Shown here piece after piece: positions 1-64,000 of a stretch of 64,000 nucleotides of DNA. Each line of letters begins with the position of its first letter. Positions within the stretch are counted from its first letter, which is position 1. The translations under genes and the position numbers were made by a program. Source of the stretch: Cytophagales bacterium (lineage in GTDB: Bacteria; Bacteroidota; Bacteroidia; Cytophagales; CCMP332). The stretch spans positions 1-64,000 of the forward strand of contig JANQSY010000148.1 in assembly GCA_028279065.1 (NCBI GenBank), written 5' to 3'. Below the pieces are notes generated by a model. The model was not told the DNA's origin. It saw only the letters and a program-made list of their open reading frames with translations, and ran no database searches.

Positions 1-531
1 TAAGAGTGCGAACTCCCCTCCCAAGCTCAGCAATTTCTGATAGGCCAATTCAATTTCAGACAGGGTGGAACCACCTGTTGAAAGAAGGATAGGTCTGTCC
101 AATTTGCATGCCTGTTCCAGAAAGGGATGATTGGTAAGGTCTCCCGATGCGATCTTTATTGCCGCAAGCTCCAGATCAAGGCATAGCTGAAGAGATTGCT
201 CATCAAAGGGGGTCAGAAGAAAATCAATCTCAAGCTGATCTGCCAGGGATTTGCATTCCTTGATCTCCGGAATGGAGAGTTCTAGATGTTCGCGATGCTC
301 TCCATAGGTCGAGCCAAAGCTATTCTTTCCCTGATATGGTTTGTTATAAAAATCCTTGGTGAAAAGGGTTTTGTTTGATCTTTTCTGAAGCTTTACAGCA
401 TCAGCCCCTGATACAGCGGCCTGCCTGATCAGTTCTAGTGCTTTGTTTAAATTACCCTGATGGTTATGGCCTATTTCCGCAATCAAATAGCAGGAAGATC
501 CTTTTCCTATTTGCTTGTTTCCAATGATCAT
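1..531 (-). CDS. NeuB/SpsE-like nonulosonic acid synthase (3' part beyond window)
   Basis: Only the N-terminal 177 or so residues are present; the rest lies before base 1. Reading from ATG at 531, the protein opens MIIGNKQIGKGSSCYLIAEI, continues with GHNHQGN and later shows KLQKR, LLTPFD, KIASGD and STGG. This is the NeuB TIM-barrel pattern (sialic, legionaminic or pseudaminic acid synthase), which condenses phosphoenolpyruvate with an N-acyl hexosamine to a nine-carbon 3-deoxy-2-ulosonic acid in the cytoplasm. The start overlaps the stop of the upstream cytidylyltransferase gene in an ATGA, so the two are translationally coupled. The family is clear; the sugar substrate cannot be told from this fragment, and the C-terminal SAF domain is out of view. 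Confidence 0.88.
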   Translation of the reverse strand, partial: MIIGNKQIGKGSSCYLIAEIGHNHQGNLNKALELIRQAAVSGADAVKLQKRSNKTLFTKDFYNKPYQGKNSFGSTYGEHREHLELSIPEIKECKSLADQLEIDFLLTPFDEQSLQLCLDLELAAIKIASGDLTNHPFLEQACKLDRPILLSTGGSTLSEIELAYQKLLSLGGEFALL

Positions 532-1193
532 GTCTTTGATCTTTTTAATTCAACAAATAATTCCTGAGCTACCTTGAAATCCAGGGGGGTATCAATTTCT
601 ACTGTTTCCTGTTCGAGTACAAAAAAATATGGATGCCTTCCGATCGGATATTGGAGGCTTAACAGCAAGGCCTTTTGAATAATGAACGATGCATCCATAG
701 AGTAAAGAGGGTCAAGATCCTGTGACGATCTATGCCATTTTCCAAATTGGAAATTAACAGGTTGTCCATTTTTGGAAAAGAAAAACTCCTTGTGGCTTTT
801 AACAGTTAGCAGAGAATCATGATCCCCTTTTTGATCCTCCCAGGTTCTGATCAACGCTGAATAATCTGAGAAAAGGGGAGAGGTGACCTCTGTCCAAAGT
901 ATATCCTCGGAATCTTCAATTGGAAGGTCTTCTAAGATGCCTGTAACGGCCTCTGACCATGCTGTATCATCTGAAGCCAAGACCGATTCCCTGAGATGGA
1001 AGTTTATTCCATAATGATCCGAAATTGATCTCCTGCTTTCTTGATCGCAAGAGAGGAATATGTCCGAAGCTTGAAAACATTGCAAAAGCTGCTCGATCTT
1101 TATTTGGGTCAATGAAATTCCCTCATAAAATTCCCTCCAATTTTTATTTGGCACCCTGGTTGAATTCTCTTTTGCGGGGATGATAACTTTCAT
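528..1193 (-). CDS. CMP-sugar (acylneuraminate-type) cytidylyltransferase
   Basis: A 221-residue protein of the NeuA/PseF/SpsF family, which activates a nonulosonic acid with CTP to a CMP-sugar. The nucleotide-binding motif is at the extreme N-terminus (VIIPAKENSTRVPNKN), followed by LSCDQ, a TEVTSPLFS segment in the place of the usual TSP motif, and a C-terminal VEIDTPLDFKVAQE that matches the family's IDtxxDl region. I chose ATG at 1193, one base after the stop of the WaaA-like gene; a TTG nine bases upstream (1202) is in frame but would overlap that gene. It lies directly before the NeuB-like gene, so synthesis and activation of the same sugar are coupled. The sugar is unknown. Confidence 0.85.
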   Translation of the reverse strand: MKVIIPAKENSTRVPNKNWREFYEGISLTQIKIEQLLQCFQASDIFLSCDQESRRSISDHYGINFHLRESVLASDDTAWSEAVTGILEDLPIEDSEDILWTEVTSPLFSDYSALIRTWEDQKGDHDSLLTVKSHKEFFFSKNGQPVNFQFGKWHRSSQDLDPLYSMDASFIIQKALLLSLQYPIGRHPYFFVLEQETVEIDTPLDFKVAQELFVELKRSKT

Positions 1194-1194
1194 T

Positions 1195-2397
1195 TTATTC
1201 AATGTTCATTTTGCTTAGTATACTTTTGGTAGCACCGGCTTTGGATCTTACCAGTTCAGACCCTTTTCCATGGATCTTGTTTTGATCAAGTTCCAGCCAA
1301 TGATCTGCAAGTTCTTCCACGGATTCAAAAACCTTAAGTATTCCTCTGGCTTTAAATTCAACCGCTTCCTTTTCAGCATTTATGGATGGACCCGAAAAAA
1401 TGGGGACATCAAATACCGCAGCCTCCAAAATATTATGAACTCCTTCCTTATTAAAACCTCCCCCGATAATAGCTGCCTCAGCCTGGGAATAATACCAGAA
1501 AAGCAGCCCTAAGCGCTCTTCCAGGATATGTGGAAAGCCAGCACCCTCCAGGGAATCTCTAATTGAGCTTATATTCTCCTTCCCCAGGTCGTGAGGCAGG
1601 ACGGCGACCTTCCATTTCTTGGATAATCTGTTTTCAATCAGATAATATGCTTTGGTGACGAATTTTAACTCTTGTAAATAAGCGCTCCCCAGCACCATCC
1701 ACGAAAATTGGTCTTCCAAATCTAAAGTTGAACCATTTTGGTCAAGTTTTCTTTGCAGGACCCTGTCGTATTTTGTGTCTCCGCTTATTTGGATTGTAGG
1801 TCCTATTGAACCCTTGGAACCCCAGCCAGATATATTTTCGGTCAAGTGGATCTCATCAAAAAATCCCAAAAAAAACCTTTTTGTGAGCCTGGAAAAGAAG
1901 GTAGCATCGGGACGTTCCGAGATATTCACCCCGATAAGTTTGGATCTGGTCCTGGTCGAAAAGATCATGCCTGGCCAAAACCCGTGCCGGATCAATATGA
2001 CCATCTTCGGCCTGATATGCTTAAATATTTTGGCCCAATCCCATTGCGCATCAGACCTGATCATGAAATAGGGATCCTCCAATCCTATGCTTTTGGCATA
2101 ATGAAAGCCGGAGGCTGAAAAGAATAAAATCACCGGGTCCATCTGTTTTTCCAGCTCTTTAATAATAGGTAAAGCCTGCTCTAATTCTCCGGCGCTTGAA
2201 CAAAATATGATTACCGTTTCCTTTATGTTATCACGGTCTGGCATGAAATATTTTTCCATTTCCCTTGACCCAAGTTGGAATCTGATCTTTGAGTTTATTG
2301 GCAGCAATACCTTAAGTATCAGAAGAAACAACTCCCAAAAGAGGCTATAAATAAATAGCAAGATCCCGATGATGATATGGTTCCTTCTTGTTTTCAA
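1195..2397 (-). CDS. WaaA-like (Kdo transferase family) glycosyltransferase
   Basis: A 400-residue protein with an N-terminal membrane anchor (about residues 8-30). It has the two-domain layout of WaaA/KdtA: AGELEQALPII carries the conserved Glu that is catalytic in that family, SGDTKYDRV matches the GDTRFDRV strand, LPHDLGKEN stands where WaaA has APHEI, and GGGFNKEGVHNILEAAVFD is the C-terminal CMP-binding signature. Known WaaA moves Kdo from CMP-Kdo to lipid A at the inner membrane face. This copy is divergent and sits beside genes for another CMP-activated ulosonic acid, so I infer it may transfer that sugar. It could also be the only Kdo transferase of the genome. Start is TTG, overlapping the previous stop as TTGA. 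Confidence 0.72.
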   Translation of the reverse strand: MKTRRNHIIIGILLFIYSLFWELFLLILKVLLPINSKIRFQLGSREMEKYFMPDRDNIKETVIIFCSSAGELEQALPIIKELEKQMDPVILFFSASGFHYAKSIGLEDPYFMIRSDAQWDWAKIFKHIRPKMVILIRHGFWPGMIFSTRTRSKLIGVNISERPDATFFSRLTKRFFLGFFDEIHLTENISGWGSKGSIGPTIQISGDTKYDRVLQRKLDQNGSTLDLEDQFSWMVLGSAYLQELKFVTKAYYLIENRLSKKWKVAVLPHDLGKENISSIRDSLEGAGFPHILEERLGLLFWYYSQAEAAIIGGGFNKEGVHNILEAAVFDVPIFSGPSINAEKEAVEFKARGILKVFESVEELADHWLELDQNKIHGKGSELVRSKAGATKSILSKMNIE

Positions 2398-3458
2398 TTG
2401 AGTTTACTGATCAAAAACCTTGAGATCTCCGCGGCATCAAGTTTCGTAAAGCACAATTTGTCCTGGTATCTGCATTTTCCTGCCCCTCCCTTAGTACAGG
2501 GGCGGCATCCCAGGTTCACCGAAAAGGCCTTGCTTTCATTGAGAAATGGTTCATAACCAAATTCTTCAACGGTAGGACCAAAAAGCATTGCCACCGGTGT
2601 TTGGACCGCTTCTGACAAATGAGCAAGGGCGGTATCATTGCTAAGGGAAGCTTTACAATTTGAGAGCAGTTGAGCATTTTGGTACAGGCTGGTACTTCCG
2701 CAGAGATTTTCGATGACCTGTGATCTGGAAAAAAATTCTTCCAATGAATCGGCTACCTTGCGGTCCTCCTGATCCCCTAACAACAAGATCCCTATCGGCT
2801 CCTTACTTCCTTCAATTAATGTCCCAAGGATCTCTTGAAAGATCTTTAATGGCGCACGCTTAAGGGGATATTTTCCCGCCGGCATTACCGCGATCCAATT
2901 TTTTATCGAGGGTCGGGTGGAAAGAACTTCAGGTATAAATGATGCGACTGGTAAGTTCGGTTGAGAGCCATTAGTGGAGTTGGAATTCAAAGCCTTTCCC
3001 AAACAGTCCAGCATCATTTGATATCTCTTCGGATACTGAGTTGCTGGTCTTTTTTCCCTTTTCCTTCCCCGCAAAAAGGATAGGAATACCATCATTGAAC
3101 GTTTAATACTTTGTTTGTTCCAGGTGTGATACTTCGCCCTTTTCGCTTTCGCTAATCTTGAACACAAAAAAAGTGACCTGGAGGATCTTTTGAGATCTAA
3201 TACGATGTCCAACTCGCCAATTTGTTGGGTGATCTCTTTTAGCATTCGGAGATTCGGCGTACTCCGATCAAGTCTTATCTGGACAAGCTCCGGATAGGAT
3301 CTTTCGATCAAGCCTGAGATCGGCTCATAACTGATCCAATAGATCTTTGGAATCGGGTCTAATCGAAATAAATAATGCAGGCATGCTGTGGAAAGTATGG
3401 CATCACCGATCCCATCTGTTCGATATATCGCTATTGATATGGACTTTCCCTGGTCCAC
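2394..3458 (-). CDS. GT9 heptosyltransferase-like protein
   Basis: A 354-residue glycosyltransferase family 9 protein, the family of the ADP-heptose:LPS heptosyltransferases WaaC/WaaF/WaaQ. It shows the N-terminal AIYRTDGIGDAILSTACL (loop after the first strand), the C-domain PAGKYPLKRAPLKIF region, and the nucleotide-binding LSNDTALAHLSEAVQTPVAMLFGPT. The C-terminal tail has the cysteine cluster usual in GT9 (CRPCTKGGAGKC, then LC). GTG is the likely start at 3458, eight bases after the aminotransferase stop. It probably extends an LPS or capsule-like core from the cytoplasmic side. The sugar donor may be a heptose or another ADP-sugar. Confidence 0.85.
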   Translation of the reverse strand: MDQGKSISIAIYRTDGIGDAILSTACLHYLFRLDPIPKIYWISYEPISGLIERSYPELVQIRLDRSTPNLRMLKEITQQIGELDIVLDLKRSSRSLFLCSRLAKAKRAKYHTWNKQSIKRSMMVFLSFLRGRKREKRPATQYPKRYQMMLDCLGKALNSNSTNGSQPNLPVASFIPEVLSTRPSIKNWIAVMPAGKYPLKRAPLKIFQEILGTLIEGSKEPIGILLLGDQEDRKVADSLEEFFSRSQVIENLCGSTSLYQNAQLLSNCKASLSNDTALAHLSEAVQTPVAMLFGPTVEEFGYEPFLNESKAFSVNLGCRPCTKGGAGKCRYQDKLCFTKLDAAEISRFLISKLN

Positions 3459-3466
3459 TCTTCAGA

Positions 3467-4771
3467 TCAATAATGGAAAACCGGGGAGATGACCTTTCCT
3501 TCTATTGCCGGCTTTACCTTTCTGTTTTTTATGCATCTTGAAAAAACCTCCAGAGTGGAATTTAAGGCCTCCATGGTCAATTCGAATTCATTCTCTCCAT
3601 GAGAATAGCTAATAGCAATATGATCCATCAATATTCCTCCTTTTATCATTTCCTGCACGAAGAGGGTTTTAAGTTCAAGGCTACTTGCAAGATCCGTCTC
3701 TTGGAATGACAGTCCCGGGCGACAGGGATAGCCTGTGATATGAATATGGTCTGATAAGCCGGATCCTTGTATCAATTCTTTCATTCCATCTTTCAGTTTT
3801 CTCCCATAATCCCATATATGCTGGATGACCGGCTCATTTTTAAAAACCTTAACGGTTGCTTGGGCCGCTGTTAACCCAACCAATTCGGCCCCATTAGTGC
3901 ATGAGAGGAGGAATACCGGACCTTCCAAATTTCCCAGTTCCATCAACTCCCTGGGGCCCAAAAGAGCAGAACATGGGAAACCATTTGCAAAGCCTTTTCC
4001 GATCGTGAACAAGTCGGGTTTCACATTAAATAAATGCTGAGCGCCTTTCAGATCCCAGCGGAATCCCGTGATTATCTCATCAAGGATAAACAGACTACCA
4101 TTCTTATGGCACAGTTCCCGGACCTTATGAAGAAATCCATCTTTGGGTTCCTCGAAGGTCATGGGTTCAAGAATAACTGCAGCGATCTTTTTTGGGTTTT
4201 CTTCAAATAGCGATCTGATCCCCTCAAGATCATTATAGCTGCCTCTTAGGACCATTTTTTTTACCGCTTCAGGAACTCCTCCGGATTTTGACGTAGAACC
4301 AATGAACCAATCATTAAAACTATGAAAGGGCTGTTCCTTGATCCGGATGACCAGATCACGACCTGTATAGGCTCTGGCGATCCTAATGGCAGCTGAGGTT
4401 ACATCCGATCCATTTTTTGAGAACTTGATCATTTCGGCATTATCGAACAGTTCAACCAGCTCCTCTGCAAGTTCCCCCTCTAAAATGCTTGGACGAGAAA
4501 ATGAGTTTCCCTTACCTAGTTGCCCTTTTATAGCCTCAGTGACCGTAGGATAAGCGTGGCCAAGGGAAACAGAGCATAGGCTCAAACCATAATCCACAAA
4601 TGAGTTCCCATCGGTGTCCTGGCAAATTGCTCCTTTCCCTGAGGTAAAAAAGGCAGGAGTATTTTCAGGGAAGACATGATCGGACCGAGAGTAAGTATGT
4701 GCTCCGGAGGGAATCAGGTCATGCGCCCGTTTCCTGAAATTTTCTGTCTGGTTCACTTTGAAGTTTTTCAT
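3467..4771 (-). CDS. Class III (glutamate-1-semialdehyde aminomutase-like) PLP aminotransferase
   Basis: A 434-residue fold-type I PLP enzyme. The N-terminus (RKRAHDLIPSGAHTYSR) resembles HemL-type proteins, LFILDEIITGFRW holds the PLP-binding Asp, and FTIGKGFANGFPCSALLG holds the Schiff-base Lys. The normal hemL role is unlikely given the neighbours: GSA-aminomutase paralogs are known in operons with SpsE/NeuB and SpsF/NeuA homologs, where they are thought to aminate a sugar precursor. The start overlaps the radical SAM gene by 53 bases. I keep it because the family's N-terminal helix begins at this methionine. Substrate unknown. Confidence 0.8.
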   Translation of the reverse strand: MKNFKVNQTENFRKRAHDLIPSGAHTYSRSDHVFPENTPAFFTSGKGAICQDTDGNSFVDYGLSLCSVSLGHAYPTVTEAIKGQLGKGNSFSRPSILEGELAEELVELFDNAEMIKFSKNGSDVTSAAIRIARAYTGRDLVIRIKEQPFHSFNDWFIGSTSKSGGVPEAVKKMVLRGSYNDLEGIRSLFEENPKKIAAVILEPMTFEEPKDGFLHKVRELCHKNGSLFILDEIITGFRWDLKGAQHLFNVKPDLFTIGKGFANGFPCSALLGPRELMELGNLEGPVFLLSCTNGAELVGLTAAQATVKVFKNEPVIQHIWDYGRKLKDGMKELIQGSGLSDHIHITGYPCRPGLSFQETDLASSLELKTLFVQEMIKGGILMDHIAISYSHGENEFELTMEALNSTLEVFSRCIKNRKVKPAIEGKVISPVFHY

Positions 4772-5816
4772 TTAGTATGGGAATATCGCATTGGGATACG
4801 CAAAAGTGGTCTCTTGGAAAATTCCCCTTAATGTGCATCTTTCTAAAAGTCCTGTACTTCTGGCCATTCCATATCTCCTTGATCGAGTTGTTATGGACAT
4901 TCCCCATCACATTCTCTCCATTGTACTCCAGGGGGCAGGGGACAACATCTCCATTTTGTAAAATTGACATAGAGGTCCAGGGATGCTCGCAATAACGGTG
5001 CATGTACTCGGCCGAGTTTTTTACCGAATCCTCCTCTTCATATAACCATCGATTGTGCTGATTTTTTATGTAGGCAAAAACATCATGTTTTTTCCAGAAA
5101 TCGAGGAATTTCTGATCCAACTCATCCCTCTGGTTGAATTTTAGCTTGGCCAGGACCAGCCTGGTTTTATATCCTTTTGATTTAAATAGTTCCAGGATCT
5201 TTATGATCCTCTGTTGGGTTTCCTCATAGGATCTGTCAATCCGACCTCGATAGAACTTTTGAGTTTCGTTGTCCAACCCGTCCAAATGGAATTTTAAGTA
5301 ACTCAGCCCGGCCTGACCTAGTTGATCCATAACGGATAATCGGGCATTGACCGGGTTTGCCGAGAAGTAGGTCCTGATCCCGCTTTGGGTGCAATAGCGT
5401 ACGCGATCCACAATTTTTTTGTCCATCAATGGTTCTCCGAACCCATGCAATGTGATGGATTGAGAACAGATGAAGTGGTAGAAATAATCTTCCTCGGAAG
5501 CCATCGAATTTTTAAGCCCATGATCTTCGATGTATTTGTCCCAAAGGATCAGTTCATCCTGGGAAAATCCACTCATTTGGTCTATAATGGTTTTGAATGT
5601 GGTCATGTCCATATGACCGATGTCCCGATCCATGTGCTCTGTTCTTGGGCACATCACACAGGTCATATTGCAGGCATTGGTGGTTTCTATTTGGTATACC
5701 CTTGGGTTTTCGCTGCGGAGATCCTCGAGCTTGGTAAATAGGTTGTCAACCGGTTTGCCATCTAGGACGTGTTGGCGTAAAGAGAGGCTTTTTCTTACAA
5801 AGGATATGTCAAACAT
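4719..5816 (-). CDS. Radical SAM/SPASM-domain enzyme
   Basis: A 365-residue protein, the first gene of the sugar operon in reading order. The radical SAM cluster motif CNMTCVMC (Cys49, Cys53, Cys56) is followed by an unusually long stretch before HGFGEPLMD, and the C-terminal third has the SPASM/twitch cysteines (CEHPWTSMS, GDVVPCPLEYNG, FCVSQC) with NSIKEIWNG, typical of auxiliary Fe-S domains. Relatives oxidise, epimerise or deaminate sugars, or modify peptides. In this operon a sugar or aminoacyl-sugar substrate is the best guess. Its last 17 codons overlap the start of the aminotransferase. Confidence 0.82.
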   Translation of the reverse strand: MFDISFVRKSLSLRQHVLDGKPVDNLFTKLEDLRSENPRVYQIETTNACNMTCVMCPRTEHMDRDIGHMDMTTFKTIIDQMSGFSQDELILWDKYIEDHGLKNSMASEEDYFYHFICSQSITLHGFGEPLMDKKIVDRVRYCTQSGIRTYFSANPVNARLSVMDQLGQAGLSYLKFHLDGLDNETQKFYRGRIDRSYEETQQRIIKILELFKSKGYKTRLVLAKLKFNQRDELDQKFLDFWKKHDVFAYIKNQHNRWLYEEEDSVKNSAEYMHRYCEHPWTSMSILQNGDVVPCPLEYNGENVMGNVHNNSIKEIWNGQKYRTFRKMHIKGNFPRDHFCVSQCDIPILNEKLQSEPDRKFQETGA

Positions 5817-5894
5817 AAGGTCAGTTGAGTATCTAAATATATGTTTTTCCAGGTCATATCCACAGCATTAAAGAGGCAAGTCCGATGAGAGATA

Positions 5895-5924
5895 TTATGC
5901 TCTCATTCCCAAAACGCATACATC
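5895..5924 (-). pseudogene. Remnant of the 3' end of a SpoIIE-type phosphatase gene
   Basis: Thirty bases read on the minus strand encode DVCVLGMRA plus a stop, the exact C-terminus of the intact phosphatase at 6007-7899. The two copies differ at six of thirty bases, all at synonymous third positions or within the stop (TAA versus TGA). No matching frame continues upstream, so this looks like the tail of a lost paralog that had been under protein-level selection. The rest of the 190-base spacer (5817-6006) shows nothing else I recognise apart from a short dyad at 5885-5906. Confidence 0.5.
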
Positions 5925-6006
5925 CCGCCTTCATCCTCCCAAGGTCGGATTTTGGCGGGCGAGCATCGATTCATATTTTTTACTTCTTTAAACTCCTCAA
6001 TTTGGT

Positions 6007-7899
6007 TCAAGCCCTCATTCCTAAGACGCAAACGTCATCCAACTGCTCTTCTTCTCCTCTCCAGGATTCAAAGGCCATTCGGAGGAGTTCTTTTTGCTGA
6101 TCCATGGGGTTCTCAAATAAACCAACCAGAAGCTCCTTGAAGCGCTTATACATGTATTTTTTACCCTTGGGGCCCCCGAATTGATCGGGAAAGCCATCGG
6201 TGCTGAGGTATACCGTATCTCCTTTTCTCAGCTGGATCTCGTGGTTCTCGAATGGGGTAGGGTGGTCGAACTGCCCTATCGGTTGCTTGTCACCCTTGAT
6301 ATCCTCCATCACCATTCTGCCATTGTCTTTCCGTACAAGAAAAAGGCGATTGTTTGCTGCGGCGAAATCCAGTTTTTTGGATTTAATATCATAGCAGCAA
6401 AGGCTGATGTCCATACCGTCCTTGACATCATCATCGCTTTCCTGGAACTGTTCCACAACCAATTCCCTGGTCTTGTCAAGGATATCCGAAGCCTTGGTCA
6501 TGCCGAACTCCCGAACGCTTCTGTTCAGGGCGTTATGGCAAACTATGCTGACAAAGGCCCCCGGCACTCCATGTCCGGTGCAATCCGCAGCAGCGAAGAT
6601 GATCCTATCCTTGCTTTGATCCATCCAATAAAAATCCCCGGCCACGATGTCCTTGGGCTGGTAGAATATAAAGCTTTGATCCAGGTAGCTCTGGACGATC
6701 TTATCTGAAGGCAGTATGGCAGATTGAAGTCGCTTGGCATAGGTGATGCTATCGGTTATCTTTTGATTCTTCTCCTCAACGATCGCTTTCTGTTCCTCAA
6801 TGATCCTGTTTGCTGCAACCTTGGCCTTATAATTCCTGTAGATGAAATAACCCAGGATGATCGCGATGGTCAAAAAAACCGCCATCACATAAATGATATA
6901 CTTATGGCTCTTCAACTCTCCATATTGCTCCCTGATGGTCAGTTCCTTTCCAAGTAGGATCTTTTCCTTCCTCGCTAGATCCGCATTGATCTTTCTTTCC
7001 TGCTTTTGAAGCTTCTCTACTTCCTTATGTTTTTCATCCAGAATCCGGTTTTGTTCCTCCAGTTCGCTATGCTTCTTTTCCCGTTCCCTCACCAGGGCAT
7101 TGATGCTTCGTCTTTGGGCATCCATTTTCTTTTGATTCTCTTCCATTTCCTCCTGTTGTTCTCTTTGTTGTTCCAACAGGGCCTGCAGGTCCTCAGTCTC
7201 CACTTTGACCTTCTTTTTTGAGCTGGTTGCAAGTCGGCTAAGGTCACCCATGAAATCATTGTACTCGTCTTCTTCTTCCTGGCTGATGGGTTTTTCGGTC
7301 TCCAGGTCTATGTTAAGAGAGGAAAGGGCAATGCTCGGTTGTTTGATATTGCTTTCCTTTTTGACCTCCCTTGAAGAGGCTTCGATGATCTTATCGGTAT
7401 ATACGAACCCAAGTCGATCCATATTCCCGGTTCCCAACTCAAAATTCAATTCGCCATGCGCCCTGAAGAAATCCACATGCGCCCCTGATTTGATCATCCC
7501 CTTGTTCTCGGTAAGGATAAGTACAGGCTTGTTTCGGAATTGCCATATGACCAACGCGGAATATTCATCCAGGTAAGCGGGTATATAAAAGACATGGGGT
7601 TGGTCATTTCCGGCTATTACATCTGTTTTGTTTACCCTGATCTTCCTGCCATTTACGTTGCGGTTCTTTTCCCAGGTTTTGAAATACTTGAAGGTAGGGG
7701 AGTTGCCAAGAATGTAAATGTTAAAGTCCCCCTTTGAATATGACCCGGGCCACTCCACATTCTCGATGATCTTCCAGGTGTCCAGGGTGATGTACTTATA
7801 ATCATTCGGACCCTGGCCAATATCTTCATTGGCTTGTCCTATGAAAGGATAAGCAAGGATTGCTATGGAAACCAGAATAATTCTAAATCCGAAGGGCAT
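6007..7899 (-). CDS. YfiR-like sensor fused to a SpoIIE/PP2C-type phosphatase
   Basis: A 630-residue inner-membrane signalling protein. Residues 1-23 are a signal peptide; 36-178 resemble the periplasmic YfiR domain (VEWPGSYSKGDFNIYILG, LILTENKGMIKSGAHVDFF, GELNFEL); 235-330 form a charged coiled coil; 334-355 are a membrane helix; 395-630 are a PPM/SpoIIE serine phosphatase. The metal-binding motifs are all present: GDFYW (421), DCTGHGVPGAF (439), STDGFPDQFGG (566) and LDDVCVLG (620). Such phosphatases usually act on anti-anti-sigma or STAS partners, but none is encoded nearby. It is likely to turn an envelope signal into dephosphorylation. ATG at 7899. Confidence 0.82.
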   Translation of the reverse strand: MPFGFRIILVSIAILAYPFIGQANEDIGQGPNDYKYITLDTWKIIENVEWPGSYSKGDFNIYILGNSPTFKYFKTWEKNRNVNGRKIRVNKTDVIAGNDQPHVFYIPAYLDEYSALVIWQFRNKPVLILTENKGMIKSGAHVDFFRAHGELNFELGTGNMDRLGFVYTDKIIEASSREVKKESNIKQPSIALSSLNIDLETEKPISQEEEDEYNDFMGDLSRLATSSKKKVKVETEDLQALLEQQREQQEEMEENQKKMDAQRRSINALVREREKKHSELEEQNRILDEKHKEVEKLQKQERKINADLARKEKILLGKELTIREQYGELKSHKYIIYVMAVFLTIAIILGYFIYRNYKAKVAANRIIEEQKAIVEEKNQKITDSITYAKRLQSAILPSDKIVQSYLDQSFIFYQPKDIVAGDFYWMDQSKDRIIFAAADCTGHGVPGAFVSIVCHNALNRSVREFGMTKASDILDKTRELVVEQFQESDDDVKDGMDISLCCYDIKSKKLDFAAANNRLFLVRKDNGRMVMEDIKGDKQPIGQFDHPTPFENHEIQLRKGDTVYLSTDGFPDQFGGPKGKKYMYKRFKELLVGLFENPMDQQKELLRMAFESWRGEEEQLDDVCVLGMRA

Positions 7900-7963
7900 G
7901 AAACAAACTAATTCCCCTTCAAAATACGGAATGCTCTTTTCTTGGGAAAACCCGGCTGATCGA

Positions 7964-9547
7964 TTATTGTTTCAGCATCCTGCCAGAGTAGAATTTATTC
8001 TCAACCCTTAATCTGTAGGTAAAAAGTCCGGTGGGAATATTATGGCAAGCGTTGATGCGTATTTTGTTTTGCTCAGTGGTGCCTGAAATGGACCTTACTT
8101 TTTTCCCTGTTAGGTCTTGTATCTCCAGGATAAATTTCACTCCCTCGCGCCATTTTCCTGAAATCCGGAATTCAGAATGAAAGGGATTAGGAAAAACACT
8201 GCTGCTCTCTTTCCCATTAAAGGATTTGATCCCCATCATCCCGCTGTCTGTGAACTTTCCTATCAGTGTTCCATCATTATTTGCAGAAAGGTCCAGGAAA
8301 TCGGCTCCCAAAAAGAAGTTATTATTATCAATGATCAGAAGATCCCTGGGCCTAAGACGGAAGAACCCAAAATCAAAAGAAGAAAAGCCGTTTACCCCAA
8401 ATCCTGCTGTATCCGGGATTCCGTCTGGCAGGAACCTCAGCAGCCCGGTATTCTCATCAAACTGCACAAAATAAGGGCCGATTACAATGATCTTACCATC
8501 CGGTTGAACCTTCATATCAGAATAACCAAACATTTGCCCTCCCGGAAGGGTATCATTAAATGCGAGACCGTTAAATCCAAAACTCTGAACCAACTGGCCT
8601 GATGAAGTATCAAGACATGCGATCATAGGTACTCCGTTTCCTGGACCCAAATGACCTGCAAGCAGCAGATCGCCACTTATGGTCAAAGCCATGATCCCAG
8701 AATGGGCAAGGACTGGTTCTCCAACAGAAATTAAGTAATGAACCCCAAGCGCCGAAAAGGAGGAGTCAAAAGAGCCGTCAAGATTTAGTTTAGCAACAAA
8801 AATGAAGGCATTGTTTGAGACCGTAGGTTCGAGCCCCGTGCCGCTCACCATTACCTTGCTGTGACCTGTAAGGAATACGTCTGAAAATTCAGTACCCAAA
8901 AGATCTCCCCAGATCCAGACTCCCTGATCGGCAAAGCTATTATCCATAGTTCCGTTCTTGTTCAGCCTGACAAGAAAAGACTTGGTCGGTTGACTAGGTC
9001 CGGGACTTAAATCACCTCCCACCAATAGCTTCCCGTCATCCTGTACAAGGATCTTCTTGGGATTCTCATAATGCCCGAGATCTAAGAGTTTTTGGCCATT
9101 TTGTCCGAAGGTAGAGTCCAAATTCCCATTGGAGTCCAGCTTGATAATGGCCACATCCTGTGGTGAGAAAAAAGTGTCCTGCACAGAGCATAGGAGGTAA
9201 ATTTCCTGGGAGAGCGGATCAAGCGCTAGATCAAAAAGATAAGGTAAATCCTCTAAAACAATTGTTGTAATCCCATTCTGCCCAAAGCTGCCGTCTACAA
9301 TTCCATTTTGATCCAGTTTCAGGACCTCGATCTTGAACCACCAATGGGCAGCGTTGGTGACCGCGAGATTCCTGGCATGAATGATGTCACCGTTTCTCGT
9401 TTGTTCAAATTTCCCTTCAATGTGGATCTGTGAATTGTTGGATAAGCTCACATAGCCATTTGCTCCAAAAGACGGATCAGGATACCCGTGTTGTGCTCGG
9501 ACAGCGAATGATGAAAGGATCAGGATCAGGCATAAGGTTGTTTTCAT
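7964..9547 (-). CDS. T9SS-secreted delta-60-repeat protein (copy 1)
   Basis: A 527-residue secreted protein. Signal peptide MKTTLCLILILSSFAVRAQ, then repeats of the delta-60 type, each carrying a D-x-S/T-F-G-x-x-G core (PDPSFGANGY, DGSFGQNGI, DSTFGQNGQ, and later DTAGFGVNGF), probably a beta-propeller-like fold. It ends in a type A T9SS sorting domain (VFPNPFHSEFRISG through FTYRLRVENKFYSGRMLKQ). I chose the ATG at 9547 because the signal peptide begins there; 19 extra codons upstream lack sense. It is one of three tandem paralogs. The role is unknown: cell-surface or released. Confidence 0.8.
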   Translation of the reverse strand: MKTTLCLILILSSFAVRAQHGYPDPSFGANGYVSLSNNSQIHIEGKFEQTRNGDIIHARNLAVTNAAHWWFKIEVLKLDQNGIVDGSFGQNGITTIVLEDLPYLFDLALDPLSQEIYLLCSVQDTFFSPQDVAIIKLDSNGNLDSTFGQNGQKLLDLGHYENPKKILVQDDGKLLVGGDLSPGPSQPTKSFLVRLNKNGTMDNSFADQGVWIWGDLLGTEFSDVFLTGHSKVMVSGTGLEPTVSNNAFIFVAKLNLDGSFDSSFSALGVHYLISVGEPVLAHSGIMALTISGDLLLAGHLGPGNGVPMIACLDTSSGQLVQSFGFNGLAFNDTLPGGQMFGYSDMKVQPDGKIIVIGPYFVQFDENTGLLRFLPDGIPDTAGFGVNGFSSFDFGFFRLRPRDLLIIDNNNFFLGADFLDLSANNDGTLIGKFTDSGMMGIKSFNGKESSSVFPNPFHSEFRISGKWREGVKFILEIQDLTGKKVRSISGTTEQNKIRINACHNIPTGLFTYRLRVENKFYSGRMLKQ

Positions 9548-9615
9548 TAAGGTTAGTTTTCTCAATCTATAAAGGAAACAAAACGGAAGTAAGGGTTGGT
9601 TCATGGAGATATGAA

Positions 9616-11196
9616 CTATTGTTTGACAAGCTTTCCTTGAATAGATCTACCGTCAATGTTGAGCCGGTAGAATACGATCCCAGGTGAGACTGCACTGATA
9701 TCCTGAACTTTTACTTCTCCTTTTCCGGAACGACCCGATTGGGAATATACTTTCATGCCATCGGCCCGATAAATTTCCAGTTCAAAGGGAGATCCTTTTG
9801 ACCAATTTCCAATTATTCGGAATGCCCCTTCTGTTGGATTAGGAAAAGCCTTGTGGCTTAAGCTTTGCCTTGCATTTGATAGTCCGGTGATTTGACCCTT
9901 TGTGAATTTTGAAAGGAAAGATCCGTATTCGAATAAGGATGATCCTGAGAAAGACCCAGTAATCAGGAAACTATCATTGTCGAGGATAAAAAGATCTTCT
10001 GGTGAAAATGAAAAATTAGTTCCGAAATTCTCAATTACAATTCCTTTTTCTCCAAACGATAATGAGTCCACGGAGCCGGTCGAGTCAAATCTGACAATAG
10101 CCAAGGCTACCTTGCCATTTACATATTCGCTTGATAAAGCAATTAACTTTCCATCCGGTTGAATTCCGATCGCCCTGAAATCGTTAAAGTATGTTAAGGA
10201 ATCAGGATTAATGTTTGCGATCCCACTGTCTCCAAAGGTTTGAATAAGATTTCCGGAGTTTGGATCGAAAGCTGCAATTATAGGGACCCAGTTAAAATTC
10301 TCCCTTCCACCGCCAACCAAAATATGGCCTGCTGAATTTTGGGTTATGCAGGACCCACCTGTGGACTCACCCTGTGGAAGCATTAAAAAGGTGAAGCCGG
10401 AGAAGCCAAATGCAGTATCCAGGCCGCCATTTGGAGTCATCTTTATTACGGTTAAAGAGTTGGTCCAGGGATTTACAATCGTTTTGCACCCCCCTGCTAA
10501 GAAAATTTCTCCTGAAGGGCTAATGGTAATATCCCTTATTGGACAACTTGAAAAGGGTTGTAACTCGAATATCCCCTGGTTTGCGAACCCACTATCCAAC
10601 TCCCCATTTTTTTTGATTCTGAATGCAACTATCCTCTTATCGTTGTTATTCAATATAGAATTTCCTGCTACAACTATTTTTCCATCACTCTGAACTTTAA
10701 TTGAATGGGGGATCTCTCTATTACCAATATCCAACCGGAACATTCCATCCTGGGCAAAAGAGGAATCGATAACCCCATTGGAATCTAGTTTGGCGATCAG
10801 GAAATCTGAACCGAAGGGAGAGGGACCTGTGATTGCCAAGCCCAAGTAAAGCGCCCCACTGCTTGTATCCAATGCTGATTCTTTTACATCACCTAAATTG
10901 CTTTTCCATATTTGGGCATTTCCATTTATTCCATATGTGCTGTCAATGGTGCCGTTTTTGTTCAAGCGAAACGCTTCAAAACCATATCCAGTGGGAGGGT
11001 TTTGGATAGTATCAGCTATGCCCCTTGACAGTAGGATCTTGCCATCGGATTGGCGGACACATGAGGCTTGCACAAAAGGAGAAGCTGGAAAAATGGTTAC
11101 CAACCCTCCATTTCCAAAGGTGGTATCAGGATACCCGTGCTGTGCTTGAAGAATTAATGAAGAAAGGATCAGGATCAGGCATAAGGATGTTTTCAT
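9616..11196 (-). CDS. T9SS-secreted delta-60-repeat protein (copy 2)
   Basis: A 526-residue paralog of its neighbours. Signal peptide MKTSLCLILILSSLILQAQ, delta-60 cores (PDTTFGNGG, DSTYGINGN, DSSFAQDGM, DTAFGFSGF), and a C-terminal T9SS sorting domain (AFPNPTEGAFRIIGNW through IVFYRLNIDGRSIQGKLVKQ). The start at 11196 is set by the signal peptide. The bases before the ATG and through the signal-peptide codons are almost identical to those of copy 1, which argues for recent duplication or gene conversion. Function unknown. Confidence 0.8.
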   Translation of the reverse strand: MKTSLCLILILSSLILQAQHGYPDTTFGNGGLVTIFPASPFVQASCVRQSDGKILLSRGIADTIQNPPTGYGFEAFRLNKNGTIDSTYGINGNAQIWKSNLGDVKESALDTSSGALYLGLAITGPSPFGSDFLIAKLDSNGVIDSSFAQDGMFRLDIGNREIPHSIKVQSDGKIVVAGNSILNNNDKRIVAFRIKKNGELDSGFANQGIFELQPFSSCPIRDITISPSGEIFLAGGCKTIVNPWTNSLTVIKMTPNGGLDTAFGFSGFTFLMLPQGESTGGSCITQNSAGHILVGGGRENFNWVPIIAAFDPNSGNLIQTFGDSGIANINPDSLTYFNDFRAIGIQPDGKLIALSSEYVNGKVALAIVRFDSTGSVDSLSFGEKGIVIENFGTNFSFSPEDLFILDNDSFLITGSFSGSSLFEYGSFLSKFTKGQITGLSNARQSLSHKAFPNPTEGAFRIIGNWSKGSPFELEIYRADGMKVYSQSGRSGKGEVKVQDISAVSPGIVFYRLNIDGRSIQGKLVKQ

Positions 11197-11265
11197 TAAG
11201 GTTAATTTTCCCCAATTTAATAAGGAACTGATCAATAAAAAAGGGCTTATTCCTTCAAACCGGGT

Positions 11266-12849
11266 TTATTGCTTTACCAGTTTTCCCCGAGCCGATCTAC
11301 CCTCAATGTTGAGCTGGTAAAAGAAGATGCCAGGTGAGGTCGCGCCCAGATCCCTTACCAAAATTTCTCCATTTCCTGCAAAACCTGATTGGGACGATAT
11401 TTCTCTGCCATCAGCTCGGTTGATCTCCAATTTGAAACGTGATCCTTCGGGCCAGTTTCCACTTATGCGAAAACCTCCTTTAGTTGGGTTTGGATATACA
11501 ATATGCTTGAGGTCAGGTTTTTGGGCAGAAATGTTACTCAAAATCCTTGTTGAATATTTGGCCAGGTAGGTTCCGTAGTCAACTGTAGTAAAGTTCTCGT
11601 ATGACCCTGCAATAAGAAAACTGTCGTTATCGAGTATCAAAATATCGCTTGGCTCTATTTCTGCATTGATCTGAAAACCTTCCACCGAGATTCCATTTGT
11701 TCCAAATCCTGCTGAATCAATGGTCCCCCCGGGAAGGAACCGTACAACAATGCAGGGGTCCAGTCCTGGTTGATGGTACCTTCCTGTGCCTAAGATCATT
11801 CCATTGGGTTGGACCTCAATATCATTGAAAAAAAACAGGGTGCTTCCTGGGGAGTTCTCAAATTTCGTAAATCCGTTTTCTCCAAAAGTGCTGTCCTGAA
11901 GCCCGGAGGAAGAATCGTATGCCACTATAATTGGGAAAACCCCATTGTCCAAAAATTGGCCTCCGACGAGCAGCTTTCCATTCCCGGAGAGGGTAATTGG
12001 TCCACCATAGGAGTCTCCTGAACTGCTGGAATTAAAGAAAGTGGTTCCATGAGATCCGAATGTCGAATCCAAAGTTCCATTTGAATTCAGCTTGATAACG
12101 GAATTGTAAAATGAAGGGATCAGGTTGGGATCTTCACCTGTTCCGGAAACAAAGATCTTATTGTTACCACTAATTACTAAGTCTGTTGGACCGGTTCTAT
12201 TGAAAGGATTCAGAAGGACTATACCATTGTTTCCAAAGGTCGAATCCAATTCTCCAGTCTTCTTAAGTCGAAAAACCAAGGTTTCTATTGAGGTTGCCTG
12301 AAAAGTGGATGTTGAAGCCACAACCATAATTTTCCCATCATCCTGAACCTCGATGGCGACCGGATCGTCATAAAAATTCAGGTCAAGATTAAAGAATCCG
12401 GCTTGAGCAAATGAAGTATCAAAAAACCCAAGTGTATCGATCCTTATAATCAGGATGTTCCTTCCAACGGTTACAGAATCAACCGTGGATAAGGCAAGGT
12501 ACTTTTCCCCTGTGTTTGGATCGATTTCAGTATCATGCAGGTTCAATAGACTATCGATTGCTATCCTCGAAATCCCCTGATTACCATAGCCCTGATCCAG
12601 GGAGCCATTTGGAAATAGTCGAAGATTTTCGACCACCAGGTTGATGTCGGGATAAATCGCATCGTTGAAAAGTCGTGAGTGATAGATTAACCCATCATGT
12701 GTCCTCAGAAATGAGCCCGAAACATGGAGGTCACCAGGATTTGTGAGGTCTAAGAACCCTCCATTTCCAAAAGTCGTATCCGGGAATCCATGCTGTCCAA
12801 ATGCCTGAATGCAAAAAAGGATAGAAAGAACATAGATCAGTTTTCTCAA
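11266..12849 (-). CDS. T9SS-secreted delta-60-repeat protein (copy 3)
   Basis: A 527-residue protein starting at TTG 12849; there is no other initiator close to the signal peptide (MRKLIYVLSILFCIQAFGQ). It carries delta-60 cores (PDTTFGNGG, DQGYGNQGI, DSTFGNNGI, DSTFGSHGT, DSTFGENGF) and a T9SS sorting domain (VYPNPTKGGFRISGNW through IFFYQLNIEGRSARGKLVKQ). It is first in reading order of the three paralogs and shares the middle and C-terminal layout with them. A TAAACTTG sequence upstream (7 of 8 matches to the -7 consensus) could be its promoter. Function unknown. Confidence 0.78.
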   Translation of the reverse strand: MRKLIYVLSILFCIQAFGQHGFPDTTFGNGGFLDLTNPGDLHVSGSFLRTHDGLIYHSRLFNDAIYPDINLVVENLRLFPNGSLDQGYGNQGISRIAIDSLLNLHDTEIDPNTGEKYLALSTVDSVTVGRNILIIRIDTLGFFDTSFAQAGFFNLDLNFYDDPVAIEVQDDGKIMVVASTSTFQATSIETLVFRLKKTGELDSTFGNNGIVLLNPFNRTGPTDLVISGNNKIFVSGTGEDPNLIPSFYNSVIKLNSNGTLDSTFGSHGTTFFNSSSSGDSYGGPITLSGNGKLLVGGQFLDNGVFPIIVAYDSSSGLQDSTFGENGFTKFENSPGSTLFFFNDIEVQPNGMILGTGRYHQPGLDPCIVVRFLPGGTIDSAGFGTNGISVEGFQINAEIEPSDILILDNDSFLIAGSYENFTTVDYGTYLAKYSTRILSNISAQKPDLKHIVYPNPTKGGFRISGNWPEGSRFKLEINRADGREISSQSGFAGNGEILVRDLGATSPGIFFYQLNIEGRSARGKLVKQ

Positions 12850-12936
12850 TTATGGCTAGTTTTTTTGAGCAAGTTTAATGATAAACGAATGAGACTTTTT
12901 TCAATTACCTCTGATACATTTTGGCTCAGGAAACTC

Positions 12937-13584
12937 TTAGTTTGTTAGGGCATACTGCAAAATATTAGCTCCCATCTTAAGAGCCTCCTCCCTCACTTCC
13001 TCTGGGTCGTTGTAGACAGATTGGTCTTCCCACCCGTTCCCCAGATCGCTTTCGTAAGAGTAAAAGACAACCAGTCTTCCTTCGTGGATGATCCCCAGCC
13101 CCTGAGGCGGTTTTCCGTCATGCTCGTGGATCTTGGGTAGCCCCTTTTCGAAACGGTATTTCTGGTCATAGATGGGATGATCAAAGGGCAACTCAACAAG
13201 ATCGTGTTCCGGGAAAACCTTTTTCAGTTCGGATCTGACAAAGGGATCAAGTCCATAGTTATCATCGATATGCAGAAAGCCTCCGCTAACCAGGTATTTT
13301 CGGAGGTTCTCGGCATCTGAATATGAGAATACCACGTTCCCATGGCCAGTCATGTAGATGTAGGGATACAAGAACAGGTCTCTGCTCCCGACATGGACCA
13401 TCTCATCCCTGGTGGAGATATTGGTCAACAAGTACTTGTTGCAATAGGCAGCAAGGTTTGGCAGGGCTGTTTTGTTTGCATACCAGTCTCCTCCACCGTC
13501 GTATTTCAGCTTGGCTATCTTCAATTCAACTTGTGCCAGGGCTATGCCGGGAAAGAAAGCCAGGATCAGGATCAGTTTCTTCAT
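12937..13584 (-). CDS. DUF4159-domain secreted protein
   Basis: A 215-residue protein with signal peptide MKKLILILAFFPGIALAQ. The body matches DUF4159: LKYDGGGDWYANKTALPNL, then YPYIYMTGHGNV, GGFLHIDDNYG and HPIYDQKYRF. The family has a glutamine-amidotransferase-like fold and is often found in membrane or aerotolerance-type operons of Bacteroidota, but no biochemical role is established. The ATG overlaps the rsmE stop as ATGA, so it is the last gene of a three-gene operon with the DegT aminotransferase and rsmE. Confidence 0.8.
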   Translation of the reverse strand: MKKLILILAFFPGIALAQVELKIAKLKYDGGGDWYANKTALPNLAAYCNKYLLTNISTRDEMVHVGSRDLFLYPYIYMTGHGNVVFSYSDAENLRKYLVSGGFLHIDDNYGLDPFVRSELKKVFPEHDLVELPFDHPIYDQKYRFEKGLPKIHEHDGKPPQGLGIIHEGRLVVFYSYESDLGNGWEDQSVYNDPEEVREEALKMGANILQYALTN

Positions 13585-14297
13585 TTCTTGCTTAACGATT
13601 TTGCTCTTGCAATAGTGCTTGCTACAATTGCAGCGGTCTCAGTTCTCAACACTTGTGGCCCAAGGCCTGCTGACTCAAATCCTGCAACCCGTGCCATCAC
13701 GATCTCATTATGGGAAAAATCACCCTCCGGTCCAATGGCAATACAAACCGAATTTGATCCTTTGAGTGCGGTAATCAACGGCTGAGGTTCATTCCTTTCA
13801 GGCAGATGGCAGATATACTTTTCATTACTTATTGAAGTGGAATGCCAATCAACAAAGTCCATGGGTTCCTTGATCAGGGGCATATGCAGATTTCCACATT
13901 GTTTGGCTGCAGCCACCATTACCCGTTGAACCCTTTTCATATTTACCCTTGGCCTTTCAGACCTTTCCGTGACCAGGAACTGGATTTTATTCACCCCGAT
14001 CTCTGTTAGTTTTTCTATCAGTGTACTCAGCCTGTCCTGGCTTTTTGGAGGGGCGATAGCGATGGTTAAACTTGAATCGTATGGGTTTGGGAAAAATTCT
14101 TCCCCAATCACTGAGACCTCACAGATCTTTGGGCCAACCTTGTCCAACTTGATCCTGAATTTTCCTCCTTTTCCATCAAAACCAGTGATTAGGTCACCTG
14201 GTCTTTTCCTCAGGACTTTCACCGCATGAAAACTTTCCTCCTCCGATAAAGAGGTTTTACCTTTTTCTGGAAAATAGAACCAGGCTTCTTTATTCAC
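13581..14297 (-). CDS. rsmE: 16S rRNA (uracil1498-N3)-methyltransferase
   Basis: A 238-residue SPOUT methyltransferase that modifies U1498 of 16S rRNA. The N-terminal PUA-like part shows ESFHAVKVLRKRPGDLI and FDGKGGKF. The C-terminal trefoil-knot SAM-binding site shows IAIGPEGDFSHNEI and GLGPQVLRTETAA, both diagnostic for RsmE, and the middle has SERSERP. Length is normal. GTG start at 14297, 21 bases after the DegT aminotransferase stop. Confidence 0.95.
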   Translation of the reverse strand: MNKEAWFYFPEKGKTSLSEEESFHAVKVLRKRPGDLITGFDGKGGKFRIKLDKVGPKICEVSVIGEEFFPNPYDSSLTIAIAPPKSQDRLSTLIEKLTEIGVNKIQFLVTERSERPRVNMKRVQRVMVAAAKQCGNLHMPLIKEPMDFVDWHSTSISNEKYICHLPERNEPQPLITALKGSNSVCIAIGPEGDFSHNEIVMARVAGFESAGLGPQVLRTETAAIVASTIARAKSLSKK

Positions 14298-14318
14298 GGA
14301 AGTAAAATTGCACAGAAT

Positions 14319-15479
14319 TTACTTGATGGAATGGGGGTGCAATTTTTCTCCCTTCTCGAAAAAGTCAATTATCAATGAGCAAATTGAGTCCACCTCATCC
14401 AATTCTAATTCAAAGTAAAGCGGCAGTCGGAGCAGATTATTGGAATACCTAATGGATTCCTTTTGTTGGGTCCTAGACCCACCCTGGGTTTGAAAATACG
14501 GGCTGGAATTTAGATCCTGATAATGAAAGACAGCCATGACCCCATTTTTCTTTAAATCCTTGATCAGAGAAGAGCGCTGTTCCTGGTCTCTTAGGACCAG
14601 ATAATACATATGGCCATTGATGCTTGCATATTCAGGGATATAGGGCAGAGCAAGCCCATAGCTTTCCAGGTCTTTCAGGTTTTCATGATAGCGCCTCCAG
14701 ATGGAAACCCTTTTTTCCTGGATCTCCTTCATTTTTTCAAGTTGTGCCCAAAGGGTAGCTGAGATCAAGTCAGAGGGAAGAAATGAAGAGCCGATATCGA
14801 CCCAGTTGTATTTGTCAACCTCACCTCTAAAAAATGCCTGCCTATTGGTTCCCTTCTCCCAAATGATCTCAGACCTTTCTGAAAATTTTCGATCATTGAC
14901 AGCCAGCAGTCCTCCCTCTCCGGAAATGATGTTTTTGGTTTCGTGAAAGGAAAAACACCCCAATTGCCCTATGCTTCCCAGGGGTTTATCCTTATAAAAG
15001 CTGTCGATCGAATGGGCGGCATCTTCTACTATAACTATGTTCCTGTTTCCTATTTGATCTTTTATCACATCCATGTCACAGGCTACTCCGGCATAGTGGA
15101 CCACCACTATTGCTTTGGTTTTGGACGAAATCAGTTCTTCCAAGGCTAGTTCGTTCATGCCAGGGTGGTCTTGCCTGCTATCACAAAAAACGATCCTGGC
15201 TCCCCGAAGCATGAAGGCATTTGCGGTAGAAACGAATGTGAAAGAGGGCATGATCACCTCGTCCCCCGGTTTGATATCCAACAGTAAGGCTGACATCTCC
15301 AGGGCGGCCGTACAAGAATGTGCCATCAAACATTTAGCTGATCCCAGTATCCTTTCGAATTCCTGTTGTACCTTCTTGGTAAAGTGTCCATTTCCACTTA
15401 GGTGACGATGCTCTCTTAAAGCTTCCTGGATATACTGTTGCTCTTTTCCTGTGAAGTATGGTTTATTGAATCGTATCAA
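14319..15479 (-). CDS. dTDP-4-amino-4,6-dideoxygalactose-type transaminase (DegT/DnrJ/EryC1)
   Basis: A 386-residue sugar-nucleotide aminotransferase. Motifs are HSCTAALEM, GDEVIMPSFTFVSTANAF, VVHYAGVACD, VEDAAHS and the PLP-lysine segment SFHETKNIISGEGG. The wording IRFNKPYFTGKE at the start and HETKN around the lysine point to WecE/RffA, which makes dTDP-Fuc4N-type sugars, but other 4-aminohexoses are possible. Start is TTG at 15479, the position expected from the family. It lies apart from the first sugar operon, leading rsmE and a DUF4159 gene. Confidence 0.85.
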   Translation of the reverse strand: MIRFNKPYFTGKEQQYIQEALREHRHLSGNGHFTKKVQQEFERILGSAKCLMAHSCTAALEMSALLLDIKPGDEVIMPSFTFVSTANAFMLRGARIVFCDSRQDHPGMNELALEELISSKTKAIVVVHYAGVACDMDVIKDQIGNRNIVIVEDAAHSIDSFYKDKPLGSIGQLGCFSFHETKNIISGEGGLLAVNDRKFSERSEIIWEKGTNRQAFFRGEVDKYNWVDIGSSFLPSDLISATLWAQLEKMKEIQEKRVSIWRRYHENLKDLESYGLALPYIPEYASINGHMYYLVLRDQEQRSSLIKDLKKNGVMAVFHYQDLNSSPYFQTQGGSRTQQKESIRYSNNLLRLPLYFELELDEVDSICSLIIDFFEKGEKLHPHSIK

Positions 15480-15569
15480 GTAGTCTTTTCCCTGGGTTGA
15501 TCATTAGCACATTTCGGGTCAAAGAAAGGGTAATTAATCATAATTCCTTAAAATTCTTTGTTTTGCGAC

Positions 15570-16457
15570 ATGCAAAAAGAGAGCGAAAGAGGCTTTAGTA
15601 AGGGAGTTCAGCTCATGCTGCTCGCAACCTTTCTTTTTGTGACCATGAATGTGTTCGTAAAAATGGTCCCCCATATCCCGGTCATGGAGATCATTCTTTT
15701 CCGTTCTCTTGTTTCATTGATCATATCGGGAGTACTGATCAAGTTTCAGGGACTTAATCCCTGGGGGGTTCAAAAGAAATATTTGTTGATGAGGGGCTTT
15801 TTTGGTGCCCTTGCCCTGATCTTGTTCTTTGCTACCCTTCAAAACATCCCCTTGGGCTCTGCTGTGACCATCCGCTATCTCACACCTGTTTTTACGGCCT
15901 TTTTTGGAATTTTTATGTTGGGGGAGAAGGTGAGGAAGGTCCGATGGATCTTTTTTGGAATAGCACTGCTAGGGGTCCTGATGGTCAAGGGATTTGATCC
16001 CAGGATCTCCTGGCTATACTTTTCGATGGGGGTGGGTTCGGCCCTTTTTTCAGGCATAGCCTATAACAGCATTAGGAAGATGAAGGATTCGGATCATCCA
16101 CTGGTGATCATACTTTATTTTCCGCTCGTTGCAATCCCCATTTGCGGGGTTTGGTCATACTTTGACTGGGTTCAACCACAGGGATGGGATTGGTTCCACC
16201 TGATCATGATCGGTCTATTGACCCAGACCGCACAATACTTCATGACCCGGGCCTATCATTCTGACAGGGTGGTGAAGGTGTCTTCGGTAAATTACATAGG
16301 ACTGGTTTTTGCCCTTTTCTACGGGATATTCTTGTTTGATGAATCCTATAATCTGAAGGTCTTGTTGGGAATGGTGGTTTTGTTGATCGGGATGTTCCTA
16401 AACCTTTACTTCAAAAAGTACCGGGTTTGGAGAGAATCCAGGTCCACGAAGGGCTGA
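15570..16457 (+). CDS. EamA/DMT-superfamily permease
   Basis: A 295-residue integral membrane protein with about ten hydrophobic helices and two EamA halves (first half around LMLLATFLFVTMNVFVKM through LLGVLMVKG; second half ending VLLGMVVLLIGMFLNLYF). Family members export amino acids, metabolites or nucleotide sugars. The ATG at 15570 is used; a TTG four codons upstream is in frame but unneeded. It is transcribed alone and diverges from the DegT gene. Substrate not predictable. Confidence 0.82.
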   Translation: MQKESERGFSKGVQLMLLATFLFVTMNVFVKMVPHIPVMEIILFRSLVSLIISGVLIKFQGLNPWGVQKKYLLMRGFFGALALILFFATLQNIPLGSAVTIRYLTPVFTAFFGIFMLGEKVRKVRWIFFGIALLGVLMVKGFDPRISWLYFSMGVGSALFSGIAYNSIRKMKDSDHPLVIILYFPLVAIPICGVWSYFDWVQPQGWDWFHLIMIGLLTQTAQYFMTRAYHSDRVVKVSSVNYIGLVFALFYGIFLFDESYNLKVLLGMVVLLIGMFLNLYFKKYRVWRESRSTKG

Positions 16458-16517
16458 TCTATTTCTTCCGGACCAAATAAGACTTTCTGTTCTTGAATCG
16501 GATAGAATTCTTTTGCC

Positions 16518-16772
16518 TCAGCCGTATTTGGATATCAGATCATTGACAAGGCTGATGTATTCACTCTCTGCCTCGGCTTCCGATTTTCCCGCCACATCTT
16601 TCCAGGCGTTGAATTTGGCTGTAGCCGCAAAATCAAATGGGTTTGAAGGTTGTTCCCCGTTGTTGTCGCCTTCTGTGGCCTGCTTGAATAGGGCGTAAAG
16701 CTTAAGAAGTTCAGAATTGTCCGGTCTTTGGGAAAGGTTTTTTACCCGTTCCTGGGCTTCTTCAAAAGTCAT
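16518..16772 (-). CDS. Acyl-CoA-binding protein (ACBP)
   Basis: An 84-residue four-helix ACBP. The ligand-binding core is intact: LLKLYALFKQATEGDNNGE, then FDFAATAKFNAWKDVAGKS and EYISLVNDL. These proteins bind long-chain acyl-CoA esters in the cytosol; they are common in eukaryotes and patchy in bacteria. The gene starts 9 bases after the menB stop, so it is probably co-transcribed with the men genes. Whether it serves the aromatic CoA intermediates of menaquinone synthesis or general acyl-CoA is open. Confidence 0.93.
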   Translation of the reverse strand: MTFEEAQERVKNLSQRPDNSELLKLYALFKQATEGDNNGEQPSNPFDFAATAKFNAWKDVAGKSEAEAESEYISLVNDLISKYG

Positions 16773-16781
16773 GGTTCAAGT

Positions 16782-17606
16782 TTAGGGGAATTTCGGGTAT
16801 TTAGAAAAATCAGGTTTCCTTTTTTCCAGAAATGCATTCTTTCCTTCCTTGGCTTCGTCGCTCAGGTAATAAAGCAGGGTCGCATTTCCAGCCAACTCCT
16901 GAAGTCCTGCCTGCCCGTCGAGGTCAGCATTAAATGCGGTTTTAAGCATGCGTATCGCAAGGGGGCTTTTTTCCATGATCTTCTTGCACCATTCTACGGT
17001 GGTCTTTTCCAGGTTTTCAAGGGGAACGACCTTGTTCACCAATCCCATATCAAGTGCTTCCTTTGAATCATACTGGTCACAGAGGAACCATATTTCTCTT
17101 GCTTTCTTCTGGCCTACGATCCTGGCCAGATAGGAGGAACCGAATCCACCATCAAAAGATCCAACCTTTGGGCCAGTCTGGCCGAAACGTGCATTCTCAG
17201 CCGCGATGGTCAGGTCACAAACCACATGAAGGACGTGGCCTCCGCCTATGGCCCAACCTGCTACCATGGCAATAACAGCCTTTGGGATCGAACGGATCTG
17301 CTTTTGAAGGTCCAGGACATTAAGCCTCGGAAGGTCACCCTCTGAGACATATCCTCCATGACCCCTTACGCTTTGATCACCACCTGAACAAAATGCTTTC
17401 CCACCTTCACCGGTGATGATAATAGCCCCGATATCGGTATTGTCCCTGCAAATATTCATTGCATCGATCATCTCCTTTATGGTCTGAGGGGTAAAGGCAT
17501 TATGAACTTTTGGTCTGTTGATACTGATCTTAGCGATCCCCTCGAATTCCGAAAAGATGATCTCGGAATATTCTTTTATTGGTTTCCAAGCGATGTTGCT
17601 ATCCAT
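16782..17606 (-). CDS. menB: 1,4-dihydroxy-2-naphthoyl-CoA synthase
   Basis: A 274-residue crotonase-fold enzyme (282 if the upstream ATG at 17630 is used) that cyclises o-succinylbenzoyl-CoA to DHNA-CoA. Diagnostic features are [50 protein letters not shown] (oxyanion hole and MenB-specific loop, in shorter pieces SFDGGFG), and the C-terminal [24 protein letters not shown]. Both possible starts overlap the end of menD; I prefer ATG 17606 ([13 protein letters not shown]), which matches family N-termini. Confidence 0.93.
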
Positions 17607-19248
17607 TGTTTGATTCTTTGAGCCTGGCATAGAAATCCAGGTTTATGCTTCTATGGGTTTCAATCTCAAAAATAGAAAGGCCCGACGTTCTGTGGCCAAT
17701 TTTTTCCCTGATTGTTTCCAGGCCTTCCAGGTCGGAAACCCTTAAATAATCTAAACCGTAGTCTTGCGCAATTGTTTCTCCTGTCCTTGAACTGGGGTTG
17801 AAAAACAGACGATCGAACTCGGGTTGTGCCGAAGGACCGTCGATCATTTCAAAGATCCCACCCCCGTGGTTATTCAGGAGAATGATACTGAGATTTGAAG
17901 GTAGCCTATCCAACCAAAAAGCATTGGAATCATAGAAAAATGATTGATCCCCGATAATAAGGTAATGCCGAGTTGAAGATCCGGTAAGGGCTGATCCAAT
18001 TGCCGTACTCAAACTTCCATCGATACCCGAGGTGCCGCGATTGCAGAAGACTCGAATATTCCTGGTCACCTGGTCTCTAAAAAAGGACAGGTAGCGAACA
18101 GGCATGCTGTTCCCAATATGAAGTACAGAGTCTTTTGGGATGGAAGAGAGCAAAAGATTAATTGCGACCCCTTCCGAAAACCCTGAAAAGCTCCTCAGGT
18201 GATCTTGGATCCTGGAATTCGAGTCCGCCTGCTGCCTCTGCCATGGACCTGAGAAATTGTATGAGCCCTTAATTTTATCCAGGCTTCCAGACAGATCGAT
18301 GGGTGAGGACTGAAACGTGTTGGCTTTAAAGGGATCTCCAGGTCTCGCCTCGTCTCCGAAATGGGCCTGTGGAATCTTTAAACCTGTCAGGTATTGCCTT
18401 AATTTCTTGGAAAGAATGCCGCGGCCGGTGGATAGCAGATGGGATGGTTTAGGAAGGTTGTGGAAGCAGGACCATAGGTCGGGATTGGAGATCATCCCTC
18501 TGAGAAAGGGCTCATTAGAGCAGGCATCATGGTAGATAAGGGCTTTGTTCTCTTCAATGATACTTTTCAATACCTTCTCACCGATCCTTTCCTTTTCATC
18601 TTGCCCCAGGATTATCATGGGGCGGGAATTGGAAGGCAGATCCAATATTTGTTTGTCTTCCAGCTTTTCACTTAGTCGACTTTGGTCATCTTCCTCCCAT
18701 ACAGGATCCTTTCCAAATCCAGGCTCGGGATAAAAAGGCTCCTCGAAATGAATGTTTATATGAAAGGGGCCTTTCTTGCCTGGGATCTGCCTTATTTCCT
18801 TCAGGAAATCTCCGGACAGTCCACTTGACCCATGGATCCCAATGTTTAGCTCACCGGTCACATGCTTTCCGAAGATCCCTCTTTGGAAGATCGTTTGGCC
18901 GGTCCAATTCCCTGCCTCTCCATCAGGCCTGTCGGCGGTGATCAGGAGAATATTCTTTTCCCTGAAAAAGGCTTCTGTGACCGCAGGATAAAGATTCGCA
19001 ACCGCTGATCCAGAGGTGGTGATAACCCCGACGGGTGCTTCTGCTGCATCTACCATGCCCAGAGCAATAAAACCCGCGACCCTCTCATCTCCGGCAATGA
19101 CAATCTCAAATTTGCCTGTTCTTGCAAATGCCAGGGACAGGGGTGCATTTCTTGACCCAGGTGAGATCACAACCTTTCGCATCCCGATCCTCCAGAGGGA
19201 CAAGGCCAAGTCCTGGCATTGAATCAAGGGATCATTATTCCAGGGCAT
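17599..19248 (-). CDS. menD: SEPHCHC synthase (2-succinyl-5-enolpyruvyl-6-hydroxy-3-cyclohexene-1-carboxylate synthase)
   Basis: A 549-residue thiamin-diphosphate enzyme that joins isochorismate and 2-oxoglutarate. The N-terminal Pyr domain has [16 protein letters not shown] and [12 protein letters not shown] (with the catalytic Glu region) and [15 protein letters not shown]. The C-terminal PP domain has [16 protein letters not shown] and [13 protein letters not shown], followed by [12 protein letters not shown]. Length matches the family. The start ATG overlaps the menF stop by 14 bases. Confidence 0.95.
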
Positions 19249-20314
19249 TTTTCAGGCTTTGTATCTTGATTTCAGTTTCCTCAAGCTCGGCGGCGGGATC
19301 TGATTGCTTGGTTATCCCTGCTCCGCTATACAGAACCGCCTTGTCCTTGAATACCTGCATACACCTTAGGTTTACATAAAATGTGAAAACCTCTTCGGAA
19401 GCAAAGGGTCCAAGGAAGCCAGAATAAAAAGCTCTGGGGTGATTCTCTTTTTGTGAAATGAAGCTCACACTTTCCTTCTGTGGAATTCCTGCAACAGCCG
19501 GGGTAGGATGAAGTTCGGAAATCAGGTCTCCTATGTCTACCGTGGGAGGAATGACCGCTTCAAACCCTGATCTAAGATGGCTCACGGTTCCGCTTGAGAA
19601 GGTCTCTTTATCGGACGACCTGCGGGCATTTACACCATGATTTTTTAGTATCTGTTCGATAAAGTTGCTAACCATTTCCTGTTCTTCGATTTCCTTCTCT
19701 CCGAATTCCCCGGATCTGGATGTTCCGGCAAGGGAAACCGTTTTTAGTTTTCTTCCCTTCTCGATCCTGCACAACAATTCAGGACTGGCCCCGATCCATT
19801 GGCCAAGAGATTCAATACTGGTGAACGAAACAAAGGCCCTTGGATGTTCCCTGGCCAGATTTATAAAAACCTCCCATGGATTGGATCTCATTTCCACAAC
19901 TTCAACCCTTGAAGAGACCACTTTTTCGAACTCCCCTGATTCGATCCTGGATCTGATCGATCCTACAAGATCCTTAAATGACTCCTTTCTTTCCTGATTT
20001 TCCATCCAGCCAAACTGTTTTGGGAAATCAGGGATGGAAACCGAAGTCAGCTCCATTTCCGAAAGTTTGTTCAGGTCTTCCAATGAAAAGGTCAGGATCC
20101 CAATGTTGTTCTTTAACAAAAATGTATCTCCTTTTTCCTTATCAAAGGGGTGGATCAGAAATCCGGGATTATCGAACCATTTTGGATCGAAGCCCTGCCT
20201 GGCTTCCCATTTGCCCGCTGTAAAAAAGAAGCGGTCTTCATCTGGCATTCTCCACAATGCAAACCCGGAAGGCTCCGGATCAAAAAATTGAACGGGCTGT
20301 TCTGAAGGGTCCAA
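19235..20314 (-). CDS. menF: Isochorismate synthase
   Basis: A 359-residue chorismate-binding enzyme that opens the menaquinone pathway by turning chorismate into isochorismate. Signatures are FTSIESLGQWIGASPELLCR, SLAGTSRSGEFGEKEIEEQ, ISELHPTPAVAGIPQKES, FYSGFLGPF and VLYSGAGITKQSDPAAELEE, which together cover the Mg2+ and chorismate sites. TTG start at 20314, four bases after the menI stop. EntC-type use for siderophores is unlikely with menD and menB downstream. Confidence 0.93.
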   Translation of the reverse strand: MDPSEQPVQFFDPEPSGFALWRMPDEDRFFFTAGKWEARQGFDPKWFDNPGFLIHPFDKEKGDTFLLKNNIGILTFSLEDLNKLSEMELTSVSIPDFPKQFGWMENQERKESFKDLVGSIRSRIESGEFEKVVSSRVEVVEMRSNPWEVFINLAREHPRAFVSFTSIESLGQWIGASPELLCRIEKGRKLKTVSLAGTSRSGEFGEKEIEEQEMVSNFIEQILKNHGVNARRSSDKETFSSGTVSHLRSGFEAVIPPTVDIGDLISELHPTPAVAGIPQKESVSFISQKENHPRAFYSGFLGPFASEEVFTFYVNLRCMQVFKDKAVLYSGAGITKQSDPAAELEETEIKIQSLKNALE

Positions 20315-20318
20315 GCTT

Positions 20319-20738
20319 TTATTTTCTATCTACAATTGCCAGGGTCAATCTGGAGATATTTACCAGCTCCTTTTTTTCATTTTGGATCCTTATCTCCCAA
20401 ACATGCGTGCTTCTGCCAAGGTGGATCGGGGTGGTCCTTCCATACACGAAACCCTCTCTCATGGCTTTCAGATGATTGGAATTAACCTCAATTCCTACGG
20501 CGTGCTTATTGTCTTTCTCAACTACGAGGGATGCGGCAAGGCTCCCCAGAGTCTCTGCCAAAGTAACCGAAGCTCCTCCATGCATTATCCCAAAGGGTTG
20601 TTTGGTTCTTTGGTCTACAGGCATTCTGGCCTCTATGAAATCCTTTCCGACATCTATGATCTCTATCCCCAGATGGCTGATCATATTCACCTCGGAAAAA
20701 TTTTTAACGTCTTCTAGCTTGATATTGGGATCGATCAT
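20319..20738 (-). CDS. menI: Hotdog-fold thioesterase, probable DHNA-CoA hydrolase
   Basis: A 139-residue PaaI/YdiI-type hotdog protein. The active-site helix region is QPFGIMHGGASVTLAETLGS, followed by VGIEVNSNHLKAMREG and GRSTHVWEI. In front of menF-menD-menB the obvious role is hydrolysis of DHNA-CoA to 1,4-dihydroxy-2-naphthoate. ATG 20738 is chosen: a perfect TATTTTTG -7 box at 20767-20774 lies inside the alternative TTG-initiated extension that would begin at 20792, so that extension cannot be translated from this promoter. First gene of the men operon. Confidence 0.82.
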   Translation of the reverse strand: MIDPNIKLEDVKNFSEVNMISHLGIEIIDVGKDFIEARMPVDQRTKQPFGIMHGGASVTLAETLGSLAASLVVEKDNKHAVGIEVNSNHLKAMREGFVYGRTTPIHLGRSTHVWEIRIQNEKKELVNISRLTLAIVDRK

Positions 20739-20766
20739 AGGATTGATTTCTATTTTCGCGGGAAGC

Positions 20767-20774
20767 CAAAAATA
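20767..20774 (-). promoter_or_regulatory. -7 box TATTTTTG for the men operon
   Basis: Exact match to the Bacteroidota -7 consensus TAnnTTTG on the minus strand. A TTTG lies about 15 bases upstream as a possible -33 element, slightly close. It is 28 bases before the menI ATG. Confidence 0.6.
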
Positions 20775-20781
20775 GAAAGAC

Positions 20782-21393
20782 TTGAAGCCCAAAAAAATTT
20801 ACCTGATCAGGCATGGTCAAACCGATTATAATGTCCGTGGGATAGTCCAGGGCAGGGGTGTGGACAGTGATCTGAATGAAATGGGGAAGTTCCAGGCAAA
20901 AAAGTTTTTCAATGCATTTAAGGAAGTTCCCTTTGACAGGATTTATATCTCTGCACTCAAAAGGACAAGACAGAGTATAAATGGATTTATCGAAATGGGC
21001 CTTCCTTTAGAGGTCAGGGATGGACTTGACGAAATCGATTGGGGTATAAAGGAAAAGGAAAAGATCACCAGTGAAGAAAACGCCTACTACCATTCCCTGA
21101 TCTCAGCATGGAGTAGGGGAGAAACTTCCAGGAGGATAGAAGGTGGAGAAAGCCCTGATGACGTTCAAAAAAGGCTTACGCCGGTGATTGAAGAACTCAA
21201 AAGGGACGAAGGAGAGAATATATTGGTTTGCTCCCATGGAAGGACCATGAGAATTCTCCTATCGACTCTACTGAATTACCCATTGAAGGATATGGACAAA
21301 TTCCTTCATCAAAATCTCTCTTTGTACCTGATCAGGTTTACCGGCAGCATGTTCAGCATTGACTTGTTCAATGACCATCAGCACCTACGGTAG
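20782..21393 (+). CDS. Histidine phosphatase family protein (phosphoglycerate mutase-like)
   Basis: A 203-residue protein of the branch-1 histidine phosphatase family: the phospho-acceptor motif IYLIRHGQTDYN, the second arginine region ISALKRTRQS, the acid residue region DEIDWGIKE and the second His in LVCSHGRTMRILL. Members include cofactor-dependent mutases, CobC and broad phosphatases, so the substrate is not clear. TTG start at 20782; it diverges from menI, and its last 26 bases overlap the 3' end of the convergent TPR gene. Confidence 0.87.
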   Translation: MKPKKIYLIRHGQTDYNVRGIVQGRGVDSDLNEMGKFQAKKFFNAFKEVPFDRIYISALKRTRQSINGFIEMGLPLEVRDGLDEIDWGIKEKEKITSEENAYYHSLISAWSRGETSRRIEGGESPDDVQKRLTPVIEELKRDEGENILVCSHGRTMRILLSTLLNYPLKDMDKFLHQNLSLYLIRFTGSMFSIDLFNDHQHLR

Positions 21394-22879
21394 CTGACCT
21401 CTGCAATAGGAGAGTTCCAACCTTGGCTTTGGAATCGATACTTTCCTGGTATGGATTCTTAGAGTACTCCGTGGCTTTGGCAAAGCAGTCTTTGGCCTTG
21501 GAGCTCTCTTGGCGGGCAGCGTAGATGTACCCCGACTGTAGCCAGGCGCTTGGTGCAAAATACCATTGATCGACTTCCTGATGCTCGATGCATTTTTTGT
21601 AGTTCTCAAGGGCCAGATCCAATTTTCCTTCAGCCTGGTCCACCCGTCCTTTTCTGTAGTAATACTCTGCTGCCAATTGCCTCGTGGTCTTTTTCTTATC
21701 TACAAATTCCGAAAGTTCCTTTTTCGCCTCTTCATAAAATCCCCCATCGTAATACATCCTTGCCTTGAAAAGGGTCTTATTCGGATAAAGTCCCCGCTCA
21801 AATTCTTTTTGAGCATAATGATCGCTTTGGAGGAAGGTATAACCAAGTTGAGCGGTCTTTACCCAATAATCATCCGCTTTCTCCAGGTTCCCATCAAGAT
21901 AATAGGCCATGGAAACCTTGTAATTGGCCTCTTTTCGCAGGCTCATCCCTTTGTAATTGAAAAGGAAATACTTCAGATGGTAGATCGCTTCCTTATAAAG
22001 ACCTTTTCTAAGCATGGCATCACCTAAAAGAAAGTGGAAGTGAGGATTAATGATCTCGGGGCAATTGTCGATCCTTTTGTTGATGATGACCATGGCTTGC
22101 TGGGTCTCCCTGACCTTCATCAAGTAGACCGCCGTGGCATAATCAAGGAATAAAGAGGTCTTCTCTTTTTGAAGCTCCAAAAGCCTCCTTTTACCTTTTT
22201 CCTCTTGATTCATAAGGTAGCCTTCGCAATAGGCAAGCAAGATCTCTGACTCATACCAGAAAGGGTTATTCTTTGAGGTGGAGGCTTGTAGATTCTCCAT
22301 TCCCTTGAAAATATCACCATCTATTCCCAACAGCTTCATCCATTTGCCCTTTCCCTTTGGAGCAGCTCCGATAATGGTTTGAAGGAGACCAAAAGACATA
22401 TTTCCGGGGCTGAATTTCGGATCATTTTTTTCCAGATCCTCCAGTTGATTATAAGCCAGTCGGGTATCCCAAAAACCTCGGCTGGTATACTCCAATTTTA
22501 GTCTGGAAAGGCCCCATTGAAAGTTTATCTGAGCCTGGCAGAATAGATCCCATGATGGATCGCTTCCTTCCAGCTTATGGATGTATCCAATGCGGTTGTT
22601 CTTGCTTTTTTTTAGCTCTTTGAAAAGTTTGTATTCATCCCTCAATTGAATAAGCAGGAAGTCATAATAGTTTTCCAATAGCATTGTCACTGAACTATTT
22701 GCCAATTCCTCTTTCCGTGTTTTAAAGATCTCCTCCACTCCCTCCAGGTCTATCTCATAAATGAGGTCGAGTACCTCCTTGTGGACAGGTCGGAATATTT
22801 GGTCATTGGGAATTCCACTGCTACCTGAGCAGAACAGAAAAACCAGGGTGAGTATGGGGATTATAATTATCCGGGGCAT
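21368..22879 (-). CDS. Secreted or lipid-anchored TPR-repeat protein
   Basis: A 503-residue protein. The N-terminus (MPRIIIIPILTLVFLFCSGSSG) is a signal peptide with a cysteine at about 17, which could be a weak lipobox. The rest is helical and shows TPR-like units, for example HFHFLLGDAMLRKGLYKEAI, YKVSMAYYLDGNLEKADDYW and YYYRKGRVDQAEGKLDLALE. Probably a periplasmic scaffold. The ATG lies directly after a terminator-like hairpin. No specific function can be given. Confidence 0.75.
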   Translation of the reverse strand: MPRIIIIPILTLVFLFCSGSSGIPNDQIFRPVHKEVLDLIYEIDLEGVEEIFKTRKEELANSSVTMLLENYYDFLLIQLRDEYKLFKELKKSKNNRIGYIHKLEGSDPSWDLFCQAQINFQWGLSRLKLEYTSRGFWDTRLAYNQLEDLEKNDPKFSPGNMSFGLLQTIIGAAPKGKGKWMKLLGIDGDIFKGMENLQASTSKNNPFWYESEILLAYCEGYLMNQEEKGKRRLLELQKEKTSLFLDYATAVYLMKVRETQQAMVIINKRIDNCPEIINPHFHFLLGDAMLRKGLYKEAIYHLKYFLFNYKGMSLRKEANYKVSMAYYLDGNLEKADDYWVKTAQLGYTFLQSDHYAQKEFERGLYPNKTLFKARMYYDGGFYEEAKKELSEFVDKKKTTRQLAAEYYYRKGRVDQAEGKLDLALENYKKCIEHQEVDQWYFAPSAWLQSGYIYAARQESSKAKDCFAKATEYSKNPYQESIDSKAKVGTLLLQRSATVGADGH

Positions 22880-22906
22880 AAAAAAAGGGTCCTAAATTAA
22901 GACCCT
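22880..22906 (-). terminator. Rho-independent terminator abutting the TPR start codon
   Basis: On the minus strand, AGGGTC (22906-22901), a nine-base loop and GACCCT (22891-22886) form a stem followed by an unbroken run of T (22886-22880), and the ATG of the TPR gene comes directly after the T run. It can end transcription of the Nif3/zinc-ribbon-family unit. Stem length is modest. Confidence 0.6.
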
Positions 22907-22962
22907 GATTTGAATTACGATTGCGGGGTATCCTGAAAACAGGAATTCATACCAAAATGGAA

Positions 22963-23850
22963 TTACTTGGCTTTCTCTGCCTTAGGCTTTCTCCCTCTGG
23001 TAGATTTCTTTGGAGCTTCTTCAGCGGCTTCCTCCTCGGCTTTTTCAGCTGCTGCTTTTGTGGACTTGGCGGTTGTCGCTTTTTTCCTTGTGGTCCTTCT
23101 TTTTGGCTTTTCCTCCTCCACAATGTCTTCTACATCCGCAAGTATCCTTCCGCTGTGCTCATCAAGAACGATCTTTTTCTTTTCCTTGATCTCAGCCATT
23201 TTTTGCGGTGGGATCTGAATAAATGAACCTTCCACCGCTCCTTTTTTAACGGTAACCACCGCCAGGCCATTTTTTAGATTGGCCCTAAGTTTTTCATAAT
23301 AAGCCAACATCCTGTCCTCAACTTTCTTTGTTGCGGTACCTCTTTCCTTCATCAGCTTATTTTCCTCGTCCTGGCTTTCTGCTATGATCACCTCAAGTTC
23401 TTTCTTCTTGGTGTCCAGATCTTTTTCCCTGGTCTTGAGAAGTTTCTTTGTTTCGTCAAGAATCTCTTTTTTTCCCTCGATCTCTTCAAACCCTTCCTTG
23501 ATATTCTTGTCGGCTATTTGGATCTCCAACTCCTGAAGTTCGATTTCCTTGGTGATCGCATCATACTCACGATTATTACGAACGTTCATTTGCTGCTCCT
23601 TGTACTTTGCGATCAATGCTTCGCATTCCTTTTTTGAGGTCTTCTTCTTTTCTATTCCTTCCTCTACTCCCTTTACCTCATCATTGAGTCTTGAGGTCCT
23701 TGTCTCAAGACCGGCAATCTCGTCTTCCAGATCCTTAAGCTCCTCAGGAAGGTCTCCCCTAAGCTTCTTGATCTCATCGAGTTTTGAATCTATCCTTTGA
23801 AGATTTTGCAGCGCGTTTAGCTGCACTGCCACACTATTGCTATGTTCCAT
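22963..23850 (-). CDS. CT398-type coiled-coil protein with a cysteine-less zinc ribbon and basic tail
   Basis: A 295-residue protein of the family usually annotated C4-type zinc ribbon protein. Residues 10-175 are a long coiled coil with the family motif NVRNNREYDAITKEIE. Residues 195-240 align with the ribbon (AVVTVKKGAVEGSFIQIPPQ and KKIVLDEHSGRILAD), but all four cysteines expected there are replaced. Residues 248-295 form a Lys/Ala/Glu-rich tail with an AT-hook-like RGRKP. It is eight bases downstream of the Nif3 gene, the usual pairing in this phylum. Likely nucleic-acid associated, but zinc binding is improbable. Confidence 0.8.
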   Translation of the reverse strand: MEHSNSVAVQLNALQNLQRIDSKLDEIKKLRGDLPEELKDLEDEIAGLETRTSRLNDEVKGVEEGIEKKKTSKKECEALIAKYKEQQMNVRNNREYDAITKEIELQELEIQIADKNIKEGFEEIEGKKEILDETKKLLKTREKDLDTKKKELEVIIAESQDEENKLMKERGTATKKVEDRMLAYYEKLRANLKNGLAVVTVKKGAVEGSFIQIPPQKMAEIKEKKKIVLDEHSGRILADVEDIVEEEKPKRRTTRKKATTAKSTKAAAEKAEEEAAEEAPKKSTRGRKPKAEKAK

Positions 23851-23858
23851 GGATTATT

Positions 23859-24647
23859 TCAGAAAAAATACCTTATCGGATTGGTCCCTACCTCCGAAAA
23901 TCGGAGTGCAATATTAGGGAATTTTTCTGAGATTATTCGCTTAAAAAGCTGAACAGTAAATTGTTCTGTCTCGAAATGTCCGGGGTCTAAAATCAGTATC
24001 TGGCCGTCGGCATCGAAGAATTCGTGGTATTTAAAATCCCCGGAAATATAGGCCTGTGCGCCTTGGTCAATGGCATCCTGCAAAAGAAAACTTCCCGATC
24101 CTCCACAGACGGCTATCCTTTTGATCTTTTGTCCCATAAGCTCGGTATGTCTGATGACTTTGGAGCTAAATGCCTCTTTGGTCTTCTCAATAAATTCCAT
24201 CTCGTCCATCGGCTGGGAAAGATCTCCGATCATTCCTGCTCCAACTTCATCTTCCGACCCCATGGGTTTTAGGATCCTTCGGTTTTTCAATCCGATCTTG
24301 TCTGAGATCACGTTGTTGACCCCATTTTTAGCGTTGTCAAGGTTGGTATGTACGGCTAAAATTCCTATTTCCTCTTTTATGGCCATTTCAACAGTTCGCT
24401 GGACATAACCTTCCCCGTTGAATCTTTTCATACCCCGAAAAACGATGGGATGATGAGAAACGATCAGCTGACACTGCTTTTCCTTCGCCTCCCTGATCAC
24501 TGATTCTGTGCTGTCAAGACTTAATAGGATACCTGAAACTTCGGTCTTTGGATTTCCAATGATCAATCCTGAGTTATCGTAGTCTTCCTGTGTGGAAAAA
24601 GGAGCGAATTGCTCGAAGATGTCAGCTATATCCTGAAAGTTTGGCAT
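23859..24647 (-). CDS. Nif3-like dinuclear metal-centre protein
   Basis: A 262-residue Nif3/YbgI-family protein. Metal-site motifs are present: DNSGLIIGNP, LIVSHHPIVFRGMKRF, AVHTNLDNAKNGVNNVISDKIG (key part HTNLDNA), GSGSFLLQDAIDQGAQAYISGDFKYHEFFDADG and DPGHFETEQF. It is a short form without the central PII-like insertion found in about 370-residue homologs. Reaction is not settled for the family. ATG 24647 is chosen over an upstream start because a TAATTTTG box (24653-24660) lies between them; this leaves almost no leader. Confidence 0.88.
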   Translation of the reverse strand: MPNFQDIADIFEQFAPFSTQEDYDNSGLIIGNPKTEVSGILLSLDSTESVIREAKEKQCQLIVSHHPIVFRGMKRFNGEGYVQRTVEMAIKEEIGILAVHTNLDNAKNGVNNVISDKIGLKNRRILKPMGSEDEVGAGMIGDLSQPMDEMEFIEKTKEAFSSKVIRHTELMGQKIKRIAVCGGSGSFLLQDAIDQGAQAYISGDFKYHEFFDADGQILILDPGHFETEQFTVQLFKRIISEKFPNIALRFSEVGTNPIRYFF

Positions 24648-24652
24648 GTGCC

Positions 24653-24660
24653 CAAAATTA
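24653..24660 (-). promoter_or_regulatory. -7 box TAATTTTG before the Nif3 gene
   Basis: Exact TAnnTTTG match on the minus strand, only five bases before the Nif3 ATG. If it is used, the mRNA would be leaderless or nearly so. A TTTTG lies about 14 bases upstream of it. Confidence 0.4.
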
Positions 24661-24744
24661 TTGGAAATAAGCCACAAAAGATGAAATATTTATCTTCTGG
24701 TTGTTACTTGGATCGCTTTCCTTTCGTTATGGATTCTCTGGGTT

Positions 24745-24752
24745 TATCTTTG
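24745..24752 (+). promoter_or_regulatory. -7 box TATCTTTG for lpxK
   Basis: Exact TAnnTTTG match 17 bases before the TTG start of lpxK at 24770. It lies inside a longer in-frame extension and argues against the more upstream start at 24701. Confidence 0.6.
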
Positions 24753-24769
24753 GACCAACCCGAAGGATC

Positions 24770-25786
24770 TTGAAGTTTCTCTTATTCCCATTTTCTATCC
24801 TGTATGGCTTAGCGGTTGGCTTGCGAAATCTCCTCTTTCGGTTAGGAAAACTAAAGTCCTGCAAACATGATCTCTTTGTTATTTCTGTTGGTAATCTAAG
24901 AGTAGGGGGATCAGGAAAAACGCCAATGGTGGATTATCTGTTACGATCATTTGAAGGGAGTGGAAAGGTCTCTGTCCTTTCTCGGGGGTATGGCAGGAAA
25001 ACAAAGGGTTTTCGTTGGGTAAATGAGCATTCCGGTGCTAGTGAAGTGGGAGATGAGATCCTTATGATCCGCAGGAAACACAAGGATCTTTTGGCCGCGG
25101 TTGATGAGAAAAGAAATAGGGGAGCTAAAAAAATAATAGAGAAAGGGGGAGAGATCCTGGTGTTGGATGATGCTTATCAGCACCGGTATATACAAAGAGA
25201 TGTGAATCTTCTCCTTTCGGACTTCAACAGGCCATTTTTTGATGATTTTATGCTTCCGGCAGGCAGGCTACGAGAATCGAGGAAAGCGGCCCAAAGATCC
25301 GATGCGGTGATCCTTTCCAATTCTCCTGATGATCTCTCGAAACCTCAAGCCGACATTATCACCCAAAAGGTTCAAAAGTATTCCAAAAAGGGAAGTCCGG
25401 TTTTTTTCTCCGGTATTTCGGTTAAGGAACCCTTGCCACTTTTTGAGACATCAGGCTCAATTTCCAAGGATTTGATACTGGTCTCCGGAATAGCAAATCC
25501 TGAAAATTTTGAGATCAGCGCTTCCAAGCATGGAAATGTGATCAAGCATTTCTCGTTTCACGACCATAAGGCATACTCCATGGGTGACCTGAGTGAGGCA
25601 TTTAGAATTGCTGACTCATCTGGTGCTTCCGTACTGACCACCGAAAAAGATGCGATCAAACTCAAGGAAATACAGGAATTAGAGGATAAGCCTATCTTTT
25701 TCCTTCCCATTGAGGCCAGATTCCTTGATTTTGGAACAAATTTTGACTCTTGGCTTAAATCCTTGATACCTTCCATGTCGAATTGA
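24770..25786 (+). CDS. lpxK: Tetraacyldisaccharide 4'-kinase
   Basis: A 338-residue lipid A kinase that phosphorylates the 4' position of the tetraacyl disaccharide at the inner membrane. The N-terminal helix (KFLLFPFSILYGLAVGLRNL) is followed by the P-loop VISVGNLRVGGSGKTPMV, SRGYGRKTKGF, GDEILMI, LDDAYQHRYIQRD and LLPAGRLRE-like LPAGRLRE. The TTG at 24770 gives the N-terminus usual for the family and follows a -7 box at the right distance. The stop overlaps the porin start as TTGA. Confidence 0.93.
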   Translation: MKFLLFPFSILYGLAVGLRNLLFRLGKLKSCKHDLFVISVGNLRVGGSGKTPMVDYLLRSFEGSGKVSVLSRGYGRKTKGFRWVNEHSGASEVGDEILMIRRKHKDLLAAVDEKRNRGAKKIIEKGGEILVLDDAYQHRYIQRDVNLLLSDFNRPFFDDFMLPAGRLRESRKAAQRSDAVILSNSPDDLSKPQADIITQKVQKYSKKGSPVFFSGISVKEPLPLFETSGSISKDLILVSGIANPENFEISASKHGNVIKHFSFHDHKAYSMGDLSEAFRIADSSGASVLTTEKDAIKLKEIQELEDKPIFFLPIEARFLDFGTNFDSWLKSLIPSMSN

Positions 25787-27630
25787 GACGTCTCTTTCAA
25801 ATATTACTACTGGTGTTTGGTCCTTTCCAACTCGTAAGCTATGCCCAGATCCTGGATGACACCACCAAGCAGGTTTATGGCCTGCATACAACCCAATTCT
25901 TGACAGAAGAAGATATATTTCTAAATCGCCAGAATTATAGGGAGATAGATACCATCCTTACCGATATCCATAGATACCGGTATATACTTTATAAGAATAA
26001 CTATCACCAGGATCTTGGAAATGTAGGAACAGCATTGTGGCCAACCTATTTCAGGCCGGAATCCGAATCAGGAAGAACCCACGGTATCAATATTTATAGG
26101 GAATATGCTATCGACCCAAGAAAGATCAAGTACTACGATACCAAGTCTCCCTATACCGAGTTAAAATATGTCCAGGGTACTCAGCGATACGCAGACCTTT
26201 ATGTGGATTTCGCCAGGAATATTAGACCCAATTGGTCAGCTGGTTTTATTATCCGTCGGTTTACCACCGACAAGATTCTTGGTTCTGCCAACAGGGAATT
26301 GCAAACCGACCATTGGTCAGTGGCGGTCCAAACCGCATTTCATTCCCGAGATGGCCGGTATCGCCTGCTGTATAACTTCACCCACCTGAATCATACCATT
26401 AATGAGCAGGGAGGAATAAATCCCAATGAAGAGGATGAGATCCCGGAGGACCTTTATGTGTATGAGCTGGCCAATGTTTGGCTGGATGATGTCAAATCAA
26501 CCGAGCGAAGGAACCTTCACCATATCTACCATCAATTCGCCCTGGATACCGGTGTTAAGGCTAATCTCAAATTTTTTCAGGTCCTTGAAAGGTCCCTAAT
26601 AAAGAACAGGTATGAGGATCAAAATCTTCAGGAAAATTATCCTTACTATCCGAATGTCTATTATGATACTTCGGCGACTGTTTTCGCAAGCGACTTTGAA
26701 AGATATGAGCAGAAAACCGGAGCTGCCGGAATATGGAGGGGTTGGCAGCTTGCGGGGTTTGTTAGAACAAGGTTGTTGTATGCCAACCTTTATGATGAAT
26801 GGGAAGATGAATGGTTTTTAGGCGGAACCTTTACCAAGGAATTTAATCTCAAGAACCAGGACTCTCTTTTCTTCGATTTCAGATTTGAACAGATGCTTGA
26901 TAATGATGCAGGTAGGATCTCAACCAGTTTGGGATATAAGGGTTTCGGATTTAAGTATAATTTCCTGAATCGAAAGCCTTCGGTGATCGAGAGCCGTATG
27001 TATTCCAATTTCTATGTCTGGGATAATCAATTCGGGAATATGAATTCCTCTACCTATGAGCTTTTCTACCAGTTCGATAGCAAACCCATACAATTGCGGC
27101 CCGCCATCCGCGTAGATGATATAGAGAATTACATCTACTATGGCAGGGAGGCAATGCCAATTCAGGCAGATGAGAGGATCAGGACCATTTCAGGAGTATT
27201 GGATTTTAATTTTCATATCGGAAAATGGCATTTTCTTAACCGTGTGGTTTACTCCACCCTTGATGGTCCGGATGTCATCAGATTTCCGGAGATCCTCTAT
27301 AGTGGAAGGTACTTTTATTCAAGCGGTTTCAGAAGCGGTAAGATCGATTTCCAAATAGGGTTTGAGACCACCTACAGAAGTAAGTACTATGGGCATGATT
27401 ATATGCCTGCCAATTTTCAGTTCTTCTTACAGGATGAGTTCCCGCTAGACCAGATCATTATTCCTGACTTTTTCCTTAATCTTCATTTCAGAAGTGCTGA
27501 GGCTTTTATTTCGGTTCCTTATTTTACTCAGGGCTGGTTATCTCCCGGGTATTTTACTACGCCATATTATACAGGCTATACCAGGCCACAACTTGTTGAG
27601 TTTGGATTTAGATGGAGATTCTTTGACTGA
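25783..27630 (+). CDS. Putative outer-membrane porin (Porin_10 type)
   Basis: A 615-residue beta-barrel protein with signal peptide MRRLFQILLLVFGPFQLVSYAQ. The text is rich in alternating aromatic strands, and the N-terminal part has LGNVGTALWPTYF, DTKSPYTELKYVQGTQR and the C-terminus FGFRWRFFD ends in an aromatic residue, as in outer-membrane barrels. The pattern matches the Bacteroidota putative porin family that is often encoded beside lpxK. Start TTG overlaps the lpxK stop, so translation is coupled. The diffusing solute is unknown. Confidence 0.8.
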   Translation: MRRLFQILLLVFGPFQLVSYAQILDDTTKQVYGLHTTQFLTEEDIFLNRQNYREIDTILTDIHRYRYILYKNNYHQDLGNVGTALWPTYFRPESESGRTHGINIYREYAIDPRKIKYYDTKSPYTELKYVQGTQRYADLYVDFARNIRPNWSAGFIIRRFTTDKILGSANRELQTDHWSVAVQTAFHSRDGRYRLLYNFTHLNHTINEQGGINPNEEDEIPEDLYVYELANVWLDDVKSTERRNLHHIYHQFALDTGVKANLKFFQVLERSLIKNRYEDQNLQENYPYYPNVYYDTSATVFASDFERYEQKTGAAGIWRGWQLAGFVRTRLLYANLYDEWEDEWFLGGTFTKEFNLKNQDSLFFDFRFEQMLDNDAGRISTSLGYKGFGFKYNFLNRKPSVIESRMYSNFYVWDNQFGNMNSSTYELFYQFDSKPIQLRPAIRVDDIENYIYYGREAMPIQADERIRTISGVLDFNFHIGKWHFLNRVVYSTLDGPDVIRFPEILYSGRYFYSSGFRSGKIDFQIGFETTYRSKYYGHDYMPANFQFFLQDEFPLDQIIIPDFFLNLHFRSAEAFISVPYFTQGWLSPGYFTTPYYTGYTRPQLVEFGFRWRFFD

Positions 27631-28225
27631 CGATAGAAAATTCACCCTTGGCCTTGACCTTCCGAGCGATCCCAGGTGGGTTGACCTGGCTTCAAAGTCT
27701 GAAGCTGAGATCCTGATCGATCATGCCTACTGTGAACAGAAGGCTGCGACCACCTGCATTTCATTGATCGTAAGGTATTCTGATTATGAGGAAGTCGTGG
27801 ATGAAGTAACCCCGGTTGTGTCCGAGGAATGGGCTCATTTTCGAAAAGTTTTAAAGGAGATGAAAAAGCGAGGCATCAAAATGGGGAAACAGAGAAAGGA
27901 TGAATATGTGAATAAGATCAGATCGGTTTTCAGGAAGGGAGGAGAAAAGAATGCTCAATTGATGGAGCAGCTTCTTTTTGCTGCCTTGATAGAAGCCAGA
28001 AGCTGCGAAAGATTTAAACAGCTTTGGAAAAATCATCCTGATCCATTTTTCCGGGATTTCTATTATGATTTCATGGTATCAGAAGCAGGCCATTATAAGA
28101 TGTTCCTTAGTCTCGCGAAGAAGTATAACGATGAAATGGTGGTGGAAAGAAGGTGGAGAGAGATCCTGAAGGAAGAGGGTAAGATAATGAAGGAACTTGA
28201 GCCCAAGGGAGACAGATTTCATTAG
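27623..28225 (+). CDS. miaE: tRNA 2-methylthio-N6-isopentenyladenosine hydroxylase (MiaE-like)
   Basis: A 200-residue ferritin-like non-haem diiron protein. LGLDLPSDPRWVDLA is the typical start; the metal ligands lie in EILIDHAYCEQKAA, SEEWAHFRKV, LFAALIEARSCERF and VSEAGHYKMF, the MiaE pattern. The enzyme hydroxylates ms2i6A37 of tRNA. I use TTG 27623, which overlaps the last eight bases of the porin gene; longer in-frame starts lie well inside the porin and lack family similarity. Its stop overlaps the convergent DUF481 gene by four bases. Confidence 0.88.
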   Translation: MTDDRKFTLGLDLPSDPRWVDLASKSEAEILIDHAYCEQKAATTCISLIVRYSDYEEVVDEVTPVVSEEWAHFRKVLKEMKKRGIKMGKQRKDEYVNKIRSVFRKGGEKNAQLMEQLLFAALIEARSCERFKQLWKNHPDPFFRDFYYDFMVSEAGHYKMFLSLAKKYNDEMVVERRWREILKEEGKIMKELEPKGDRFH

Positions 28226-29247
28226 AACTTGTAACTGATGGTGGTTGTAATACCATAGTCATTGTTGCTTGCAGATACCGCCACAGGATCGGAGTCAAAG
28301 GTCTGGTAAAAGGTGAGTTTGAGAAAAAAATCCGCAAGCAACTCTATCCTTGCCGAAGCGTCTGTATTGAACCTATTCCTGCCTGGCAATGAAAAACTCG
28401 GAACATAGGAGACTCCTACCGAAATATCCAATTCAGGATCCAATACTCGTTTTACGATCACATAACCCGTAATCAAAGCTTCAAAGTTCTGTCTTGTAGG
28501 TTCGTCATCGAGGGGGGTTTCATATGAATATTGAGGGCCTAAGGAGAACTGTACTCCAGCTATATGGCTTTCTACAACTCTCAAACCAAGCATCGGACTG
28601 ACATTCATCCTTGATTCCAGACCTAATTCCGAGTTCTGTTCGAATGCCGTATACCCCCTGAAAAACCAGAATTGGTGGAAGTAATTATCATACAATATCC
28701 TCAGATCCTGCTTCCTGGCTGTTTCGTTCTCATTTCCCTGGAAGGTGTTGATAATGTCATAGCTAAGTTTAAACAGGTTCTTTGTGGCCCTATATTGAAA
28801 AGTTCCACCAAAGTTCAGGTTGGTCACGTTACTTGCCTTGGTATAAGAAAACCCAAGATCAACGTTTCCATCTATCCTGGCTTTGAAAGTTCTTTTGATA
28901 GGGATAAGAACCGCGATCGAGTGAAGGTCAAAACTTTCCTTAAGGCCCGGGATCAGGTTGAAGACGTTATTGTCGATCGAATTGGAATCCAGTGACCCAT
29001 AGTAATGGCTGCCATCATCCAATTTTATTTCGTAGAGTTTATTCGAATAAACCGCCGTTACATAATGCCATTTGATCTTAATGGTCCCTGCGCTTGTAGT
29101 CGAGAAAGAGAGGACATCGAATTGAAGTCCTTTGATCTCCCCGATCAATCGATCTCCGTTGTATAGGTAGACGGTATCGGTCTTTTGGGCTTGGGCACAA
29201 AATACGATTCCGAGCGATGCAAAAACTATTAAGAGAAACCTTTTCAA
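28222..29247 (-). CDS. DUF481-type outer-membrane protein
   Basis: A 341-residue protein with signal peptide (KRFLLIVFASLGIVFCAQAQ), an N-terminal small beta domain (DTVYLYNGDRLIGEIKGLQ, then LDDGSHYYGSLDSN) and a C-terminal barrel rich in alternating strands, ending in TTISYKF. This is the DUF481 layout (YdiY-like). The role is unknown. TTG 29247 is seven bases after the icmF stop and gives a clean signal peptide; the open frame extends upstream into icmF but that part has no signal-peptide logic. Confidence 0.7.
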   Translation of the reverse strand: MKRFLLIVFASLGIVFCAQAQKTDTVYLYNGDRLIGEIKGLQFDVLSFSTTSAGTIKIKWHYVTAVYSNKLYEIKLDDGSHYYGSLDSNSIDNNVFNLIPGLKESFDLHSIAVLIPIKRTFKARIDGNVDLGFSYTKASNVTNLNFGGTFQYRATKNLFKLSYDIINTFQGNENETARKQDLRILYDNYFHQFWFFRGYTAFEQNSELGLESRMNVSPMLGLRVVESHIAGVQFSLGPQYSYETPLDDEPTRQNFEALITGYVIVKRVLDPELDISVGVSYVPSFSLPGRNRFNTDASARIELLADFFLKLTFYQTFDSDPVAVSASNNDYGITTTISYKF

Positions 29248-29254
29248 ACAGGCA

Positions 29255-32200
29255 CTACATTGAACGGCGATATTGACCTCCAACCTCAAACAGTGATTCT
29301 GTGATCTGGCCGAGGGAACAAACCTTAGTAGCCTCAATCAAGGCATCGAAGATATTTTCATTTTTTAAGGCTCTCTCTTGCACAAGATCAAGTGTCTTTT
29401 TAGACTCTTTTTCCTTTGCCTTGTGGAGACCACGGATGGTCTTGATCTGGCCTTCCTTTTCGGTCTTTGTTGCCCTGATCACTTCGCCTGGAATAATGGT
29501 TGGACTTCCCTTCGAGCTCAGGAAAGTATTCACACCGATTATCGGATAATCCCCGGTATGTTTCAGGGTTTCATAATAAAGACTTTCTTCCTGGATCTTG
29601 CCCCTTTGATACATGGTCTCCATTGCACCAAGGACACCACCTCTTTCCGTGATCCTGTCAAACTCCATGAGGACAGCTTCCTCAACCAGATCCGTCAACT
29701 CTTCAATAATGAATGATCCCTGGGAAGGGTTTTCATTTTTTGCAAGTCCCAGCTCCTTATTGATGATCAACTGGATGGCCATGGCCCTCCTGACTGATTC
29801 TTCGGTTGGGGTTGTAATTGCCTCATCATAAGCATTGGTGTGCAGAGAATTGCAATTGTCATAGATGGCATAAAGAGCCTGAAGAGTGGTCCGGATATCA
29901 TTGAAATCGATTTCCTGGGCATGAAGGGATCGGCCAGAGGTCTGAATGTGATATTTGAGCATTTGGGATCTCTTATTTGCCCCGTATTTCTCCCTCATGG
30001 CTTTAGCCCAGATCCTTCTCGCTACCCTGCCGATCACCGCATATTCGGGATCCACGCCGTTTGAGAAGAAGAATGAGAGGTTCGGTGCAAAATCATCGAT
30101 ATCCATTCCCCTGCTCAAATAATACTCCACATAGGTGAAGCCATTGGAAAGGGTAAACGCCAGCTGTGTAATTGGATTGGCGCCCGCTTCAGCAATATGA
30201 TATCCTGAAATGGAAACAGAATAGAAGTTCCTCACCTTATTGTCAATGAAGTATTCCTGGACATCGCCCATAAGCTTCAGGGCGAACTCAGTGGAAAAGA
30301 TGCAGGTGTTTTGAGCCTGATCTTCTTTCAAAATATCAGCCTGAACGGTTCCTCTCACTTTTGAAAGGGTGTCGGCCTTGATCTTTTCATAGGTCTCCTT
30401 CGGAAGAACCTGATCTCCTGTTACACCCAGCAGGGTCAATCCCAAACCCTTATTGGTTCTTGGGAGTTTTCCTTGATAAACAGGCTTAAGTTTCTCCTTA
30501 CCCTTGTAAAGGGCTTTGATCTTCGATTCCACCTTTTTATTAAGCCCGTTTTCCGCAATGTATTTTTCACATTGCTGGTCAATAGCGGCATTTAGGAAAA
30601 AGGCCAGGACCATGGGAGCTGGTCCATTGATCGTCATTGAAACCGATGTGTTTGGTGCGCACAGGTCAAATCCCGAATAAAGTTTTTTTGCATCATCTAG
30701 GCAGCAGATACTTACTCCGGCATTCCCGATCTTCCCATAGATGTCGGGGCGATAGTCAGGGTCTCTTCCGTAAAGGGTGACCGAATCAAAGGCGGTGGAT
30801 AAACGGATGGCTGGCATACTTTCGCTCACGTAATGGAAACGCTTGTTGGTCCTTTCGGGACCTCCTTCTCCAGCGAACATCCTTGTAGGATCCTCCTCTT
30901 GTCTTTTGAAGGGGTAGATGCCAGCAGTAAAAGGAAACTCCCCGGGAACATTTTCCTGCATCATCCATTTCAGCAGATCCCCCCATGCTTTGAATCTCGG
31001 GGTTGCGATCTTAGGAACCTGGGTGTGAGACAAGGATTCCACATGTGTTTTGATCTGCAGGATTCTATCCCTTACCTTGAATTTGAAGATCTCATCCCTA
31101 TAGGCTTTTTCTTTCGAAGGCCAGTTTTTCAATAGCTCTTTGCTATTTGGCAGCAACTGATTTTCAAGGTTTTTGATCCTCTTTTTGATGGAGCTAATCG
31201 CTGATTTATCCTCCTTAGAGTCCAGATTACTGACCGAGAGCTCAAGAGCATAAAGGTTTTGCGCAATCTCCGCCTGTTCTTCAACGAGCTTTCCATAATC
31301 ACGAATGTTCTCCGATATCTCAGATAGGTATCTTACCCGTTTCGGAGGAATAATATGATCGTTCTCATTGATCCTGTCTGCGCCTCTTTTTGACAGATCA
31401 AAACTTCCATTTGTTTTTTCGTTGAGCTGACCCATGAGGTGGATATATAGCCCATTCATGCCTTGATCATTGAACTGGGAGGCAGTGGTGCCAAACACGG
31501 GCAGATCGTCTGGAGAAGAATGAAATAGTTTATGATTCCTCTGGTATTGTTTTTTGACATCCCTCAATGCGTCCAAAGCTCCCTTCTTGTCGAATTTATT
31601 AAGCGCAATGACATCTGCGAAGTCAAGCATATCGATCTTCTCCAACTGACTTGCAGCGCCATACTCAGGGGTCATTACGTAGAGGGAAGTATCGGCGTAG
31701 TCCAAGATCTCTGTATCGCTTTGACCTATACCTGAGGTCTCGAGAATGATAAGATCATAATTCCCTGCTTTTAGAATGTCCAGAGCTTCTCCCACATGTT
31801 TCGAAAGTGCCAGATTGCTTTGCCTCGTAGCGAGGGATCTCATATAAACCCTGGGATGGTTGACTGCATTCATTCTTATCCTATCCCCCAACAAAGCACC
31901 ACCGGTTTTTCTCTTTGAAGGATCAACGGAAATGATTCCCACTTTCTTCTTTGGAAAATCGATAAGGAACCTTCTCAAAAGCTCATCCACCAATGAGGAT
32001 TTTCCTGCACCTCCGGTACCAGTGATTCCCAGGATCGGGGCTTTGGAACTCGTGGCTTCCTGTCTGATCTTCTTGATGACCTCCACAGTGCCTTTAACTT
32101 TATTCTCCGCCGCTGTGATCAGTCTTGCAATGCTGTTCTTGTCTCCGGTCAGTAAGCTCTTTGGCTCTCCATTGAGGCTCTTAACCGGGATGAAATCGCT

Positions 32201-32626
32201 GTTTTTTACCAGGTCATTGATCATACCCTGTAACCCCAACTTACGGCCGTCATCGGGGGAATAGATACGAGCAATCCCATAGTCCATCAATTCTTTGATC
32301 TCTTCAGGAAGGATCACCCCTCCTCCTCCTCCGAAAATTTTGATCTGTGGAGCACCCTTTTCTTTCAGGAGGTCATACATGTATTTGAAATACTCCATAT
32401 GTCCACCCTGATAGGAGGTCATAGCTATCGCTTGGGCATCTTCCTGGATCGCGCAATTCACCACTTCATCCACACTCCGGTCATGACCAAGATGAATAAC
32501 CTCTACTCCTGTGGATTGAATGATCCGGCGCATTATGTTGATCGCAGCATCATGTCCATCAAAAAGTGAAGCAGCTGTTACTATTCTTACCTTATTATTG
32601 GGTTTATATGGTACTTCTTCTGTCAT
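29255..32626 (-). CDS. icmF: Fused isobutyryl-CoA mutase with G-protein chaperone
   Basis: A 1123-residue adenosylcobalamin enzyme that interconverts isobutyryl-CoA and n-butyryl-CoA. Order of parts: B12-binding domain (about 10-145, [15 protein letters not shown] with His25 as lower ligand), MeaB/ArgK-type GTPase (about 180-450, P-loop [33 protein letters not shown]), linker, and mutase barrel (about 540-1123). GIYPFKR and [19 protein letters not shown] are IcmF signatures; Phe573 and Gln772 (QAQNTC) stand where methylmalonyl-CoA mutase has Tyr and Arg, so isobutyryl rather than methylmalonyl substrate is favoured. Related branched acyl-CoAs (e.g. pivalyl) are possible. ATG 32626 with a perfect -7 box 18 bases upstream. 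Confidence 0.93.
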
Positions 32627-32644
32627 AAGGAAGGATTAGACCTG

Positions 32645-32652
32645 CAAATTTA
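32645..32652 (-). promoter_or_regulatory. -7 box TAAATTTG for icmF
   Basis: Exact TAnnTTTG match on the minus strand, 18 bases before the icmF ATG, in the short space between icmF and the DUF5686 gene. Confidence 0.6.
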
Positions 32653-32672
32653 AAGAATAGGCCTTTTTTCTA

Positions 32673-35072
32673 CTAAACCCCGAAGTTCAGGGCCAATTTA
32701 AAAACCAGGTTGTCCAATGGGTCAGAGAATCCGTAAGGACCATACCGGTAAAAGAAGCCTGCACCAATTCCCGTTTTCAAGCCCAAATTCCGGAATATGA
32801 TCAGGTCATTAATAAACAAGCCGGATTCAAAATACCCCTTCTCCATGGTTTCGAAATCTATTCCATCATGAACTTCTTTGTTCCTCAAGTTGCCGAAACC
32901 AATGTTATGAGACATTTCAAGCGTTGGGAAATGATTGAGGAACTTGATCGAAATGGGACCAAAGTTGTGAGAGTAAAAGATTGCAAACATTTGATCGGAT
33001 AGGAATTCATTATATCTCATGGTCTCAAAGGCATTGTGGATCACAATTGAAAATTCCCGAAATCCACCATGACCATTGAAGAGTTTGCCATAAGGCAAAA
33101 CATCCGGTGTGTAATTAAAAACCAACCTAAAATGACTCTTCCCATATCCAAGAAACCTTTCAACATACTCCAATTTTGACTCCCATTTAAAGAAGCTGTA
33201 TTCCCCTCCAAACCAATCGTTTCCGAATGTCAGTTTGGCCCAGAAAATGGGGTATGGCTTTTTAATGGATATCCTATCCCAGACCGATTGAATGTATTGT
33301 TCTCCATATCCCAATCTGAACTGTATCCCCAGTTCGGAATATTCATATTGATCGATGTTCTGATCCCTGAATGAATACCGGTATTGAGGGTCTTCGACAC
33401 TTCTTTGATATGAGATCCACCCTGAAAGATATTTCGATATCCTTCCTCCTGTCCCTATGTTGAATCTGTCAACCATATCGAAGATCGAAAGCTGATATGC
33501 CCTCAACCTTTCAGTGTTGAACATTCTCTTATCCCTCTCATATGAAGTACTTCCGGCCTCCCTTAGATCTCTTTCTGCCAGAATCTTTATTTCCCATAGT
33601 GGAGTTCCCCCAGGGAAGAAGGAAAAATCCCCTCCATATTTTGCCTGCTCATCACCAAACCCGTAGCCTCCAAACCCACCGAGCTTGATGTACCTGGAAA
33701 ACCTGTGGTTGGTGTGAAGTCCAAATCCAAGGCGGATATCCTCATAAAGGTTGAAATTGATGATCCTGTTCATGTCAAGATCCACCCATTTAAATGGCAC
33801 CTTTCCATAGTAGATCCTTTCCCCGAATGTTGCCAGATTCTCAAGACTTTCAATCCTTCCGAGTGAATCATAGAACTCAAGAGTTGCTTCATCCTTTTCG
33901 GTGAACTTCTCCATTCTTAGATCCTGCCAGGCTTCCTGGTCTTTTGTGATGGAGTCTGGATATTCCAATACCACCTCATCATAAAATGACCTGGAGGAGG
34001 ATATTGGTTCCAGTGGCTGTTGGAAGTAGGATCTTAGTGATCCCTTAACCCCTGAGATCATCCCTATCCTCGTGATGAAGAAATCTGTTTTTTGCTCCAA
34101 GGGAAAAAGTGCTCCCTTTTGGAATACATATTCCTCAGCATGAACCAGCCTGAGCTTGGATTCTAATGCCGGTCCTGCGACTATTCTCTCGACTCTTTTG
34201 CCTGAAATGTTGACTACCAAATAACCCTTTAGTTTTCCTACCCTTTTCCCGGCCTTGGGATGAAAAACGACTATGTTCAATGTGTCTTCCCCTAGATAAA
34301 TGGTGTCCGAAGGATAAAAGAAATACCTTTTAAAAGGGTTTCCAGCTATTGGATTTGGGTAATGCTTGCTGAGTATCCTGTAATAGTTCTCAAACATCCC
34401 GCTTGGATCTGCCAGTGAATTGAGAGTGAATAGTGAGGGGTCTCCGATCCCGGTCACAGCTGCGGCCAGGATCTCCTCCTGTTGATGATTTCTTCCCAAA
34501 AGGTCCTTGCGACTGAAAGATTCCGCTAAGAATAAATGATGGTCCTTTCCAAAGTCCGGCAACCTGAAACCTCCTATCCTTCCGATCCTATTAACCAGAT
34601 ACTTGGTCTGCTGCAGGTTTTGGACCCCAAGATGAAATTTTGAGTAGGTTTTTTGGGAGTAAGGAATTGATTTTAAAGGGTTTAGTTTTAATGTATTTCT
34701 AAAAATGGCTTCCAGCAATTCTTGGAATCCTGCTTCGGTTTTTGATCCTGGTGGAATGATCGAGTTTTGGATCATCCGTATGTTCAGATCGTCGATACTA
34801 TCGTTAAAGACCTGATAGATCATGGTCCTATGCAAGGGTGCCTTTATGGTCAGGCTGGCGATAGAATCCTTTTCCCGGATCTCAAAAGCTCCTTCTTTAT
34901 CCCCAAGGTAGTGGATCCCAGAAGGCTGAGAAATAAGATGTGGAAAAGGAATGGGTTGATTGTATAAAGTACCACTGATCTTACCCTTTAGGACCGTCTG
35001 TGCCGAGGCGATGTTTCCAAAACCGATGAGGAACAGAATCAGTATGAAGGCTAGGGAGAAAGCCTTTTTCAC
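32673..35072 (-). CDS. DUF5686-type outer-membrane protein
   Basis: About 799 residues. After a signal peptide (KKAFSLAFILILFLIGFGNIASAQ) comes a carboxypeptidase-regulatory-like domain (TVLKGKISGTLYNQPIPFPHLIS, EGAFEIREKDSIASL), then a middle region with YSQKTYSKFHLGVQNL, and a large C-terminal barrel ending LALNFGV. This is the domain order of DUF5686 proteins of Bacteroidota, whose role is unknown. I place the start at GTG 35072 just before the signal peptide; a TTG at 35135 is possible. A TATTTTGG with a TTG 18 bases upstream (near 35130-35155) could be its promoter. Confidence 0.65.
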   Translation of the reverse strand: MKKAFSLAFILILFLIGFGNIASAQTVLKGKISGTLYNQPIPFPHLISQPSGIHYLGDKEGAFEIREKDSIASLTIKAPLHRTMIYQVFNDSIDDLNIRMIQNSIIPPGSKTEAGFQELLEAIFRNTLKLNPLKSIPYSQKTYSKFHLGVQNLQQTKYLVNRIGRIGGFRLPDFGKDHHLFLAESFSRKDLLGRNHQQEEILAAAVTGIGDPSLFTLNSLADPSGMFENYYRILSKHYPNPIAGNPFKRYFFYPSDTIYLGEDTLNIVVFHPKAGKRVGKLKGYLVVNISGKRVERIVAGPALESKLRLVHAEEYVFQKGALFPLEQKTDFFITRIGMISGVKGSLRSYFQQPLEPISSSRSFYDEVVLEYPDSITKDQEAWQDLRMEKFTEKDEATLEFYDSLGRIESLENLATFGERIYYGKVPFKWVDLDMNRIINFNLYEDIRLGFGLHTNHRFSRYIKLGGFGGYGFGDEQAKYGGDFSFFPGGTPLWEIKILAERDLREAGSTSYERDKRMFNTERLRAYQLSIFDMVDRFNIGTGGRISKYLSGWISYQRSVEDPQYRYSFRDQNIDQYEYSELGIQFRLGYGEQYIQSVWDRISIKKPYPIFWAKLTFGNDWFGGEYSFFKWESKLEYVERFLGYGKSHFRLVFNYTPDVLPYGKLFNGHGGFREFSIVIHNAFETMRYNEFLSDQMFAIFYSHNFGPISIKFLNHFPTLEMSHNIGFGNLRNKEVHDGIDFETMEKGYFESGLFINDLIIFRNLGLKTGIGAGFFYRYGPYGFSDPLDNLVFKLALNFGV

Positions 35073-35151
35073 ACTGCTGGTTTTACTTTTGGAAAACAAA
35101 TTGTTTGGCACCAAATACGATCTCTGCTGCCCCAAAATACAGATTTGAACC

Positions 35152-37467
35152 TCAATTCAAGGGTTGTTTTTTGGGCTCGGAGAGTAGTTTTTCCAAGAGT
35201 TTTAAAGATCTAATGTTCCTGGGCGCATCAATGGCCTTATAAAGACTTTGTTTTTCAGTCTTGGTCAGGTGCCAGCTTAATGCCGCCCTTTGCCAGCGGT
35301 CATGACCCTTTCTTTTGAAATCGGTATGGTATTTAGGATCGTATTCGAAATCTATAACCCAGATGTTTTTCTTTAGGGTGCTGTTGATGTACTCAAGGTG
35401 TGCGTCGTTGTTCATCTCCTGTGCCTCACCCCACATAGTATATAAACCGCTTATTGGATTCAGGATCTTTGAAAACAGGGAAGGATATTGACGGGATTTG
35501 ATCTCCCTTATCTTTTCGTTATCTCTCAATCTCAGCATGATCACCCCGGATGTGTTGGCCTCAATCCAATCTTTGAATACCCAAATGAACCTTGTTGCAT
35601 CAATGGTTCCGAAGTTATCGCTCAGCCCTGCATCCATGATCAGCATAGGAGGATGGCTAGGAAGAGAAATATTTGGTGTGATGTATGGAAAGGTTGCATT
35701 CATACGGAGGGCTGTCACAAACTTCAGTTTTTCCGGATCCTGATCTGAGAAGAAACGCTGGAATTCGATGGACTTGATGTGAGTGTTAATGGTTTTTTGA
35801 ACCCTCGGCAGTCCACGGTTCATAAAACTGAAATTGTGTGGTGAGATAAAAAGCTTCCTTCCATCATTGATAATGGTGGGCCCCAGTAGGACCAATGGTA
35901 ACTCTCCATTCCTTTCATCCTCTTTGTAGCCGAATACATCCTTATTGAGAACATGCTCAGTATTGTATAGGAGCTGGTCTTCAAAGGAATAGCCTCTGTC
36001 ACGGTAGATCTTTGACTCAGTGGTTTGATCAAATTTTGGGAACCGAAGAAACCAATCGCTCAATGTCATAGTAAGAATGATGGGATTAAGTATGTCCTTT
36101 GCCATATTCTCCAAATACCTTTGGTCGCCCGGGTCAATGGGCACACCATTCATTTGCCTCCTTTTTAGCTCCCTGAAATAAGAAGCCCCGATCATTCCCC
36201 CTGATGCCCCGGTGATCAAAAAGCAATTCTTGAATGCCTTCCCCTGAGTGATCGAATCGATCTTTTGGAAGACATTCAGGGACCAAACAGCAGATCGTTG
36301 CCCGCCACCTGTAGTGCCTATGAAAATTATCTTCGGGTCAACACTGTCAGGAAATTTTTTCCTCCAGTTGTTTAAGATGAAAAGCATACTATCCCTGTCT
36401 GCGGTAAACACCGAATCGGATGAAAGGGAATCCAGAACAGAAACATTATACCGAGCAGCAGGGACATCATAGTTCATCCCAATAGCTACGTTCTCTTTTT
36501 GAAAGGATCCTCTTTTATAGAAAAAATTGATCCCCACTATGAATATGATCAAGAAGGTTATGGCCCATCCTCTTAACCAGTACGAAAAGGCTCCGACAAA
36601 CATGATGATCAAAGAACCCAGTAGGAGCCCGCTCGCTGCTGCCGGGATCTGGAAGACAGGATTGGTCCTGTAATAACCCAGGATGATAATTGAAATGAAG
36701 GCCAGGAGTTCAAGCATCAGGGCATTGAAGTGGTTCTGATCAAAGACTCTGATTATTGCCTCCCTGTCAACCCTCGGATTGGGGATCACATCTTTTAGAA
36801 AGGGCTTAAAACTCCAATAGTTGGAAATACGGATCTTCTTGCTCAGCCTGGCTCCATAGAGTCGACTCAGGATATTCCATCGACTCAGAGTAACCCTTTT
36901 CAGGTTTTTGTCAAGGTTATAGACAAAATGCCTTACGTAGTCCTTATTGGTGGCGAAAAAATAAAGGAAGATCAGGCTGGTCGTAAGTATCATTCCGAAA
37001 AAAAAGCCCATCAGGTCACTGAAGATCAGCGGTGGAGGGTTTCCCTCAAGAAAATGCGTACTCTGGAATCTCCAAAAACTATAGGAATAGAAGACCAGAA
37101 AGGCGAATGGAATAATTGAATTGTTTAGGCAAAAGTGAGCAAACGGCCTTTTTATGGTTCCAAGGAAATTAAAATGGTGGCTATCTAAGATGTAGGCTGT
37201 TATGTGGTAGGACATTGTAAAGGCACCAAAGGCCCCACCCAGTATAGCCATGCTCAGAAAATTGACATTTCCAAGATACTCAGGGTCCAAAAACAAGTAG
37301 GGGATCCCCAAGACCTTTCCCATCTGAAAAGAGGTAACCCCAAAGAGCAAAACCCATAGTAACAGAAGGAACTGGTTCTTTTTAAGATGCAACAGAAGAA
37401 GTTGCATTGGAAAACTCCTCCAAATGGTATCAATCCTGTCTTTTGCCTTGCTGAAAAACATTTGCAT
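35152..37467 (-). CDS. Polytopic membrane protein with patatin-like lipase domain
   Basis: About 771 residues. The N-terminal half has roughly seven membrane helices (e.g. [56 protein letters not shown]). The C-terminal half (about 375-700) is patatin-like: [12 protein letters not shown] as oxyanion loop, the nucleophile elbow [14 protein letters not shown] with Ser in G-A-S-G-G, and [10 protein letters not shown] with the second catalytic Asp. A membrane-anchored phospholipase or acyl hydrolase is likely. ATG 37467 or the ATG two codons later is preferred over an upstream TTG at 37485. It diverges from lepA. Confidence 0.75.
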
Positions 37468-37518
37468 GGGAATATAATAATCCAACGTACAAAAGGGATG
37501 CCCGGATTCCCGATTTAC

Positions 37519-37526
37519 TATTTTTG
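37519..37526 (+). promoter_or_regulatory. -7 box TATTTTTG for lepA
   Basis: Exact TAnnTTTG match 15 bases before the lepA ATG at 37542. A TTG at 37524, which opens a longer frame, falls inside the box and is therefore not the start. Confidence 0.65.
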
Positions 37527-37541
37527 CAGCGTTTTTTCGAG

Positions 37542-39332
37542 ATGGATAGGATAAGAAACTTTTGCATTATTGCTCATATCGATCATGGTAAATCGACCCT
37601 TGCCGATCGGTTATTGGAGAGGACAGGTACAATCACCAGCAGAGAAATGGAGGCACAGGTCCTTGATGATATGGACCTTGAAAAGGAGAGGGGCATTACT
37701 ATTAAGAGTCATGCCATTCAGATGGAATACAAGTTTGAGGGCCAGACTTATGTTCTGAACCTGATCGATACTCCGGGCCATGTGGACTTTTCCTATGAGG
37801 TCAGTAGGGCCATCGCAGCCTGCGAGGGAGCACTGTTGATCGTGGACTCCTCTCAGGGAATCGAAGCACAGACCATTTCAAATCTTTATCTGGCATTGGA
37901 ACATGACCTGGAAATCATCCCTGTTCTGAACAAGATCGACCTTCCCGGATCCATGGTAGAAGAAGTTAGCGATCAGGTGGTAGATCTTCTTGGCTGTGAT
38001 CCGAATGAGATCATCAAGGCCAGCGCAAAGGAAGGAATAGGTGTTGATGAGATCCTTGATGCCATAGTCAACCGAATACCCCCACCAAAAGGGGATGAAA
38101 ATGCCCCGCTTCAGGCATTGATCTTTGATTCAGTCTATAATTCCTATAGGGGGATCGAGGTGCTTTTCAGGGTTTTCAACGGAAAACTCTCAAAGGATGA
38201 TGAAGTAAAATTTGTGAATACCAAGAAGCAATACCATGCAGATGAAGTTGGAGTCCTCAAGCTTAAAAACCAGTCCAAGCCTTATATCGGGGCAGGAGAT
38301 GTGGGTTATTTGATCTCGGGGATCAAGGTGGCATCAGAGGTCAAGGTTGGAGATACGATCACACATATTTCCAAACCTTGCAAAGAGGCTATTCATGGCT
38401 TTGAAAATGTAAAGCCGATGGTCTTTGCCGGGATCTATCCTGTGGACACCTCGGAATTTGAAGAACTGAGAGCAAGCATGGAGAAACTTCAGTTGAACGA
38501 TGCTTCCCTGATCTGGGAACCGGAGACTTCAGCTGCTTTAGGATTTGGTTTCCGCTGCGGTTTTCTGGGGATGCTTCATATGGAGATCGTCCAGGAGAGA
38601 TTGGAAAGGGAGTTTGATATGACTGTGATCACCACTGTCCCTTCTGTCGAGTATGAGGCCTTCCTGACCAGTGGGGAAACCCATATGGTGCATTCTCCAG
38701 CCGAGATGCCAGAGCCTAATCTGCTGGAGAAAGTTGAGGAGCCCATGGTCAAGGCGCAGATCATTACAAAGTCAGAATATGTCGGTGCGATCATGAGCCT
38801 TTGTATTGATAGGAGAGGAGTGCTATCCAATCAGGTGTATCTTACTTCTTCAAGAGTAGAATTGACATTTAGCATACCCTTGGCTGAGATCGTCTTTGAT
38901 TTCTTTGATAAACTCAAGACCATTTCAAGGGGTTATGCTTCACTTGATTACGAATTTGCCGGATTTGAGAGGTCGGATCTGGCTAAGCTTGATATCCTCT
39001 TAAACGGAGAAAAAGTGGATGCCCTTTCAGCTATTGTGCATAAGAAGAAGGCCTACGATTGGGGAAAAAGGATTTGTGAAAAACTAAAGGAGCTCTTACC
39101 CAGACAACAATTCGAAATTGCTATCCAGGCAGCCATTGGGCAAAAGGTTATTGCCAGGGAAACGGTAAAGGCTTTGCGGAAAAACGTTACAGCCAAGTGC
39201 TATGGTGGTGATATAACCAGGAAGAGAAAGCTCCTGGAAAAACAGAAAAAGGGTAAAAAGAGGATGCGTCAGGTCGGAAGTGTCGAGATCCCACAGGAAG
39301 CATTTATGGCCGTATTGCAAATTGAAAGCTAA
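37542..39332 (+). CDS. lepA: Elongation factor 4 (ribosomal back-translocase)
   Basis: A 596-residue translational GTPase. G1 [18 protein letters not shown]2 region [11 protein letters not shown]3 [15 protein letters not shown] and G4 NKIDLPG are all seen, and the C-terminal LepA-specific domain ends [22 protein letters not shown] (key part [14 protein letters not shown]). Length is standard. The ATG starts [16 protein letters not shown] as in other LepA. One base separates its stop from the ATG of the phosphatase gene downstream, so the two are probably one transcript. Confidence 0.97.
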
Positions 39333-39333
39333 G

Positions 39334-40953
39334 ATGGGGCGTCTTGCGATCATATTCCTTGGCTTGACTCTGTTGACATGCAAACCTCAGGATTCAGAGG
39401 ACAAAAAGCCAAAATTGGTCGTGGGTTTGATCGTAGACCAGATGAGATTTGAGATCCTGGAAAGATTGGATCCAATCTTTGGGGAAGGGGGTTTCAGACG
39501 TCTGAAAAAGGAAGGGTTTCAGTTTAGGAATTGCTACTATAGTCATGCCCAGACCCTGACCGCTCCCGGCCACGCCACCATTGCGGCTGGTGCTCCTCCT
39601 TCGGTACACGGGATAGCTGCAAATTCATGGTACGATAAGGCCACAAGGAAAAAGGTATATGCTGTAAATGACCCTGAACACTTTCTGGTTCGAAGAAATG
39701 GGATCGATTCGTCTGGCAATTATTCTCCCAGAAACCTGAATTCTGAGACCATTGGAGACGCTTTTAAGAACGCCTATGGGAATGAAGCAAGGGTCGTTGG
39801 TATTTCTGGAAAAAACAGAGCAGCCATACTTTCAGCAGGTAAAGATGCTGATTTGGCTTTATGGATAGACCCCTGGAATTATTGGACAAGCAGTACATAT
39901 TTCCTAAATGAACTTCCTGGCTGGGTAGCTTCATGGAATGAAAAGGGAGCCCTCAAGAAGTACGAAAATGAGATATGGGAACCACTGTTGGGTTCCTACC
40001 CGGGCACAACGGATAAAGAGGTGGGATTTGAGCGGTCCTATATAGGGCAGCCTCATCCCGGATGGCCCAAGGATTTCTCGGTAACGGTACCCAAGAATGG
40101 GCCGAGGACCCTATTGGTCAGCCCATATCTCAACACCGAGATCATTGATCTTTCCATTAAAGGTATAGTTGAAATGGGTCTTGGGAATGATGAGGTGCCT
40201 GATTATCTGGCAATTAGCATATCAGGAACCGACAAGATCGGTCATGCTTACGGGCCACATTCCGAAGAGACCGCGGATGCCTATTTGAGGTTGGATCGCG
40301 ATATTGAGAAGCTACTAAACTTCCTTGATTCCAGCATTGGAAAAGATGATTACCTTCTATTTTTAACCGCCGACCACGGAATTGCGAATATCCCCGGGAG
40401 AATTGACAGTGTGAATAGTGGAGGGGGAAGGGTCTCCATGGACAAGTATCTGGACAGTGTCAATATGGTTTTGGCGAAGAAGCATGGCGACTCCAATCTT
40501 GTTATTCACTATTATGATGAGCAGATATGGGTTGATTGGAATAGGATAGATGAGATGAGTTTGGATAAACAGGAAGTCAAGAAGGACATAGTTAGCTTCT
40601 ACGAATCCAAAAATGGGATCAGCCATTTGATCGAACCAGGGATGGGTCCTCAAGGCAAGGAGTATGAAGATCTTGTTCTTAATGGTTTCGTACCTCGAAG
40701 GTCTGGGGACTTTTATGTAGTATATGAACCCGGATTTGTCGAAGATTGGAAATCAGGTGTGGACCATGGAAGTCCTCACGACTATGATCGACACGTACCC
40801 TTGATCTGGTTCGGGAAAGGTGTACGGCCTGGGGTTTCCCTAACAGAAACCATTATTCCGGATATTGCTCTTACGCTGTGCGATCTGTTAGGTATTGATG
40901 CTCCTAAGCAAAGCACTGGGGTTTCAAGAAATGGCGAAATCTATTCGGAGTAG
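39334..40953 (+). CDS. PafA-type alkaline phosphatase lipoprotein
   Basis: A 539-residue member of the alkaline phosphatase superfamily. It starts with a lipoprotein signal (IIFLGLTLLTC), then GLIVDQMRFE (first metal Asp), HAQTLTAPGHATIAAG with the Thr nucleophile, GKNRAAILSAGK with Lys and Arg as in PafA, SGTDKIGHAYGPHSEE, LTADHGI and DHGSPHDYDRH for the other zinc ligands. PafA is a broad phosphate-monoester hydrolase in the periplasm or on the surface of Bacteroidota. ATG one base after lepA. The last 13 bases overlap the convergent DUF3179 gene. Confidence 0.87.
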   Translation: MGRLAIIFLGLTLLTCKPQDSEDKKPKLVVGLIVDQMRFEILERLDPIFGEGGFRRLKKEGFQFRNCYYSHAQTLTAPGHATIAAGAPPSVHGIAANSWYDKATRKKVYAVNDPEHFLVRRNGIDSSGNYSPRNLNSETIGDAFKNAYGNEARVVGISGKNRAAILSAGKDADLALWIDPWNYWTSSTYFLNELPGWVASWNEKGALKKYENEIWEPLLGSYPGTTDKEVGFERSYIGQPHPGWPKDFSVTVPKNGPRTLLVSPYLNTEIIDLSIKGIVEMGLGNDEVPDYLAISISGTDKIGHAYGPHSEETADAYLRLDRDIEKLLNFLDSSIGKDDYLLFLTADHGIANIPGRIDSVNSGGGRVSMDKYLDSVNMVLAKKHGDSNLVIHYYDEQIWVDWNRIDEMSLDKQEVKKDIVSFYESKNGISHLIEPGMGPQGKEYEDLVLNGFVPRRSGDFYVVYEPGFVEDWKSGVDHGSPHDYDRHVPLIWFGKGVRPGVSLTETIIPDIALTLCDLLGIDAPKQSTGVSRNGEIYSE

Positions 40954-42074
40954 ATCTCCGAGTCAGGAAAAAATGAAAGCCAGGCAAATGCGAAGTGCTG
41001 GCCATGGGGAACAAGATCGAGCTCCCTTCCTTGTAATCGGCCTTTAATACACTTGCCGGAGAAGTCCCATATTGAGCCTGTTTGCCTGTCAATATAATTG
41101 TCCCCTTGTTTTTTAAAGGTGACGATCTTGCCTCCAACCCAGGGCGAATAAACCACAGCTGTTCCAACGTCCTTTGAGTTTTTTATCTCGGTTTCATCAA
41201 GGACAGAAACAACACCTTCTTTGTAGAAGATCGCAAAATGCTCATCATGAAAGACATCGTTGATCACCCCCTTTTTCTCCAACTCAGACCATGGATATAA
41301 TTTGTAAAAGCCTTCCACATCGACATGGATGACTCTTTCGGTGGGAGGCAATCGAGTATCTATTTCTTCCCAATGTCTAAAAGAAGTTCTCGAAGGATCA
41401 TCATACTGCTCATAAGGGTTCTTTCCGTAGGTCTCCAGGTAGTCGGTGCTTTCCTGATTTGATTTGGAAAGGATCTTGCCTTTGGGATACATCTCAAAAA
41501 AATCCCTGACGGAGACCACCCTGGAAGGAATGATATCCAAGAGCTTTTCTGTCATGGAACCAACTATAGCCTCACCTGTGAACTGCTGCCACCAGCTTTC
41601 TGTTTCAAGGTCCCACATGATCATATCGCTTTTTCTTAGCATTCCTGAAACCCCAAATTCCAGAACGAGGTCATCACCTCTGTAGATCACCCTGCGATCA
41701 AATACTATTGCGGAGTTGCATAAGGGGCAATAGGTAACCAGGATAGGGGTTTCTGCCAGTACATCATTTGCGATCTCATGAAATGTGAGGACATTTAGTG
41801 GGTAGGCCTTGGCCTTTCCATCGATCTCAACAGCAATAACCGGTTCCATTTCAAAATATATTGAATCCGCCTTTGCCTTATTGATAAATTTTGAATTATT
41901 GAATACCGGGAAAGCATCCCTTTTCAAAAGAGCTTTTAATTCAGATAGTTCCACCGAACGAAAGGAAGTGTCGGTTTTCCATCGGGGATCGATCCTGTCA
42001 GGATTCTGTATTTGGGCACTTAATGGGCGAATCGAGATCAAGGCCAGGATTAGTATTAATTTCCTTGGAAGCAC
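40941..42074 (-). CDS. DUF3179-domain secreted protein
   Basis: A 377-residue protein with signal peptide (LPRKLILILALISIRPLSAQ). The DUF3179 core is clear: VIAVEIDGKAKAYPLNVLTFHEIANDVL, TYCPLCNSAIVFDR with its CPLC pair, FGVSGML, and WWQQFTGEAIVG. The family function is unknown; the CxxC suggests redox or metal binding. GTG start at 42074. The 103-base space to the next gene (42075-42177) holds no feature I can support. Confidence 0.85.
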   Translation of the reverse strand: MLPRKLILILALISIRPLSAQIQNPDRIDPRWKTDTSFRSVELSELKALLKRDAFPVFNNSKFINKAKADSIYFEMEPVIAVEIDGKAKAYPLNVLTFHEIANDVLAETPILVTYCPLCNSAIVFDRRVIYRGDDLVLEFGVSGMLRKSDMIMWDLETESWWQQFTGEAIVGSMTEKLLDIIPSRVVSVRDFFEMYPKGKILSKSNQESTDYLETYGKNPYEQYDDPSRTSFRHWEEIDTRLPPTERVIHVDVEGFYKLYPWSELEKKGVINDVFHDEHFAIFYKEGVVSVLDETEIKNSKDVGTAVVYSPWVGGKIVTFKKQGDNYIDRQTGSIWDFSGKCIKGRLQGRELDLVPHGQHFAFAWLSFFPDSEIYSE

Positions 42075-42177
42075 GCCTAAAAATAATACCTGATCCTAAA
42101 TCGTCAACCCTTATTTGTTGGTAAAGCCGGTTTGGTCTAAAACTTAAAGGGATTTTTGGAAAAAGAAGGTACTAATA

Positions 42178-42666
42178 TCAGGGCCTTCGGGGTTTTCCTT
42201 TTGCAGTCTTTTCCTTTTCCCTGGACATTTTGTCGATCATCCTGCGGAACTTTTTTTGCTGTTCAGGATCTAAGCCCTGGTACATCTCCTTAAGGTGCTC
42301 AAAATTGCTGCGTTCAATATCAGCCTGTAGTTTCCCTATGTCATTGTACAGACTATCCGCATCTGCCTGGTATGATTCGGCCATTGCCATTGCACGCAGT
42401 TTACTTTTCATTGCCCTCAATTCTTCCTGCTGTGCCTTGATTTTCTGCCTATGGGCTTTTTGGACCTCCTTAAAGAGCTTTCTCTGTTCCTTGGATAGCC
42501 CAAGTTCTCTTTTTATCAACTCTTCATGTCTTGGATGTTCCTTGAATCTGTCATGTCTGATCATTCTTCCGTGGAATCTGTACATCCAGACCATACTACC
42601 AAGATTGATAAGGATCAAAACACCAATTGCTATCCATAAACCCCTGTTCCTAGAAAAATAATTCAT
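42178..42666 (-). CDS. Membrane-anchored Spy/CpxP-like periplasmic protein
   Basis: A 162-residue protein with one N-terminal membrane helix (LWIAIGVLILINLGSMVWMY) and a charged helical domain of the heavy-metal-sensor/Spy type: RELGLSKEQRKLFKEVQKAHR and GLDPEQQKKFRRMIDKM correspond to the two LTxxQ-like motifs. Last gene of an ECF sigma operon; its ATG overlaps the preceding stop as ATGA. Probably a stress sensor or chaperone in the periplasm. Confidence 0.78.
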   Translation of the reverse strand: MNYFSRNRGLWIAIGVLILINLGSMVWMYRFHGRMIRHDRFKEHPRHEELIKRELGLSKEQRKLFKEVQKAHRQKIKAQQEELRAMKSKLRAMAMAESYQADADSLYNDIGKLQADIERSNFEHLKEMYQGLDPEQQKKFRRMIDKMSREKEKTAKGKPRRP

Positions 42667-42950
42667 TGTTCAAAAATTAAAAGTTCTGTGCTTACCTGAT
42701 CTGTAGACACCATTTCAAAAATTGAGCTCGAACCAGAACTTGAAAGATCCGCCTCCATGCCTAAGATCAATCCTGCATTGAGAGTTGCAATGATCAATAC
42801 CAGGGCAATTGGTTTTAGAAGCTCATAATTCCAATTCAGGAACCTTGATGATACCTCTTGGCTTTCCATCCTTTGGAATACCCTTGTTTTCATAAAAGGC
42901 TTCGGCTTTACCTCGTCGATCTGGGAAAAAAAATCATCGATTTTATCCAT
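42663..42950 (-). CDS. Small single-span membrane protein, possible anti-sigma factor
   Basis: A 95-residue protein with a cytoplasmic N-terminal helix region (DKIDDFFSQIDEVKPKPF) and one membrane helix (PIALVLIIATLNAGLIL). It follows the ECF sigma gene by five bases and precedes the Spy-like gene, the usual place of an anti-sigma factor. There is no zinc-binding HxxxCxxC motif, so the role is inferred from context only. Confidence 0.6.
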   Translation of the reverse strand: MDKIDDFFSQIDEVKPKPFMKTRVFQRMESQEVSSRFLNWNYELLKPIALVLIIATLNAGLILGMEADLSSSGSSSIFEMVSTDQVSTELLIFEQ

Positions 42951-42955
42951 GAGTC

Positions 42956-43519
42956 TTAATTTAAGAGTCCTTCCTTTTTAGCCATCTTCTTTAGGTTTTT
43001 CATCGCGCGGAACACCAGGGATTCCACTGCGGAAATCGAGACATCCATCACTTCTGCAATTTCTGTTTGTCTCATACCCTGTATTTTGTGCAGGGTCAAG
43101 GCAATCCTTTGGGATTCCGGTAATTTCCGGATCTGCCCATAGATCCACCTTTCCATGACCTTTCTTTCTTCTGGAATACCAGGGTGAGATTGTTCCCTAA
43201 TCCAGTATTCTTTTTTCTCAAGGGACAAAAGCTTAAAACCATCCATCAGTTCAAATCTTTTTTGCTTCTTTTCAAAGTTCAGGCACTTGTTAAGAGTGAT
43301 CCTGTAGATCCAGGTCTCAAGAGAAGATTCCTCTTTGAATTTTGAAATAGACCGAAAAACCTCGATAAATACCTCCTGAGAAATATCATCAGCCCATTCT
43401 CTGTTTCGAAGGATCCCAATGCTGAGATTGAAAACCAAGCCGGAATATTTTTCAATAAGGATCTCAAAGGCTTCATTTTCGCCTTTCTTTAACCCACTGA
43501 TAAGGTCATCGTTCTCCAT
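42956..43519 (-). CDS. ECF-type RNA polymerase sigma factor
   Basis: A 187-residue sigma-70 family protein of the RpoE type. Region 2 is FEILIEKYSGLVFNLSIGILRNREWADDISQEVFIEVFR (core DDISQEVFIEVF), and region 4 is LPESQRIALTLHKIQGMRQTEIAEVMDVSISAVESLVFRAMKNLKK (core EIAEVMDVSISAVESL). It heads the operon with a small membrane protein and a Spy-like protein, so an envelope-stress regulon is likely. ATG 43519. Confidence 0.92.
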   Translation of the reverse strand: MENDDLISGLKKGENEAFEILIEKYSGLVFNLSIGILRNREWADDISQEVFIEVFRSISKFKEESSLETWIYRITLNKCLNFEKKQKRFELMDGFKLLSLEKKEYWIREQSHPGIPEERKVMERWIYGQIRKLPESQRIALTLHKIQGMRQTEIAEVMDVSISAVESLVFRAMKNLKKMAKKEGLLN

Positions 43520-43552
43520 TAAGAGGTTAACGAACCTGGCTTCTTTAAAGGG

Positions 43553-44107
43553 CTATTCCTTGGGAGCTTCTTCCTCCTTATTACCCTGATGAGATTTGTG
43601 ATAGCGCCTTTGTTGATTCCTTTCTTTCATCAGAGCTTTCATTTCAGCTTTCCTTTTCATGTGCAAGGCCTTTCTCTCCTCATGGGCTTTCTTTTTGTGT
43701 TCAAGCAAAGCCTGCATTTGCTCCTGGGTCAGGATATCTCTGAGAGCCTCCTCCTGGTCAAGCTTTTTAAGTCGCATTTCTGTGTGAAGTTGACCTGACT
43801 CTCTGGTAAGCCTGCGCATTTGTTCCATATCATAATTCATCTGGGAACGAAGTTCGTCCAGCTGCTTATGCAGTTCCTTTATTTGCTCCCGCAATGGCTT
43901 TAGGGATTCATCGGTCTGCTTGTGGAGGCTTTCCAAATCGCTCTTTTGTTCTTCAGTTATTCCTGGAAGATTTTCAATGGCCTCCGTACGATGCTTTCTC
44001 CCCATTTCCTTTTCCTCTTTTTCTGCATCCTGGGGATAAACAAGGGTTGACGCTCCAATCATCAAAACCGCAAGTAAAATGGTCCTATAAATCATGCTTT
44101 TCTTCAT
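43553..44107 (-). CDS. Secreted Spy/CpxP-like charged helical protein
   Basis: A 184-residue protein with signal peptide (MKKSMIYRTILLAVLMIGAS) and a highly charged helical body. NLPGITEEQKSDLESLHKQ and DILTQEQMQALLEHKKK look like the paired LTxxQ motifs of Spy/CpxP. It lies 33 bases before the sigma gene and could be in the same transcript or be a regulon member. Chaperone or stress sensor by analogy. Confidence 0.68.
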   Translation of the reverse strand: MKKSMIYRTILLAVLMIGASTLVYPQDAEKEEKEMGRKHRTEAIENLPGITEEQKSDLESLHKQTDESLKPLREQIKELHKQLDELRSQMNYDMEQMRRLTRESGQLHTEMRLKKLDQEEALRDILTQEQMQALLEHKKKAHEERKALHMKRKAEMKALMKERNQQRRYHKSHQGNKEEEAPKE

Positions 44108-44150
44108 TTTGTTTTATGGTTAGACAACCTTCCCTTAAAAACCTTGCGGC

Positions 44151-45197
44151 TTAGGAAGAAAAATTTTTCAGGTCTTGAAAGATCTCGATCCCATTCCAAA
44201 AGTCAGACTCTGAGATCTCATTGTTGAAAGTGGCCTCACCGATACTGGTCATAAATGACATCAGAATCTTTCCTTGCTCATTCTTTTTATCATGTCTCAT
44301 GTTCCCGAATATCTCAAAAAGGTCTTCACGATCCATTGAAGGGAGGTCATAATTCCTCAAGATCTTGTTAGAAAAGGTCTTGAGCTCTTCTTTTTCAAGG
44401 ATTCCCTTGGTGTGAGCAATTGATGATTCAACCAGCATTCCTATTGCCACACAGTACCCATGGCTTTTGGCCTGATTCCTTTTTATGAAGTAGGTTTCCA
44501 TGGCATGACCGAAGGTGTGACCAAAATTCAGGATTTTTCTCAGTCCCTCTTCCTTTGGATCTTCCTCCACTACCGAAACTTTTATCCCGATGGATCTTTC
44601 CAGAATTGGTTCCCAATCCAGGATCTGGTCCGGGCTCAGGTTGAGGTCGAAAAAGAATTCTCTGTCCCTGATTGCTGCATGCTTGAGTATCTCGGCATAT
44701 CCATTGAAGATTTCCTCATCGGGCAGGGCCTTTAAGAATTTTGGCTCTACAAGGATCAGTTTTGGGTGAGCAAAAGACCCGATCTGGTTTTTCAACCCTT
44801 GAAAATTGATCCCTTGCTTTCCACCGATAGTAGAATCGGTCATGGACAATAGGGTAGTGGGGATGTTGACAAAATCCACTCCTCGCTTGAAGTTGGAGGC
44901 AGCAAATCCACCAAGGTCCCCAAGTACTCCTCCTCCGACCAGTATTATCAGGCTCTTTCTGTCCATTTTAAGGTCGGAAAACTTCTCCCAAAGCTTTTCG
45001 CAGAATTTCAGATTCTTGTTTTGCTCGTTGATCACCAGGGGCATCACTTTTCCTAACTGGGCTTTTTCAAGCGTCTGAAGCATAGCTCCAAGAGCGTTCT
45101 TGTCCACCAGGGTCAGAACCTTTGAGTAATGTGAATCTTCAAAAAAAGAACTCAATCTTTTCGAAGGGTTTCCGGAAATATGGATTTCTGGCAGCAT
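44151..45197 (-). CDS. aroB: 3-dehydroquinate synthase
   Basis: A 348-residue NAD-dependent enzyme of the shikimate pathway. Motifs are ILVGGGVLGDLGGFAASNFKRGVDFVNIPTTLL (core GGGVLGDLGGF), TDSTIGGKQGINF, ILNFGHTFGHAMET with zinc-binding His, and SHGYCVAIGMLVES. ATG 45197 matches the usual family start; a TTG at 45266 would add 23 residues with no counterpart. It diverges from proline dehydrogenase, whose start is 82 bases away. Confidence 0.93.
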   Translation of the reverse strand: MLPEIHISGNPSKRLSSFFEDSHYSKVLTLVDKNALGAMLQTLEKAQLGKVMPLVINEQNKNLKFCEKLWEKFSDLKMDRKSLIILVGGGVLGDLGGFAASNFKRGVDFVNIPTTLLSMTDSTIGGKQGINFQGLKNQIGSFAHPKLILVEPKFLKALPDEEIFNGYAEILKHAAIRDREFFFDLNLSPDQILDWEPILERSIGIKVSVVEEDPKEEGLRKILNFGHTFGHAMETYFIKRNQAKSHGYCVAIGMLVESSIAHTKGILEKEELKTFSNKILRNYDLPSMDREDLFEIFGNMRHDKKNEQGKILMSFMTSIGEATFNNEISESDFWNGIEIFQDLKNFSS

Positions 45198-45278
45198 CGG
45201 GTCTTGTATAAGCCTCAAAGCGTCAAAAAAATAAATTCCTTTTATTATTTTGAGCCCGCACCTCAAATATAAAATGCT

Positions 45279-46448
45279 TTGGTTTCATTTTCGGATACCT
45301 CTGTAGCCTTTGCAAATAGGACAAACAAGGAACTCCTCATTGCGGAACTGATCTTCCGCTCTTTCAACAGTCCTCTTTTAGTGAAAATGGGTTCTGATTC
45401 CCTGCTTGGCTTTTTAAAGATTGGTCTGCCGGTTAAGGGCCTGGTGAAGGGAACCGTATTCAGGCAATTCTGTGGAGGGGAAAACATCCGGGAATCCCTT
45501 CCTGTTGTCGGGGTTCTGGGCAAAATGAATGTGGGTTCAATCCTGGATTATTCCGTGGAAGGGGAAAAGACAGAAGAGGGATTTGAATCAGCAGCAAAAG
45601 AGATCAAAAAGACCATTGAAGAAGCTTCAAAGAATCCCAATATTCCCTTCAGTGTTTTTAAGATGTCAGGTGTGGCTGACGTGGACTTATTGGAGAGAAT
45701 CCAATCCGGAAAGGAAAAACCTGGTGACCAGGAACTGTTCTCCAAAACCAAAAAAAGGGTATTTGGTATTTGCAAGGCTGCATTTGACAAAAAGGTCAGG
45801 ATATTCATTGATGCGGAAGAGACCTGGATACAGGATGTGATCGACAGGATCACCATGGAGATGACCTGGGAATTAAATAAGGAGGATACCATAGTCTTCA
45901 ATACCTATCAAATGTACCGCACCGATTCTCTTGTGAGATTGCGTAATGATTTTAATAAATGTGTTGAAAACCAGGTTTATATGGGTGCAAAGCTGGTTAG
46001 GGGAGCCTATATGGAAAAGGAACGGGACAGGGCTAAAGAAAACAATTATCCAGACCCTATTAACCCGACCAAGGCGGCAACCGATGAGTTATACAATAAG
46101 GGGATGATCTTTTGCCTCAACAATAAGCAGCGCTTGAGTCTTTGTGCAGGAACTCACAATGAAGAGAGTTGCAGGATACTGGCTGAAGCCATCGAAAAAC
46201 ACTCGATGAAGAAAGATGATCAGAGAGTCTTTTTTTCCCAATTGTACGGGATGAGTGACCATATCTCTTTCAACCTTGCAGCACTGGGCTACAATGTGGC
46301 AAAGTACCTTCCCTATGGACCAATAAAATATGTGATGCCCTACCTTGTCAGAAGGGCCGAGGAAAACCGATCTGTGGCAGGACAAAGCGGCAGGGAACTT
46401 GAATTGATTCAATCAGAAAGAAAAAGACGAAAAGCTTCCAAAGCCTGA
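45279..46448 (+). CDS. Proline dehydrogenase (monofunctional)
   Basis: A 389-residue FAD enzyme oxidising proline to 1-pyrroline-5-carboxylate. It shows VFKMSGVADVDLL, IDAEETWIQDVID, KLVRGAYMEKER, LCAGTHNEESC, QLYGMSDHISFNLAALGYNVAKYLPYGPIKYVMPYLVRRAEEN (core YLVRRAEEN), the end of the barrel that binds proline. There is no fused P5C dehydrogenase or DNA-binding part. TTG start at 45279 fits the family N-terminus (VSFSDTSVAF). Confidence 0.93.
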   Translation: MVSFSDTSVAFANRTNKELLIAELIFRSFNSPLLVKMGSDSLLGFLKIGLPVKGLVKGTVFRQFCGGENIRESLPVVGVLGKMNVGSILDYSVEGEKTEEGFESAAKEIKKTIEEASKNPNIPFSVFKMSGVADVDLLERIQSGKEKPGDQELFSKTKKRVFGICKAAFDKKVRIFIDAEETWIQDVIDRITMEMTWELNKEDTIVFNTYQMYRTDSLVRLRNDFNKCVENQVYMGAKLVRGAYMEKERDRAKENNYPDPINPTKAATDELYNKGMIFCLNNKQRLSLCAGTHNEESCRILAEAIEKHSMKKDDQRVFFSQLYGMSDHISFNLAALGYNVAKYLPYGPIKYVMPYLVRRAEENRSVAGQSGRELELIQSERKRRKASKA

Positions 46449-46466
46449 TCTTTCGTCTCTGATTAA

Positions 46467-46474
46467 TAGTTTTG
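46467..46474 (+). promoter_or_regulatory. -7 box TAGTTTTG for lysS
   Basis: Exact TAnnTTTG match, 14 bases before the lysS ATG, in the 40-base space after proline dehydrogenase. Confidence 0.6.
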
Positions 46475-46488
46475 CAAAAAATTGCTGA

Positions 46489-48021
46489 ATGTTAAGCGAG
46501 CAGGAAATCGTAAGGCGCGAAGCGCTGAAAAAATTGGAAGAACTTGGGGTAAATCCATTCCCGCCAGAAGGGTTCATGGTAAATGCAAATACAGCTGATA
46601 TCCATGAGAACTATCCCAAAAGGAAAACGGATTACAAGAATATTTCGATCGCAGGAAGGTTGATGTCCAGAAGAATCATGGGCAAAGCCTCCTTTGCAGA
46701 GTTGCAAGACTCAAAGGGAAGGATCCAGCTATACCTGAATCGGGATGAGATCTGCCCGGGAGAAGACAAGGTCATGTATAACGATGTCTTCAAAAAATTG
46801 ATGGACATTGGGGATGTTATTGGCGTAAAGGGATTTGTCTTTACCACACAGGTTGGAGAGGTTTCTATTCACGTTACCGAGCTAAAACTACTCTCAAAGT
46901 CCTTGAGGCCTTTACCCATTGTAAAGCAGGCAAAGGAAGAAGGGGGCGATGTAAAAGAATTTGACTCATTCTCAGACCCGGAACAGAGATACAGACAGCG
47001 CTATCTGGATATGATCGTTAATCCCGGAGTCCGTGAGGTTTTCTTGCAGAGATCAAAGATGATCCAGGTAATCAGGGAATTCTTGATGGGTAAGGGGTAC
47101 CTTGAAGTTGAAACCCCGATCCTTCAACCCTTATATGGTGGGGCGGCTGCCAAGCCCTTTAAAACTCATCATAACACTCTTGATATGACTCTTTACCTGA
47201 GGATCGCCAATGAATTATACCTGAAGAGGCTTATCGTTGGTGGTTATGACGGGGTCTTTGAATTCGCCAAAGATTTCCGGAACGAGGGAATGTCAAGATT
47301 CCATAATCCTGAATTTACACAGGTCGAGGTTTACGTGGCATACCAGGATTACAAATGGATGATGGAGTTGACTGAGAACATGATCGAGAAAGTAGCCATG
47401 GAACTTCACGGGGATACCAAGGTGAAGGTAGGGGAGAATGAGATAGATTTTCTGACCCCCTGGCCGAGGATGACCATGTATGAATCGATCCAGAAATTTA
47501 CAGGAGTGGATATTTCGGAAATGGATGAGGATATCCTTAGAGCCGAGGCAAAAAAGATGAAGATCAATGTAGACAGTTCAATGGGCCGGGGAAAGATCAT
47601 CGACGAGATCTTCGGGGAAAAGGTAGAACCAAATCTTGTTCAGCCTACCTTCATTACTGATTACCCAATTGAAATGTCCCCATTGGCCAAGAAACACAGG
47701 GGGAGGGAAGGTCTTGTGGAAAGATTTGAAGCTATTGTGAACGGCAAAGAACTATGCAACGCCTTTACTGAACTTAATGATCCATTAGACCAAAGGGCAA
47801 GGTTTGAAGAGCAGGTAAAACTTGGCAAAAGGGGTGACGAAGAAGCAATGACCCTGGATGAGGATTTCCTGAGAGCTTTAGAATACGGAATGCCACCCAC
47901 CGCAGGTTTAGGAATTGGGATTGATCGTTTAGCGATGATAATGACGGATCAGGCATCTATTCAGGATGTTTTGTTCTTTCCTCAGATGAAGCCTGAGAAG
48001 AGGGGAGAGGAAGAGGAATAG
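46489..48021 (+). CDS. lysS: Lysyl-tRNA synthetase, class II
   Basis: A 510-residue class II synthetase. The OB-fold anticodon-binding part ([22 protein letters not shown]) is followed by motif 1 ([27 protein letters not shown]), motif 2 ([22 protein letters not shown]) and motif 3 ([15 protein letters not shown]). Length is standard. Its transcript ends at the strong hairpin at 48079-48107. Confidence 0.97.
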
Positions 48022-48072
48022 TTAGCACATTTTGCCAGCATGCTCAGCGTAGGGCTTTGTTTGGGAATGGAA

Positions 48073-48109
48073 ATAAAAAAAAGCGGCCAAAGCCGCTTTT
48101 CCTTTTTTT
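48073..48109. terminator. Bidirectional rho-independent terminator
   Basis: A perfect nine-base-pair stem AAAAGCGGC/GCCGCTTTT (48079-48087 and 48092-48100) with a four-base loop, flanked by A-rich bases on the left and T-rich bases on the right. It lies between the convergent lysS and M43 protease genes and can stop both. Confidence 0.9.
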
Positions 48110-48123
48110 GATTGAATCTTTAG

Positions 48124-50934
48124 TTAGTTCTTCTGAATCTTTTGAGCAACTTGTTGTCCGTCAGGTGTAGTTAGCTTGATCACATATGTTCCTCCCGATA
48201 AAGTTTGCATATCAATTGCTTGCTCGGTTTTCCTGCCATCCAGATTGATGGTATAAATACCCTGTGATTTTCCATCCATTCCTATAATCTCAACCGTCGC
48301 TAATCCCTGGACTGGAAGTTCGATCTCAATATTGAGTTGATCATTCACAGGGTTGGGATATGCAGAAAAGGAACCTCCGACCAATTTGTCCTCCAAACCA
48401 ACCGTAATGCTTATCGTTTGACAACTGGTATCCTTACATCCATTGTTTGTCTCAGCGATCAAACAAACGTCATACGTTCCGGCTGCGGTATAGGTATGGA
48501 GTGGGTTAACTCCCACTGAAGTAGAACCATCACCGAAGTCCCATTCGTAGTTCAGCGCCCCAGAACTCATATTATTGAAGGTGACAGTCAAGGCGTTCGC
48601 CGAATAGGTAAAATCTGAAATTGGAGACGTATTGACGTTAACTGTTTTCGAGGCTCCCGGAGGATTTGTTATAGAATGGTTTTGGTCTCCCAAAAATGTT
48701 ACCGTGAATGTGGTGGTTGTATTTAACGTAAAAGGAGTGGTGTACGGAGAGGTTATTTGAGGCAACAGGTAAGTCTGATTTCCATCCGTAAATTCCAAAG
48801 TAAAGGGTCCTGTACCAGTCATATTAAAGGCAACCATTGTTTCCTCGCCCTGACATACATTTCCTGGGGCTGCGGTTACATTGATGGTGGGAAGAGGCTG
48901 GATCACGTGGAAAGTTTCAGGTGATACAGCATTTCCATTAGGGTGGTATACGGTGACCTTGCCATCAGTAGCACCGGCTGGGACCCTGGCATCGAGCCTT
49001 ACACTGAATTGGTTTACAAAATTCGTAACCCGGGTGTTGTTGAAAAGCACAGAATCAAAGCCAGAAAAAATCCCACCCTGGATCTGAATAACATCATTTA
49101 TCATTCCACTATCAGGATCGATGAAGTTAATAACCGGAGCTTGCACCACGTAGGTAAAAACAGAATCACTTTCATCCTGACCTGTGGGAGAAATGACTGT
49201 GATCTTTCCTGTAGAAGAGGAGGGAGCTAAAGCGGTAATGGTATCAGGAGAAATATAATTGACCGTAAAAGCGCTAACACCATTAAACAGTGCATCATTA
49301 ACCCCTTCAAAGTTCTCTCCAACAATTGTCACCAATGTTCCGGATTGACCACTACTTGGGAAAAAGGTGTTCACAATAGGAGGGTTATTTCTTATTGTTA
49401 CAGAGTAATCTTCGGTTTCTCCTACCGGATAGATCCCGCATGGAGAAACCGCAGTATCCTCGGTACAAATGACGCGTATGCCAACCCTGTTAAGGGGAGC
49501 ATTTCCAGGAACAGTAACCGGAACTATTGAAGTACCTTGTCCGGGTCCGTGCGACCTGACAATCACCTTCTCACCTGGATCGTCAAAATCCGCATCTCTG
49601 TTCCAATCGAAATAAGCAACAACCTGATGACTGCTTGGAGTACCTCCTCCACAAGCGGCGGTGGTGACTGAAAAGTTAAAGGTGCTATCCCTGATCACAT
49701 CGTCAAAAAGATCTGTGTGGTCAGAATATTTAGTACACGCGGAGGTGCTATTATTGACTGATTGAAAACTGACGTTGGTGATCTGTGCTCCTAAAGAGTC
49801 ATTTGATCTTGAATTGCAATATGTGATTCCAAGACATCCCCAATAACCTGCATTCGCTACATTGGTAGAATCCCATATCAATGCTCTGACACCATTTGCA
49901 GCAAAGTCCATTCTTACTTTTTGACCTGCCGTGAACATTGACTTACAGGTGTCGATGGTGTAATCCATGTAGTTGTCAACAAGGTCAGGAATGTTGCCAC
50001 CGGTTGCGGTGGTAGTTTCATTACAGGAATTATGGTTTCCAGGACATTGGAAATTGGGATTATCAACAGGAGGGGTATCACAAACCTGGTCGCCACCGGT
50101 GTTACAGTTTCCGTTGGTCATTCCGGCACAGCCTCCCTGGAAAGGGTGATATAGATTTAACCAATGGCCCGTTTCATGGGACATAGCCCTTCCATTTATG
50201 TAGTTTGGGTTAGAAAGAGGAGCCTCATCTCCAAAAAATCCATGATGGCAGACTACCCCATCCAGCGCCGGGTTTCCTCCAGGGAAAGTCGCATAACCGA
50301 TAAGACCAGCTGGCGACATACTAGCGGTAGTCCAGATATTGTAATAACGCTGTGGGTCCCATTGACTCAACGCCTTCAACTGAGCGGCCTGACTTGAAGC
50401 ATGATTGTTGGTAAGCGTGCTCTCTATTCTGACAACACCATCAGTACAATTTCCATTGGGGTCTTTTTGAGCCAGAAAAAACTCATACTTTGTATCAACC
50501 CCATTTCCATCCCCTCTTGTACCTGGAATCTTCCTGAAATCCTCATTTAAGATCCTGATCTGACTTTGGACTTTACTTAGTGAGATGTTTTCTCCAGTTC
50601 CTATTGGTACCCCAGGGTTGTGTATGACATGAACCACGACCGGAATATATTTCACACTTGAATCCCAAGTGGATTCAGGATGATTCCCATTCTGGAAGTT
50701 TTCCCATTCCTGCATTTGCTGGAAATACCGTTGTCTATATGCAGGGTCATTTTCGAATTGCTCATGAGCAAGTTGATCTGTTCCGCAATAGTGAACTCCG
50801 TTATTGTTTATGTAAGTACCCATGAAAGGGTTCTGAACTACAATAGGCTCCTGACTATTGTTGGATGCTTCCTGGGCAGTTACAGTTAAGGAAAGAAGTA
50901 AAAAGGCAAAGATGAGTGTGAAGGTGTTTCCCAT
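48124..50934 (-). CDS. T9SS-secreted M43-type metalloprotease (active-site complete)
   Basis: A 936-residue secreted protease. After the signal peptide (GNTFTLIFAFLLLSLTVTAQ) comes an M43 (cytophagalysin/pappalysin-like) catalytic domain with all zinc ligands, HETGHWLNLYH, and a Met-turn DNYMDYT. Next are a GEVED domain (AYFDWNRDADFDDPGE, GETEDYSVTI), two IPT/TIG-like domains (TFFPSSGQSGTLVTIVGENF; INFIDPDSGMINDVIQIQG), a PKD domain (YEWDFGDGSTSVGVNPLHTY) and a T9SS sorting domain (AYPNPVNDQLNIEI to the end KIQKN). ATG 50934 is preferred over an upstream start at 50955 because a perfect -7 box overlaps that region. Confidence 0.87.
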   Translation of the reverse strand: MGNTFTLIFAFLLLSLTVTAQEASNNSQEPIVVQNPFMGTYINNNGVHYCGTDQLAHEQFENDPAYRQRYFQQMQEWENFQNGNHPESTWDSSVKYIPVVVHVIHNPGVPIGTGENISLSKVQSQIRILNEDFRKIPGTRGDGNGVDTKYEFFLAQKDPNGNCTDGVVRIESTLTNNHASSQAAQLKALSQWDPQRYYNIWTTASMSPAGLIGYATFPGGNPALDGVVCHHGFFGDEAPLSNPNYINGRAMSHETGHWLNLYHPFQGGCAGMTNGNCNTGGDQVCDTPPVDNPNFQCPGNHNSCNETTTATGGNIPDLVDNYMDYTIDTCKSMFTAGQKVRMDFAANGVRALIWDSTNVANAGYWGCLGITYCNSRSNDSLGAQITNVSFQSVNNSTSACTKYSDHTDLFDDVIRDSTFNFSVTTAACGGGTPSSHQVVAYFDWNRDADFDDPGEKVIVRSHGPGQGTSIVPVTVPGNAPLNRVGIRVICTEDTAVSPCGIYPVGETEDYSVTIRNNPPIVNTFFPSSGQSGTLVTIVGENFEGVNDALFNGVSAFTVNYISPDTITALAPSSSTGKITVISPTGQDESDSVFTYVVQAPVINFIDPDSGMINDVIQIQGGIFSGFDSVLFNNTRVTNFVNQFSVRLDARVPAGATDGKVTVYHPNGNAVSPETFHVIQPLPTINVTAAPGNVCQGEETMVAFNMTGTGPFTLEFTDGNQTYLLPQITSPYTTPFTLNTTTTFTVTFLGDQNHSITNPPGASKTVNVNTSPISDFTYSANALTVTFNNMSSGALNYEWDFGDGSTSVGVNPLHTYTAAGTYDVCLIAETNNGCKDTSCQTISITVGLEDKLVGGSFSAYPNPVNDQLNIEIELPVQGLATVEIIGMDGKSQGIYTINLDGRKTEQAIDMQTLSGGTYVIKLTTPDGQQVAQKIQKN

Positions 50935-50952
50935 AATCAATTTTTCGAACCG

Positions 50953-50960
50953 CAAATTTA
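50953..50960 (-). promoter_or_regulatory. -7 box TAAATTTG for the first M43 protease
   Basis: Exact TAnnTTTG match on the minus strand 18 bases before the ATG at 50934. A TTTG lies about 26 bases further upstream, a little far for a -33 element. Confidence 0.6.
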
Positions 50961-51036
50961 ACGTTTTTTAGATCATTCTTCCCCATCAAAAAAGGTAACC
51001 CTTGCTCAATAAAAGCCTAAAACGGTACAACCCCTT

Positions 51037-53817
51037 TTATCTTATTTGAACTCGTCTGCAAGCCGATTTACCTTCAGCTGTGGTGATCTTGACCAAATAG
51101 ACCCCTTTTCGCAATCCGTTGAGATTGAACTGATATTCGGACTCCTGATCACTATGGAAGACTGATTGGGATTGCAACTTTTTTCCTTCAGACGAGAATA
51201 ATTCCAAAATCATTTCCCCCGTTTCTTTTAAGTTGAGTTTAAGGGTCAGCTCCTCGTTTGCGGGATTAGGAAATAGGTTCATCCATCCATTTTCTAGCTG
51301 GTTTTCTATCCCAACAGTCACACTGAGGGTTTGACAGATAGTATCAGGACAATTAAATGTAGTGCTTGAAACCAAACAAACATCATAAGTTCCCCCGGAG
51401 GAATAGGTATGAGTCGGATTAGGGTTTGTAGAGATATTTCCATCTCCAAAATCCCAGAAATAAGAAATTGTTCCGGAGCTGGTGTTGTTGAAACTGACCT
51501 GCAGATTGTTTGCGGTGAAATTGAAATCTGCTATACCTGGAAACCTTTCAACAATATTTTTTGTGGCATTGGGGTTTGGGTTTTCATGATAAATATCTGA
51601 GAAATAAGTCACGGTATAGGTTTTGTTCTGTGTGATCTGGTACCTGGCCTGAGACCCGGAAGGAACATTTACGAGTAAAAAGGTGTCTATAGCATCCGTG
51701 TATTCAACCACAAATGGCCCTGTCCCTATGGGCATAACAAAGGTTAAAAGGGTGGAGTCCCCACTACAAACGTTTGCCGGAGAAGCCTGAATATTGATCG
51801 TAGGAATGGGTTCAAGAACATTAAAGGATTGGGCAGAGATCACATCTCCGTTTGGATGTAAGACCTTAATAGGCCCATCTATTGCTCCTACAGGCACGTC
51901 TGCTGTGATCAATGTTGAGGTCACTCCGACCACATTTGTTGCTGGAACTCCATTGAACTCCACCCCGGTAAAGCCAAAGAAATTTGCTCCCTGAATATTG
52001 ACCAAGGCTCCTACCAGACCGCTATCTGGCACTAGCTGGTTTATGGTAGGAGATTGAACCAGGTAGGTGAACACCGTATCCGAATCATCGTTTCCGGATG
52101 GAGTCTGGATCTGAATCGGCCCTGTGGTCGATCCCGGTGCTACAGCTGAAATGGTATCATCCGAAAGCACCGTATATGCAAAAGCATCTATACCGTTGAA
52201 TTTCACCTCATCGACATAGGTGAGCTTGTCACCAATTATTGTCACCGTCGTATTTGCCTGACCTGTCTTGGGGAAGAAATCTAAAATGGTTGGTGGGTTG
52301 TCTTCTATGTTCATGGCGTAATCCTCGGTTTCGCCAAAGGCATATGTCCCACAAGGAGAAATGGATAAACTTTGTGAGCAGACTATCCTGACGCCAATCC
52401 TTGCAACTGCGGCATTTTGGGGAACCTGGATAGAAATGCTTGACAGTCCTGTTCCGGAACCGAAAGATTTCACTATGTATTCCTCACCGGCATCATCAAA
52501 ATCACCGTCCCAATTCCAATCAAAATATGCCGCGATCTGATTATTGCCAGGTGTCGAGCCGCCACAGCCGGCAGTAGTCACGGAGAGATTGAAAGTGCTG
52601 TCTCGTAGTTCTGTGTCGAACTGATCATGGTAAACCGAGTATCCAGCGCATATCCCTGAGCTGCTATTGTTCACCGACTTGAAACTCACATTTGTGATCT
52701 GGATCTGAGATGAATCAAGGGAGTTAGATTCACAGTACTCAATCCCCAAGCAGTTTCCAAAACCAGCATTGATCACACTTATGCTGTCCCAAATTTGAAA
52801 TCTGATATTCCTTAGGGTAGAATCCATTCTTTTTCGTTGCCCTTCCGTGAACATTGAACGGCAGGAATCGCTGGTCATATCCATATAGTTGTCTATCAGG
52901 TCAGGAATATCCCCACCGGTTGCAGTTGTGGATTCACTACATGAATTATGTCCTGTAGGACAGAGGCTATTCTCATCGTCCACTGGGGGTGTATCACAGA
53001 CAAAGTCTCCTGAGGTGTTGCAATTACCATCATTCATTCCAAAACAACCTACAGTTCCATCGGGAGCATAGGTACTGTAAAGGTCAAGGTAATGGCCCAC
53101 CTCATGGGTTAATTGGTGTCCTAGTTCAAATAGGGCCAGGACCGGCTGCTCGTCGCCGACAGCGGTATATCTAATTACGATCCCATCTCTTTGAAGAAAC
53201 CCTGGAGAAAAGGGCAATGAGGGTGGCGGGTTGTAAGCATAGGAAACAATAGATCCCGGTTGTGTTGTATTTATCACCCAGATGTTTAAATATCTGGTGG
53301 GGTCCCATCGGGAAAGGTTCTTTAGCTGGACAGTTTGGTTCGGGGAGTGATTGTTTGTGAGGGTGCTTGCTATTCTATTAACTCCATCTGAGCAATTACC
53401 ATTTGGGTCTCTTTGGGCAAGAAAAAACTCAATTTTTGTATCCACTCCATTACCATCACCATTTGTTCCTGGCAGTTTCCTGAAATCCTCGTTAAGGATC
53501 CGGATCTGCCCTTCGATCTTACTCATTGAAATATTCTCTGCCTGTCCGACTGGAACACCAGGATTATGAATTACATGGAATACCACAGGGATATATTTTA
53601 TTCCCGAATCAAAGGGCATTCTGAATGTCGAGTTTTGGTCAACCTTTCTTGACTCATATGGTCTCAAGAGGCTGGCACGGTATTCAGGATCATTTTTTAT
53701 CAACTCGGCCCGAGCTCTTTGGGTACCGCTTCTATCTTTTTGTCTTAGGGTCTCAGCCTGGGGGAATGCTTGTAAAGAAAGGCAAATGCCCAACAAGGAA
53801 AAGGCAAATCGTTTCAT
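51037..53817 (-). CDS. T9SS-secreted M43-type metalloprotease paralog with altered zinc site
   Basis: A 926-residue paralog of the protease at 48124-50934 with the same order of parts: signal peptide (KRFAFSLLGICLSLQAFPQ), M43 domain, GEVED (AYFDWNWDGDFDDAGEE), two IPT/TIG domains, PKD (YFWDFGDGNISTNPNPTHTY) and a T9SS sorting domain (LFPNPANEELTLKL). The Met-turn DNYMDM is kept, but the zinc motif reads HEVGHYLDLYS: Ser248 (codon AGT at 53074-53076) replaces the third His of HExxHxxxxxH. The gene may encode an inactive or differently tuned protein. ATG 53817. No -7 box of the exact type is seen in the 94-base spacer upstream. Confidence 0.85.
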   Translation of the reverse strand: MKRFAFSLLGICLSLQAFPQAETLRQKDRSGTQRARAELIKNDPEYRASLLRPYESRKVDQNSTFRMPFDSGIKYIPVVFHVIHNPGVPVGQAENISMSKIEGQIRILNEDFRKLPGTNGDGNGVDTKIEFFLAQRDPNGNCSDGVNRIASTLTNNHSPNQTVQLKNLSRWDPTRYLNIWVINTTQPGSIVSYAYNPPPSLPFSPGFLQRDGIVIRYTAVGDEQPVLALFELGHQLTHEVGHYLDLYSTYAPDGTVGCFGMNDGNCNTSGDFVCDTPPVDDENSLCPTGHNSCSESTTATGGDIPDLIDNYMDMTSDSCRSMFTEGQRKRMDSTLRNIRFQIWDSISVINAGFGNCLGIEYCESNSLDSSQIQITNVSFKSVNNSSSGICAGYSVYHDQFDTELRDSTFNLSVTTAGCGGSTPGNNQIAAYFDWNWDGDFDDAGEEYIVKSFGSGTGLSSISIQVPQNAAVARIGVRIVCSQSLSISPCGTYAFGETEDYAMNIEDNPPTILDFFPKTGQANTTVTIIGDKLTYVDEVKFNGIDAFAYTVLSDDTISAVAPGSTTGPIQIQTPSGNDDSDTVFTYLVQSPTINQLVPDSGLVGALVNIQGANFFGFTGVEFNGVPATNVVGVTSTLITADVPVGAIDGPIKVLHPNGDVISAQSFNVLEPIPTINIQASPANVCSGDSTLLTFVMPIGTGPFVVEYTDAIDTFLLVNVPSGSQARYQITQNKTYTVTYFSDIYHENPNPNATKNIVERFPGIADFNFTANNLQVSFNNTSSGTISYFWDFGDGNISTNPNPTHTYSSGGTYDVCLVSSTTFNCPDTICQTLSVTVGIENQLENGWMNLFPNPANEELTLKLNLKETGEMILELFSSEGKKLQSQSVFHSDQESEYQFNLNGLRKGVYLVKITTAEGKSACRRVQIR

Positions 53818-53911
53818 AGCAGAGTGGTTTGGTATTCCTAATTTAGGGTTTTGCCCTGCAATATGCCAGTGATCAAGACCAGTGGATAAGACCTAGGAAA
53901 AAGGGATATGA

Positions 53912-54964
53912 TCAGGCAATTTCTCCTCCGCAACTAGACCCTGCTCCGGCAGTACAGCCGAAACAATGCCTACCAGTCCGGACTGTTCGATTTTCCAGTT
54001 CTATTTCATCAATTTCTGAAATATGAGTTTTCTTATCAGAATCGATTTTTAACTCCAGCATCTGATTGAAATCGCAATCATATAGATACCCATCCCAACC
54101 AACGGATAGAGTGTCACGGCACATCAGGTTTTCAAGGGTGTTAGGATTGAAGGCATTGACTAGGGTTTCCATGTATGATTCAAGGTTGTCCGTAGAGATG
54201 AGATATTCCAAAAACCTGGATACAGGCATATTGGTTATTGCAAACAATTGATTGAACTGAACCCCATAGTTTTTATCCAATCTCTCCTTAAACTCTTTCT
54301 CTAAACTGATCTGCCCCGCGGGAAGGAATGCGCCGGTAGGATTATAAACCAGATCCAATACCAACCCTGATCCCTCTACGCCATAACCCACCTCATTCAA
54401 CTGCCTAAGCGCCTTAATGGATCTATCGAACACTCCATCTCCTCTTTGGGCATCTGTCCTGATCTTGGCAAAATGGGGCAGGGAAGAGATGACCTCTACA
54501 TTGTTTTTGGCATAGAACTCCGGGAGGTCATAATATTTAGGATTGGAATTGATAATTGTGAGATTACAGCGGACCAGTACTTTTTTCCCTCTTTTTGCAA
54601 TCTCTTCAACAAACCACCTGAATTCTGGATTCATCTCAGGAGCTCCTCCTGTGATATCAACAGTATCAATCCCATCATAATTGAGAGCCTGAAGACAATG
54701 CTGCATAGTTTCCCTTGTCATGATCTCCTTCCTATCCGGGCCGGCATCTACATGACAATGCTTACAGGTTTGATTGCACATTTTGCCCACATTGACCTGA
54801 AGTATCCTCGGCTTGCTGGTTTTTAGCACTGGGATTCCGGATTCCAGAAGTTTTTGATCAAACCCTGGGAGCCCAATAAGCTCTTGTTCCAGCTTTGTCA
54901 GTTGAACCTCAGGCTGGGAAAGTGGATTTTGTTGTCTTTTTAAGCTTGAGATCTTGTCTTTCAT
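53912..54964 (-). CDS. arsS: Arsenosugar biosynthesis radical SAM protein ArsS-like
   Basis: A 350-residue radical SAM protein. The cluster motif is VGKMCNQTCKHCHVDAGPDR, then TVDITGGAPEMNPEFRW and LVYNPTGAFLPAGQ. The C-terminus has CRDTLSVGWDGYLYDCDFNQ and the cysteine cluster CFGCTAGAGSSCGG. These are the marks of ArsS (radical SAM plus DUF3641), which attaches the 5'-deoxyadenosyl group to dimethylarsenite in arsenosugar synthesis. Its ATG overlaps the stop of the AhpD-like gene by one base (TAATG). A methyltransferase (ArsM) is not in the window. Confidence 0.88.
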   Translation of the reverse strand: MKDKISSLKRQQNPLSQPEVQLTKLEQELIGLPGFDQKLLESGIPVLKTSKPRILQVNVGKMCNQTCKHCHVDAGPDRKEIMTRETMQHCLQALNYDGIDTVDITGGAPEMNPEFRWFVEEIAKRGKKVLVRCNLTIINSNPKYYDLPEFYAKNNVEVISSLPHFAKIRTDAQRGDGVFDRSIKALRQLNEVGYGVEGSGLVLDLVYNPTGAFLPAGQISLEKEFKERLDKNYGVQFNQLFAITNMPVSRFLEYLISTDNLESYMETLVNAFNPNTLENLMCRDTLSVGWDGYLYDCDFNQMLELKIDSDKKTHISEIDEIELENRTVRTGRHCFGCTAGAGSSCGGEIA

Positions 54965-55299
54965 TACATAGATACCTTCCCCGCTTTTTCCATCATTTGG
55001 ACCCCATGAACCAGGCTGGCACCACTTCTTATTGCTGCTGCTATATGAACGGCTTCCATCATTTGTTGCTCATCCGCTCCTTTCTTCAGGCTTTCTTCAG
55101 TGTAGGCATCAATGCAATAGGGACATTGGACGGTATGCGAAACCGCCAGGGCAATAAGGGCCTTTTCCCTGGCGCTCAGGGCTCCATCTTCGAAGACCTG
55201 ATTGTAATAGTCGAAGAATTTTTTTCCAAGCTCTTCCTGCCACTTGGTGATTGACCCAAACTTCTTAAGGTCTTCTGGCTTGTAATAAGTGTTTTCCAT
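54964..55299 (-). CDS. AhpD-like (carboxymuconolactone decarboxylase-type) protein, arsenosugar-associated
   Basis: A 111-residue CMD/AhpD-fold protein with the redox pair in VQCPYCIDAYTEESLKKGA and the helix EAVHIAAAIRSGASLVHG. Proteins of this type are regularly found next to arsS and are named arsenosugar-biosynthesis-associated peroxidase-like. Translational coupling to arsS here fits that. Exact reaction unknown. Confidence 0.83.
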   Translation of the reverse strand: MENTYYKPEDLKKFGSITKWQEELGKKFFDYYNQVFEDGALSAREKALIALAVSHTVQCPYCIDAYTEESLKKGADEQQMMEAVHIAAAIRSGASLVHGVQMMEKAGKVSM

Positions 55300-55309
55300 G
55301 GGATGACAG

Positions 55310-55328
55310 TTATGGGATTAATCCATAA
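55310..55328. promoter_or_regulatory. Dyad upstream of the arsenosugar pair, possible operator
   Basis: TTATGG GATTAAT CCATAA is a nearly symmetric 19-base element with a perfect GGATTAATCC core shifted by one base. It starts 11 bases upstream of the AhpD-like ATG, where a repressor such as an ArsR-type protein could bind. No regulator gene is visible, so this is a guess from symmetry and position. Confidence 0.3.
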
Positions 55329-55369
55329 TTGTACAAAGGAATAGCTGATCGGTAAAGTCCGGGGTCGGA

Positions 55370-55933
55370 TTAAAGACTTTCGGGGTCTTTATAAAGAATG
55401 TGGATCCTGTTCTCATCACATTCAGTACAAAGAACCGTGCTGTCAATAGTGAGATCGAACCTGTCGATGATGTTGATACAGCACTCGGTATCATAGGTGA
55501 TAAACCCAGCGATCAACGTATCAGAGGTGGTCACGAATTTCTTGACGTACATGGAATCGATCAAAAGCGAATCAGGGGTAAGTGTATCTGCAAGGACCAA
55601 AGCGGAATCCATGGCGGTAATGATATACCTGTTATGTTTTGCGGAAAGCGACCCGCGAAGGACACCAGTGGTGTCAGAGGTCCTGACAGAGTTTACCGTT
55701 ACCGGAAAGAATGAAATAGCATGCTCATTTTGGGCGATCATGAATACCGAATCCTCATGAAACCGCCTGATGCTGTCCGGTCCAAAAACCAGATCGTTTC
55801 CTGCGGAATCCAGGTATCTGAATTCAAAATTCACGGCACTTCCGGGACAGATATCCTCAGAGCATTTTTCTTCACATGATTCCAGTAAAAAAGCTGAAAA
55901 AAACAGCAATATGGCCCAAATTTCTTTTCTCAT
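55370..55933 (-). CDS. Hypothetical lipoprotein
   Basis: A 187-residue protein with a lipoprotein signal (WAILLFFSAFLLESC, Cys as lipid site). No family is recognised. The mature part has many Thr/Ser/Asp and four further cysteines, in two close groups near the N-terminus (EKCSEDIC) and near the C-terminus (ECCIN, LCTEC). ATG 55933 fits the signal peptide; an upstream start at 55975 is in frame. Placed just after lptD in reading order. Confidence 0.65.
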   Translation of the reverse strand: MRKEIWAILLFFSAFLLESCEEKCSEDICPGSAVNFEFRYLDSAGNDLVFGPDSIRRFHEDSVFMIAQNEHAISFFPVTVNSVRTSDTTGVLRGSLSAKHNRYIITAMDSALVLADTLTPDSLLIDSMYVKKFVTTSDTLIAGFITYDTECCINIIDRFDLTIDSTVLCTECDENRIHILYKDPESL

Positions 55934-55983
55934 GGTGTCAGTTAAGCGCTGTGCAAAGTAACGAAAGAAAACCAAGAAGGTTT

Positions 55984-58725
55984 TTAATTATCATACCAGG
56001 AATTCCTTTTGTTTAGTTTCAAGTCCTGCAATATGCTGGCTTTTACCTGTATGTCAAACGTAAAAGAAGCCCTTTCGCCAATAGGGAGCCAGGTCAGACT
56101 CATTTGCCAGCAGTGCAAGTCCCGGTGAATGCTAATGCTGGTTGTTGACAATTCTCCACGGGCCAGATCAATAGCAGACCGGAATCCTACTTTCCATTTT
56201 TCTGTGACTCTAAGGTCTCCGGAAAATGCGAAGTTCTGTATCACATTGGAATCATCGAAACCAAGCTTGGTCCAAGAAAAGTTATAGGACATCCTTAGGT
56301 TCCACGGGATTGAGAAATCCACGTAAAGGTCTGGGTTATCCACGATGTACTCCAACTCCTCTTCTGTGCCTTCATCGCTTTTATAATCCCGTCCACTCTG
56401 AAATGCCTTGGGGTTGAAATTTGCTGATACATTAAAATTCATCCTTTCAAGTCTCGCCAAGGTTCCGTTGGTTGAAATCGTATAATTATCTACCCTCTCC
56501 TGGAATACATCGCTATTGACAATGGAGTCTAGTCTGTATTCATAGGGGTCGAAAGTCATACCCAGATTGAAATTGAATCTTCCAACCTTAGATACGGCAT
56601 TAAGATTAATCCTGGACATCTTGAACTCCTCCGCAGCGAAATTGTAGTTTCCGGACAATGAAAAGTTGTCCAGCAGTTTGATCTTTTTTGTTCGACCCAG
56701 AGAATCCTGCTTATCAATCTTTTTTGCCTCAAACACATTGGTGAGGGTAACCCCCAATGAGGCCTGTTCAAATGCAGAAGGGCCTCCGTAAACAAACCCT
56801 GTGTATTTCATGAACTTTTGTGTCTCCCCTGTGGAAGTATCGATCACAACCTCTGTGTAGGCATTCCCAATCTCAGAAAAATCAGGCCTCCAGTTCCCTG
56901 AGATCGTCGGAATGAAGGTATGCCGTATTGCCGTAATTCCTTTTGACTTTGGAAAGAAAAAGGTACCATAGATCCGGGTGGTAACAGCCGCCCTGGCGGA
57001 GAATTCTCCTGACCTGAAAAACCCGCTAAGGGTATCCACCGTAACTCCCTCCCCACTGGTATCTGTCTGAATATCCAACTGCTCAAAATACATGAACTCC
57101 GTCAATGTCAGCGAAGGGTTGAAGTTCCAATATTTGAAAGCCTTCATACTGGTTGAGATAGGGGCGTTGATCTTTATCCCTGAATTAGAACTCAGGAGCA
57201 ACCTTTGAACACTTGGTTCTGACTTCCAAGCGGAGTCAGGTTCATTCCATCCGTTGGTCACTTCCACCCCAGCCAGGGAGGTGGTGTTCACTGGCCTGTT
57301 GCTCATCTTGTTTTGGAAATCGAGTCTCGGGCCTATTGCGAATTTTTTGAAGAAATCGCTCTTCTTCAAGCCTCTGGTTTTCTTGAAAGGATATAACCGA
57401 TTGGAAGAGAGATTGAAATTAGGAAGGGTAAGATCCATGATCCCGGTGGAGGTATTCTGAGATTGACGGAGGGTGATAGTGGAATTAAGAGGCGTGTTTC
57501 TAAACGATTTGGCTATGGTTACATTCGAATTGAATTGGGCACTCTGGAATGCATCTATATTGAACGAGTTGTTTCGGTTGTAATTCTGTGATCCGAAATC
57601 CACTTCTGCTGTTAATCGCGTACCATATTGCCCTTTCGCCACTGGAGTATGCCTCCATTTGACCCAATAATCCCTTGATGATTCTCGGTCATCTCCTTCA
57701 TCGTAAACCCTGTTGTTGTACCTGAAATTGAAATTTCCCCCAAAGGAGTATTTCTTTTTGTATTGGTTATTGTACTGTACTCCCCAACTGCCGTTAGTAT
57801 AGATCTCGCCAAGGAACTTCATTGCCATGTAATCATTCACGGCCCAATAATATCCGCCCTCCCTAAGGAAGAATCCCCTGTCCTGTGACTCTCCATACTT
57901 GGGAACAATGATCCCAGATGCCTTCTCCTTGGGAATCGGGAACATCCCAAACGCAAATCCCAAAGGGGTTGGAACATCATTGACCTGCATAAAGAAGGGG
58001 CCAGCGATCACTTTTTTGTCCGGGATCATCTTGATCTTTTTCGCCTTTATATGAAAATGGGGATTCGGCAGATTACAGGTGGTGTATTTGGCATCATTTA
58101 TAAACGATTCCATTTTTTCATTGAACTTCACCCTATGCCCATGGACATAACCCTCTCCCTGTTGGGTGACAACACCGGATACGATACCTTTCTTGGTGTT
58201 GAAATTATACCGGATCAAGTCTGCTACGAAAACATCTGATCCATCATCGTATACCGGTTTGCCGATCGGATTTCCAACAGAATCTTCCGAGTAGGTTGCC
58301 TTTACCTCCTCCTTGGTCATATCGATCTCCATGTAGTCCGAATTCAATTTGATCTTTCCGTAGGTCACCTGAGCATCCCCATACAGGTACGCAAGGTTTC
58401 GCACGGCATCTACTTTTATGGAATCCCTGGCCGAATAGGTTACAGTGGTCTTAAGTGAACTTTCCTGAGAGCCTGGAGGAATGGTATCTGCCTGTGTACC
58501 AGCACTATCCACCTCTATAAGCAATGAATCAATGTTGGGAATTGAATCGGTTTTTTGTCCTAGAGAATCTACTATTTCCTTCTGGGAATTGTAAAATGGC
58601 TCGCCCTTTGCAGGTATTGAATGAGTAAAGAGTAGAATGGAAAGAATTAGCATTGTCCACCCCCTTGCAAAAGGTGTGCCCAGCTGTTTTTTCTGTTTAG
58701 CTAAAAATTTCCAATTTTGAATCAA
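55984..58725 (-). CDS. lptD: LptD-like LPS-assembly outer-membrane protein
   Basis: About 913 residues. A signal peptide (LILSILLFTHSIPAKG) is followed by an OstA/LptA-like domain (DAVRNLAYLYGDAQVTYGKIKLNSDYMEID core AYLYGDAQVTYG; NEKMESFINDAKYTTCNLPNPHFHIKAKKIKMIPDKK core TTCNLPNPHFHIKAKKI) and a large LptD barrel. LptD inserts LPS into the outer leaflet. Start uncertain: TTG 58725 gives a long positively charged n-region, ATG 58653 a very short one. It diverges from the amidase gene with 28 bases between. Confidence 0.88.
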   Translation of the reverse strand: MIQNWKFLAKQKKQLGTPFARGWTMLILSILLFTHSIPAKGEPFYNSQKEIVDSLGQKTDSIPNIDSLLIEVDSAGTQADTIPPGSQESSLKTTVTYSARDSIKVDAVRNLAYLYGDAQVTYGKIKLNSDYMEIDMTKEEVKATYSEDSVGNPIGKPVYDDGSDVFVADLIRYNFNTKKGIVSGVVTQQGEGYVHGHRVKFNEKMESFINDAKYTTCNLPNPHFHIKAKKIKMIPDKKVIAGPFFMQVNDVPTPLGFAFGMFPIPKEKASGIIVPKYGESQDRGFFLREGGYYWAVNDYMAMKFLGEIYTNGSWGVQYNNQYKKKYSFGGNFNFRYNNRVYDEGDDRESSRDYWVKWRHTPVAKGQYGTRLTAEVDFGSQNYNRNNSFNIDAFQSAQFNSNVTIAKSFRNTPLNSTITLRQSQNTSTGIMDLTLPNFNLSSNRLYPFKKTRGLKKSDFFKKFAIGPRLDFQNKMSNRPVNTTSLAGVEVTNGWNEPDSAWKSEPSVQRLLLSSNSGIKINAPISTSMKAFKYWNFNPSLTLTEFMYFEQLDIQTDTSGEGVTVDTLSGFFRSGEFSARAAVTTRIYGTFFFPKSKGITAIRHTFIPTISGNWRPDFSEIGNAYTEVVIDTSTGETQKFMKYTGFVYGGPSAFEQASLGVTLTNVFEAKKIDKQDSLGRTKKIKLLDNFSLSGNYNFAAEEFKMSRINLNAVSKVGRFNFNLGMTFDPYEYRLDSIVNSDVFQERVDNYTISTNGTLARLERMNFNVSANFNPKAFQSGRDYKSDEGTEEELEYIVDNPDLYVDFSIPWNLRMSYNFSWTKLGFDDSNVIQNFAFSGDLRVTEKWKVGFRSAIDLARGELSTTSISIHRDLHCWQMSLTWLPIGERASFTFDIQVKASILQDLKLNKRNSWYDN

Positions 58726-58753
58726 AGTTTATTCAGGAACACAAAGTAAATCG

Positions 58754-59545
58754 GTGGCAAAGAAAATTATATTCTTGATTTCTTCAGTCGTTTTTGTGGT
58801 TTCTCTGCTTTCCTTTTTCCCGCTAAACTCCCCCAAATACGCAATAAAGAAGATCATAATTGATGCAGGACACGGTGGGGATGATCCCGGGTGTAAGGGA
58901 TCTTTTTCAAAGGAAAAGGATATTTCACTGAAAGTGGCCAATCAGCTAGCAGAGATCTTCAAGGAAAATATGCCTGAAATTGAGATCGTTAAGACAAGGC
59001 CTGATGACAAATTCGTCACCCTCAATAACCGGGCTAGAATGGCTAATGCGGAACATGGAGACCTTTTCATTTCGATCCATTGTAATTCTGAACCAAAGAA
59101 AAGAGCGTATGGAACCGAAACATGGGTCATGGGTGTTGAAAAGTTTGATCGGAACCTTGAGGAGGTGGTTATAAGGGAGAACTCTGTTATTTTGATGGAG
59201 GAGGATTACAAAGAGGTCTATGAGGGTTTCGATCCAAAATCTCCTGAATCCTATATCCTTTTCAATCTTTACCAAAATGCTTATATCAAAAACAGTCTGA
59301 ACCTTGCAGGCAAGATAGAAGACCAATTTGAAAACAGGGTAAGAAGGAGGAGCAGGGGAGTTAAGCAGGCTGGATACCTTGTCCTCTGGAAGACCTCTAT
59401 GCCAAGTGTGTTGGTAGAGTTGGGTTTTCTTACCCATAAGAACGAAGAAAAATATTTAAATGATGAGCTCGGCCAAACGTATCTTGCATCCGGTATATTT
59501 AGAGCTGTCCGGGATTATAAAGCCGAAATAGAGGATAAAAATTAA
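58754..59545 (+). CDS. N-acetylmuramoyl-L-alanine amidase (Amidase_3)
   Basis: A 263-residue AmiC/CwlD-type zinc amidase that cuts the bond between N-acetylmuramic acid and L-alanine in murein. It has an N-terminal signal anchor (IIFLISSVVFVVSLLSFF), IIIDAGHGGDDPGCKG (first His), GDLFISIHCNS (second His) and VLVELGFLTHKNEE with the catalytic Glu. GTG start at 58754. It leads an operon with mlaD twelve bases downstream. Confidence 0.92.
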   Translation: MAKKIIFLISSVVFVVSLLSFFPLNSPKYAIKKIIIDAGHGGDDPGCKGSFSKEKDISLKVANQLAEIFKENMPEIEIVKTRPDDKFVTLNNRARMANAEHGDLFISIHCNSEPKKRAYGTETWVMGVEKFDRNLEEVVIRENSVILMEEDYKEVYEGFDPKSPESYILFNLYQNAYIKNSLNLAGKIEDQFENRVRRRSRGVKQAGYLVLWKTSMPSVLVELGFLTHKNEEKYLNDELGQTYLASGIFRAVRDYKAEIEDKN

Positions 59546-59556
59546 AACCAGAGAAT

Positions 59557-60462
59557 TTGTCTAAAGAAATAAAGATCGGTCTGCTGGCAGTTGTGTCCCT
59601 GCTCATCCTCTACTTTGGTTTTAATTTTTTGAAAGGACAGGATTTCCTAAGCCCCACAAACAGTTATTATGTTTTCTATAAGGATGTCAATGGTCTGACC
59701 TCTTCGAATCTGGTTTTGATCGACGGCTACAATGTTGGAATGGTGGGCGATATGGAGATCCATCAGGGAAGCAAAACAAGTATCCTGGTTGAGTTACAGA
59801 TCAAAAAGAAGATCACAATTGGAAAAGACGCTGTTGCCATTCTAGTGGACACAGATCTATTGGGTGGCAAGGCAATAAGGGTGTTGCCGGGTGACATCAG
59901 AAATCCAGCTGAACCGGACGATACACTTTCCGGGGAGATTCAAAAATCTCTTGCCGAAGAATTCAAGGATAGGGCAATGCCTGTCGTTCAAAGTTTTGAT
60001 ACCACCATTTTGGGGATCAACGAATTCTTTACTGACTACTCTGCCTTATCTGATAATCTTAAGGCAGCGATCAACAATTTTAGGACACTCACTTATAATC
60101 TCAATCAGCTGACCATTGATAACAGAAATACCCTCAAGAGCACGATGTCAAACCTGGACTCGGTTTCACGGGAACTTTCAATTGCTGTAGCTGAGTTCAA
60201 TAGCCTTGGAAGGAAGTTGAACACCATGGCAGACTCGCTTGATCCTGAGGAGGTTGCCGCCTCTGTCAGGGCGATGAGAGCGAATCTCGAAAGCCTTCAG
60301 GTAATAACACAAAGGATGGCAAACGGTGAAGGGACGCTCGGGCGTTTGTCAAAAGAAGACTCATTGTACAGACACTTGAATTTGGTTTTGCAGGACCTCG
60401 ACTCCCTGTTGGTTGACCTTAAGGAAAACCCAAAGAGGTATGTAAGGCTTTCCTTATTCTAG
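59557..60462 (+). CDS. MlaD-family (MCE-domain) protein
   Basis: A 301-residue protein with an N-terminal membrane anchor (IGLLAVVSLLILYFGFNFLKG), one MCE domain (YYVFYKDVNGLTSSNLVLIDGYNVGMVGDMEI through LLGGKAIRVLPG; core GLTSSNLVLIDGYNVG) and a C-terminal helical part. It belongs to the MlaFEDB-type phospholipid transport between the two membranes. TTG start, typical of the family N-terminus KEIKIGLL. No ABC partners are encoded in the window. Confidence 0.9.
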   Translation: MSKEIKIGLLAVVSLLILYFGFNFLKGQDFLSPTNSYYVFYKDVNGLTSSNLVLIDGYNVGMVGDMEIHQGSKTSILVELQIKKKITIGKDAVAILVDTDLLGGKAIRVLPGDIRNPAEPDDTLSGEIQKSLAEEFKDRAMPVVQSFDTTILGINEFFTDYSALSDNLKAAINNFRTLTYNLNQLTIDNRNTLKSTMSNLDSVSRELSIAVAEFNSLGRKLNTMADSLDPEEVAASVRAMRANLESLQVITQRMANGEGTLGRLSKEDSLYRHLNLVLQDLDSLLVDLKENPKRYVRLSLF

Positions 60463-60496
60463 TTGTCCTAAGAATTGTTTTATTTTTCCCTCCGGT

Positions 60497-62125
60497 ATGG
60501 ATCTTGAAAAAAATAAGAACGAGGATAAGTTCAAGCTGCTCCTCTCTGAACTCGAAAAGCGGTTTTCTTCTATTAAATATGGAGGTGGAAAGGAAAAGCT
60601 GAAGAAGCTTGAGGCGAAAGGAAAATTTGGACCAAGGGAAAGGATAAAAAAGCTCCTGGACCCTGAAAGCGACTCCATCGAGATCGGTGCTTTCGCTGGT
60701 GATGGGATGTACAAGGAGTATGGCGGCTGTCCCTCCGGTGGGGTTGTCGTTGTCATAGGGAAAATATCAGGTAGGGAAGCCATAGTTGTAGCAAACGACC
60801 CTACCGTAAAAGCCGGAGCATGGTTTCCTATTACGGCAAAAAAGAACCTCAGAGCCCAGGAGATCTCAATTGAAAATGACCTCCCAATAGTCTACTTGGT
60901 TGACAGTGCTGGCGTGTTCTTACCCATGCAGGAGGAAGTTTTTCCCGACAAGGAACATTTCGGCAGGATCTTTCGAAATAATGCGGTGATGTCCTCAAAG
61001 GGAATACCACAGATATCAGCGATTCTTGGAAGCTGTGTGGCAGGGGGAGCTTACCTTCCAGTAATGAGTGATGAAGCAATGATCGTGGAAGGAAACGGAT
61101 CCATCTTTTTGGCAGGCTCCTATTTGGTAAAAGCCGCCATAGGTGAGGATATCGATAATGAAACACTTGGCGGGGCTACCACGCACTCGGAGATAAGTGG
61201 TGTGACTGATTACAAGTTCAAAACCGAGGATGAGTGTTTTGCTGCCATTAGGGATATCTTCGATAAATTCAGCATTCCCGAATCCCAGGGTTTTAGCCGG
61301 GAAGCGCCCAAGCCCCCTAAAAAGGATGAAAAAGAGATCCTTTCCTTATTTCCGGTCGATAGGATCAAGCCCTATGATATGACCGAGATAATCCATCGGC
61401 TTGTGGATGACTCCAAGATCACAGAATACAAAAAGCATTATGGTCAGACCATTATTTGCGGTGTTGGCAGAATTGATGGTTGGGCGGTAGGGATAGTTGC
61501 AAACCAACGCCTGGTTCGGAAGACCAAGAAAGGTGAAATGCAGATGGGCGGCGTGATCTATTCGGATTCTGCTGATAAGGCTGCTCGATTTATCATGAAT
61601 TGCAACCAGAAAGGGATACCTCTGGTGTTTTTGCAAGACGTTTCGGGATTTATGGTCGGGTCGAGGGCTGAACATGGGGGGATCATCAAGGATGGAGCTA
61701 AAATGGTGAACGCTGTTGCCAATTGTCAGGTTCCTAAATTCACATTCGTCCTGGGGAACTCTTATGGTGCAGGAAACTATGCCATGTGTGGCAAAGCCTA
61801 TGATCCTCGCCTGATCTATTCATGGCCCACGGCAAAAATGGCAGTGATGAGTGGGGACAGTGCAGGCAAGACCCTTTTGCAGATCAAAATGGCCTCCATG
61901 AAAGGTTCTGGAAAGGAAATAACAAAAACAGAAGAAAAAGAGTTACTAAAGGAGATAACCGACAAATATGGAAATACCCTTTCACCCTACTATGCCGCGT
62001 CCAAGCTATGGGTGGACGGAGTGATCGACCCTTTGGATACCAGAAAGATCGTTTCCACGGGTATTGCCATAGCGAATAAAAAGAAGGAAAAAGATCGGTT
62101 TAATGTGGGAGTGATCCAAACCTGA
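60497..62125 (+). CDS. Acyl-CoA carboxylase beta (carboxyltransferase) subunit
   Basis: A 542-residue carboxyltransferase with two crotonase-like halves. GGCPSGGVVVVIG, ANDPTVKAGAWFPITAKKNLRAQEI, VDSAGVFLPMQEEVFPD, GSCVAGGAYLPVMSDE and VLGNSYGAGNYAMCGKAYDPRLIYSWP point to the methylcrotonyl-/propionyl-CoA carboxylase group; ADVHC is replaced by ATTHSEIS. Substrate is not certain (methylcrotonyl- or related acyl-CoA). The biotin-carrying subunit is not nearby. ATG 60497; TATTTTTC just upstream is a 7-of-8 promoter box. Confidence 0.88.
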   Translation: MDLEKNKNEDKFKLLLSELEKRFSSIKYGGGKEKLKKLEAKGKFGPRERIKKLLDPESDSIEIGAFAGDGMYKEYGGCPSGGVVVVIGKISGREAIVVANDPTVKAGAWFPITAKKNLRAQEISIENDLPIVYLVDSAGVFLPMQEEVFPDKEHFGRIFRNNAVMSSKGIPQISAILGSCVAGGAYLPVMSDEAMIVEGNGSIFLAGSYLVKAAIGEDIDNETLGGATTHSEISGVTDYKFKTEDECFAAIRDIFDKFSIPESQGFSREAPKPPKKDEKEILSLFPVDRIKPYDMTEIIHRLVDDSKITEYKKHYGQTIICGVGRIDGWAVGIVANQRLVRKTKKGEMQMGGVIYSDSADKAARFIMNCNQKGIPLVFLQDVSGFMVGSRAEHGGIIKDGAKMVNAVANCQVPKFTFVLGNSYGAGNYAMCGKAYDPRLIYSWPTAKMAVMSGDSAGKTLLQIKMASMKGSGKEITKTEEKELLKEITDKYGNTLSPYYAASKLWVDGVIDPLDTRKIVSTGIAIANKKKEKDRFNVGVIQT

Positions 62126-62129
62126 GGGT

Positions 62130-62960
62130 ATGAAGAAAAAAGAGATCCAGGCATTGGTTTCGTTGTTGGAGGATGATGATCCTGAGGTCTATAAGCATGT
62201 TGAAAGCAAACTATTTGATCTGGGAGAGGAAGTAGTTCCCTATTTGGAAGAAAAATGGGAGAACACCTTAAACATGAATTTCCAATCCAAGATCGAGGAT
62301 GTAATCCACCTGATCCTTTTTCGGAAACTCCAGGATGCGCTCGAGAATTGGAGAGACAAAAATTCTGAAGACCTACTTGAATTGGTTTGGCTCGTTGCCA
62401 CTTATCAATACCCTGACCTTTCTCTCGAAGAGGTTAAAAAAGAAATAGATCAACTTTACTATGGGGTTTGGAGCCAATTCAAGGATGACCTTGCCCCAAT
62501 GGATCAGGTCAAGATCCTTAATCATGTTCTTTTCACGCAAGAAAAGTTCAGAGCTAATACAAAGAATTTTCATAACCCGGCGAATTCTATGGTCAATCGG
62601 GTATTGGAGACCCGGCGTGGAAATCCCCTGACCCTGAGTTGTATTTATCTTCTCATTTCTCAGCGATTGGAGATACCTGTGTTCGGGGTCAACCTCCCTA
62701 ACCTTTTTGTCTTAACCTACAAGGAAAAGGATTATCAGTTTTATATCAATGCCTTCAATAAGGGTATAATTTTCACAAAAGAGGAGATCGATCAATACCT
62801 CGACCAATTGAATATCACCCCATCAGATATCTTCTATGAACCTTGTGATAATCTGGATATTGCTAAGCGAATGTTCAGAAACCTAATGGTGGCTTTCAAG
62901 AAGACCGGAGAGAAGGAGAAGGAAATGGAGATCGAATTACTCCTGAATATTTTTTTGTAG
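62130..62960 (+). CDS. SirB1-family (Transglut_core2) protein
   Basis: A 276-residue protein with N-terminal HEAT-like helices (DDDPEVYKHVESKLFDLGEEVVPYLEEKW) and a SirB1/transglutaminase-like core: MVNRVLETRRGNPLTLSCIYLLISQRL, then VFGVNLPNLFVLTY and FYINAFNKGIIFTKEEID (family signature NAFxxG). Biochemical role unknown. It starts four bases after the carboxylase stop and overlaps the convergent PPTase gene by 24 bases. Confidence 0.82.
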   Translation: MKKKEIQALVSLLEDDDPEVYKHVESKLFDLGEEVVPYLEEKWENTLNMNFQSKIEDVIHLILFRKLQDALENWRDKNSEDLLELVWLVATYQYPDLSLEEVKKEIDQLYYGVWSQFKDDLAPMDQVKILNHVLFTQEKFRANTKNFHNPANSMVNRVLETRRGNPLTLSCIYLLISQRLEIPVFGVNLPNLFVLTYKEKDYQFYINAFNKGIIFTKEEIDQYLDQLNITPSDIFYEPCDNLDIAKRMFRNLMVAFKKTGEKEKEMEIELLLNIFL

Positions 62961-63578
62961 GGTAAAGGCCAGAACGTGGCCGTTGAACCATTCAATCTGA
63001 CATTGAAAAAATTCAGGTTGTTTTCCTGAGGAATGGAAATAAAAGTCAGCCCCATCTTCAGTCCATTTGTCCAATACTATTTGTTCTCTGAAATGTATGC
63101 CAGGAACGTCCACTGCTTTGTAGATTGATTCCTTGCAAGCCCATAGGGCCGTCTTAATTTTTAAGTCATTCCTTCCTTCGATCTCATCCTCGTTTGAGAA
63201 TTTCTGAAAGATCCTTTCAACCTTGGGGTGTATTTTTTCGATGTCTATTCCACAGGATCGTTTGCTGATCATGGCCGCTGCATGAGTCATCGTATGGGAG
63301 AGAGAACAGTGGTATGGACTTCCTTCAATAAAGTGTGGTTTGCCATTACTTCCCTTATGAAGTCCCTTGTAGTTGATCCCATTCTGAATGCTGATATCCG
63401 AAAGGACCTCCCTTGCCTTCCACCAGGACCTGATCCTTGAGGGGTGATTGATCTTCTTGAGTTCTTCCAACTCATTGCTGGAAAGTATATTCTGATCCTC
63501 TTTGATCCCCATAATTGGAGAGATCCCGATCTCAAATTCTTCGGTTTTAAACTGAATAACTCTGGGCCCTGATTCCAT
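62937..63578 (-). CDS. 4'-phosphopantetheinyl transferase superfamily protein
   Basis: A 213-residue Sfp/AcpS-type enzyme that loads phosphopantetheine from CoA on carrier proteins. Motifs are GKPHF, CSLSHT, MISKRSCGIDIE with the Mg-binding Asp-Ile-Glu, and ALWACKESIYKA with the WxxKEA-like signature. ATG 63578 is preferred; 35 codons upstream form an open frame without family similarity. The substrate (ACP or a secondary-metabolism carrier) is not clear. Confidence 0.88.
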   Translation of the reverse strand: MESGPRVIQFKTEEFEIGISPIMGIKEDQNILSSNELEELKKINHPSRIRSWWKAREVLSDISIQNGINYKGLHKGSNGKPHFIEGSPYHCSLSHTMTHAAAMISKRSCGIDIEKIHPKVERIFQKFSNEDEIEGRNDLKIKTALWACKESIYKAVDVPGIHFREQIVLDKWTEDGADFYFHSSGKQPEFFQCQIEWFNGHVLAFTLQKNIQE

Positions 63579-63687
63579 AATGGATTTCAAGAATAATGAT
63601 TGTTGAGAAATGAGACTATCATTAAGAATCAGGCGTTTATTTAAATTGTAAATTAGCCTTTGATTATCAGGGAAGACCACCAAAAAG

Positions 63688-64000
63688 ATGAAAATTACAC
63701 CATTAGAGATCCGAAAAAAAACATTTGAAAAATCCTTTAGGGGCTATGAAAAAGAGGAGGTTGACGGATTTCTTCAATCGTTGGCAACAGAATGGGAACG
63801 CTTGATAGATGAACATAAGCAGGTCCAGGAAAAACTGGGAGTTGCAGAAGAGGAGGTTAAAAAGCTGAGAGAGGTCGAATCTTCCTTATACAAGACTCTA
63901 AAAACAGCAGAAGACACCGGAGCAAACCTCGTGGAGCAAAGCAAAAAAGAAGCTGAGATCACATTAAAGGAATCCCAGGTTCAGTCCGAAGCGGTTTTGA
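63688..64000 (+). CDS. DivIVA-domain protein (C-terminus beyond window)
   Basis: The first 104 residues are present. KITPLEIRKKTFEKSFRGYEKEEVDGFLQSLATEWE is the conserved DivIVA N-terminal lipid-binding region (core FRGYEKEEVDGFL), followed by a coiled coil (EHKQVQEKLGVAEEEVKKLRE). DivIVA proteins organise cell poles, division or growth zones. ATG 63688. The spacer to the divergent PPTase has TTAGCCTTTG (near 63653-63662), an imperfect -7 box with three instead of two bases between TA and TTTG. Confidence 0.88.
   Translation, partial: MKITPLEIRKKTFEKSFRGYEKEEVDGFLQSLATEWERLIDEHKQVQEKLGVAEEEVKKLREVESSLYKTLKTAEDTGANLVEQSKKEAEITLKESQVQSEAVL

Follow-up and report, generated by a model that had tools for sequence, protein, structure and literature searches.

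The WaaA/KdtA transferases of CAZy family GT30 include the Aquifex (2xci) and Escherichia coli (b3633) enzymes and, to our knowledge, characterized members with known donors use CMP-Kdo or close derivatives of it. In the Kdo8N module (KdnA/KdnB with KdsA/KdsB/WaaA), an alcohol dehydrogenase and an aminotransferase convert Kdo into Kdo8N. Further points of comparison are the NeuB/SpsE nonulosonate synthases (1xuu, 1vli) and the butirosin pair, in which the radical SAM enzyme BtrN, with one four-Cys auxiliary cluster, stands beside a PLP aminotransferase of a class other than class III. The substrate of BtrN is an amino-cyclitol, which it oxidizes by two electrons (PMC9012708). In Acinetobacter, KdoT is an additional Kdo transferase, so that CMP-ulosonate transfer in the inner core is not confined to WaaA (PMC12856342).

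The window analysed here comprised the first 64 000 nucleotides of a contig (C123; JANQSY010000148.1) from a Cytophagales bacterium of the Bacteroidota. Positions 1–5816 carried six minus-strand genes (Table 1), and the layout and families proposed in the initial annotation were borne out by Pfam scores that were all above cut-off: NeuB 114 bits, CTP_transf_3 49, Glycos_transf_N/WaaA 47, Glyco_transf_9 70, Aminotran_3 142, Radical_SAM 48 and SPASM 62. One correction concerns neuB: because the contig ends where the window begins, only the first 177 codons are present. A complete copy in a congener (G001, L039:6829-7875, 348 aa) showed that the operon ends after this gene. From the radical SAM gene (rSAM) to neuB, intergenic distances were −53, +8, −4, −8 and −4 bp. 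Upstream of the cassette, a scan for sigma-70 promoters and terminators, which does not cover Bacteroidota promoters, returned none. We propose with moderate confidence that this cassette makes and attaches a non-Kdo, probably amino-substituted, CMP-3-deoxy-2-ulosonate, which its WaaA-like transferase (WaaAL) would transfer to an LPS-type glycolipid.

Table 1. Genes of the cassette in the window
Feature	Position	Strand	Family and motifs
Radical SAM protein (rSAM)	4719..5816	-	Radical_SAM + SPASM; one four-Cys auxiliary cluster motif; BtrN the best solved-structure match
Class III aminotransferase	3467..4771	-	Glutamate-1-semialdehyde-type, NF004856/PRK06209; PLP lysine K259, D231
GT9 glycosyltransferase	2394..3458	-	Heptosyltransferase family; Glyco_transf_9
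WaaAL (WaaA-like GT30 transferase)	1195..2397	-	Glycos_transf_N; WaaA motifs; N-terminal helix
CMP-sugar synthetase	528..1202	-	CTP_transf_3; PAKxxSTRVxNKN and EIDT motifs
NeuB-family PEP-condensing synthase, 5' part	1..531	-	Pfam NeuB; 177 aa, contig end

A neighbourhood search across Bacteroidota, as the initial annotation had suggested, found the six genes kept together as a unit in five further genomes. Gene order was identical in at least six Bacteroidota genomes (the host plus G001, L041, L042, G008 and G543, with the L041 and L042 cassettes located via aminotransferase alignment), a recurrence that excludes a chance arrangement, and end-to-start overlaps between genes recurred among the cassettes. 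Outside the genus the flanking regions differed, with no additional genes common to all. Five of the six cassette gene trees had one topology in common, the rSAM tree deviating at one fork, and this topology did not mirror the host orders. Together, the constant order, the differing flanks and the discordance between gene trees and hosts indicate a conserved cassette that has probably spread horizontally. A scan of genome contigs with WaaAL alone returned no match, and aminotransferase searches in plasmids and phages recovered relatives in polysaccharide loci, none of them with the cassette. No description of the rSAM, nonulosonate and aminotransferase combination was found in the literature searched.

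WaaAL itself is related to WaaA in both sequence and fold. PF04413 scored 37–74 bits in the WaaAL proteins against a cut-off of 23.9, and the structure model (pLDDT 81.5) had Aquifex WaaA 2xci as its top Foldseek match (E 2.6e-18). An N-terminal helix (residues 2–31) is followed by a catalytic-type S-x-G-E motif (E71), G-D-T-K-Y-D-R and the C-terminal CMP-site motif G-G-G-F...G-x-H-N-x-x-E; the S, G and E columns and the GG..F, H and E columns were invariant in all six WaaAL sequences, with Cys replacing Asn in one member. The next family among the fold matches, about 1e8 weaker, consisted of NeuC-type epimerases. Given that the cassette is without a NeuC, WaaAL could conceivably be a GT-B-fold sugar-nucleotide 2-epimerase feeding NeuB, but WaaA is far the better match by sequence and fold and the helix and both WaaA-type motifs named above are retained, which makes this role highly improbable.

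Despite these likenesses, WaaAL differs from WaaA/KdtA in several respects. It formed its own clade (100/100) relative to the E. coli and Aquifex enzymes and 16 canonical Bacteroidota WaaA sequences, setting it apart from verified Kdo transferases; the clustering that would have spoken against the initial annotation did not occur. Donor-side and catalytic motifs are kept, but WaaAL no longer has the Trp, His and Tyr residues that are fixed in the canonical proteins, and its gene is coupled to those for NeuB and a NeuA-like synthetase in hosts that also carry a canonical waaA. Two other candidate discriminators were rejected. NCBIfam WaaA equivalog scores (62–116 bits for WaaAL; cut-offs at least 363) do not discriminate here, because the host's canonical WaaA also falls short at 117 bits. 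An acidic position of E98 type that precedes FW(P) is Gly in the window protein and resembled a lost catalytic residue, but Glu is kept in four of the six WaaAL, so the Gly is genus-specific.

The canonical Kdo genes that the initial annotation proposed looking for elsewhere in the genome were all found: waaA on a separate contig (C97), kdsB, and kdsA split across a contig gap. Canonical waaA was identified outside the cassette in G000, G001, G480, G008 and G543. It was not found in the L042 genome, a 2.5 Mb MAG, where WaaAL could therefore be the sole Kdo transferase, unless the assembly is incomplete. With kdsA and kdsB present in the host, with CMP-Kdo as the usual GT30 donor and with KdoT as a precedent for extra Kdo transferases, WaaAL might be a second Kdo or Kdo8N transferase drawing on housekeeping CMP-Kdo, the NeuB/CMP-synthetase sugar going to another transferase. 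We regard this as unlikely. The WaaAL gene is always immediately followed by those for the CMP-synthetase and NeuB, often with an overlap, and its tree grouping is that of both. The sole other transferase in the cassette belongs to GT9, a family for which we know of no CMP donors. KdoT, although similar as an additional inner-core activity, differs from the transferase proposed here in that its donor is CMP-Kdo.

The CMP-sugar synthetase is nearer to PseF/NeuA than to KdsB and carries a CTP-binding signature with its CTP_transf_3 domain. The Pfam NeuB domain was detected in all NeuB proteins tested, with SAF above cut-off in two of three complete sequences. Like the NeuB/SpsE synthases, whose fold family they share, the cassette enzymes keep the catalytic, PEP and metal residues (E25, K53, Q55, K129, H215, H236 and D247) wherever the sequence covers them. 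In contrast, the sugar pocket is altered by the substitutions E134D, F288K and R314S, the latter two read from relatives because the truncated window NeuB stops short of these positions. Arg314 positions the N-acetyl group of ManNAc and the R314A variant is inactive (PMC6795526). All four cassette NeuBs that reach position 314 have Ser there. Human-type NeuB is also without the Arg, so R314S may instead mean a phosphorylated substrate.

The resemblance of NeuB to TIGR03569, and of the synthetase to PseF, would fit an ordinary route to Neu5Ac, legionaminate or pseudaminate, with the genes for its early steps elsewhere in the genome. Against such a pathway, all four complete NeuBs scored under both the Neu and Pse equivalog cut-offs (191–278 of 400 for TIGR03569; 169–240 of 340 for TIGR03586), the residues that hold an N-acetyl sugar are replaced, and NeuC, LegB/C, PseB/C and N-acetyltransferase genes were missing from all six cassettes examined. 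We consider it distinctly improbable. Judged by its active-site residues and NCBIfam scores, the cassette NeuB does not fit a standard Neu, Leg or Pse synthase, so the other result that would have spoken against the initial annotation did not arise either, and the interpretation given there is supported in part.

Upstream, the rSAM and aminotransferase genes are always the first two of the cassette and always overlap (by 53 bp in the window). The rSAM motif CX3CX2C (C49, C53, C56) and residues C276, C294, C339 and C343 were invariant in five cassettes, and the four-Cys auxiliary site matches that of BtrN, its only relative with a solved structure, at a distant, domain-level similarity (7e-14). 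A predicted rSAM structure (pLDDT 55) was too poor as a basis for fold comparison. The aminotransferase scored 530.8 bits against NF004856/PRK06209 (cut-off 486), with K259 and D231 invariant among cassette members; its matches were glutamate-1-semialdehyde aminomutases and C-6' sugar aminotransferases, with relatives in polysaccharide loci. The pair thus resembles that of butirosin in composition but is distant in sequence and sits in a cell-surface sugar context.

Since SPASM and twitch enzymes catalyse many reactions and the similarity to BtrN is distant, the rSAM might instead perform epimerization or other chemistry, or the pair might modify the acceptor rather than make an amino-ulosonate. 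Related rSAMs do occur in varied surface-polysaccharide loci, including plasmid-borne ones (26–30 % identity to the cassette rSAM) with no NeuB beside them in the loci read. The constant overlapping arrangement argues otherwise, and the two proteins are the most conserved of the cassette (47–76 % identity), as expected of sugar-building enzymes, while the transferases diverge fastest in the gene trees. Such alternative roles therefore appear somewhat unlikely.

Under the pathway we favour, the rSAM would oxidize a sugar hydroxyl to a carbonyl in a BtrN-like reaction and the aminotransferase would convert that carbonyl to an amine; the initial annotation places both at the precursor stage, but their substrate may instead be the completed sugar or the acceptor. 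NeuB would condense PEP with an aldose, probably not a 2-acetamido sugar, to a 3-deoxy-2-ulosonic acid, and the CMP-synthetase would activate this product. WaaAL would then move the sugar from its CMP form onto an LPS-type membrane glycolipid, possibly the LPS core, with GT9 predicted to work on the same chain; no acceptor gene was linked to the cassette. The putative order of oxidation, amination, CMP activation and GT30 transfer parallels the Kdo8N module, but the cassette has an rSAM in place of an iron alcohol dehydrogenase, a class III rather than a DegT aminotransferase, and NeuB rather than KdsA. The KdnA/KdnB types of enzyme (DegT aminotransferase and iron alcohol dehydrogenase) are absent from the cassette, and a KdnA/KdnB-like pair adjoins kdsA elsewhere in the host.

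More tentatively, these genes may define a GT30 clade with a non-Kdo donor, a new amino-3-deoxy-2-ulosonic acid of Bacteroidota LPS made via an rSAM dehydrogenase, a class III aminotransferase and a NeuB with a re-shaped pocket. Being small and complete, the cassette lends itself to expression and assay of all six genes together. Because it couples a separate GT30 clade to synthesis of its own donor, it allows a direct test of whether the essential WaaA family has evolved new donor specificity. If the proposal is true, LPS chemistry would gain a sugar of nonulosonate type and possibly a radical-SAM route by which amino sugars are made, and Bacteroidota LPS would contain a previously unknown acidic amino sugar.

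The cassette lies at the start of contig C123 in the host's draft assembly (Bacteroidota; 3.59 Mb, 191 contigs), the window being the first 64 kb of that contig, and comprises six minus-strand genes read from position 5816 down to base 1. The genes overlap or abut, with intergenic distances in gene order of -53, +8, -4, -8 and -4 bp; no second NeuB was found in the host genome. The initial annotation had grouped these genes as a possible CMP-ulosonate pathway, and a neighbourhood search across Bacteroidota bore out the grouping, as the six recur as a conserved unit. Congener G001 (record JANQHS01, 'Cytophagales bacterium') carries all six, with NeuB whole and the cluster ending after it, and the gene order is identical in L041 (Flavobacteriales), L042 (Bacteroidia; the cluster occupies the whole contig), G008 (same order as the window but a different family; on a contig of 301 kb) and G543 (a further family). 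Outside the genus the flanks, where covered, are unlike and have no additional gene in common. In both congeners a SpoIIE/PP2C-like phosphatase gene lies upstream, and the insertion site is thus common to the genus. Three tandem paralogous ORFs further along the window carry repeated 'G.LD.sFG..G' units and C-terminal sorting-like domains.

Features of the cassette and of loci compared with it
Feature	Location	Strand	Length
Radical SAM/SPASM	window, 1st in cassette	minus	365 aa
Class III aminotransferase	window, 2nd in cassette	minus	434 aa
GT9	window, 3rd in cassette	minus	354 aa
WaaA-like (WaaAL)	window, 4th in cassette	minus	400 aa
CMP-sugar synthetase	window, 5th in cassette	minus	224 aa
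NeuB, incomplete at contig end	window, 6th in cassette	minus	177 aa
SpoIIE/PP2C-like phosphatase	window 6007-7899	minus
SpoIIE/PP2C-like phosphatase, G001	L039:2-1465
Three tandem paralogues	window 7964-12849	minus	546/539/527 aa
HAD-family phosphatase	L041:13903-14535
NeuB homologue, Streptomyces sp. NBC_01237 plasmid	L086:11962-13029
rfb-type locus, Brachyspira hyodysenteriae plasmid	L089:1784-14542
DegT-family aminotransferase and iron-containing alcohol dehydrogenase, host	L090:2437-5323 (G000:C64)

The cassette is scarce: it turned up in 4 of the 390 genomes of the order and, for the class sampled around G480 (the genome of L041), in 1 of 395; targeted searches of the open-access literature found no description of it. 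Five of the six protein trees gave ((L042,G008),((window,G001),(L041,G543))), and the radical SAM tree deviated solely in placing L041 outside. This grouping departs from the host orders, suggesting that the cassette probably spread horizontally as one unit, the alternative being ancient presence followed by many losses. Identity to the window copy was 47-72 % for the radical SAM protein, 49-76 % for the aminotransferase and 26-55 % for WaaAL. Divergence was fastest in the two transferases and slowest in the sugar-building enzymes, as expected if the sugar is constant and the acceptor variable.

WaaAL had been proposed as possibly adapted to a sugar other than Kdo. The host has a second, canonical waaA on C97, apart from the cassette, together with kdsB on C58 (324 bits; cut-off 193) and a kdsA broken across a contig gap. 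NCBIfam WaaA cut-offs were dropped as an orthology test, as the host's canonical WaaA also falls below them. G001, G480, G008 and G543 likewise each have a canonical waaA besides WaaAL. None was found in G481, the 2.5 Mb Bacteroidia MAG containing L042, where WaaAL stands alone; either this MAG is incomplete or the canonical gene has genuinely been replaced. The six WaaAL proteins formed their own clade, supported at 100/100, in trees with canonical Bacteroidota WaaA and the E. coli and Aquifex enzymes of verified function, with branching inside the clade less certain owing to two long-branched members. The AlphaFold model (pLDDT 81.5; N-terminal helix 2-31) matched Aquifex WaaA best (E 2.6e-18), followed by UDP-GlcNAc 2-epimerases (2e-10). 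Motifs in common with canonical WaaA include S-x-G-E, D at 116, W141, P268, G-G-x-F, H321 and E325, whilst all six WaaAL lack residues that canonical WaaA proteins almost invariably keep, among them W53, H55, Y105 and Y131 (host canonical numbering).

By alignment to N. meningitidis NeuB, all catalytic, PEP and metal residues are present (E25, K53, Q55, T110, K129, S132, S154, S213, H215, E234, H236, D247). The sugar pocket is altered (N74S, E134D, N184S, T285A/S, F288K, R314S), F288K and R314S being known from the relatives alone since the window NeuB ends before them. Unlike cassette NeuB, the conventional NeuB of plasmid locus L079 retains E134 and R314. When ManNAc binds, Arg314 places its N-acetyl group, and the R314A variant has no activity (PMC6795526); loss of Arg314 therefore suggests that the substrate lacks the customary 2-acetamido group or binds in another way, e.g. 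if phosphorylated. Of the cassettes, that of L041 (Flavobacteriales) alone has a HAD-family phosphatase gene, 4 bp past NeuB, which could indicate a phosphorylated ulosonate intermediate. The E134D/F288K/R314S pattern recurs in the Streptomyces plasmid homologue (47 % identity to cassette NeuB), whose neighbours resemble an NRPS-type cluster containing genes for transketolase, RmlD, HAD and class III aminotransferase proteins.

The radical SAM protein has CX3CX2C and exactly four more invariant cysteines in its SPASM region, which, as in BtrN (PMC9012708), the only relative of solved structure found, fit one four-Cys auxiliary cluster; its own structure prediction was too poor for use. The aminotransferase retains the PLP lysine, belongs to the GSA-type PRK06209 group and resembles, among solved structures, GSA aminomutases and sugar C-6' aminotransferases; its plasmid relatives sit in surface-polysaccharide loci. 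The simplest reading would be an oxidise-then-aminate pair. At least six radical SAM/SPASM genes occur within the single Brachyspira polysaccharide locus.

We propose that NeuB and then the CMP-synthetase would yield a CMP-ulosonate, which WaaAL, given its retained donor-side motifs, would transfer, with GT9 adding an adjacent residue. A heptose-7-P kinase-like gene in the host, scoring slightly below its cut-off, makes ADP-heptose a possible GT9 donor. The cassette would mirror the logic of synthesis of Kdo8N, the amino form of Kdo. Directly upstream of host kdsA lies an aminotransferase/alcohol dehydrogenase pair that we take to be KdnA/KdnB-like; no curated model exceeded its cut-off on the pair, which is probably KdnA/KdnB. 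Its position beside kdsA suggests that the ordinary Kdo of this organism may itself be Kdo8N.
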